Virus record (IMG/VR): IMGVR_UViG_3300008120_000302
Location: 1-32,450 of that record
DNA length: 32,450 nucleotides
Direction: 5' to 3' (one strand)
Source: a virus
Shown one piece after another: positions 1-32,450 of the stretch. The notes under the pieces were generated by a model, which was given only the letters and a program-made list of their open reading frames with translations, was not told the origin of the DNA and searched no databases. Position 1 is the first letter of the stretch, and every line of letters begins with the position of its first letter. The position numbers and the translations under genes are program-made.

Positions 1-2
1 TC

Positions 3-251
3 TATAACGCGCCGGTCATTGAGACTGCCGTAGTGCTGGACTCCCTTATCGGGGCTTTTCTGTGGAACCTGATTGACGATAGTCAAAATTCTGATTGGGT
101 AAACATCATTGATAGCCAAGCACCTAACTGGCAGGCCATAAGCAGCGCACAGACTCCGGGCTGGACAACAATTTCGAATCCGCAGTCACCCGGCTGGACT
201 GGCATAGATGACAGCCAGGGTCCGAACTGGCAAAATATTCAAAACGCATAG
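3..251 (+). CDS. Tail-associated repeat protein, C-terminal end (5' partial)
   Basis: The reading frame is open to the left edge of the window, so this is the end of a longer gene. A GTG at 33 could start a 72-residue protein, but the in-frame residues before it (YNAPVIETAVV) read as ordinary protein and no Shine-Dalgarno is visible, so I treat the gene as 5' truncated. The tail is five consecutive 11-residue repeats of the pattern xxxQxPxWxxI (bases 75-239), then QNA. Such Trp-containing short repeats occur at the ends of phage structural proteins, often ahead of fibre genes as here. No enzymatic motif is visible. Its exact virion role is unknown. Confidence 0.6.
   Translation, partial: YNAPVIETAVVLDSLIGAFLWNLIDDSQNSDWVNIIDSQAPNWQAISSAQTPGWTTISNPQSPGWTGIDDSQGPNWQNIQNA
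75..239 (+). repeat. Five tandem 33-bp (11-aa) coding repeats
   Basis: Five in-frame units of 11 codons follow one another without gaps. The invariant positions are Gln at 4, Trp at 8 and Ile at 11, and Pro stands at 6 in four of the five units. The DNA of the units has diverged much more than the protein pattern, which suggests selection on the peptide rather than a recent tandem duplication. Confidence 0.85.
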
Positions 252-260
252 GGGTAGCAG

Positions 261-1208
261 ATGACCATCAACTACACATCACTTCTAAGTTTGGCCGAGC
301 CAGTCACTGGCACGCAATCGGGCACCTGGGGCGATGACGTAAATCAGGGCCTGACGGACTACCTTGACATTGCGGTCGCAGGAGCCCAGGTCATCAGCGG
401 CAGCCAGACCGCTGTCACATTGTCCAAGACCACTGGCTCCGCCGCAGGCAGCAACATTGCTCAGGTTGGCGCTGCTGGAACAACCGGCTCCTCGCAGTAT
501 GCCGTCATCAATTGCACGGGCAACCCGGCGAGCATGCTGACCATCACGGCTCCTACGACCAGCAAGACGTACGTGGTGATCAACTCTACCTCGACGAATC
601 AGCCTGTCAAGCTTGTAGGCGCAGGCCCCACTACGGGGGTAACGGTGGCTGCAGGGCAGGCGGCATTGGTGGCCTGGAAGGGGTCGGACTTTGCTTTGAT
701 CGCCACGACTGATGCGTCCAAACTGACAGGAACCCTGCCTGTAGCCAACGGCGGCACAGGAGCTACCACGCTAACTGGACTTCTGCTTGGTAATGGAACT
801 TCTGCGGTCACAACGGTTACGGCTCCGTCTGGTACGGTGGTTGGTACGATAGACACACAGACGCTCACCAACAAACGGATTACATCCCGTGTAGTCTCAA
901 TTACCAGCGCTTCCACAATTACTCCCACCGGGGACACGGCTGATCAGTACAACGTAACAGCACTGGCAGTTCCCGCCTCAGTTGCTGCACCGTCAGGGAC
1001 ACCTACGGATGGTCAAAAGCTAATACTTAGACTTGAAGATAATGGCACGGCAAGAGCATTGACTTGGACTACAACATCAGGCGCGTACCGAGCAATTGGA
1101 ACAACACTACCAACAACAACTGTTGCAACAAAAACAACCTATGTTGGTTGTATTTACAACGCCACTGATGTTTTTTGGGATGTAGTTGCTGTAACAACAC
1201 AGGCTTAA
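261..1208 (+). CDS. Phage tail fibre-type structural protein
   Basis: A 315-residue virion protein rich in Thr, Ser, Gly and Ala. Residues near 155-168 carry the TLPVANGGTGATT motif, and a TQTLTNKRI motif lies near residue 200; both are widely seen in phage tail fibre and appendage proteins. The C-terminal part (from about residue 250, TPTDGQKLILRLEDNG) looks like a compact beta domain. The start at ATG 261 follows an AGGGG sequence. Base composition drops sharply inside the gene from about base 1015, so the C-terminal domain shares the AT-rich character of the next gene and may have been exchanged with it. A receptor-binding or fibre-connecting role is inferred from motifs and neighbours. 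Confidence 0.75.
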   Translation: MTINYTSLLSLAEPVTGTQSGTWGDDVNQGLTDYLDIAVAGAQVISGSQTAVTLSKTTGSAAGSNIAQVGAAGTTGSSQYAVINCTGNPASMLTITAPTTSKTYVVINSTSTNQPVKLVGAGPTTGVTVAAGQAALVAWKGSDFALIATTDASKLTGTLPVANGGTGATTLTGLLLGNGTSAVTTVTAPSGTVVGTIDTQTLTNKRITSRVVSITSASTITPTGDTADQYNVTALAVPASVAAPSGTPTDGQKLILRLEDNGTARALTWTTTSGAYRAIGTTLPTTTVATKTTYVGCIYNATDVFWDVVAVTTQA

Positions 1209-1210
1209 TC

Positions 1211-3325
1211 ATGGCAAACCGTTATTGGGTAGGTGGAACTGCCAGTTGGGATGGAACTGCTGGCACTAAATGGTCAGACACATCTGGCGGTGCTGGTGGT
1301 CAAAGCGTTCCAACTTCAACAGATGATGTTTTCTTTGATGGCAGTTCTGGAACTGGCACAGTTACGATAGCTACAGGTAACACTGGTGCTAAATCTATAA
1401 ACTGCACTGGTTTTACCGGAACAATTACTGGAACAGCCGACATTACTGTTGCTGGCGGTATTACCCTTGTATCTGGACAAACTTATACTCACACAGGAAT
1501 CGTAACTGTTACAGGCACTGCAACAATTACAACAGCAAGTAAAACATTTAGTGCGCTTACTGTTAATGGTTCTGGTATTACAGTAACTCTTGGAGATGCA
1601 TTAAATACGTCAACAAGAAATTTAATTGTAACGAATGGAACATTTGATACTTCTGTAAGTAATTATTCAGTTACAGCGGGCACAGTAACTCTTGCCGGTA
1701 GTTCAGCAACTATAAATTTAAATGGATCAACCATAACAATAAGTGGATCAGAGTCTTTTAGCCGCACCTCTGGAACATTAAATGCTGGAACGTCACAAAT
1801 AAATATTACCAATACTCAGCCAACTTTTACTGGCGGGATTGCTGGCGGAGGAGCTACATTTTATAATGTATCTTTTACATCAGCTCTTTCAGCGGTTAAT
1901 AGTTCAAATATACGCGGTGCAAACACATTTAATAACCTGACATTTACTAATCAATCTTCGTCTGGGCAGGCAATTGTTATTTTTGATAACAACCAAACTG
2001 TAAATGGTACTTTAACCATGCCAGCGGGGACAAACGCCACTTGCAGAACACTATTTACATCATCAGATGCAAATGCAAAAACATTGACTTGTGCTGCTGT
2101 ATCTTTATCTGATATTGATTTTCGTTTAATTACGGGCGCTGGTGCTGCATCTTGGACAGGTACAAGAATTGGAAATGCAACTGGCAACAGTGGTATTACA
2201 TTTACAGCATCAAGGACTGTTTATTGGAATTTAGCATCGGGTGGAAATTGGAGTGCTACGGCTTGGGCTACTACCAGTGGCGGGACTCCAAGTGTTAATA
2301 ACTTTCCGTTGGCTCAAGATACAGCAATTTTTGAATCAACTGGATTAAATACTGGAGCAACAGTAACTTTTAACTCAAGATTTATTATTGGCACCATAAA
2401 CCTAAGTGCCAGAACTTTTAGTCCAAGTGCAACTATGACGTTTGCTACAGGTGGTATTGACACATTAGTAGTTGGTGATTGGATTAATGGAACGGGCTCA
2501 TTCTTAACCGGGAGCACCATAGCCACTTTAACTTTTGGAAAAATTGGTGGAACTCAAACTGTTACAGGGGCAGGTAGAGCATTTCCACACAGAGTAACAA
2601 TTAATGCAATATCCGGAACTTTGACGCTTCAGGATAATGTTATTTTTTCTGCTAATAATAGTATTTGGGGTCCAACTGTAAATTTTATTAATGGAACATT
2701 AAATTTAAATGGCAATACATTAGAGCTATCTGGAATTGGTGGCCATTTTAAAACATCAACAGGGACTAAAAATATTACTTTTAATGGCGGAACACTTTCA
2801 CTAACTAATATTATTGGAACTGGCAACGGATTTAACAATGATGCTCCGACAGGATTTACAACAACCGCAGGGACTGGCATAGGAACTATTAAAGCCAGCG
2901 GTATTTCTGGTCAAGGTTTAGAATTTGTTGGGGGTGGATCAATATATAATTGCACACTAGATCAAGCTGGAGCCGGTGAATTACAAATTAGTGGGTCAAA
3001 CACATTTAATAATATTACAAATAGCTATAAATCAACTGGATCAACAAGTATAAGATTTCAGGCAAACACAACAACAACACTTAATGACTTCACGGCTTCT
3101 GGTGAAGCAGGAAGAGTTCTTACCATTACATCAAGTTCTGGAAGTGTTTCATTTACTCTTTCCAAATCAAGTGGAACAGTTTCTGTAAATTACATTAGCA
3201 TCTCTAGGTCAACTGCAACTGGAGGAGCAACTTGGTATGCTGGTGCAAATAGCACTGATGGCGGCAATAACACTGGATGGATTTTTTCTGGGCCTCCACA
3301 ACCCGCATTCTTCTTGTTTTTTTAA
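1211..3325 (+). CDS. AT-rich adhesin-like tail fibre / receptor-binding protein
   Basis: A 704-residue protein made almost entirely of short beta-strand-like Thr/Gly/Asn/Ser-rich segments, as in right-handed beta-helix adhesins and tail spikes. The N-terminal module (residues 4-90, beginning RYWVGGTASWDG) recurs in diverged form from about residue 337 (VYWNLASGGNWSA), which points to internal duplication. The first ATG of the open frame region supported by the family-like N-terminus is 1211. It sits two bases after the previous stop with no clear Shine-Dalgarno, so translational coupling is likely. The gene is far more AT-rich than its surroundings and its codon use differs, so recent exchange is likely. 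Host recognition is inferred. Confidence 0.7.
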   Translation: MANRYWVGGTASWDGTAGTKWSDTSGGAGGQSVPTSTDDVFFDGSSGTGTVTIATGNTGAKSINCTGFTGTITGTADITVAGGITLVSGQTYTHTGIVTVTGTATITTASKTFSALTVNGSGITVTLGDALNTSTRNLIVTNGTFDTSVSNYSVTAGTVTLAGSSATINLNGSTITISGSESFSRTSGTLNAGTSQINITNTQPTFTGGIAGGGATFYNVSFTSALSAVNSSNIRGANTFNNLTFTNQSSSGQAIVIFDNNQTVNGTLTMPAGTNATCRTLFTSSDANAKTLTCAAVSLSDIDFRLITGAGAASWTGTRIGNATGNSGITFTASRTVYWNLASGGNWSATAWATTSGGTPSVNNFPLAQDTAIFESTGLNTGATVTFNSRFIIGTINLSARTFSPSATMTFATGGIDTLVVGDWINGTGSFLTGSTIATLTFGKIGGTQTVTGAGRAFPHRVTINAISGTLTLQDNVIFSANNSIWGPTVNFINGTLNLNGNTLELSGIGGHFKTSTGTKNITFNGGTLSLTNIIGTGNGFNNDAPTGFTTTAGTGIGTIKASGISGQGLEFVGGGSIYNCTLDQAGAGELQISGSNTFNNITNSYKSTGSTSIRFQANTTTTLNDFTASGEAGRVLTITSSSGSVSFTLSKSSGTVSVNYISISRSTATGGATWYAGANSTDGGNNTGWIFSGPPQPAFFLFF

Positions 3326-3327
3326 TC

Positions 3328-3724
3328 ATGATTGACCCTATCACCGCCCTTGCCGCTGTTTCGTCGGCGGTCAACCTTGTTAAAAAGGCAGTCAAGACTG
3401 TGCAGGATGTGCAGTCTTTGGGACCGGTGCTGGGCCAGTATTTTGATGCCAAGGCGCAGGCCATTGAGGTTGTCGAGAAGGCCAAGACGGGTGGGTTTAA
3501 AGGGTCGGCGCTTGGCAAGGCATTGGAGCTTGAGCTTGCTCTGGAGCAGGCCCGTGAGTTTGAAGAGCAGGTCAAGATGCTCTTTCAAGCGCAAGGCAGA
3601 AGCAAAGCGCAGGCAGTCCGAGATCGACGACATTATCTTGATCACGATTGCCGTCCTTGCGTCGGTGTCGGTCCTTGGCCTGACCGTTTACTTCATAATT
3701 GCGTTGGGGCAGCATCAAATATGA
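3328..3724 (+). CDS. Tail-anchored coiled-coil membrane protein, split by a +1 frameshift
   Basis: It begins MIDPITALAAVSSAVNLVKK, like a phage family of about 130-160 residues with a helical body and a C-terminal membrane segment. In the starting frame the sense is natural up to residue 85-86 (bases 3583-3586). The next frame then continues naturally with KRKAEAKRRQSEIDD and a membrane helix (IILITIAVLASVSVLGLTVYF), ending at TGA 3722-3724. This stop overlaps the next start as ATGA. The joined product would be about 131 residues. Without the shift, translation would run on and fuse to the next gene. The cause may be a sequence error in the TTT run, a mutation or a programmed +1 shift. Its position beside the holin suggests a lysis or membrane role; this is inference. 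Confidence 0.65.
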
Positions 3725-4335
3725 CTGAGAAGCTCAACGCCAACACCACCCTCGACAAGATTTTGGGGTACGTGGACAGCCCTTTCAAGCTGTTCGCGGT
3801 GATCCTGATGGCGGTGTTTGCGTTTGCTGGTTACGCCTTGTACGAGAGTCAAGAGTTCATCCGCGAGGCGTACAAAGAGTCGCAGAAGCTGCCGGAGATA
3901 CGAACAGAGCGGGCCGACGATGCGGCGACGATGCTGTTCAAACAGACCGGCGCAACGGTGGTGGCGGTCTTCAAGGTAAACCCGCTGTTCAACTCCCGGA
4001 CGCTCTACAGAGCCTACACCAAAGACGGGCGAGACAAGACGATTGAGGACATAGATGTTGGTCTGTTCACGCATAACTCGTCGAACAACGCCGATGTGGT
4101 CAAGCTGATGACCAACGAGATTCCATGCGGCGAGTACCGTTACGCACAGTCAGAGGTCGGGCTGTGGTATCTTGAGAAGGGTGTGACGTACACTTGCCGG
4201 GTGAGCGTCCCGCCAGACTCACACCGCTTTGTAGGGCAGGTTACGGTTGGCTGGGCAACGCAGCCAGCAAACCTAGAGCAAACCAAATTCATGCTGGAGA
4301 TTGCCAGCGCAATGTTAACTAAAAGGGGTGGGTAA
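3721..4335 (+). CDS. Single-pass membrane protein of the lysis cassette, unknown function
   Basis: A 204-residue protein with one transmembrane helix (about residues 22-41, FKLFAVILMAVFAFAGYAL) and a large C-terminal domain with mixed helix and strand character. Two cysteines (in IPCGEYR and TYTCRV) are compatible with a disulphide if the domain is periplasmic. The start at ATG 3721 overlaps the stop of the preceding gene (ATGA), and its own stop overlaps the holin start (TAATG), so it is translated as part of the lysis set. The in-frame open region upstream belongs to the frameshifted neighbour and is not its own N-terminus. A spanin-like or regulatory role is possible but unproven. Confidence 0.7.
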   Translation: MTEKLNANTTLDKILGYVDSPFKLFAVILMAVFAFAGYALYESQEFIREAYKESQKLPEIRTERADDAATMLFKQTGATVVAVFKVNPLFNSRTLYRAYTKDGRDKTIEDIDVGLFTHNSSNNADVVKLMTNEIPCGEYRYAQSEVGLWYLEKGVTYTCRVSVPPDSHRFVGQVTVGWATQPANLEQTKFMLEIASAMLTKRGG

Positions 4336-4838
4336 TGCTTTCACTGATTTCAACTCTTGGTGGCCTGCTGATTAGCGGCCTTCCTAAGCTGCTGGAGTAC
4401 TTCCAGAACAAAGCGGACCAGCAACATGAACTTGCGCTGGCCCGGATGCAGAACGAACGTGAGTTGGCCTTGGCCGCTCAGGGCTACGCCGCGCAGCAGA
4501 AAATCGAGGAAATCCGCACCGATCAGGTCATGATGCAGACCGAGGCGCAGATGACCGAGGCGGCTCTCAAGCACGATGAGCAGGTTCTGGAGAAGGCCCA
4601 CAAGTGGGTCGCCAGCTACGTTGGTACGGTGCGCCCCACTGTGACGTACATTTTTGTGCTGGAGTTGGTGCTTATCAACGCCTTCATGGCGGTCTACCTG
4701 TGGAACCACCCCACCCTAATCACCAACATCGACGATGTCGTTAAGTACTCCGACCTGATCTTCTCCAGCGACGAAATGGCCATGCTGGGCGGAATCATCG
4801 GCTTTTGGTTTGGCTCGCGGCAGTGGAGCAAAAAGTGA
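4335..4838 (+). CDS. Holin (resembles the 3TM / GTA-type holin family)
   Basis: A 167-residue protein that should sit in the inner membrane and form the lesion through which the endolysin escapes. An N-terminal hydrophobic or amphipathic stretch (residues 3-22) is followed by a charged helical region (25-90), a clear membrane helix (about 101-123, after a conserved-looking RP) and a short hydrophobic segment (147-162, GGIIGFWFGSRQWSKK). Length, order and the FG-S-R-x-W-x-K ending match the family of three-helix holins also found in gene transfer agents. It starts at ATG 4335, overlapping the previous stop, and its end overlaps the endolysin start as GTGA. Confidence 0.75.
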   Translation: MLSLISTLGGLLISGLPKLLEYFQNKADQQHELALARMQNERELALAAQGYAAQQKIEEIRTDQVMMQTEAQMTEAALKHDEQVLEKAHKWVASYVGTVRPTVTYIFVLELVLINAFMAVYLWNHPTLITNIDDVVKYSDLIFSSDEMAMLGGIIGFWFGSRQWSKK

Positions 4839-5350
4839 AGCTGAGCAAGGTCGGCGCTGACTTGATGCACAAGTACGAGGGGTACAGGACTCGCCCGTAC
4901 TTGTGCCCAGCGCACATTTGGACCATTGGCTACGGCCATGTGCTGTACCAAGAGCAGATCAGGCTCCCTATGATGCGGCCAGATGGCAAGACCAAGGCCG
5001 ACATCCCGATGATCCGCAAGGAGATGCCGCTCAAGTTGGAGGACAACCGTGTCTGGACAAAGCAGGAAATTGACAAACTATTCGAAGATGATGTCGCGTC
5101 TTTTGAACGGGGCGTTCTTCGACTTGTTCCCGGCAGTGCTGGCCGTCAAGGCCGCTTTGACGCTCTGGTCAGCATTTCCTTTAATTTCGGGCTAGGCAAC
5201 CTCCAGCGCAGCAGTATCCGCATCAAGGCCAATCGCGGGGAGTGGGAAGCTGCGGCGGATGCCTTCTTGCTTTGGAACAAGGGCGGCGGTAAAGTGTTGC
5301 CGGGGTTAGAGCGCCGCCGCAAGGACGAACGCGCCCTGTTTCTATCGTAG
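4835..5350 (+). CDS. Endolysin, GH24 (T4-type) lysozyme, E-C-T triad
   Basis: A 171-residue muramidase that cleaves the glycan backbone of peptidoglycan at lysis. The catalytic block is YEGYRTRPYLCPAHIWTIGYGH: Glu15, Cys24 and Thr30 have exactly the 9- and 6-residue spacing of Glu11-Asp20-Thr26 in T4 lysozyme. Cys in place of Asp is a known variant of this family. A later SISFNFGLGNL and the final GLERRRKDERALF segment are also typical. I chose GTG 4835 because it overlaps the holin stop (GTGA) and is preceded by GGAG about six bases upstream; the longer TTG start at 4805 lies within the holin. There is no signal peptide, so release should depend on the holin. Confidence 0.9.
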   Translation: MKLSKVGADLMHKYEGYRTRPYLCPAHIWTIGYGHVLYQEQIRLPMMRPDGKTKADIPMIRKEMPLKLEDNRVWTKQEIDKLFEDDVASFERGVLRLVPGSAGRQGRFDALVSISFNFGLGNLQRSSIRIKANRGEWEAAADAFLLWNKGGGKVLPGLERRRKDERALFLS

Positions 5351-5357
5351 GACGACC

Positions 5358-7439
5358 ATGCCACTTCAGAAAATTACTTTCAAGCCCGGGGTCAACCGCG
5401 AAAACACTCGATACACAACCGAAGGAGGGTGGTACGAGTGCGAGAAAGTCCGTTTTCGCCAGGGCAATCCAGAGAGCATCGGGGGGTGGCAACGCATATC
5501 AGCATATACCTATCAAGGCGTGTGCCGCTCTCTCTGGAATTGGGTAACATTAGTAGGCCAAAACCTTTTAGGCGTAGGAACAAATCTCAAGTTCTACATT
5601 GAAGATGGGGGCGCTTATTTTGACATCACCCCAATCCGATCTACCGAGACTTTAGGAGCCAATCCTTTTACTGGCAACGGCACAACAACTGTTACTGTGA
5701 ATGACACTTCTCATGCCGCTACGCTCAACGATTTTGTAACCTTCAGCGGCGTCACAGGCACGTATGCAAGTGTGTTAAATGGGGAGTTTCAGGTTGCTTC
5801 TGTAATTAACTCTAACTCGTACACCATAGTTGTGCCCTCCGTTGTAGCCGTTGGGGCTACGGGAGGAACGACAGTGGTTGCGGCCTATCAGATAAACACA
5901 GGGGCGGCGATTGAGGTTCCGTATGTGGGCTGGGGGGCAGGTGGCTGGGGAACTGGTACATGGGGCGCGGGCATAGGCACTTTGAGCTTGCGCCTTTGGT
6001 CGCAATCCAACTACGGAGAAGATTTGATCTTTGGCCCTCGGGGCGGGGGCATCTACTATTGGGACGCCACCACCGGCATTTCGACTCGCGGAAAAGCGCT
6101 GAACACGCTTGGCGGCACCGTCAGCATCACTGCTGCTTCGCCCGCAGTCGTGACCTCCACGGTGCTGTACACAGAAGGAGCGGCCCTCCAATTTAACTTC
6201 ACTGCTGGTGGCTCACTGCCCACGGGCATTACCGCCAACACGACCTACTTTGCCTTCAATGTCGAAGGACTGACTTTTAACCTGACCGATGCCAACGGCA
6301 ACACAATCAACACCACCGGGTCAGCTTCTGTCAATGCCTATGTGTCCTTGATTGTGGACGTTCCAACGGAGCAGAACGTCATCGTCATCTCTGACACCTC
6401 TCGGTTTATCTTTGCAATGGGCTGCAACGGGTACAACAACGCCGCGTTTGATCCAATGCTGATTCGTTGGTCCGCCCAGGATGATCCGTACAACTGGACG
6501 CCCAACGAAGTAAATCAGGCCGGTGATGTCAGGCTGTCGCATGGATCGGAGATCATTACTGCTGTTCAGACCCGGCAGGAGATTGTGGTGATCACCGACT
6601 CTTCCGTGTATTCTCTGCAGTACCTGGGGCCTCCTTTTGTTTGGGGCTCGCAACCTTTGGCCGACAACATTTCTATTGCAAGCCCAAATGCGGCGGCGCT
6701 GGCATCTGGTGTTATTTACTGGATGGGCATAGACAAGTTCTACTCGTATGATGGTCGGGTGCAGACTCTTAACTGCGACCTGCGCAGGTACGTGTTCAGT
6801 GACTTCAACTACCAGCAAATCCAGCAGGTCTATTGCGGCACCAACGAAGGGTTTAACGAGGTCTGGTGGTTCTACTGCTCCGCGAACAACGCCACAGCAT
6901 CTCCCGATAAGTACGTGGTGTACAACTACTTAGAGCAGGCGTGGTACTACGGCACCTTGTCCCGTACGGCGTGGCTTGATTCTGGCCTGCGTCAGTACCC
7001 GTTGGCTGCGACCCCGAACTACAACATCGTCAATCACGAATTTGGCATCAACGACAACGAAACGGGGACCACGGCGGCAATCAACGCCTACATCTCCTCG
7101 TCGGAGTTTGACATTGGGGACGGCCACAACTTTGGCTTTATCTGGCGTGTCCTGCCTGATTTGACGTTCCAAAATTCCTCAAATTCCCCCACCGGTGTTC
7201 CGCCACAGTTGACCATGACGCTGTACGGGCTGGTCAACTCCGGGTCAGGGGTCACGGACACTGCTTCTCAGGCGGTGGAGAAGGGCAACAACTACGTGAT
7301 CACTGAAGAGTTTACGGGGCAGATTTACACTCGATGCCGTGGCCGACAGTTGATCTTTAGGGTTGGATCTAACCAGATCAACACCGCGTGGCAGCTTGGC
7401 GCTCCGCGTATTGACATCCGCCAAGACGGGAGACGATAA
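5358..7439 (+). CDS. Large beta-rich tail/hub structural protein (P22 gp10-like role, tentative)
   Basis: A 693-residue virion protein starting PLQKITFKPGVNRENTRYTTEGGWYECEKVRFRQG, a recognisable opening of structural proteins in podovirus-like genomes. The central and C-terminal parts (IRWSAQDDPYNWTPN, SEIITAVQTRQEIVVITDSSVY, SGVIYWMGIDKFYSYDG) look like repeated propeller blades, as in P22-type tail accessory or packaged-DNA stabilisation factors. Residues about 105-177 form a beta domain (VNDTSHAATLNDFVTFSG), and residues about 252-330 look like a second inserted Ig-like domain before DVPTEQNVIVISDTSRF. The neighbouring gene begins immediately after its stop. The assignment to a tail hub or stabilisation role is inference; no search was run. 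Confidence 0.65.
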   Translation: MPLQKITFKPGVNRENTRYTTEGGWYECEKVRFRQGNPESIGGWQRISAYTYQGVCRSLWNWVTLVGQNLLGVGTNLKFYIEDGGAYFDITPIRSTETLGANPFTGNGTTTVTVNDTSHAATLNDFVTFSGVTGTYASVLNGEFQVASVINSNSYTIVVPSVVAVGATGGTTVVAAYQINTGAAIEVPYVGWGAGGWGTGTWGAGIGTLSLRLWSQSNYGEDLIFGPRGGGIYYWDATTGISTRGKALNTLGGTVSITAASPAVVTSTVLYTEGAALQFNFTAGGSLPTGITANTTYFAFNVEGLTFNLTDANGNTINTTGSASVNAYVSLIVDVPTEQNVIVISDTSRFIFAMGCNGYNNAAFDPMLIRWSAQDDPYNWTPNEVNQAGDVRLSHGSEIITAVQTRQEIVVITDSSVYSLQYLGPPFVWGSQPLADNISIASPNAAALASGVIYWMGIDKFYSYDGRVQTLNCDLRRYVFSDFNYQQIQQVYCGTNEGFNEVWWFYCSANNATASPDKYVVYNYLEQAWYYGTLSRTAWLDSGLRQYPLAATPNYNIVNHEFGINDNETGTTAAINAYISSSEFDIGDGHNFGFIWRVLPDLTFQNSSNSPTGVPPQLTMTLYGLVNSGSGVTDTASQAVEKGNNYVITEEFTGQIYTRCRGRQLIFRVGSNQINTAWQLGAPRIDIRQDGRR

Positions 7440-8510
7440 ATGACCTTCGTCGTCACGACCAACTACGAGATTGAGAAGGTCGCCGCCCCCAATCTTCCGC
7501 TTGCGCCAGATGAATGGGACAGGCGCTTTCAGGATCAGTATAGCAACGTCCTTCGCCTGTATTTCAACAGGCTGGACAACTTCATGGCGCGACTTATGGC
7601 AAATAACTCCACCCTGCCAGTAACAGGCACCGTCTCGTTGCCGTCAACATACTTGGATGCGTTTGGCCGCCAACGGGTGAGCCAGCCTTACTCCTTGTTC
7701 GACAGCCAAAGCCGTTACGCCGCAGACAATCAGTTCAGCACATCTACGTCTGGTACGGGCACTTCAACGTTTAACACCAATCAGTCCAGCGTCAGTATGG
7801 CCGTCACTGGCGGCGGTGTTGGCTCTGTGGTTCGGCAGTCTTTTCGCAATATGCTGTATCAGCCGGGCAAGGGCCTGTTGGTGTTGGCAACCTTTCAGAT
7901 GGACAACAGCACATCTGCCAATCTTAATCAGAGTGTTGGGTATTTCAATACGCAGAACGGGGTGTTCTTCCGTCGAACCGGTGGTGTGAATGCCTTTGTC
8001 ATGCGTTCAAACACTTCTGGCACTCCAACCGATGCGCGGTTTGCCAATCAAGCGGACTGGAACGGCGACAAACTGGACGGCACTGGCGCTTCCGGGCTGA
8101 CGCTTGACCTGACGCACCCACAGATTCTGTGGATGGACTTTGAATGGCTTGGTGTTGGCTCAGTCCGTTGCGGCTTCATCATCAACGGCCAGTACGTTGT
8201 TTGCCACACATTCAACACCGCCAACGTCTACGGCACCACGGTGTACATGACCACGGCCATCTTGCCTATGCGCTATGAGATCACCACAACGACAGCAGCA
8301 GTTGCCGCCACGCTCACGCAGATTTGCTCGTCGGTAGTGTCCGAGGGGGGCTTTGAGGCTACGTCCATTGAGCACGTTGCCAGACGCACAACGGTGCTTG
8401 GCACCATAAATACCGCAGCCAACTTCCTTCCGGTTGTATCTATTAGGCTGGCATCGACGGCAAAACCCGGTCCTCACGGGCGCGACTTGGGCAGCAACGG
8501 TTCCTTCTGA
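7440..8510 (+). CDS. Phage structural protein, main 5' part before a +1 frameshift
   Basis: ATG 7440 directly follows the stop of the hub-like gene. The N-terminus (residues 14-60, APNLPLAPDEWDRRFQDQYSNVLRLYFNRLDNF) is a helical region typical of proteins encoded after this hub gene in related phages. It is followed by a Gly/Ser/Thr-rich beta region. Natural sequence stops at about residue 342 (VVSIRLASTAK), after which this frame gives an unconvincing 14-residue tail to TGA 8508-8510. The expected continuation lies in the +1 frame (to 8766), giving a joined product of about 441 residues. Structural function, possibly a tail or head-tail component, is inferred from context. Confidence 0.7.
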   Translation: MTFVVTTNYEIEKVAAPNLPLAPDEWDRRFQDQYSNVLRLYFNRLDNFMARLMANNSTLPVTGTVSLPSTYLDAFGRQRVSQPYSLFDSQSRYAADNQFSTSTSGTGTSTFNTNQSSVSMAVTGGGVGSVVRQSFRNMLYQPGKGLLVLATFQMDNSTSANLNQSVGYFNTQNGVFFRRTGGVNAFVMRSNTSGTPTDARFANQADWNGDKLDGTGASGLTLDLTHPQILWMDFEWLGVGSVRCGFIINGQYVVCHTFNTANVYGTTVYMTTAILPMRYEITTTTAAVAATLTQICSSVVSEGGFEATSIEHVARRTTVLGTINTAANFLPVVSIRLASTAKPGPHGRDLGSNGSF

Positions 8511-8766
8511 CAACAACGTGGAGTTTGATGTCGCAGCCACTGCAATTGCCACAGCAGGTACGATTGTTCAGACTGGATACATTGCCAGTTCAGGCGGGGG
8601 AGGTCAAGCGGACACAACGGCTCCAACCGGCTTTAACTGGGACCAACAGCTTGGCGTGTCTTTGACTGATGTCAGCGACATCTACACCTTGGGTGTACGC
8701 ACGATCTCCGGCGCTACAACTGGCGATGGCGTTGGGTCCATTTCCTTTTATGACCTGACGCAATAA
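8467..8766 (+). CDS. 3' part of the same structural protein, in the +1 frame
   Basis: This segment reads PVLTGATWAATVPSDNNVEFDVAATAIATAGTIVQTGY and continues to TAA 8764-8766. It is the natural C-terminal sequence of the preceding structural gene and has no good start or ribosome site of its own: the only upstream start in this frame, TTG 8434, lies inside the other gene and gives a foreign-looking N-terminus. The break is at CAAAACCC (8461-8468). Removing one base there restores a single frame. It may be a separately annotated orphan ORF in automatic calls, but I regard it as the tail of the 7440 gene. Confidence 0.6.
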   Translation, partial: PVLTGATWAATVPSDNNVEFDVAATAIATAGTIVQTGYIASSGGGGQADTTAPTGFNWDQQLGVSLTDVSDIYTLGVRTISGATTGDGVGSISFYDLTQ

Positions 8767-8830
8767 ACCCCCAAAAATACCGCTCACATGGTACGATTTC
8801 AACAATTTCTAGCCCAAAAGAGGACCTCTC

Positions 8831-10990
8831 ATGGCCACTGAAGACCAAGGCATCATGTCCCTGCCCCAAGCTGGCGCAGAGGCCCCCGCTCCCGCCCCGC
8901 AGATGTCGATGGACGATGCCTACGATGCCATCCAGGGGGCCATGCAAGAAGTTTCTCCAGAAGTTGCCGGTGATGTGCAAGGGGCGATTGCCCAGATCAC
9001 CCCGATGCTGGATCAATTGAGCGACGAAGAACTTGACAGTTTTTTGGAGTTGCTTCAGTACCTGATTGAGCACCCGGAAGAGTACAGCAAACTGGTTTCG
9101 GATCTTGTCGCTCAGGGGGAACTGGAAGAGGGCATGCTCCCTGAGGAGTACGATCCAGAACTTCTGTCCGCTCTTGCCATGGTGTTTTTCACCGCCCACC
9201 GTCAACGGCAGGCAGGCAATGAGCGCGAAATGACCGCGCAAATGCCGCAACCTCCGATGGGCATGGCAAAAGGAGGCATTGCCGAAGCTGCTCGCATGGT
9301 TGCTTCCAAAGGCCGCAACGGTGACAGCATGCTGGCCCACATCACCCCTAGCGAAGCTGCCCTGCTTAAGCGGCGCGGCGGCTCGGGCACGATCAACCCC
9401 GCCACGGGGCTGCCCGAGTTTTTTCTGAAGAAAGTTGCTAAGGCCTTCAAGAACACTGTCAAAAGAGTTGTCAACGTTGTCAAAAGCGTTGTCAACGTTG
9501 TCAAAAAGGTTGTCAAGTCTCCCGTCGGAAAAATTTTGGCAACTGTCGCATTGGCCACGTTTCTTGGCCCAGGGGCCTTTGGTATTCAAGGTCTTGGACT
9601 TGGCGCGTCGATAGGTACCGCAGGCGTTTCGGCCCTGTCCTCCGGCATTGTGACGGCGGTTGGCGGAGGCAACATGAAGGATGTGCTGCGCAGCGCCGCC
9701 ACCGCTTACTTGGGCGCCCCTGGCGGCCCTGTCTCAAACTATATCGGCAATGCAGGCGCCGCGCTTGGCGTGACCAACGCCGCTGGCCAAGCGGCCATCA
9801 ACGCAGGCTTAACGGGCGCGGGCGTAGGTTTGTTGACCGGCCAGAAGCTTGGCGATGCCGTCAAAAGCGGCTTGATTGCAGGCGCAGTACAAGGCGGCAT
9901 GACTGGGTTTAAGGAAGGCTTTGGAACACAGGTCAAGCCTCCTTCCTCCCTGAATATTCCCATGCCGTTGAGCGGCAGCACCCCAGGCGCCGCACCTGTC
10001 CCCACAGCGGTGGACCCCGTGATGATGTATGGGGAGGGAGCAGGAGCAGGAGCAGGTCCCGCTTCGGCAGCCCGGACTGCTTATGATCAGATTTACGAGG
10101 ATATGCCTACCTCTACCCCGGGCGCTGCTCCCGGCGCTGCTCCAGCTGCGGGGGCACCTGCAGCCGGGGGCACCACGACCCCAACTCCCGGCATCTTTGA
10201 CAAAGTCAAGGGCCTGTATAACGAATACCTCTCGCCTTCTGGTATTCAAGAAAGAGGGGCGCAAGACGCTTTGGCCAAGGTTCAGAAGCAGTTTCCAAAC
10301 GCTACGATGGAGCAAATCCAAAGCGCTCCACAGGGCTCGCCTTTGGCCAAGGCATACAGCGCGGCGATGCCGGGGGTAGTTTCCACTTACGGCCCGCTTG
10401 CCGCAGCCGGGCTTGGTATAGCAGGGCTGATGGGCGGATTTTCGGCGAAGGAAGTGGCCCCTTCTGCATCGGCCCGAGAACTTATAAACCGAGACGCGAA
10501 CCGCCCAACAATAGAACAAGAGCCTTCCAAGTACTACATTCAAGGTCTTCCTGGGGTTCAGTATGATGACAAGGGCCGAATTACCGGGTCTAAGCCTTGG
10601 TCCCCTTCGGTGACAATGGATGATGTTCGGGTGCCTAGTGTTTTTAGTGCCCCACCAAACTACACTCTTCCTCCGATTGGGGCTGCTCCTCCCATGCAGA
10701 TATCCCAGCCATATAACACGGCAAATATGTACACCAACCTAATGCCCCCCATCTCCAGGGCATACGGCGGAGTTGCTTCTTTGGCACAAGGGGGGTATCC
10801 TCGCCGCACTGGACAAATCAGTGGCCCTGGGACCGAAACATCGGATTCCATCCCTGCGATGCTCTCTGATGGTGAGTTTGTCATGACCGCGAAAGCTGTT
10901 CGTGCGGCAGGCAAAGGGGACCGCAGAGCAGGAGCGAAAAAAATGTACGCCCTGATGCATCAACTTGAGCGCAACGCTTCACGGGGATAA
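8831..10990 (+). CDS. Large internal virion / ejection-type protein 1 (719 aa)
   Basis: First of four long genes in a row. Residues 20-130 are acidic and helical. Near residue 165 is a MLAHITPSEAALLKRRGGSGTIN motif and near 675 a SDSIPAMLSDGEFVMTAKAV motif; both recur in large virion proteins of podovirus-like phages. Between them is a basic amphipathic heptad segment (about 197-235, repeated VVNVVKK/S), then Gly/Ala-rich hydrophobic stretches (235-350) that could insert in membrane, and a Pro/Ala/Gly linker (about 380-450). AGAGGA lies ahead of ATG 8831. The architecture suits a protein ejected into the host envelope with the DNA. That role is inferred; no lysozyme motif is visible. Confidence 0.65.
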   Translation: MATEDQGIMSLPQAGAEAPAPAPQMSMDDAYDAIQGAMQEVSPEVAGDVQGAIAQITPMLDQLSDEELDSFLELLQYLIEHPEEYSKLVSDLVAQGELEEGMLPEEYDPELLSALAMVFFTAHRQRQAGNEREMTAQMPQPPMGMAKGGIAEAARMVASKGRNGDSMLAHITPSEAALLKRRGGSGTINPATGLPEFFLKKVAKAFKNTVKRVVNVVKSVVNVVKKVVKSPVGKILATVALATFLGPGAFGIQGLGLGASIGTAGVSALSSGIVTAVGGGNMKDVLRSAATAYLGAPGGPVSNYIGNAGAALGVTNAAGQAAINAGLTGAGVGLLTGQKLGDAVKSGLIAGAVQGGMTGFKEGFGTQVKPPSSLNIPMPLSGSTPGAAPVPTAVDPVMMYGEGAGAGAGPASAARTAYDQIYEDMPTSTPGAAPGAAPAAGAPAAGGTTTPTPGIFDKVKGLYNEYLSPSGIQERGAQDALAKVQKQFPNATMEQIQSAPQGSPLAKAYSAAMPGVVSTYGPLAAAGLGIAGLMGGFSAKEVAPSASARELINRDANRPTIEQEPSKYYIQGLPGVQYDDKGRITGSKPWSPSVTMDDVRVPSVFSAPPNYTLPPIGAAPPMQISQPYNTANMYTNLMPPISRAYGGVASLAQGGYPRRTGQISGPGTETSDSIPAMLSDGEFVMTAKAVRAAGKGDRRAGAKKMYALMHQLERNASRG
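9467..9517 (+). repeat. 21-bp tandem repeat encoding a basic heptad helix
   Basis: The unit GTTGTCAACGTTGTCAAAA begins at 9467 and again at 9488, and a shortened copy starts at 9509, giving a 21-bp period. It encodes a VVNVVK(S/K) heptad. Read on the other strand, the block and its flank hold several TTGACA hexamers in a row. Confidence 0.85.
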
Positions 10991-10993
10991 GCC

Positions 10994-12979
10994 ATGGCAG
11001 AAGTCACAGAACAAATAGTACGCGAGGCGAAGCCTATTGAGGACATGAAGCTCGCGCTGATGCAATCGGCGCAAGCGCTCGGCACACCCACTTTGCCTGC
11101 GTATCAGGTCCAAGACCTGACCAAGGATCAGCTTGATGCCATGGCCCTGGGTCGCCAAGGCATTGGCGCATACCAGCCTTATCTTCAGGGAGGGACCAAA
11201 GCGGTCCAGGCAGGAACAACCGCGCTGGGAGAAGCTGCCGACATCCTTCGTGGCGCCGATACCCGGGGGCAATTTACGGCTGCCCAGAATGCATATAACT
11301 TAGCCGCTCAGCCTGCCGCCGCCCTTGGAAACTTGTCCAATGTCGCAGGCGCAGGCATGGGCTATCTGTCGGGCGCAGGCCAGGATTTTGACTACGCGCA
11401 GCAGATGGCATTGAACGCCTCGCGGGCCAATATTGACCCTGCGCAGATGATGATGCTGAACTCCGTCAATCAGGCGCAGGCAGCAGCACCGCAGTTCAAC
11501 TACGCGCAGCAGATGATTGGCGCGGGGGCAGCGGCAGGTCAGAAAGCGGTCCAAGGAGCCGAAAACCTTTCTCAACAAGGCATCGGAACCCTGTATGGCG
11601 CAGCGGCCCAGGCCCAAAGAGCAGCTTCCAGTTTAGGTTCGGCACCTCGCGTTGAGAACGTCCCGAAGATGGATGCGGCCACAATGCGGACGGCTCAAAT
11701 GGGCCCAGCCGAGAGGGTCACCACTCAAAGTTTTGCGACCCCCGGCTCCGCAGATGCTTTCATGTCCCCGTACATGCAAAGCGTGGTAGAGGCCCAGCAG
11801 CGGGAAGCACGCCGGATATCTGATGTGCAGCAGCAGGTGGAGCAGGCTCAGGCGGCTCGTTCCGGCGCCTTTGGTGGCAGCCGCCAGGGCATTCTTCAGG
11901 CAGAGCGCTCTCGCAACCTTGCTCGTCAGCTTGGTGACATCCAAGCTACTGGGCTGCAGTCTGCATTCCAGCAGGCTCAGCAGCAGTTCAACACCGAGCA
12001 GCAAGCGCGGCTCGCGGCCCAACAGGCAAATCAACAGGCAGGTCTCACGGTCGGCGCTCAAAACCTGTCGGCAGAGCAGCAGGCCAATGTGAATAACCAA
12101 GCTGCTGAGATGCAGGCAAGGGGCATGAATGCTCAACAGGCGATGCAGACTGCATTGGCCAATCAGCAGACGGCGGCTCAGTACGGCATTCAAGGCGCTC
12201 AGCTTGGGCTGCAGGGCGCGGAAGCTTTGCGGCAGGCCGGTATTGGCACGTTGAGCGCTGCTGGTCAGCAGGGCCAGCTTGGCCTACAAGGCGCCAGCCA
12301 ACTTGGTCAGGCGGGTGGGCAACTGGGTGGTTTGGAAGGCCAACGTGCTGCTCAGGCTTTTCAGGCTGCTCAGTATGGTGGAAACATCGCTCAACAGTTG
12401 GCCAGCCAGGAGATGCAGCAGGCCCAGCTTGGTCAGGGAGCCGCGAACCTCTATGGCAGTTTGGCGGGCCAGCAGGCCGGTCTTGCAGGGCAGACGGCGA
12501 ACATTGCAGGGCAGCAGGCCAATATCCTTGGCCAGCAGTCTCAATTGCAACAGCAACTGGGCCAGGGTATTGGCAATCTGGCCGCTCAGCAGTTCGGCGT
12601 GGGCCAAAACATGGCAGCGGGCCTCGGAGCGCTTGGGACGCAGGCGGCAAATGCAGGCATACAACAAGCCCAGCTTGGCCAAGCCGCTCAGAGCATGGGC
12701 CAACAAGATGTCTCTGCCCTGTCTGCCATCGGTGCTCAAGAGCAGAAGCAGGGTCAGGCAGAACTCGATGCGCTGCGGGCATCCAAAATGCAGGAAGTCA
12801 TGCAGCCATATCAGAAGCTTGCTTTTGTGTCGGACATCTACAAGGGGGCGCCATCTACGCAGATGGCGGTCACCCAGCAGCAGACTCCTGCCCCCAGTGC
12901 ATTTCAACAAATCGCAGGCTTGGGCACCGGCATTTTGGGTACTGCCGCCGCCGCGAACGCCGCGAGCAAGCTCTTCTAA
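10994..12979 (+). CDS. Gln/Ala/Gly-rich internal virion-type protein 2 (661 aa)
   Basis: A helical protein very rich in Gln, Ala and Gly. It has a recognisable central motif (about residues 255-330, FMSPYMQSVVEAQQREARRISD then ARSGAFGGSRQGILQAERSRNLARQLGDIQ) found in large virion proteins of related phages. The region from about 340 to 575 is made of imperfect GQQA/LGLQGA-type repeats. The C-terminus (MQEVMQPYQKLAFVSDIYKGAP) is another conserved-looking block. GGGGA stands six bases before ATG 10994. It lies between two other giant late proteins, and co-assembly as an internal core or DNA-ejection complex is inferred. Long open frames on the opposite strand here are composition shadows. Confidence 0.65.
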   Translation: MAEVTEQIVREAKPIEDMKLALMQSAQALGTPTLPAYQVQDLTKDQLDAMALGRQGIGAYQPYLQGGTKAVQAGTTALGEAADILRGADTRGQFTAAQNAYNLAAQPAAALGNLSNVAGAGMGYLSGAGQDFDYAQQMALNASRANIDPAQMMMLNSVNQAQAAAPQFNYAQQMIGAGAAAGQKAVQGAENLSQQGIGTLYGAAAQAQRAASSLGSAPRVENVPKMDAATMRTAQMGPAERVTTQSFATPGSADAFMSPYMQSVVEAQQREARRISDVQQQVEQAQAARSGAFGGSRQGILQAERSRNLARQLGDIQATGLQSAFQQAQQQFNTEQQARLAAQQANQQAGLTVGAQNLSAEQQANVNNQAAEMQARGMNAQQAMQTALANQQTAAQYGIQGAQLGLQGAEALRQAGIGTLSAAGQQGQLGLQGASQLGQAGGQLGGLEGQRAAQAFQAAQYGGNIAQQLASQEMQQAQLGQGAANLYGSLAGQQAGLAGQTANIAGQQANILGQQSQLQQQLGQGIGNLAAQQFGVGQNMAAGLGALGTQAANAGIQQAQLGQAAQSMGQQDVSALSAIGAQEQKQGQAELDALRASKMQEVMQPYQKLAFVSDIYKGAPSTQMAVTQQQTPAPSAFQQIAGLGTGILGTAAAANAASKLF

Positions 12980-12988
12980 GGAAACGCC

Positions 12989-15367
12989 ATGAAGGAAGAA
13001 ATCCTCAAACGCGCCATGTTCGCGATGCCCCTGTCCAAGGATGCCCGCAACACGGGCATCCTCTCCGGGTTTGAAGACGAGATGGACGAGGCTCCTGATC
13101 CCTCCGAAGAGATGCCGCAGATGGCCAGGAATCCGCAGAATCCTGAAATCCTGATGAACACGATGCGGGGCGACATGCGCTCCGTTGATGCGCGGTACAT
13201 GGAACTGGCTCAGATGGTTGGTGAAGAAGCAGCCATGGAAACGCCCCCTGAGGTGTTGGCCATGCTTCAGACTCAGTTCTCTCAGCAAGGCGGCATTGGC
13301 GGGCTGCCACAGGCACAGGAGATGGCACCGCCGCCCATGGCTCAAGGACCCGGCGGCATGCCTCCAGGCCCCGGGATGCCTCCAGGCCCTGAAATGGCCA
13401 TGCCCCCGGGCATGGCGGGTGCTCCCCCTTTCCCTGAGGGCGGGGCTGAACAAGCTCCGCCCACCCCAGATGGGCTGCCCCCGCTCAAGGCTTTTGGCGG
13501 GGCGTTTGTCACTCCGTTCACCCGGATGGCGCAGATCGCCGGAAACAGGATTGGCCCGATGGCGACTCAGGCAAACGCGGCGGCGGGTCGCCTGATGTCG
13601 CAAGGGTTTCCGCAGACATTCCGGCCCATCTTCGAAAACGTCCGTGGCGAAGGCGGGCGTTTCACGGCGGAACAACTGCTCAAGTACCCAACCCTGACCC
13701 AGCACTTGTCCAAAATGGCAGGCCCTCGGTTGACGGGCATGGCCCAACGGGCAGAATCGCTTGTGGCACCTGCGGTTGCTACCGGAGCAGGCGTTCTTGC
13801 CGCCTCTGGGCTGTACCAAACCGCCACGGCACCTGCCGTTGACCCCGAGCGTCAGGCCCTGCTGAAGCAGTACGAGGACATGTACTACAAGGTCACGGAT
13901 CGCAGCGTCCCGATGCCTTCTTTGGGCAGTGCGACGAACGATCAACTCAAGCAGGCCATTCAGGTAATGGCCGCTCAGGCTGCCCCTGCGGAGGGCGCTG
14001 GAACCACTGTCGATACAGGGGCCGCTTCAACGGGCACAGCAGCCGGGGCACCGCCGGTCACAGCGGCGCCCGAGGGTGGCCCGGGCGCTGCGCAAGACAA
14101 CACGGCCTTTATCCAGACCCAGTTGGCCAAGCCAAATGTGGGGGCGGGCACCACAGGTACTCCTGTGTCTCGCATTGAGCGGATCAAGCAGGCAAGGGAG
14201 GAGTACGCACCGCTGTACAGAGAACTTTTGGGCGATGGCAAGGAGGAGATGTACACCAACGCCATGCTGATGCTGGCCGATGCTGGCTTCAAGTATGCCG
14301 CTGCACCCGCCAAGTCAGGCACCACTCCTCTATCGCTGTTGGCTCAGGCCGCGCAGGGCATCCCGCAGGGCTTTATGGCTCTTATGGCCCAGGCTAAGGA
14401 TCGTCAACTCAAGATCGATACGGCAGCGCTTGGCCAAGCAATCACCGATGTCCAAGAGCAAGACAAGTATGCCCAGCGGCTCAAGGAAGTCATGCTCAGG
14501 GGCGATTACGACCTGCTCAAGGAGCAGATCAGGAAAACCGGGGACATCCAAGAGGATGGCGGGGCAGGGCTGATTCGTACAAAAACAAAGAGTGGCAGCT
14601 TTGTCGGTACGTCAATCGATCCAAACAACCCAACTGTGCAGTCCGCAGTCCAAAGCCGTTATACCCTGCGTGACACGGATAACCCCTTTGTCGTCAACCG
14701 TGGCCAAGCCCCCACTACGATTGAAGAGGACAAGGATCAGCGCATTAAGCTGACCACTACGCTTCGCTCGCTGGACAACAGCCTGTCTATGCTTGACAGT
14801 CTCAAAGGCTTGTATTCCCAGGCATACGGTCCGGGCGCATGGTTCCAAGACAAGGTCAACAACCTTTTGGTGCCTATCAGCCCAACCGCAGTGGTCAGAC
14901 CAAATCTTGATCTTGCCGATGCCGCTATGCGGATCAGCAGCGGCATGGGGCAGCTGAGTAAAGCCATTGCCTCCGCGAACGATGGAGGCCGAGTCGCTGT
15001 GCAAGAGCAGGAGTGGGTTCGTGAGACTGCCAAAGGAATCAGTGACCCCACTAAGTTTTTCTCCGATAAAGAAGTCGTCGCTAAACAGTTGAACTCTCAG
15101 GAGGCCATGCTGCGAAACGCTCGCCAGCAGGTCTTGACGCAGCTTGGCTACGAGAAGAACGACTACGTGATGAACACGCCCAGCACCGGCACACAGTCCG
15201 ACCCGTTCATCATTCCTACCAACCCTGAGCAGCAAAAGCGGATGTTCAACTTCCTTGGCAGTACGATTGGCAAGATCCAAGACCCACGGGCCACGGTCTA
15301 TGTGCGTATGCCCAACAACACCATCCAGGCATTCAATCCGACTCAACTCAGAGGGCTGACTCAGTAA
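12989..15367 (+). CDS. Large virion-type protein 3 (792 aa), proline-rich linker
   Basis: Residues 45-95 (NPQNPEILMNTMRGDMRSVDARYMELAQMVGEEAAMETPPEVLAMLQ) form a recognisable helical block of large virion proteins in podovirus-like phages. A Met/Pro/Gly-rich low-complexity linker follows (about 110-170), then helical segments and an Ala/Pro-rich region near 330-365. The C-terminal half is helical and lacks enzyme motifs. The start at 12989 follows AAGGAAACGCC. The stop overlaps the next start as TAATG, so it is coupled to the 1137-residue protein. A role in the internal core or in DNA delivery is inferred from size, order and composition. Confidence 0.65.
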   Translation: MKEEILKRAMFAMPLSKDARNTGILSGFEDEMDEAPDPSEEMPQMARNPQNPEILMNTMRGDMRSVDARYMELAQMVGEEAAMETPPEVLAMLQTQFSQQGGIGGLPQAQEMAPPPMAQGPGGMPPGPGMPPGPEMAMPPGMAGAPPFPEGGAEQAPPTPDGLPPLKAFGGAFVTPFTRMAQIAGNRIGPMATQANAAAGRLMSQGFPQTFRPIFENVRGEGGRFTAEQLLKYPTLTQHLSKMAGPRLTGMAQRAESLVAPAVATGAGVLAASGLYQTATAPAVDPERQALLKQYEDMYYKVTDRSVPMPSLGSATNDQLKQAIQVMAAQAAPAEGAGTTVDTGAASTGTAAGAPPVTAAPEGGPGAAQDNTAFIQTQLAKPNVGAGTTGTPVSRIERIKQAREEYAPLYRELLGDGKEEMYTNAMLMLADAGFKYAAAPAKSGTTPLSLLAQAAQGIPQGFMALMAQAKDRQLKIDTAALGQAITDVQEQDKYAQRLKEVMLRGDYDLLKEQIRKTGDIQEDGGAGLIRTKTKSGSFVGTSIDPNNPTVQSAVQSRYTLRDTDNPFVVNRGQAPTTIEEDKDQRIKLTTTLRSLDNSLSMLDSLKGLYSQAYGPGAWFQDKVNNLLVPISPTAVVRPNLDLADAAMRISSGMGQLSKAIASANDGGRVAVQEQEWVRETAKGISDPTKFFSDKEVVAKQLNSQEAMLRNARQQVLTQLGYEKNDYVMNTPSTGTQSDPFIIPTNPEQQKRMFNFLGSTIGKIQDPRATVYVRMPNNTIQAFNPTQLRGLTQ

Positions 15368-18300
15368 TGGCAACGATCCTCAACACTCAGGGGCAGTTGG
15401 TTGATCTGACAACCGGAGAGGTTGTTGGCCGCGCCGAGGGCGCCCCGACTGCCGTTAATCCTCTCAAGGCAGGGGCCCCTGAGCAAGTCACAGAGGGTGC
15501 GGACAAAGTCAAAGGGCTGATCAACAACGCCTCTTGGGGCTTCAACTCGGCCCTGTTCTCCTTGCCCGATGCTGCTCAGCGGATCATTGGCAAAGGCCTG
15601 GGCCTCAATGAGGATCAGGTCTTTCAGTTCGCCAAGTTCTTCAATCGCGGTGAGGTAGCGCCCAAGAACTCTGGTGAGCGCTACGCCCGTGCGATTGCAG
15701 GGGGCGTTGCTGGTGGCCTGCCCTTCACCGGCATCCTGGGGGCCTCTGCTGCCTTGCGTCCTGCAATCGCTGCTGCCACCCCTGCTACAACGGTGATGCG
15801 GGGGGTGACCAAGGATGCGATGGACATGATCGCAAGGAGCCCAAAGAGCGCCCTGGCCATGGATGTGGCCTTTGGTGCTGGTTGGGAGGGGCTGCGTCAG
15901 GCCGTTGAAGAGAATGTGTCCGATGACCAGCCATCGAAGGTCTGGCTCAAGGAACTGCTGCCGACAGCCGCGTTTGTGGGCGTTCCCCTGGCCCTGTCTG
16001 GCGGCTTCTCAGCGGCCAGCAAGCTGGCCAACATGAGCCCCACGGTCCAGGGCGCACGGTTTGTGAAGGGCCAGCTTGGCGCTCCCGATTTGGGTGACGT
16101 AGAAAAGGATGTGCTGTCCTCGGCCCCAGGCTTCTGGAAGCTGCCTGTGGTCAAGGTAGTCCCTAACATGCTGATCAAAAACGCCGAGCGCAAGCTGTCT
16201 CAGGTGTTTGGTCCGATTGCCGAGAGCAAGGAAGCACAAGAGGCGTTGAAGGCCCTCGAAGTGGCCTTGGCCGACCCTCGTTTCGCGCAGGCAGGTTTCG
16301 TGTTTGATGCTGCTGAGAAGACGATGTACACGCCCCTGGTGCAGGAAAAGCTCAAGCTCTTGCAGCAGCTTGGGCCCAAGGATCTGGAGTCGGTCAAAGA
16401 GCGCATCAATCAGAACCAGACCGCCCTCAGTAGCCTGTTCAGCAATCTTGCTCCGCAGGCCCGTCAGCCTGTAATGGATGCCTTCCAAGCGGCCCAGGCT
16501 GATCGTCAAGCGTTCTTTGAGAACCTGCTGCGCCAGAAGAAGGACATGACGGAGGCGGAGATTCTTGCGGTGTCCGAGCGCCTCGGACCACAGAACATCG
16601 ACATGCTCAATGATGAGCTTCGCGGTGTGATCAAAAGTAGCATGGAGATGGACAACAAGATGCGGCAGAACGTCCTGTCTCGCATCGGCCTGAAGCAGGC
16701 CACTGCCCCTGACGGAACTGCGCTGCCCACTCGGGAACAGGGCAAGTCCTTGTTTGAGTCTCGGGACATGGAGGGAGCAGCGCTGTCGCTGATCTCCAAG
16801 TACAGCCCAGAGCGCCCGTCGATGCGAATGGCCATGCCCGAGCCTGTGCGGTTGATCGACAACTTTGTGCAGGGCCAGATTCGTCAGCGTGAGCGGCTTG
16901 AGCGCACATCACTCCAAAGCCTGACTGACGATGCAATTGACAGCCAGATTTCTACCATGGGCGAGGCGTTTAAGGACCCTGCGATCCTCAAAGCGCTGCG
17001 CTCTTCGGTGCATGCTCTTGTTCGTGGTGATAAGCCCAAGGGCGGGCGCCGCGCTCCGGGGCTCGCGGAACTTGCGCCTTCCCCCGATGCACAGGGAAAC
17101 ATCTCTATCCCGGCGCTGATCCCTGGTCGCAAGATCGTGATCAATCCACAGCAGATCCGTGAGGACGCTGCCCGGATTGCAGAGGCCAACACCAAGATTG
17201 ACATCAACATACCGGAGGCACTGGACTACCTGACCGCCGCCCAACGGTTCCGCAATGATGCCCTGACATCCTATAACGCGGCCATGAAAAATGGCCGTGT
17301 GCGCCAGACCGATGCGCAGCGCATTCTGGACACGGGCAATGCCGTGTTCAGGGATGTTGAAAACCTTATTCTTACCAACACGCCACGGCTTAAGGGCGAG
17401 TACGAAGCGCTGAAGGTCATGATCGATGACTACAAGCAGGTGTATGACCGGAGTCTGCCGCTGCTCATGACGCAGACTAAGAAGGGGGGCATGGAGTACC
17501 TGCTGCCCAACGAAGACCTGATGCGAAACGCCTTCAAGACGGCGGAGAACCTGCGCGATGTTTCCGTGATCTTGGGCAACGATCCACAGTCCCAGAAGCT
17601 GCTGCTCAACGGCACTGTTGATTGGCTGCGAACCAAGGGCGTGGTCAACGACAGCGGGGTTGTTGATCCGAAGAAGATTCGTAGTGTCTTGGACAAGAAC
17701 CGAAACATCGTTGAAGCGCTGCCAGAGACCATCAGGGTCAAGCTCAACGACGAAGTCGCGCTGGCCGACGACTACGTCAAGCGCCTGGGCGAGATTGACA
17801 AGCGCGTGGTCGCTGCCCAGGACAACGAGCTTGATCGCCTGCTGGGCAAAGCTATCCGCCCGGAGGCCGATGCCCGCATGATCTTGTCGGATGCGCTGCG
17901 CGATCCGGCGGTCATGCGCAAGTTGGTGGACGTTGTCGGCAAGGACCCAGAGATGCTGTCTTCTCTGCGCCGGTCCGTGTATGACATAGCTACAGAAGGG
18001 GCACAGGGCGGCGGAGCCCTGAAGTCGTTCCTTGACGGCAATGAGAAGTCGCTCAAAGTCCTGTTCGATGGGACCACCCACCTTCAAGACCTTAAGACCT
18101 TGGCTGACCTGCAGCGCAGGGTCAATGCTTTTGCAAGCGTTACGGGCCAGATCCCTGCCTTTGAGTCGCTCGATCAATCGCTCAAGCGCGTCTTCGGCTT
18201 CGGCATCCAGTTCGGCACGACCACGCTGCGTGAAGCGATGGTGGGCCGCATCTCTCCCGAGACGGGCGCCTTGGCCCTGATGGTCCGGATGACCGGCAGC

Positions 18301-18780
18301 TTGGAAAACGAGTTGTACAAGCGCCTGTTCACCAAGGCCCTGGAGAGCGAAGAGTTTGCCAAGAGCATCACCCACATTGGCACTGCCAAGGAGGGCGAGC
18401 GTGCCCTCAAAAACCTGCAGGAGATCGGTGTTTCCAAAGGCATGGCCCTCGGCCCTTCTGCCGTGACAGAGGCCGCACGCCGGGGCATCCAGCAAAAGGC
18501 CACCGAGACGGCACAGCAGGGCCAAGAGGCTCCTGTCGCAGGGATGGAGGGGTTGCCTATTGTTCCCCGTGAAACAGCCTCCTCGATGCTGCGTAATCTG
18601 CCTCCTGCACCGCCCACAAGGGGCGTGAGCTTCAACCCTCGCTTGCCCACACGGCCTCCGGCGCCGCAAGGAGGCGGGTCAAGTCAGGTGCCCCTGATGT
18701 ATCCCGCCATGTTCCCCAACGATCCGATCAGTGGCTTGCTTCAGCAACGACAGGCCGCGATCCAAGGACCACAGCAATAA
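15367..18780 (+). CDS. Giant virion-type protein 4 (1137 aa), likely DNA-ejection component
   Basis: The longest gene in the window and the last of the four giant late genes. The first 240 residues contain hydrophobic Gly/Ala segments (for example residues 115-140 and 195-215) that could be membrane-active. Residues 260-1000 are overwhelmingly helical and charged, as in the large core proteins of T7-like phages. The tail is Pro-rich and ends with VPLMYPAMFPNDPISGLLQQRQ, a recognisable ending of this protein class. I see no transglycosylase or protease active-site motif. It overlaps the previous stop (TAATG) with GAGGG upstream. Function is inferred from order and size. Confidence 0.65.
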   Translation: MATILNTQGQLVDLTTGEVVGRAEGAPTAVNPLKAGAPEQVTEGADKVKGLINNASWGFNSALFSLPDAAQRIIGKGLGLNEDQVFQFAKFFNRGEVAPKNSGERYARAIAGGVAGGLPFTGILGASAALRPAIAAATPATTVMRGVTKDAMDMIARSPKSALAMDVAFGAGWEGLRQAVEENVSDDQPSKVWLKELLPTAAFVGVPLALSGGFSAASKLANMSPTVQGARFVKGQLGAPDLGDVEKDVLSSAPGFWKLPVVKVVPNMLIKNAERKLSQVFGPIAESKEAQEALKALEVALADPRFAQAGFVFDAAEKTMYTPLVQEKLKLLQQLGPKDLESVKERINQNQTALSSLFSNLAPQARQPVMDAFQAAQADRQAFFENLLRQKKDMTEAEILAVSERLGPQNIDMLNDELRGVIKSSMEMDNKMRQNVLSRIGLKQATAPDGTALPTREQGKSLFESRDMEGAALSLISKYSPERPSMRMAMPEPVRLIDNFVQGQIRQRERLERTSLQSLTDDAIDSQISTMGEAFKDPAILKALRSSVHALVRGDKPKGGRRAPGLAELAPSPDAQGNISIPALIPGRKIVINPQQIREDAARIAEANTKIDINIPEALDYLTAAQRFRNDALTSYNAAMKNGRVRQTDAQRILDTGNAVFRDVENLILTNTPRLKGEYEALKVMIDDYKQVYDRSLPLLMTQTKKGGMEYLLPNEDLMRNAFKTAENLRDVSVILGNDPQSQKLLLNGTVDWLRTKGVVNDSGVVDPKKIRSVLDKNRNIVEALPETIRVKLNDEVALADDYVKRLGEIDKRVVAAQDNELDRLLGKAIRPEADARMILSDALRDPAVMRKLVDVVGKDPEMLSSLRRSVYDIATEGAQGGGALKSFLDGNEKSLKVLFDGTTHLQDLKTLADLQRRVNAFASVTGQIPAFESLDQSLKRVFGFGIQFGTTTLREAMVGRISPETGALALMVRMTGSLENELYKRLFTKALESEEFAKSITHIGTAKEGERALKNLQEIGVSKGMALGPSAVTEAARRGIQQKATETAQQGQEAPVAGMEGLPIVPRETASSMLRNLPPAPPTRGVSFNPRLPTRPPAPQGGGSSQVPLMYPAMFPNDPISGLLQQRQAAIQGPQQ

Positions 18781-18791
18781 CGGAGTAAATC

Positions 18792-19166
18792 ATGGAGATG
18801 GTCGGACGATTGATCGGCACGATGTTCCTGGCCCGGGAGTACGCTCACCGGGCCCACTTGCGTGTCACAGGCGCAGGCAGCTTTTCCAAGCACTCCGCTT
18901 TGGGCGAGTTCTACACATCCATCATTGATCAGGCCGATGCGATCACTGAGGCGTATCAGGGGCGACACGACACCATCATCGAAATCCCCTATCTGCCGAT
19001 GATTGATGAAGAGGACCCGGCCAAGGCTCTTGAGAGCCTGATGGACGACATCGAGAAGCTGCGCTATGACGCAGTGGACAAGAAAGACACCCCGATTCAA
19101 AATCTTATTGACGGGGCAGTTGAGACCTTCCTGAGCACCCTCTACAAACTTCGAAAGCTGAGGTAA
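18792..19166 (+). CDS. Dps-like mini-ferritin (ferroxidase-type four-helix protein)
   Basis: A 124-residue helical protein. His22, His34, Asp49 and Glu53 reproduce exactly the spacing (12, 15 and 4) of the Dps ferroxidase ligands His51, His63, Asp78 and Glu82 of E. coli Dps. The surrounding pattern HLRVTGAGSFSKHSALGEFY also parallels the Dps HWNVRG...H segment. Helices are expected at about 2-24, 33-58, 77-97 and 101-122, a ferritin-like bundle, but it is shorter than usual Dps (about 160). Dps proteins oxidise Fe(II) and can coat DNA; either activity here is inference. It is the second-last gene of the late operon, with GGAG before ATG 18792. Similar small proteins in phages are mostly labelled hypothetical. 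Confidence 0.65.
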   Translation: MEMVGRLIGTMFLAREYAHRAHLRVTGAGSFSKHSALGEFYTSIIDQADAITEAYQGRHDTIIEIPYLPMIDEEDPAKALESLMDDIEKLRYDAVDKKDTPIQNLIDGAVETFLSTLYKLRKLR

Positions 19167-19168
19167 TT

Positions 19169-19333
19169 ATGATGAAAAAACCAGTGTGGGATAAAGCACG
19201 GCCCAAGGACCTTGGGCCTCCGGAGAAGTTGAGTTCAGGTAAAAAAGCCGCTGCAAAAGCAGCGGCCAAGAAGGCGGGGCGTCCGTACCCTAACCTGATC
19301 GACAACATGCGTGCCGCAAAAGGCAAAAAGTAA
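19169..19333 (+). CDS. Small basic conserved phage protein (54 aa)
   Basis: A 54-residue, Lys/Ala-rich protein reading MMKKPVWDKARPKDLGPPEK, then a KKAAAKAAAKKAGRPYPNLIDNM segment and a Lys-rich end. The GRPYPNLIDNMRAAK block resembles a small protein often found at the end of late operons in podovirus-like phages. The stop of the mini-ferritin gene is only two bases upstream, so it is co-translated. The strong positive charge would allow nucleic-acid binding, but no function is established. The second ATG (19172) could also be the start. Confidence 0.7.
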   Translation: MMKKPVWDKARPKDLGPPEKLSSGKKAAAKAAAKKAGRPYPNLIDNMRAAKGKK

Positions 19334-19359
19334 CGGTTGCAGTTGCCATCTCGTCTTCC

Positions 19360-20097
19360 TCAGGAGGCTTCTCCACCTCCACCGATGGCACTTTGGCCAG
19401 GAGCTTCTTGCTCCTGGCCTCTTTTTTGGTACTGCTCCACGCGGCGCCACCACTGATCCTTGTAGCCGTCGAACTCCCGGCCAGCGGTGACGAACTCCTG
19501 CGGCTCGCCACCCTGGCTCATCATCATGATCACCCCCTGATCAATGCTGGTCCCATGCACCTTGTCATGGGCCACGGCATACGCCGCCAGTTGCAGGAAG
19601 TAGTCCTCGATCCACTCGCGCCGCTTGGGCTTGTTGGTCTGCTTGAAGTCCATGATGCTGGGCTTCTTCTTGTAGATGCCAACGCAATCTGAAGTACCTG
19701 CGTAGGTGTTGGGGACGTACAGCGATACCTCCGCGCCCCAGACCTCATCGACATGCGGGAAGAAGTGCTCGATAAGTTGATGGCCCATGCGGTAGCCCTT
19801 GACATGCAGCCATGTGCGGGGCACCTCCAGAGGGCGATTGAGCAGCAGCCGCTCTATGACGTTGTGCATGTGCGTGCCCACGGTGGCCGAATCGTTGCGG
19901 ATGCGCTCTGCTTCGTCTTTGCCCACGCGGTCTTCCCAGTCCTTGAGGTGACTCTTGTCCTTCGTCGCATCAAGGATGGTGGTCACTGACGGCATGGGGA
20001 TGTCATCCATGTCGGCCCGATAAACACGGCCCGAGGACCTGTCCAAACGCTCCAATCGCTTGTAGACGTACTTGCTGCGAAACGGCACCAGCATCAT
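19360..20097 (-). CDS. PD-(D/E)XK nuclease, RecB/Cas4-like exonuclease family
   Basis: A 245-residue nuclease. The motifs in order are GTHMHNVIE (His78), Glu123 in EVSLYV, Asp137 in GTSDCVG, DFKQTNK (Asp150, Lys152) and the QLAAY helix (Gln169). Together these are the full active-site set of RecB/Cas4-type PD-(D/E)XK enzymes, which use divalent metal to cut DNA. The start ATG overlaps the stop of the helicase gene (ATGA) with AAGGAG upstream, so the two are coupled and probably act together in DNA end processing or recombination. The last about 20 residues (from KRGQEQEAPGQ) are encoded by the terminator hairpin of the opposing operon and are probably not functionally constrained as protein. 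Confidence 0.85.
   Translation of the reverse strand: MMLVPFRSKYVYKRLERLDRSSGRVYRADMDDIPMPSVTTILDATKDKSHLKDWEDRVGKDEAERIRNDSATVGTHMHNVIERLLLNRPLEVPRTWLHVKGYRMGHQLIEHFFPHVDEVWGAEVSLYVPNTYAGTSDCVGIYKKKPSIMDFKQTNKPKRREWIEDYFLQLAAYAVAHDKVHGTSIDQGVIMMMSQGGEPQEFVTAGREFDGYKDQWWRRVEQYQKRGQEQEAPGQSAIGGGGEAS
19395..19427 (+). terminator. Rho-independent terminator of the late operon
   Basis: A perfect 10-bp GC-rich stem (GGCCAGGAGC / GCTCCTGGCC) with a five-base loop TTCTT is followed by TCTTTTTT. It acts on + strand transcripts and lies about 60 bases after the last late gene, inside the antisense coding end of the nuclease gene. There is no U-run in the other direction. Confidence 0.9.
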
Positions 20098-21545
20098 TTA
20101 ATCCACTCCTTGAGTTCTTCGCCCAGCACCTGCGAGGCGATGTTGATCTTGTTGCGCAGAGCCTTGACGATGTGCTCGTCCACCGTGCCCGGGCAGATGA
20201 AATCGATGTAGGTCACCTTGTTAGTCTGGCCGATGCGGTGTGCTCGGTCCTCACTTTGCAGGCGGACCTCAAGGTCGAAATTGTTGCTGTAGTAGATCAC
20301 GGTGTGTGCGGCAGTCAGGGTCAAACCATATCCCCCTGTGCGGGGGTTTCCAACGAAAAAACGCAGTGGGCTGTTTGGGTCTTGGAACTGCTCGACGATG
20401 CGCTGCCGGTCCTCCGCCTCAGTGTCCCCGTAGTAGGTGGCCACGGTGGTCATGCCGTACTCTTCTGCCAGGGCGTTCTTGATGTTCTCGATGTCTCGCC
20501 GGTAGTTGGCCCAGATGATGATCTTGCCGTTGCACTCCTCGACGGTGGACAGTAGCTCCTTGACGCGGTTGTTGGGCAGGTCTTCTTGCCTGCCATCGTC
20601 GAACTTCACATGGCCGCAGACGATCTGATGCAGGCGCATGATCTGCGTGAGCGCATTGTTGGTGGACATCAGGTTGCCATCGATAAGCGTGAGCGCCATC
20701 AGCTTCATCTGGTCATACGCCTTGCGCTGCTCAGTGGTCAACTCAATGTCGCGGCGCGTGAACACCTTCTCTGGCAGGTCTAGGCACTCTTCCTTGGTGA
20801 CCCGGAAACTGAAGTCGTTGAGCTTGCCCTGTAGCTCATCGAGGTGGCGATAGCCCACGATCTGCTTGAACGTGTGCGTGGCCATCTTGCGCTCGACCAG
20901 CACAGCGTAGCGGGCCTGGAAGGCGTAGAAGCTGTCGTAGCCGAGGAAGTTGTTGGACAGGAAGGAGCACTGGCTGAACAGGTCCAGCGGGCTCTTGGTC
21001 ACTGGCGAGCCCGTAGCGATGCGCCGGTAGCTGGCATCCTTGCCTACCTTGACGATGTTGGCTGTGCGCTTGGCCTTGGGCGTCTTGATGGTGGTGCTCT
21101 CGTCGATGGCCATGTAAGACCGGGTCACCCGCAAGAAGGTGCGAGCGTACATCACCCCCTTGTCCGTGCTGAACGCCTCGATGTTCATGACCAAGATGCG
21201 CAGCGTGTCCACTGCGTTGAGCATCCTGTCCATCTCCTCGCGCTCGGCCCTGCGCGGTGACGGGGACCAGCATGCGATGGTGTAGGGTATATGCTCAGGC
21301 ATGTGTTCTGGTATTTGCCCGGTGTACCAGTTACGATAGACGCCCTTCGGAGCAACGACCAGCATGGAGTTGATCTTGCCCCTGTCGTAGAGCATGGCAG
21401 CATTGTTGATGAGCATGAAGCTCTTGCCAGTGCCCATGTCTGCGAACAGAGCAACGGCGGGGTCCTCCCAGAACCGCTGCAGATACGCAGCTTGATGCAG
21501 GTACGGCTTGTTCTTGAAGGGGTACTTTTCGAGAAAATAGTTCAT
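20094..21545 (-). CDS. SNF2-type superfamily 2 helicase / ATPase
   Basis: A 483-residue ATP-dependent DNA translocase. Walker A is ADMGTGKS (residues 35-42), motif II is DEST (148-151) in place of DEAH/DEAD, a TGSPVTKSP motif III follows, and the C-terminal RecA domain carries GYGLTLTAAHTVIYYSNNFDLEVRLQSEDRAHRIGQ, the SNF2 motif V/VI signature. I start it at ATG 21545 (MNYFLEKYPF), which has AGGAAG upstream; the open frame extends further but through the promoter region and reads unnaturally. It is translationally coupled to the following nuclease. A role in replication-fork remodelling or recombination with that nuclease is inferred. Confidence 0.9.
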   Translation of the reverse strand: MNYFLEKYPFKNKPYLHQAAYLQRFWEDPAVALFADMGTGKSFMLINNAAMLYDRGKINSMLVVAPKGVYRNWYTGQIPEHMPEHIPYTIACWSPSPRRAEREEMDRMLNAVDTLRILVMNIEAFSTDKGVMYARTFLRVTRSYMAIDESTTIKTPKAKRTANIVKVGKDASYRRIATGSPVTKSPLDLFSQCSFLSNNFLGYDSFYAFQARYAVLVERKMATHTFKQIVGYRHLDELQGKLNDFSFRVTKEECLDLPEKVFTRRDIELTTEQRKAYDQMKLMALTLIDGNLMSTNNALTQIMRLHQIVCGHVKFDDGRQEDLPNNRVKELLSTVEECNGKIIIWANYRRDIENIKNALAEEYGMTTVATYYGDTEAEDRQRIVEQFQDPNSPLRFFVGNPRTGGYGLTLTAAHTVIYYSNNFDLEVRLQSEDRAHRIGQTNKVTYIDFICPGTVDEHIVKALRNKINIASQVLGEELKEWIK

Positions 21546-21572
21546 GTCTTTCTTCCTTTCTGTGCGAGGGGG

Positions 21573-21600
21573 TTGACAGCCTCGGAAAGTAGTGTACACT
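21573..21600 (+). promoter_or_regulatory. Sigma-70-type promoter of the replication operon
   Basis: A perfect -35 TTGACA (21573-21578), a 16-bp spacer and TACACT (21595-21600) lie 33 bases upstream of the first replication gene. The downstream flank (AAGCGCACGG) closely resembles that of the promoter at 29760-29787 on the other strand. The -10 hexamer matches the consensus at four of six positions. Confidence 0.7.
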
Positions 21601-21601
21601 A
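21590..21601. promoter_or_regulatory. 12-bp perfect palindrome over the -10 region (operator candidate)
   Basis: TAGTGTACACTA is its own reverse complement and covers the -10 element of the rightward promoter. Because of its symmetry it also offers TACACTA on the opposite strand, toward the SNF2 helicase gene, where a weaker -35-like TTCTCA occurs 16 bases upstream. It could be a repressor site or a shared bidirectional -10. Confidence 0.4.
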
Positions 21602-21632
21602 AGCGCACGGTTTGAGAAAGGAGAATGTAAAC

Positions 21633-21962
21633 ATGTCTACCGTATTCGTTGTGCAGGAGATGCCCAACCACGATATTTCCCAGGCAATGCGCTTTGGGGA
21701 CATCAAGGTTTTGCTGGCTCCCAATACACAGATTGCTTTCAGCACATTGCCCACTGTGCGCGTTCTACGGCGCAAGCTGCGGGACTACAAGGACGGCGAC
21801 AGCCTGCTCTTGACGGGTGACCCTGTGGCTATCGGCTTGGCCTGCTCGATAGCTGCCTTTTATAACTCTGGCCGCTACACCGCCTTGAAGTGGGATCGCC
21901 GCGAGCGGATGTACATCCCCGTCAAGATTGACATCACTGAGAATGGAGAAAGAGATGACTGA
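21633..21962 (+). CDS. Conserved small phage protein, first gene of the replication operon
   Basis: A 109-residue protein starting MSTVFVVQEMPNHDISQAMRFGDIKVLL. It is probably a small alpha/beta protein, with a DSLLLTGDPVAIGLACSIAAFYNSGRYTALKWDRRERMYIPV core. I chose ATG 21633 over the upstream TTG because AGGAG lies nine bases ahead and the N-terminus reads naturally. I recognise the pattern from other phages but know no function. As the first gene after a strong promoter, it should be expressed early with the replication proteins. Its end overlaps the next start by eight bases. Confidence 0.75.
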   Translation: MSTVFVVQEMPNHDISQAMRFGDIKVLLAPNTQIAFSTLPTVRVLRRKLRDYKDGDSLLLTGDPVAIGLACSIAAFYNSGRYTALKWDRRERMYIPVKIDITENGERDD

Positions 21963-22512
21963 CATCAACAACTTGTTTGAAGAAGACGCAGGTGCTCTGA
22001 CCGTCAAGAACGAGGACCTGTCCTCTGTGGGTGCCTTGGCCAAGCGTGCCAAGGAACTGGAAGCAGAGATCAAGGAGCTTGAGGACACCGTCGATGAGCG
22101 CAAGCAACAGCAGCGCAAACTGCTGGAGGAGACCATCCCTGCAATGCTGCAGGAGCTTGGCCTGTCCAAGTTTTCTATGCTCGATGGCAGCGAGATTACC
22201 GTCAAGCCCTTCTACAGCGCGTCCATCAAGGAAGAGAACCGCGCTGCAGCGTACGAGTGGCTGCGTGAGCACGGCTACGACGACATCATCAAGAACACCG
22301 TGTCCGTACGATTTGGTCGCAATGAGGACCAGTTGTGCGAGACCTTACTGAATCAACTGCGTGAGCAAAACTATCCTGTCGAGCAGGCGCAGAAGATCGA
22401 ACCCCAGACCCTGAAGGCCTGGGTTCGCGAGCAGGTGGAACGCGGAAGCGAGTTCCCCACCGAGCTTTTTGGCGTCTATGTCGGCCAGAAAGCCACCATC
22501 AAATCGGCATGA
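21955..22512 (+). CDS. Coiled-coil early protein of unknown function
   Basis: A 185-residue protein. Residues about 15-60 form a long charged coiled coil (LAKRAKELEAEIKELEDTVDERKQQQRKLLEE). A compact domain follows with FSMLDGSEITVKPFYSASI, a YEWLREHGYDDIIKNTVSVRFGR segment and a TLKAWVREQVERGSEFPTELFGVYVGQ ending; this block recurs in phage replication operons. ATG 21955 has GGAGAAAGAG directly upstream, and the gene ends in an ATGA overlap with the next frame. The coiled coil followed by a small domain recalls host-nuclease inhibitors such as Gam, but I see no convincing sequence match, so no function is assigned. Confidence 0.75.
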   Translation: MTDINNLFEEDAGALTVKNEDLSSVGALAKRAKELEAEIKELEDTVDERKQQQRKLLEETIPAMLQELGLSKFSMLDGSEITVKPFYSASIKEENRAAAYEWLREHGYDDIIKNTVSVRFGRNEDQLCETLLNQLREQNYPVEQAQKIEPQTLKAWVREQVERGSEFPTELFGVYVGQKATIKSA

Positions 22513-22529
22513 ACCAAGGACCATTAATC

Positions 22530-23297
22530 ATGAGCAAAAACGAAGTTGCAAAGAAGGAAGAGTACGCTGTTGCCCTCGGGGGTGACTTTGAGCAGGATGC
22601 CAACAATGGCTTTGATGGAATGGGGCAAGAAGACTTTGCCCTGCCGTTCCTCAAGCTGTTGACCAGCACCAGCCCAGAGATCGGTGAAGTCGATGGCGCC
22701 ATGCCCGGCTGCATCATGAACAGCGTGTCTGGCGAGATCCATGAAGGCAAGAAAGGCATCACGGTGATCCCGGTAGCCTATGTGCGTCAGTACATTGAGT
22801 GGGCACCACGCGGCTCTGGCAGCGGCGCTCCTCAGGCCATCTACCCTGCTACGTCCGACATCCTGACTCGCACGCACCGCGAGCCGGGCGACAACAAGGA
22901 CTACCTCGACAACGGCAACTACATCGAGAACACGGCCAATCACTACGTGATGGTCATCAACGACAGCGGCATTCCTGAGCCTGCACTGATCGTCATGAAG
23001 TCCACGCAACTCAAGAAGTCGCGCAAGTGGAACAGCATGATGATGAGCACCAAGCTCATGGGCAAGAATGGTCCGTACACGCCCCCGATGTACTCACACC
23101 TGTACCGTCTGACCACGCAGGCTGAGTCCAACGACAAGGGCAAGTGGTATGGCTGGGAGATCGAGAAGATCGGCCCCATCCAAGATATGAATCAGTATCA
23201 GGCGGCCAAGTCTTTCGCTACTCAAGTCAGCGCGGGCGAAGTCAAGGTCAAGCATGAAGGTGAAGGCTCCGTGGACAGCGGACCAGCGCCATTCTGA
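22530..23297 (+). CDS. Replication-operon protein, candidate ssDNA-binding protein
   Basis: A 255-residue protein with a block typical of phage replication operons (QEDFALPFLKLLTSTSPEIGEVDGAMPGCIMNSVSGE, about residues 32-70), a beta-rich middle (ITVIPVAYVRQYIEW, NHYVMVINDSG) and a flexible tail ending SVDSGPAPF. A disordered tail with a final Pro-Phe is how bacterial and phage SSBs contact partner proteins, though the acidic cluster here is weak. I prefer ATG 22530 (MSKNEVAKKEEY), with AAGGA about ten bases ahead. ATG 22509, overlapping the previous stop, would add seven residues. Its position just ahead of primase, helicase and polymerase fits an SSB role, which remains inference. Confidence 0.65.
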   Translation: MSKNEVAKKEEYAVALGGDFEQDANNGFDGMGQEDFALPFLKLLTSTSPEIGEVDGAMPGCIMNSVSGEIHEGKKGITVIPVAYVRQYIEWAPRGSGSGAPQAIYPATSDILTRTHREPGDNKDYLDNGNYIENTANHYVMVINDSGIPEPALIVMKSTQLKKSRKWNSMMMSTKLMGKNGPYTPPMYSHLYRLTTQAESNDKGKWYGWEIEKIGPIQDMNQYQAAKSFATQVSAGEVKVKHEGEGSVDSGPAPF

Positions 23298-23300
23298 TTT

Positions 23301-23369
23301 TGGGGCCGAAAGCGGATGCTGCTACCCCGGTACATGGGCAATGAGCCTCAGTGCAGCGAGTAGGCCCCA
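23301..23369 (+). other. Folded-RNA candidate in the primase leader
   Basis: A perfect 7-bp inverted repeat, TGGGGCC (23301-23307) and GGCCCCA (23363-23369), encloses 55 bases. Inside it a second pair, GCTGC (23318-23322) and GCAGC (23353-23357), nests in register, leaving an inner region with CCC/GGG. CCTTTTAT follows the 3' arm. It fills nearly all of the only sizeable gap within the replication operon. It could be an attenuator, a regulatory leader or a processed small RNA; it lacks tRNA features. Confidence 0.4.
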
Positions 23370-23387
23370 CCTTTTATAGAGATCGCG

Positions 23388-24920
23388 ATGACAGACATAA
23401 CAAGATTCAAGGCAATCTTCAATGGATTGGACATTGCCTATGGGACATACAAGATAAAGGCAGAACGAGGAGATGGAAAGCAAGCAGGACAAGCTACGGT
23501 TGTGCGAAAGCCGCCAGTTGACGAGCTATGGGTCAAGCACCTTGAAGGTGTTGAACCGAGTCTTGGAATTATCCCAATCAGGGCGGATAACACCTGCATC
23601 TGGGGCTGTATTGACGTTGACCAGTATCCTCTGGACCTCAAAGGCCTAGTCGAGCGTGTTGCGCAGCTTAAGCTGCCGCTGGTCGTTTGCAGAAGTAAGT
23701 CAGGGGGTGCCCATGTATTCTTATTTACAAAAACGCCTGTTCCGGCCCTAGATTTCCAAACGTATCTCAAAAACGCGGCTGCTCTGCTTGGTGAAGCGGG
23801 TCGAGAAATCTTTCCAAAACAAGCAGAGATCCTTGTTGATCGAGGGGACACCGGCAACTTCCTCAACCTTCCGTACTTCGGCGGCGAGAACGGTCTTCGT
23901 TACGCAGTCAACCCAGACGGGACTGCGGCGACTATGGAAGAGTTTTATGCGCTCTACGATGCGGCGGTCCAAGACGTACCACTCAATTTCCCAGAGCCGC
24001 CTAAGCAGGTTGAGAGTCCCATCAAAGATGGCCCGCCATGCCTGCAGGCATTATGCGCCCAAGGCTTCCCGGAGGGCACCCGCAATAATGGACTATTCAA
24101 CATTGGCATCTATCTTAAGAAGGTCCACGCAGCGGGCTGGGAAGACAAGATGGTTGAATACAACTACAAGTATGTGGCTCCCCCTTTGCCCAACAACGAA
24201 GTCCAACTATTGGTCAAGCAGGTTGGCAAGAAGGAGTATCACTACAAATGCAAGGACGCACCGCTCAACTCGTTTTGCAACTCCGGCCTTTGCCGCACTC
24301 GCAAATTCGGTATCGGAGCCGCTGCCCCTGATGCACCTCAGATAGCCAGCCTATCGAAGTACGCCAGTGAGCCGCCGCTGTGGTTCCTCGATGTCAACGG
24401 TCGCCGCATCGAGTTGGATACCGACAGCCTGTACATGCAGGCCGCCTTCCAGAAGGCCTGCCTTGAGCGCTTGAACATCGTGCCGCCCACCCTGCGCAAG
24501 CAGGATTGGGAGAACCTGCTCAACGCCCTGCTCAAAGAGATGGTGGAGACCGAGCAGATCACCGAGGCCAGCGAGGACACCAGTGTCACCGGGCGCTTCA
24601 TGGACCTGTTGGAAGAGTTCACGGCCCACATGCAGCAGGCCCTTGTGCGTGAGGAAATCATCATGGGCAGGCCCTGGACGGATGAGGATGAGGCCCGCAC
24701 CTACTTCCGCATGAAGGACCTTGAGGCGCACCTCAAGCGCAACAACTTCGTGGGCCTGTCGGCGCCCAAGATGGCACAGCGCCTGCGCGACATGGGCGGC
24801 GAGCCCATCAGTTTGTTCCTGAAGAACCGCACCGTGCGCTGCTGGCGCATCCCCCGCTTCGAGCGGCAAGACGCACCGTTTGAGACCCAGACAGTGCGAG
24901 AGCAAGGGAGTCCGTTTTGA
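23388..24920 (+). CDS. Primase: AEP catalytic domain plus PriL-CTD-like Cys domain
   Basis: A 510-residue DNA primase candidate. The archaeo-eukaryotic primase motifs are CIDVDQY (Asp76, Asp78), SKSGGAHVF (Ser105, His109) and a third acidic site near Asp151 (EILVDRGDTGNFLNLPYF). Residues about 213-310 then carry PPCLQAL (Cys218), YHYKCKD (Cys288), FCNSGLC (Cys297, Cys302) and RKFG. This four-Cys order resembles the 4Fe-4S domain of the large primase subunit PriL. The C-terminal about 200 residues are helical, without clear motifs. It should make primers for the polymerase two genes downstream. The catalytic assignment is fairly secure; the Fe-S assignment is inference. The start is ATG 23388, after a weak AGAG. 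Confidence 0.8.
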   Translation: MTDITRFKAIFNGLDIAYGTYKIKAERGDGKQAGQATVVRKPPVDELWVKHLEGVEPSLGIIPIRADNTCIWGCIDVDQYPLDLKGLVERVAQLKLPLVVCRSKSGGAHVFLFTKTPVPALDFQTYLKNAAALLGEAGREIFPKQAEILVDRGDTGNFLNLPYFGGENGLRYAVNPDGTAATMEEFYALYDAAVQDVPLNFPEPPKQVESPIKDGPPCLQALCAQGFPEGTRNNGLFNIGIYLKKVHAAGWEDKMVEYNYKYVAPPLPNNEVQLLVKQVGKKEYHYKCKDAPLNSFCNSGLCRTRKFGIGAAAPDAPQIASLSKYASEPPLWFLDVNGRRIELDTDSLYMQAAFQKACLERLNIVPPTLRKQDWENLLNALLKEMVETEQITEASEDTSVTGRFMDLLEEFTAHMQQALVREEIIMGRPWTDEDEARTYFRMKDLEAHLKRNNFVGLSAPKMAQRLRDMGGEPISLFLKNRTVRCWRIPRFERQDAPFETQTVREQGSPF

Positions 24921-26419
24921 CAGAAGTCCACAAAATCTTTGGGCCCCCAGGCACGGGGAAAACAACCTACTTGCTCAACCGCGTCGAGCAGGAGCTTGGA
25001 GCAGGAATCTCTCCGATGAGCATCGGGTATTTCTCCTTCACCAAGAAGGCTGCCAACGAGGCCCGGGATCGCGCCGTGGCCAAGTTCCCGTTCCTCCACC
25101 CCAAGACCGACTTCCCCTATTTCCGAACGCTGCACTCACTGGCCTTCCGCTGTCTGGCCATCAACGCCGACATGATCATGCGCCCGGAGCATTACCAAGA
25201 GTTCGCGGCCCAGGTGGGCATCGAGATCAGTGTCGGCAGCGAGGACGATGTCAATCTGGCCAAGGCCGACAACCCTATCCTCAACGAGATCAACCTCGCT
25301 AGGATTCGGGGCTCCGATCTGCGCCAGCACTACAACCAGAGCGGCCTGGACATCGAGTGGTACCACTTTGAGTTCGTCGAACGGTCCTACCGCCACTACA
25401 AACGGTCCAAGGACCTGCTGGACTTCACTGACTTGCTGGAGATGGTGGTGTCCGATCCAGCGTGCCTGCCGTCACTGGAGGTGCTGATCATCGACGAGGC
25501 GCAGGACTTGAGCCGCCTGCAATGGCAAATTGTTGAGGCCCTGGTTTCGAAGTCGAAACGGGTCTTCCTCGCCGGAGACGACGATCAGGCAGTATTCACT
25601 TGGGCCGGTGCCGATGTCAAGAGCTTTCTGTCCTTTGAGGGCCAGATCACGGTGCTGGAGCAGTCCTACCGCGTTCCCAGCGGGGTCCACGCACTGGCCG
25701 ACAGGATTGTCCACCGCATCAGGGAGCGCCAGCCGAAGAAGTGGAAGGCCCGGGACTTTGAAGGCGAGGTCAAGACCTATTACCGCTTCGAGGACGTACC
25801 GATGAGCGAGGACCCCTGGCTCATCCTCGCTGCCACCAACTACATGCTCAACCCCATCCATGAATGGCTCAAGTCCAACGGGGTGCTGTTTGAGCGCGGG
25901 GGCGTGCCCAGCCTGCCCCAGAAGATGCTGGAGGCGGTCGTCCACTGGGAGGCCCTGCGCAGGGGCGAGGAGGTCATTGGCGGCCACGTGATGGACATCT
26001 ACAAGTACCTGGGTGGCGACTTCGTTGCCCGAGGCCACCGGACCTTCAAGGGCGGTGACTCAACGGCTTGGTACAGCCTTGAGAAACTGACCAAGGACCA
26101 CGGCCTACGGACCGAGGCCATCTGGCATGAGGCCCTGTCCCGCATCTCCGAAGACAAGCGGGACTATTTGGTTGCCGTGCTGCGCAGGAAGCAGAAGCTC
26201 TCTAACGCAGGCCGCATCAAGTTATCCACAATCCACGGCGCCAAGGGAGGGGAGGCGGACAACGTCATGTTGTTCATGGACCTCTCGCCCAAGTTTGCCA
26301 AGGAATACGCCACCAATGGGGACAGCATTCACCGCCTGTTCTACGTAGGCATCACCCGGGCCAAGAAGGCGCTGCACTTGATCCTGCCAAAGCAACGAGA
26401 AAAAGGATTCATCCTGTGA
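24917..26419 (+). CDS. UvrD/PcrA-type superfamily 1 DNA helicase
   Basis: A 500-residue ATP-dependent 3'-5' helicase by family. All motifs are intact: Walker A GPPGTGKT (residues 9-16), FRTLHSLAF (motif Ic, 69-77), DEAQD (193-197), GDDDQAVFTWAGA (220-232), EQSYRVP, STIHGAKGGEADNV (V) and LFYVGITRAKKAL (VI). It is shorter than host UvrD (about 720) because the 1B/2B accessory domains are reduced. It uses a rare TTG start at 24917 that overlaps the primase stop (TTGA), with GGGAG seven bases upstream. Its stop overlaps the GTG of the polymerase (GTGA), so primase, helicase and polymerase are translationally linked. Likely the replicative or fork helicase of the phage. Confidence 0.92.
   Translation: MTEVHKIFGPPGTGKTTYLLNRVEQELGAGISPMSIGYFSFTKKAANEARDRAVAKFPFLHPKTDFPYFRTLHSLAFRCLAINADMIMRPEHYQEFAAQVGIEISVGSEDDVNLAKADNPILNEINLARIRGSDLRQHYNQSGLDIEWYHFEFVERSYRHYKRSKDLLDFTDLLEMVVSDPACLPSLEVLIIDEAQDLSRLQWQIVEALVSKSKRVFLAGDDDQAVFTWAGADVKSFLSFEGQITVLEQSYRVPSGVHALADRIVHRIRERQPKKWKARDFEGEVKTYYRFEDVPMSEDPWLILAATNYMLNPIHEWLKSNGVLFERGGVPSLPQKMLEAVVHWEALRRGEEVIGGHVMDIYKYLGGDFVARGHRTFKGGDSTAWYSLEKLTKDHGLRTEAIWHEALSRISEDKRDYLVAVLRRKQKLSNAGRIKLSTIHGAKGGEADNVMLFMDLSPKFAKEYATNGDSIHRLFYVGITRAKKALHLILPKQREKGFIL
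26222..26230 (+). promoter_or_regulatory. Perfect DnaA box TTATCCACA
   Basis: This is an exact match to the strongest DnaA-binding 9-mer, inside the helicase gene where it encodes Leu-Ser-Thr of motif V. The leucine uses TTA, uncommon in this GC-rich gene. A second perfect copy lies 257 bases downstream in the same orientation. Confidence 0.45.
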
Positions 26420-28281
26420 GAACTATCCCCATGTTCCCCACACCAACTGAGTGGGTTCCTCCACAGTCTTTCCCCAACTTATCCACAGCAAGGGAGATCG
26501 CAATTGACCTCGAAACATGTGATCCCAACATGGAGTCCTTTGGGCCTGGATGGCCCCGTAGTGATGGATTCATCGTTGGGTATGCTGTGGCTGTCGATGG
26601 GTGGTCAGGATATTTTCCTGTCGCACACGCCGGAGGCGGAAACTTGGACAAGCGACTTGTCGAGCGGTGGATTACCGATATCCTGGCTACCAACGCTGAC
26701 AAGGTTTGTCATAACGCCGCCTATGACGTTGGTTGGCTTATGGCCTCCGGGTTCAAGATCAATGGGCGTATCTATGACACCATGCTTGCCGCCCCACTGC
26801 TTGACGAGAATCGCTTCAGCTATTCGCTCAATGCTTTAGGTTTCGACTACCTCCAAGAGGTTAAGAGTGAGCAGGGCCTCAAGCAGGCCGCAGCCGATTT
26901 CGGTGTCCATCCTAAGAAGGAACTCTGGAAGCTCCCGGCGATGTATGTCGGTGAGTACGCCGAGCAAGATGCGGCGCTGACCCTCAAGCTGTGGCAGCAG
27001 TTCAAGATCAAGATGCGGCAGGAGGAGGTCGAGTCGATCTTCGACTTGGAGACCAACGCCTTCCCGGTGCTGATGGAGATGACGCGGCGCGGCATCCGCT
27101 TTGACCGTAAAAAATGTGCGGAGTTAATTGACAACATGCGCAGGAGGGAGCAGGAACTCCTGGCCGAACTCAAGAGCATCTGCGGCAAGGGCGTGGACAT
27201 CTGGGCCGCGCAATCGATTGCCGTGGCCTTCGACAAGATGGGGCTGCCCTACAGCAAGACCGACAACGGCCTGCCTAGCTTCACCAAAGGATTCCTTGAC
27301 TCCTGCGAGCATCCGCTGGCAAAGATGATTGTGGAAGTCCGGGAGGTCAACAAGACGCACAGCACGTTCCTGCAGCCGTACATGGACTTCAGCGCCAAGA
27401 CGGGCCGCATCCATCCGCATGTCAACCAGATGCGCTCTGACGATGGCGGCACGGTCACCGGACGACTGTCCATGGCCAACCCCAACCTGCAGCAGGTGCC
27501 TGCTCGGCATGAGGTGATCGGGCCCATGGTCAGGAGCCTGTTCCTGCCCGAGGAAGGGGAGCAGTGGGCATCGAACGACTTCTCCTCCCAAGAGCCGCGC
27601 CTGCTGGTCCACTACGCCAACCTGCTGTCCCTGCCCGGGGCCGACAGTCTGGTATCAGCCTACCATGCAGACCCGACCACCGACTTCCACCAGATGGTCG
27701 CGGACATGGCTGGGATCAAGCGCAAGCCCGCCAAAACGATTGGCCTGGGGCTCATGTATGGCATGGGCAAGGGAAAGCTTGCAGCGAGCCTGGATTTGTC
27801 CGTAGAAGAGGCGAGTGAGTTGATCGAGCGGTTCCACAAGAGCGTGCCGTTCCTCAAGGGCACCGTCAATGCCGTCATGAAGCGCATTGAGCACCCGGCA
27901 TCGGGCGGGTCGATCCGCACGCTCTTGGGCCGCAAGTGCCGGTTCCCGCTGTGGGAGCCGATGGAGTGGGGAGTGAACAAGGCGCTGCCGCGTGAGCAAG
28001 CGGTCATTGCTTACGGCCAACGGATCAAGCGTGCAGGCACCTACAAGGGCCTGAACCGCCTGATTCAGGGGTCAGCCGCCGATCAGACCAAAGCGGCCAT
28101 GGTGGCCCTGGCCAAGGCCGGGATGCAGCCGATACTGCAAGTGCATGATGAGTTGGCTCTGTCGGTCAAGAGCCGGGAGGAAGCCGTCGAGGGGGCCAGG
28201 ATTATGGCTGAGGCGGTGCGCTTAGAAGTCCCCAGCCGGTGCGATGTGGAGATCGGACCAAGCTGGGGAGAAGCGAAATGA
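26416..28281 (+). CDS. polA: Family A DNA polymerase with 3'-5' proofreading exonuclease
   Basis: The 621-residue replicative polymerase of the phage. The exonuclease motifs are intact: DLE (Asp31, Glu33), HNAAYD (Asn100, Asp104) and YAEQD (Tyr181, Asp185). The polymerase motifs are NDFSSQE (motif A, Asp388, Glu393), KPAKTIGLGLMYG (motif B, Lys440, Tyr448) and QVHDE (motif C, Asp578, Glu579). There is no 5'-3' exonuclease domain, as usual for phage enzymes. The residue equivalent to E. coli Phe762 is Leu444. The GTG start at 26416 overlaps the helicase stop, with AAAGGA eight bases upstream. Its stop directly abuts the stop of the opposing leftward operon. Confidence 0.95.
   Translation: MRTIPMFPTPTEWVPPQSFPNLSTAREIAIDLETCDPNMESFGPGWPRSDGFIVGYAVAVDGWSGYFPVAHAGGGNLDKRLVERWITDILATNADKVCHNAAYDVGWLMASGFKINGRIYDTMLAAPLLDENRFSYSLNALGFDYLQEVKSEQGLKQAAADFGVHPKKELWKLPAMYVGEYAEQDAALTLKLWQQFKIKMRQEEVESIFDLETNAFPVLMEMTRRGIRFDRKKCAELIDNMRRREQELLAELKSICGKGVDIWAAQSIAVAFDKMGLPYSKTDNGLPSFTKGFLDSCEHPLAKMIVEVREVNKTHSTFLQPYMDFSAKTGRIHPHVNQMRSDDGGTVTGRLSMANPNLQQVPARHEVIGPMVRSLFLPEEGEQWASNDFSSQEPRLLVHYANLLSLPGADSLVSAYHADPTTDFHQMVADMAGIKRKPAKTIGLGLMYGMGKGKLAASLDLSVEEASELIERFHKSVPFLKGTVNAVMKRIEHPASGGSIRTLLGRKCRFPLWEPMEWGVNKALPREQAVIAYGQRIKRAGTYKGLNRLIQGSAADQTKAAMVALAKAGMQPILQVHDELALSVKSREEAVEGARIMAEAVRLEVPSRCDVEIGPSWGEAK
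26479..26487 (+). promoter_or_regulatory. Second perfect DnaA box TTATCCACA
   Basis: An exact DnaA 9-mer in the 5' end of the polymerase gene, same orientation as the copy at 26222 and again encoding Leu-Ser-Thr with a TTA leucine codon. Two further partial TCCAC sequences occur nearby (26232 and 26459). The pair is a candidate replication start or DnaA-titration site. Confidence 0.45.
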
Positions 28282-28321
28282 TCACGCCTTGCGCCGAAGG
28301 ACAAGCATCAAGAGCTTGGTC
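28256..28321. repeat. 9-bp inverted repeat spanning the convergent gene ends
   Basis: GACCAAGCT (28256-28264) and AGCTTGGTC (28313-28321) are perfect complements on either side of the abutting stop codons of the polymerase and the leftward HTH gene. Neither side has a T-run, so it is not a classical terminator, but both converging transcripts would carry the same 3' stem. Confidence 0.4.
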
Positions 28322-28635
28322 TTGACCTCGGCCATGGCGGTGAGGATGCCTTCAAGCGTCAAACTAGAAGGCGGTTCTTTGTAGTCGTCAAACAGATCGA
28401 GTTGCTCTAGGGTGAAGAGGTATTCCCCCTTCCCCCGTCCGGGCACAAGATCGGCCCGCAGTTTTCCCCGGCTGGCCAAGAACAAGCCCGCCCTGCGGAT
28501 GCAGGACGAGTGGATGTTCAGGGCCTTGGAGATTTCACTGGTGCGCTGTGGGACGTAGTTGCCCGTGCGCAGGTATGCCATAAGCATCTTCTGTGCATCG
28601 CCTGCTGCAACCTTAATGGGCACCAGCTTGGTCAT
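28282..28635 (-). CDS. Small winged-helix DNA-binding protein
   Basis: A 117-residue protein. Residues about 12-60 (AQKMLMAYLRTGNYVPQRTSEISKALNIHSSCIRRAGLFLASRGKL) look like a winged helix-turn-helix, and RGKGEYLFT could form the wing strand. The C-terminal 40 residues are helical. It is the last gene of the leftward operon; its start overlaps the previous stop (ATGA) and its stop abuts that of the polymerase. A regulatory role is plausible, perhaps at the paired promoters in this window, but no target is shown. Confidence 0.65.
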   Translation of the reverse strand: MTKLVPIKVAAGDAQKMLMAYLRTGNYVPQRTSEISKALNIHSSCIRRAGLFLASRGKLRADLVPGRGKGEYLFTLEQLDLFDDYKEPPSSLTLEGILTAMAEVKTKLLMLVLRRKA

Positions 28636-29123
28636 ACCGATCTGCCTTCAAGCCGCATTGCAACGAGCTTGGCGTAGCCTGCGATGTCGATCCAGTGATC
28701 AATCTTGTCGGGGTTGCCGTTGACGATCCGGCCCACCTTGTGGATGATCATCTCCAGGGCTTCCCACTGGTCATCAGCGAAGGTCTTGCCATGGCGCTGC
28801 GCATGGTCTGCCACCAGCCGCTTCATGCCCTGCATGAGTTCGGCGCCGTGCTTAAACTTGCCATAGTCCAAGGCCCGCTGATCGAGGACCTCGCCGACAG
28901 AGATGGTGTTCTCGGTCTTTGCTGGCAGGGTGATTGCTGGCAGGATGATTGTTGGGGGAAATTCTTCAGCTTCCGCGACTGACTCATCACGGGCCCTGGC
29001 CCGTAACTTGTAGACATGGGAGGCGGCGATGTTGTACTTCGCGGCCACTTGTTTGACATCAGAGGCGGGGAACTTCTTAAACTGAAGGACGATCTTTTTG
29101 GATATTGGTGACAGGGATCTCAT
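28632..29123 (-). CDS. HTH protein with a C-terminal DUF6378-like domain
   Basis: A 163-residue protein. Residues about 15-45 (KFPASDVKQVAAKYNIAASHVYKLRARARDE) form a helix-turn-helix. After a Pro-rich linker, residues about 85-160 (RALDYGKFKHGAELMQGMKRLV..., QWEALEMIIHKVGRIVNGNPDKIDHWIDIAGYAKLVAMRL) match the DUF6378 pattern common in phages, where it usually stands alone. The conserved His, Asp and Glu positions of that domain recall all-alpha pyrophosphatase-like folds, but function is unknown. It overlaps both neighbours by ATGA. The combination suggests a DNA-targeted version of a small phage domain. Confidence 0.7.
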   Translation of the reverse strand: MRSLSPISKKIVLQFKKFPASDVKQVAAKYNIAASHVYKLRARARDESVAEAEEFPPTIILPAITLPAKTENTISVGEVLDQRALDYGKFKHGAELMQGMKRLVADHAQRHGKTFADDQWEALEMIIHKVGRIVNGNPDKIDHWIDIAGYAKLVAMRLEGRSV

Positions 29124-29263
29124 AGCAGTGCTTCCTCATAAGGTTCGATTGGTTGCGGGTCTTGCTTCTTCTGTTTCGGGAACAGCTTAGGGTCGAGGCG
29201 GTCAAACGGCCACCACTTCTCAAGCTCCTCCTGAGTCAGTCTTTTCTTCGGTTGCTCTTTCAT
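29120..29263 (-). CDS. Small hypothetical protein (47 aa)
   Basis: A 47-residue charged protein starting MKEQPKKRLTQEELEKWWPFDRLDPKLFPKQKKQ, with no recognised domain. The WWPFDRLDPKLFP core and the strong AAGGAGAG ribosome site just before ATG 29263 support a real gene. It overlaps the end of the upstream gene by 44 bases in another frame and overlaps the next start by ATGA. A longer frame reaching 29374 is open but has no good ribosome site and reads unnaturally. Confidence 0.55.
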   Translation of the reverse strand: MKEQPKKRLTQEELEKWWPFDRLDPKLFPKQKKQDPQPIEPYEEALL

Positions 29264-29732
29264 TTCTCTCCTTTCTACCGATGGGTCTTGCTTTCTTCTG
29301 ACGCACAATAGCCTGCACCAAGTCAATAGCTTTCTCAAGCTCTGATACAGTACAGGCTTGCAACTGGGCATCATGGATTTCCATGCCCAGGTTCAGAGCG
29401 CTGAGTTCGGGTCCTCGCAAAATAAACCTGCCGGTCTCCACCCCTCTGCTTCCCACAGCAAAGAGGGCGTCTTGCGAGGCCCGAATCTCAACCTCCCAGT
29501 CCTGGCCAATCTTCATCATGGCCAGGGCTTCCGTGATGTTCAAGGCGGCAATCAGGATGTCAATGTCTTCCCTGGTCGCATTGCCACTTCGAACAATTTC
29601 CAATGCAAGATGGTTCTTGATCTTCAGGTCCGTGCCTGCGCTGATTGAACCCACGCGCTTTAAGCCGCTGATGACGTAAGACAAAGGGTCTGGAAGGACC
29701 CCCTTGGGGCGGTACTTGCTGCGTTTTCTCAT
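29220..29732 (-). CDS. Conserved phage protein of unknown function (170 aa)
   Basis: It starts MRKRSKYRPKGVLPDPLSYVISGLKRV, followed by a helical body (LKIKNHLALEIVRSGNATREDIDILIAALNITEALAMM, then RFILRGPELSALNLGMEIHDAQLQACTVSELEKAIDLVQ). I recognise the family from phages and prophages of betaproteobacteria; no function is known. It is the first gene after the internal promoter at 29760-29787. I chose ATG 29732 because the earlier ATG 29759 would sit at or before the expected transcription start. Its last about 15 residues overlap the next gene. Confidence 0.75.
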   Translation of the reverse strand: MRKRSKYRPKGVLPDPLSYVISGLKRVGSISAGTDLKIKNHLALEIVRSGNATREDIDILIAALNITEALAMMKIGQDWEVEIRASQDALFAVGSRGVETGRFILRGPELSALNLGMEIHDAQLQACTVSELEKAIDLVQAIVRQKKARPIGRKERNERATEEKTDSGGA

Positions 29733-29759
29733 TTCATTTCTTCTTTCTTGCGTACGCAT

Positions 29760-29787
29760 AGTGTACGCCTAACTAACCGCGTGTCAA
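29760..29787 (-). promoter_or_regulatory. Sigma-70-type promoter inside the leftward operon
   Basis: On the minus strand: TTGACA (29787-29782), a 16-bp spacer and TACACT (29765-29760), then ATGCGTACGC. The -35 overlaps the stop codon of the upstream gene. The whole arrangement matches the rightward replication promoter, and GTACGC occurs twice 11 bp apart at the start site (29752 and 29763). Confidence 0.7.
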
Positions 29788-29978
29788 GGCCCGGGGCTTT
29801 GAGTTGCACCTCTATTTTCTTTGCCTGCGTTCTGGGCTGCTTTGAGTGAGGTGTACTTCGCCTTATTGCTCTTCAAAACAAAGAGGTCGTTATCGTCTCG
29901 TACGATCTCATCGACCACTTCGCCTTTGGGCGTTTCCAGCACCCAATGGTTCACGTTCCATGTCTTCCACTTATTCAT
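29784..29978 (-). CDS. Small hypothetical protein (64 aa)
   Basis: It starts MNKWKTWNVNHWVLETPKGEVVDEIVRDDNDLFVLKSNKAKYTSLKAAQNAGKE and is probably a small beta-sheet protein with a helical tail. GGGAGG precedes ATG 29978; the longer open frame above it lacks a ribosome site and overlaps the neighbouring gene. The start overlaps the previous stop by eight bases. The stop codon lies inside the -35 element of the next promoter. Function unknown. Confidence 0.65.
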   Translation of the reverse strand: MNKWKTWNVNHWVLETPKGEVVDEIVRDDNDLFVLKSNKAKYTSLKAAQNAGKENRGATQSPGP

Positions 29979-30222
29979 TGCGCCCTCCCGGGCATCTACG
30001 GCCCTGGTTGCAGTCTTGGTTACAGGGTGGGCACGGTGCCTTGACCTTGTCCACGGCGTATGCCATTGTTTGCTCAAAGGTCCAGCGGTTGCCGGGCTCT
30101 CGTTCGTTGACAGCGTTGTAAACCTTTTGCAGGTGTTCCCATAGCTCATCACGCTGGCGTAAAGCACAGGCTGGGCTTTGGCAGTGGTAGCTGCATGTGT
30201 GGATGTTTGTGTAGTCTGTCAT
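29971..30222 (-). CDS. Cys-rich small protein, possible zinc binder
   Basis: An 83-residue protein with an N-terminal HTCSYHCQSPACALRQRDELW and a C-terminal APCPPCNQDCNQGRRC cluster, seven cysteines and two nearby histidines in all. Such patterns in small phage proteins usually bind zinc. The middle (residues 28-60) is helical. GGAGG precedes ATG 30222, which overlaps the stop of the 56-residue gene (ATGA). Function unknown. Confidence 0.65.
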   Translation of the reverse strand: MTDYTNIHTCSYHCQSPACALRQRDELWEHLQKVYNAVNEREPGNRWTFEQTMAYAVDKVKAPCPPCNQDCNQGRRCPGGRNE

Positions 30223-30389
30223 TTAAATCCTCCGGGCCAGTCGTTAAAAAGGGGCATTGCGTCAAGCGCGTCATCCACCGCTTCCAGCGCCCGTCTTGTC
30301 TTGATCTCATCAATCGGGAAGGGCAGCGTTGCCATGTGCAAAGCGTCTTGTGCTAACTTGAGTGTCTCGATCAGTTTGTCTTTGGTCAT
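30219..30389 (-). CDS. Small helical hypothetical protein (56 aa)
   Basis: A 56-residue protein: MTKDKLIETLKLAQDALHMA, then TLPFPIDEIKTRRALEAVDDALDAMPLF and an ending NDWPGGFK. It is two predicted helices, of the kind seen in small phage early proteins. Both ends are ATGA overlaps and GGGGAAACAC precedes the start, which supports it despite its size. Function unknown. Confidence 0.7.
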   Translation of the reverse strand: MTKDKLIETLKLAQDALHMATLPFPIDEIKTRRALEAVDDALDAMPLFNDWPGGFK

Positions 30390-30571
30390 GTGTTTCCCCT
30401 TGCTCGTATGGCCCTGTAGCAGTCTTCTGCATCGGGCTTGTCACTATCTTCAGTTGAGTCCAGCCATTCATGCCACATTCTTTCGCACAACTGGGCGCAC
30501 GCCTCCCTCTCTGCCTTGACTTCTGCCTCAAGCTCTGATCGGTAGCACATGGTGTCGTCATCGTCTTTCAT
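30386..30571 (-). CDS. Small early protein with AEREACA...AIRARGNT ending (61 aa)
   Basis: It starts MKDDDDTMCYRSELEAEVKAEREACAQLCE and ends YRAIRARGNT. The EREACA...AIRARG pattern recurs in many short phage proteins and again in the 30939 gene here. AAGGAGAAGAGCAC precedes ATG 30571. The last four codons double as the ribosome site and start context of the next gene. Function unknown; likely a short helical hairpin. Confidence 0.65.
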   Translation of the reverse strand: MKDDDDTMCYRSELEAEVKAEREACAQLCERMWHEWLDSTEDSDKPDAEDCYRAIRARGNT

Positions 30572-30942
30572 GTGCTCTTCTCCTTCATCTTTTTCAGGGC
30601 GGCTTCTTCTGCTTTGCGCCTTGCGAGCCAACTGACGTAGGCCACCCGTAGCTTCCTGCGCCTGCTTGAGTCGAACCGGCTGTTCTTAGGCTCCATTTCG
30701 CTTGCGGGCTCCAGCAAAGCTTTGCGAATCTTTCCTGCGTCCGCGCCAATGAGGCGAGCGTAGTCTTCGAATGCAGAGGTCTTGCTGAACAGCCAATCAA
30801 CTGCTGCCAGGGTTTCTGCCGAGGTCACTTGCCCGACACCTGCTGCGTCCTCAATGGCCTGGGCTATGACAGCAGCCAACAGGTGTGCGCTGGCCACGGT
30901 CTGTGGATGCGCTGATGGGTCGGATGAGATGAAGTCGATCAT
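30568..30942 (-). CDS. Hypothetical helical protein (124 aa)
   Basis: It starts MIDFISSDPSAHPQTVASAHLLAAVIAQAIEDAAG, followed by helical segments and a strongly basic C-terminus (RFDSSRRRKLRVAYVSWLARRKAEEAALKKMKEKST). The basic tail could bind nucleic acid, but no domain is recognised. The start uses the GGGGAAACACATGA junction and the stop overlaps the next start (ATGA). Confidence 0.65.
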   Translation of the reverse strand: MIDFISSDPSAHPQTVASAHLLAAVIAQAIEDAAGVGQVTSAETLAAVDWLFSKTSAFEDYARLIGADAGKIRKALLEPASEMEPKNSRFDSSRRRKLRVAYVSWLARRKAEEAALKKMKEKST

Positions 30943-31163
30943 GTGTTTCCCCTTGCTCTGATGGCGTCTGGGACATCAAAGTCGGTGCCTTCACACTGCA
31001 CCAACATTTCAAAAGCCAACTCTGCACAAGCTTCACGCTCGGCAGCAAGGAGAAGGGCGGCAAAGCGTTTAAGATGATTTTCAATAATCACTGAACTGTC
31101 ATCTCTGCCTTCTTCATCGCAAAGCCCAGCCTCCCGCGCCATGCGGATGATGTCTTCTTTCAT
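30939..31163 (-). CDS. Small early protein, paralogous ending to the 30386 gene (74 aa)
   Basis: It starts MKEDIIRMAREAGLCDEEGRDDSSVIIENHLKRFAALLLAAEREACAEL and ends PDAIRARGNT. The C-terminal AEREACA...AIRARGNT matches the 61-residue protein, and the last 20 bases across the next start are identical in the two genes, which suggests duplication or recombination. ATG 31163 overlaps the previous stop (ATGA). The longer open frame above it lies in another gene. Function unknown. Confidence 0.65.
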   Translation of the reverse strand: MKEDIIRMAREAGLCDEEGRDDSSVIIENHLKRFAALLLAAEREACAELAFEMLVQCEGTDFDVPDAIRARGNT

Positions 31164-31501
31164 GCGTCCACCCATTCCCAGCCCAGCACTAGGCGCACAC
31201 CCATGCGGTGCAGCCAGCAGGGCTTTTTGGTCAGATTGAATTGGACGCCGCCGCCAATGCGATATCCACCTACCGGTGGTGTCGGTGCTCTGAGGGTGTA
31301 TTCGGTCATGTGTTCTCCTCCTTTGCCCGGCTCCCGCTCTGGCTGGGGTGCTGGCTGCTCCAGCCACGGGCAATAGCGATTAAAAAAACTCTTCCACGGT
31401 ACAGGCTTCTGTTCCTGCTGCGCCAGTGCTTCTTCCTGAGCGGCATCCCATGTCTTCTCAATGTATTCCATCCACTCTTTTTTTGTGATTGGCTTGTTCA
31501 T
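31160..31501 (-). CDS. Probable fusion of two small early proteins (113 aa)
   Basis: The N-terminal 50 residues (MNKPITKKEWMEYIEKTWDAAQEEALAQQEQK, then a Trp/Pro-rich stretch) read like one small protein. From residue 65 (MTEYTLRAPTPPVGGYRIGGGVQFNLTKKPCWLHRMGVRLVLGWEWVDA) it reads like a second. The join, GKGGEH, is encoded by a complete ribosome site AAGGAGGAGAACAC before an in-frame ATG at 31309. Either one fused protein is made, or a 49-residue protein is also started internally, or both. Both ends overlap neighbours by ATGA. No function is recognised. Confidence 0.6.
   Translation of the reverse strand: MNKPITKKEWMEYIEKTWDAAQEEALAQQEQKPVPWKSFFNRYCPWLEQPAPQPEREPGKGGEHMTEYTLRAPTPPVGGYRIGGGVQFNLTKKPCWLHRMGVRLVLGWEWVDA
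31307..31323 (-). promoter_or_regulatory. Internal ribosome site and start within the 113-aa gene
   Basis: AAGGAGGAGAACACATG on the minus strand gives a full Shine-Dalgarno and an ATG (31309) in frame with the larger protein. It matches the junction sequence found between separate genes elsewhere in this operon, which supports independent initiation of a 49-residue product. Confidence 0.5.
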
Positions 31502-31698
31502 GATGGTTTCCTTTCTCCACGCTCAAACTTCTCCCGCTGATCTGCACTTTGATGAACAACAGTGAAGTCAGAATCATCCACCGTAGGCTTGCACCAGCAA
31601 TCAGGCGTCAGCACATGCTCGTATAAATCATCCACAGGAGCAATGTGCTGCACAAAGTTGCCCGCCTCTGATTCGAATCCAATAAGCCGCCAAGTCAT
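31498..31698 (-). CDS. Small hypothetical protein (66 aa)
   Basis: It starts MTWRLIGFESEAGNFVQHIAPVDDLYEHVLTPDCWCKPTVDDSDFTVVHQSADQREKFERG. The HVLTPDCWCKP...VVHQSADQRE pattern is familiar from small phage proteins of unknown function; Cys and His residues might bind metal. GAGGGAG precedes ATG 31698, and both ends are ATGA overlaps. Confidence 0.7.
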   Translation of the reverse strand: MTWRLIGFESEAGNFVQHIAPVDDLYEHVLTPDCWCKPTVDDSDFTVVHQSADQREKFERGERKPS

Positions 31699-31871
31699 TG
31701 CTCCCTCGCTTTCAGTCTTTGCACAGCAGCGTCTTTAAGCGCTTGTGCAGAACTCGGGTCCTCTTCGTGCAAGAGGTTCATAAAACGCACAACCCAGTCG
31801 GCGTCAGGCGCCCCGCTACCGCTGGATGCGGCTTGCTGCATAAGCTCAACGAGTTTTTCGCGGTCAGTCAT
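31695..31871 (-). CDS. Small hypothetical protein (58 aa)
   Basis: A 58-residue helical protein: MTDREKLVELMQQAASSGSG, then PDADWVVRFMNLLHEEDPSSAQALKDAAVQRLKAREQ. Both ends overlap neighbouring genes by ATGA and AAGGAGAACAC precedes ATG 31871. No domain or function is recognised. Confidence 0.7.
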   Translation of the reverse strand: MTDREKLVELMQQAASSGSGAPDADWVVRFMNLLHEEDPSSAQALKDAAVQRLKAREQ

Positions 31872-32449
31872 GTGTTCTCCTTAATGCCGTGGGCGGCTTC
31901 GATGGCTCGGGCAACTTCTGTAAAAGACAGCATTGCCGCGCCAAGCGGCACACAAGCCCTTTCAATCTCCTCATCCGTCAGCGGCTTGCGCTGTGGTGGG
32001 GTGGAGAAATGTTCTCGCAACCACGATTCAATGCGTGCGATGGTGTCCGAAAAGCCGTCATCTGCTGGTGATGTTTGGGCAATAACAAAAAGCTGAGTAG
32101 CCAAGTCTTCGTACACCACCGGCTCTGGCTGTGGTGGGGTTAAGTAAGCGTTTGAGTCTTCGAGGTCGCCACCGCCTACCCATGTGCGCTGTGGGCAGCA
32201 ATGACCGCACCTCGGGCAGTCAAACACCGGCTCCTGCTCTGGCTGCGCCAGTTCGCGGTAGCCGTCCAACCGCTTCGCGGCTTCCGGCGATGCGAGCCAT
32301 GTCGCGGCCTTCCTCTCCCACTCGGCGCACAGGTCATGCAACCGGCGCAACTCGGCGGCGGCTTGCTCAATGTCTTGCTGGTGGGCATCGCCTGTCGCGT
32401 ATAGGTCAAGTCGATCAGCCAGCCGCAGGGCTTCTGGTTGTTGTGTCAT
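31868..32449 (-). CDS. Phage early protein with a CxxC-x2-CC cluster (193 aa)
   Basis: It starts at ATG 32449, one base from the window edge, so its ribosome site is not visible and a longer N-terminus cannot be excluded. Residues 1-60 (MTQQPEALRLADRLDLYATG..., AAAELRRLHDLCAEWERKA) match a helical pattern common in small phage proteins. A CPRCGHCC cluster (about residues 78-85) may bind zinc. A C-terminal block RKPLTDEEIERACVPLG...FTEVARAIEAAHGIKENT is another common phage motif. Function unknown. It is the most upstream visible gene of the leftward operon. Confidence 0.7.
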   Translation of the reverse strand: MTQQPEALRLADRLDLYATGDAHQQDIEQAAAELRRLHDLCAEWERKAATWLASPEAAKRLDGYRELAQPEQEPVFDCPRCGHCCPQRTWVGGGDLEDSNAYLTPPQPEPVVYEDLATQLFVIAQTSPADDGFSDTIARIESWLREHFSTPPQRKPLTDEEIERACVPLGAAMLSFTEVARAIEAAHGIKENT

Positions 32450-32450
32450 G

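Follow-up and report, generated by a model that had tools for sequence, protein, structure and literature searches.

A predicted Dps-like mini-ferritin from the DUF5856 phage family, encoded near the end of a late gene run

The viral DNA analysed here (positions 1 to 32,450 of IMG/VR record IMGVR_UViG_3300008120_000302; this whole stretch of 32,450 nucleotides is referred to as the window) encodes a 124-residue protein of the phage family DUF5856, with the predicted four-helix fold of Dps and four of the five canonical Dps ferroxidase ligands in register. We read this protein as a late-made, probably virion-associated, compact Dps-like mini-ferritin with an inter-subunit di-metal site, and put the probability of that reading at roughly 0.62. 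A preliminary description of the same DNA, made from the letters alone, had proposed a Dps-like mini-ferritin carrying His22, His34, Asp49 and Glu53 at spacings of 12/15/4; the length, the residues and the spacing are confirmed in the sequence, and the proposed likeness to Dps is borne out by structure prediction and comparison. The gene starts 11 bases after the stop codon of the preceding ORF, and against its closest relatives dN/dS is approximately 0.04, with synonymous change far exceeding amino-acid change. The features discussed below are collected in Table 1.

Table 1. Features of the window in the vicinity of the mini-ferritin gene and within it
Feature	Position	Strand	Remarks
Endolysin gene	4817-5350		13 kb upstream of the mini-ferritin gene
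Two virion structural genes, phrog_3287 and phrog_1645 (head and packaging)	5358..8510	+	same co-directional run
1137-aa mostly helical protein, function unassigned	15367..18780	+	upstream neighbor; virion role suggested by position only
Shine-Dalgarno-like GGAG	18782..18785	+	6 bases 5' of the ATG; from sequence
Dps-like mini-ferritin gene, DUF5856 / PHROG 858	18792..19166	+	ATG-to-TAA ORF, 124 codons
His19 codon	18846..18848	+	at the E. coli Dps Lys48 position; invariant
His22 codon	18855..18857	+	aligned with E. coli Dps His51; invariant
His34 codon	18891..18893	+	aligned with E. coli Dps His63; invariant
Gly38 codon	18903..18905	+	at the fifth canonical ligand, Asp67 (absent here)
Asp49 codon	18936..18938	+	aligned with E. 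coli Dps Asp78; invariant
Glu53 codon	18948..18950	+	aligned with E. coli Dps Glu82; invariant
54-aa Lys/Arg/Ala-rich protein, phrog_34011	19169..19333	+	last gene of the run; directly 3' of the mini-ferritin gene
Intrinsic terminator hairpin	19395..19419	+	10 bp stem then TCTTTTTT; closes the gene run; -26.1 kcal/mol, z -5.7

Membership of an under-studied phage family

Profile searches place the protein in DUF5856 (PF19174; E=4.8e-13, 50.4 bits against a curated cut-off of 34.6) and in PHROG 858 (E=3.2e-18), which bears the label "starvation-inducible transcriptional regulator". The same searches give no match to the ferritin family PF00210, either in this protein up to E=10 or elsewhere in the window. 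T4 rI.-1 (MobD.6) is also a DUF5856 member (E=5e-33 by profile), and the likeness of the window protein to this family consists of a nearly full-length profile match and of the residues H19, H22, H34, D49, E53 and D107, which are invariant. Relatives are numerous among phages: with the window protein as tblastn query, a permissive limit gave matches in 573 phage records and a limit of E 0.01 in 521, and T4 rI.-1 as query matched 1,403. Among 84,980 host genomes, only six loci fit our search patterns, two of which lay on contigs from named isolates; such a pattern search is insensitive, and the scarcity of host relatives is consistent with a phage family. A gene 87% identical to that of the window lies on JAURFH010000016.1, a contig assigned to a Verrucomicrobiota genome bin, which is probably a mis-binned phage contig or a prophage. 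The window protein is a further member of a known, under-studied phage family, and not a new kind of system.

Predicted fold and register with Dps

With 34 relatives in the alignment, AlphaFold2 predicts four helices (residues 3-24, 31-58, 76-94 and 100-122) with a pLDDT of 95.9 and a pTM of 0.89, in agreement with the all-helical protein described previously. H22 ends helix A, H34 starts helix B, and D49 and E53 lie towards the end of helix B, which is the arrangement seen in Dps; the crossover between helices B and C (residues 58 to 76) has no helix in the model, unlike Dps, where a short helix is found. When the model was compared with the PDB by Foldseek, Dps or Dps-like proteins filled the best 50 ranks, each at a probability of 1.00 and with TM-scores, normalised by query length, of 0.63-0.78; the E-values across those ranks are modest (0.0066 to 0.13), as is expected for a short four-helix bundle. 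In a viral structure library, uncharacterised phage proteins rank top, and several proteins named Dps come after them. The matches at ranks 20, 26, 27 and 30 in that library are Dps-like folds embedded in long phage proteins that bear the names prohead protease or ParB/sulfiredoxin; these might be capsid-targeted Dps fusions.

The register of the metal ligands was examined with a profile of nine cellular Dps proteins, comprising E. coli Dps and eight sequences fetched via PF00210 and picked for carrying the Dps motif. This profile aligns without gaps to residues 18-54 (E=1.1e-6, single target), placing His51, His63, Asp78 and Glu82 of Dps on the corresponding four residues of the window protein, and G27 aligns with the conserved Gly of the Dps AB loop. 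E. coli Dps alone and H. pylori NapA, which share the four-helix fold, give the same register, and profile-profile comparison with Dps gives E=6.4e-6 at a probability of 85%. A single-sequence search of the PDB returned noise only, with a few Dps entries, and a search with the sequence profile gave weak matches mixed with coiled coils, which we used for register only. These weak PDB sequence E-values, together with the absence of a PF00210 match, are what could be said for the notion that the protein is not ferritin-like at all and that the motif has arisen by coincidence in a helical phage protein. We regard this as barely credible: predicted fold, register and invariance are all concordant, and the notion was already disfavored.

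A conserved site with four of five canonical ligands

Translating the entire window in six frames yields the exact H22/H34/D49/E53 pattern once, and when the protein was shuffled 200,000 times it arose in 109 cases (approximately 5e-4). The motif by itself is therefore unlikely yet not decisive, and conservation provides a stronger test. Across a non-redundant set of 97 IMG/VR relatives, H19, H22, H34, D49 and E53 are constant; one search pattern partly favors H34 in this set, but not the other columns. A second set of 30 diverse members, taking in T4-like, Caulobacter, jumbo and freshwater phages and reaching down to 24% identity (T4), has H19, H22, S30, H34, D49, E53, D107, Y118 and L120 invariant. 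The four proposed ligands are thus conserved in both sets, and the window protein is predicted to form a four-helix bundle; a different fold, or homologs lacking the ligands, had been named as outcomes that would count against a mini-ferritin, and neither was seen. The 12/15/4 spacing had been called identical to that of E. coli Dps, which is true of the window protein, although the His-His spacing is 12 in only 37 of the 97 relatives and 9 in the remaining 60; in the sequences compared, a spacing of 12 is a subfamily trait.

The ligand set had also been called complete, which is too strong. The canonical Dps ferroxidase site has five ligands, His51, His63, Asp67, Asp78 and Glu82 (PMC6675082), and in the window protein Asp67 is replaced by Gly38. 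At the Asp67-equivalent position the 97 relatives have Gly (56), Asn (23), Gln (16), Ala (1) or Glu (1). T4-type members differ from the window subfamily in having Asp or Glu here, four residues after H34, and it is the window subfamily that keeps the Dps-like AB loop (His-His spacing of 12, VTG). In E. coli Dps, Lys48 and Asp67 of one chain and Asp78 of the other form a second iron site (PMC9140674); the residue at the Lys48 position is His in three of the nine cellular Dps proteins and invariably His (H19) in the DUF5856 members compared. Because Asp67 has become Gly, most relatives have a His-His spacing of 9, a basic tail is lacking and PF00210 is unmatched, the protein should be classified as a Dps-like DUF5856 member, not as a Dps proper; it also differs from Dps in its length (124 residues versus 167) and, as noted, in the B-C crossover.

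The missing fifth ligand and the invariant H19 could also mean that a metal (Fe, Zn or Mn) bound within the Dps fold locks the dimer, with little or no iron oxidation, and that the protein acts in assembly, ejection or on a partner. The location of relatives beside portal or capsid genes, and the detection of two members in virions, would suit such a structural or regulatory role. Nevertheless, we consider it unlikely, as the four ferroxidase ligands are invariant family-wide despite differing neighborhoods (the T4 rI operon, jumbo phages), and altered Dps sites can bind iron, as documented for Nostoc Dps4 (PMC6675082).

Genomic context

The mini-ferritin gene lies in a late, co-directional run that ends at an intrinsic terminator and that also contains head and packaging genes (Table 1) and, on the same strand, a gene for a 719-aa protein with weak tape-measure similarity. 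Directly before the mini-ferritin gene, the run encodes large proteins of 661, 792 and 1137 aa (10994-18780), none of which has a PHROG match; their position suggests that they are virion or ejection proteins. For the 1137-aa protein, 13 relatives were likewise without a PHROG match, a PDB search gave no match, and the AlphaFold2 pLDDT is 52. The short basic protein encoded after the mini-ferritin could be a DNA-binding or partner protein, and its homolog lies downstream of the mini-ferritin gene in 11 of 88 related loci. Beyond the terminator, exonuclease and helicase genes run in the opposite direction; the hairpin itself falls within the exonuclease ORF (19360-20097, minus strand), at its 3' end.

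This position at the end of the virion genes had been described as unusual, an impression that the relatives correct. Across 96 related loci, the upstream gene is a homolog of the 1137-aa protein in 38 and a portal protein in 28 (phrog_156, E=1.5e-122 for a representative); the remaining upstream neighbors include tail-fibre genes and a glycosyltransferase. In two complete freshwater phage genomes the family gene directly follows the portal gene, and in one relative it adjoins a protease-capsid fusion. Since portal genes or homologs of the 1137-aa protein precede the gene in related loci, a late location within a virion module is typical for the podovirus-like branch, whereas T4-type members are located in the rI operon and not among virion genes.

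The rI operon raises the possibility of a cytosolic late or stress role, in which the protein would buffer iron and peroxide or modulate lysis timing and its presence in virions would be carry-over. Overexpression of T4 rI.-1 slightly delayed the collapse of lysis inhibition (Golec et al. 2010, as reviewed in PMC6832632), and Dps proteins reported in gut phages have been proposed to help anaerobic hosts tolerate reactive oxygen and oxidative stress (PMC8008677). Against this, the window and the portal-linked families carry the gene within virion genes and far from lysis genes, the window endolysin lying 13 kb off. We judge such a cytosolic role somewhat unlikely.

A direct role in DNA protection, by coating and compacting or shielding phage DNA in the manner of E. 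coli Dps, is suggested by Dps homology, and database labels such as 'DNA binding protein' and the basic 54-aa neighbor (19169-19333) speak in its favor. Basic-tail DNA binding is the E. coli type and is not universal in Dps. The window protein has no basic N-terminal tail, helix A beginning at residue 3 in the model, and is acidic, with a predicted pI of 5.1 and a net charge of -6 (family median pI 5.5). As E. coli Dps binds DNA through its Lys-rich N-terminal tail (PMC6150300), direct binding is without sequence support in this protein, and we consider DNA coating very improbable.

Relatives detected in purified virions

Published work lends support to the idea of packaging, as two members of the family have been detected in purified virions. 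The first is gp217 of the Salmonella phage Sajous1 (Kuttervirus), detected with 10 spectra in CsCl-purified virions and identified by Phyre2 as 'ferritin' (PMC10892097). In our searches gp217 matches PF19174 (E=1.3e-28) and is 31% identical to the window protein. Its gene is the last in a run of four virion-detected genes (PMC10892097), a likeness to the arrangement in the window, and Sajous1 differs in being a myovirus of 157 kb. Its authors proposed a 'ferrojan horse' role in entry; the plating of Vi01-like phages on tonB/feoB host mutants was not clearly altered, and no dependence was supported (PMC10892097). The second comes from the Klebsiella phages ValerieMcCarty03 and ValerieMcCarty04, whose gp108 and gp100 gave 26 and 27 PSMs, respectively, in purified virions (PMC13119998). 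ValerieMcCarty03 gp108 (Jiaodavirus) matches PF19174 with E=5.2e-34; its gene differs in having the T4-type order, adjoining a lysis-inhibition gene. The spectral counts of these DUF5856 members are low and may reflect contamination, a caution that the authors of both studies themselves give for low counts (PMC10892097; PMC13119998).

Mass spectrometry has also detected Dps-domain proteins in other phages, namely CDS67 of vB_EcoP_SU10 (PMC4281155) and QIN94861 of Privateer, the latter with purified virions (PMC7881722). These proteins, like the gut-phage Dps, are alike in their Dps annotation; SU10 CDS67 differs in being placed among middle genes.

Proposed mechanism and implications

In the mini-ferritin reading that we prefer, subunits would pair about a two-fold axis, as in Dps, and H22 and H34 of one chain (with H19 nearby) would combine with D49 and E53 of the partner to form two inter-subunit di-metal sites. 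Dps itself is a hollow shell of 12 subunits. Its metal sites are located where two subunits meet on the two-fold axis, one chain contributing His and the next Glu82 and Asp78 (PMC9140674); we infer a similarly shared site here because of the ligand register and because H34 and D49 lie 15 residues apart on one helix. At these sites Fe2+ would be bound and then oxidised, with H2O2 or O2 as the oxidant. The protein would be produced late, alongside the virion genes, and would probably end in or on the particle, where it may keep iron and peroxide off the phage DNA, or it may act in the collapsing cell. Against this mini-ferritin reading stand the unmatched PF00210, the Gly at the Asp67 position, the modest Foldseek E-values and weak sequence-profile matches in the PDB, the low spectral counts in virions, the lack of a clear change in plating on tonB/feoB mutants, and the location of T4 rI.-1 outside the virion genes.

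We advance only tentatively, and think rather unlikely, a broader reading in which DUF5856, T4 rI.-1 included, is a phage-specific class of mini-ferritins packaged as virion cargo. Its ferroxidase site would be its own, with His at the Lys48 position and Asp67 dispensable, and many tailed phages would inject or carry a cage that handles iron and peroxide. Such a class agrees with the location of the gene beside portal or capsid genes, with the detection of two members in virions by mass spectrometry and with the fold matches within proteins named prohead protease. T4 rI.-1 (NC_000866 58819-59205) lends itself to iron assays in the laboratory, because it has the same His/His/Asp/Glu set together with an acidic residue at the Asp67 position.

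These data give concrete, testable chemistry to a Pfam family of unknown function found in T4 and in more than 1,400 phage genome records. If both the iron-oxidising site and its carriage as virion cargo are true, tailed phages would commonly carry a shield against oxidative damage, and the old T4 gene rI.-1 would gain a testable biochemical role.
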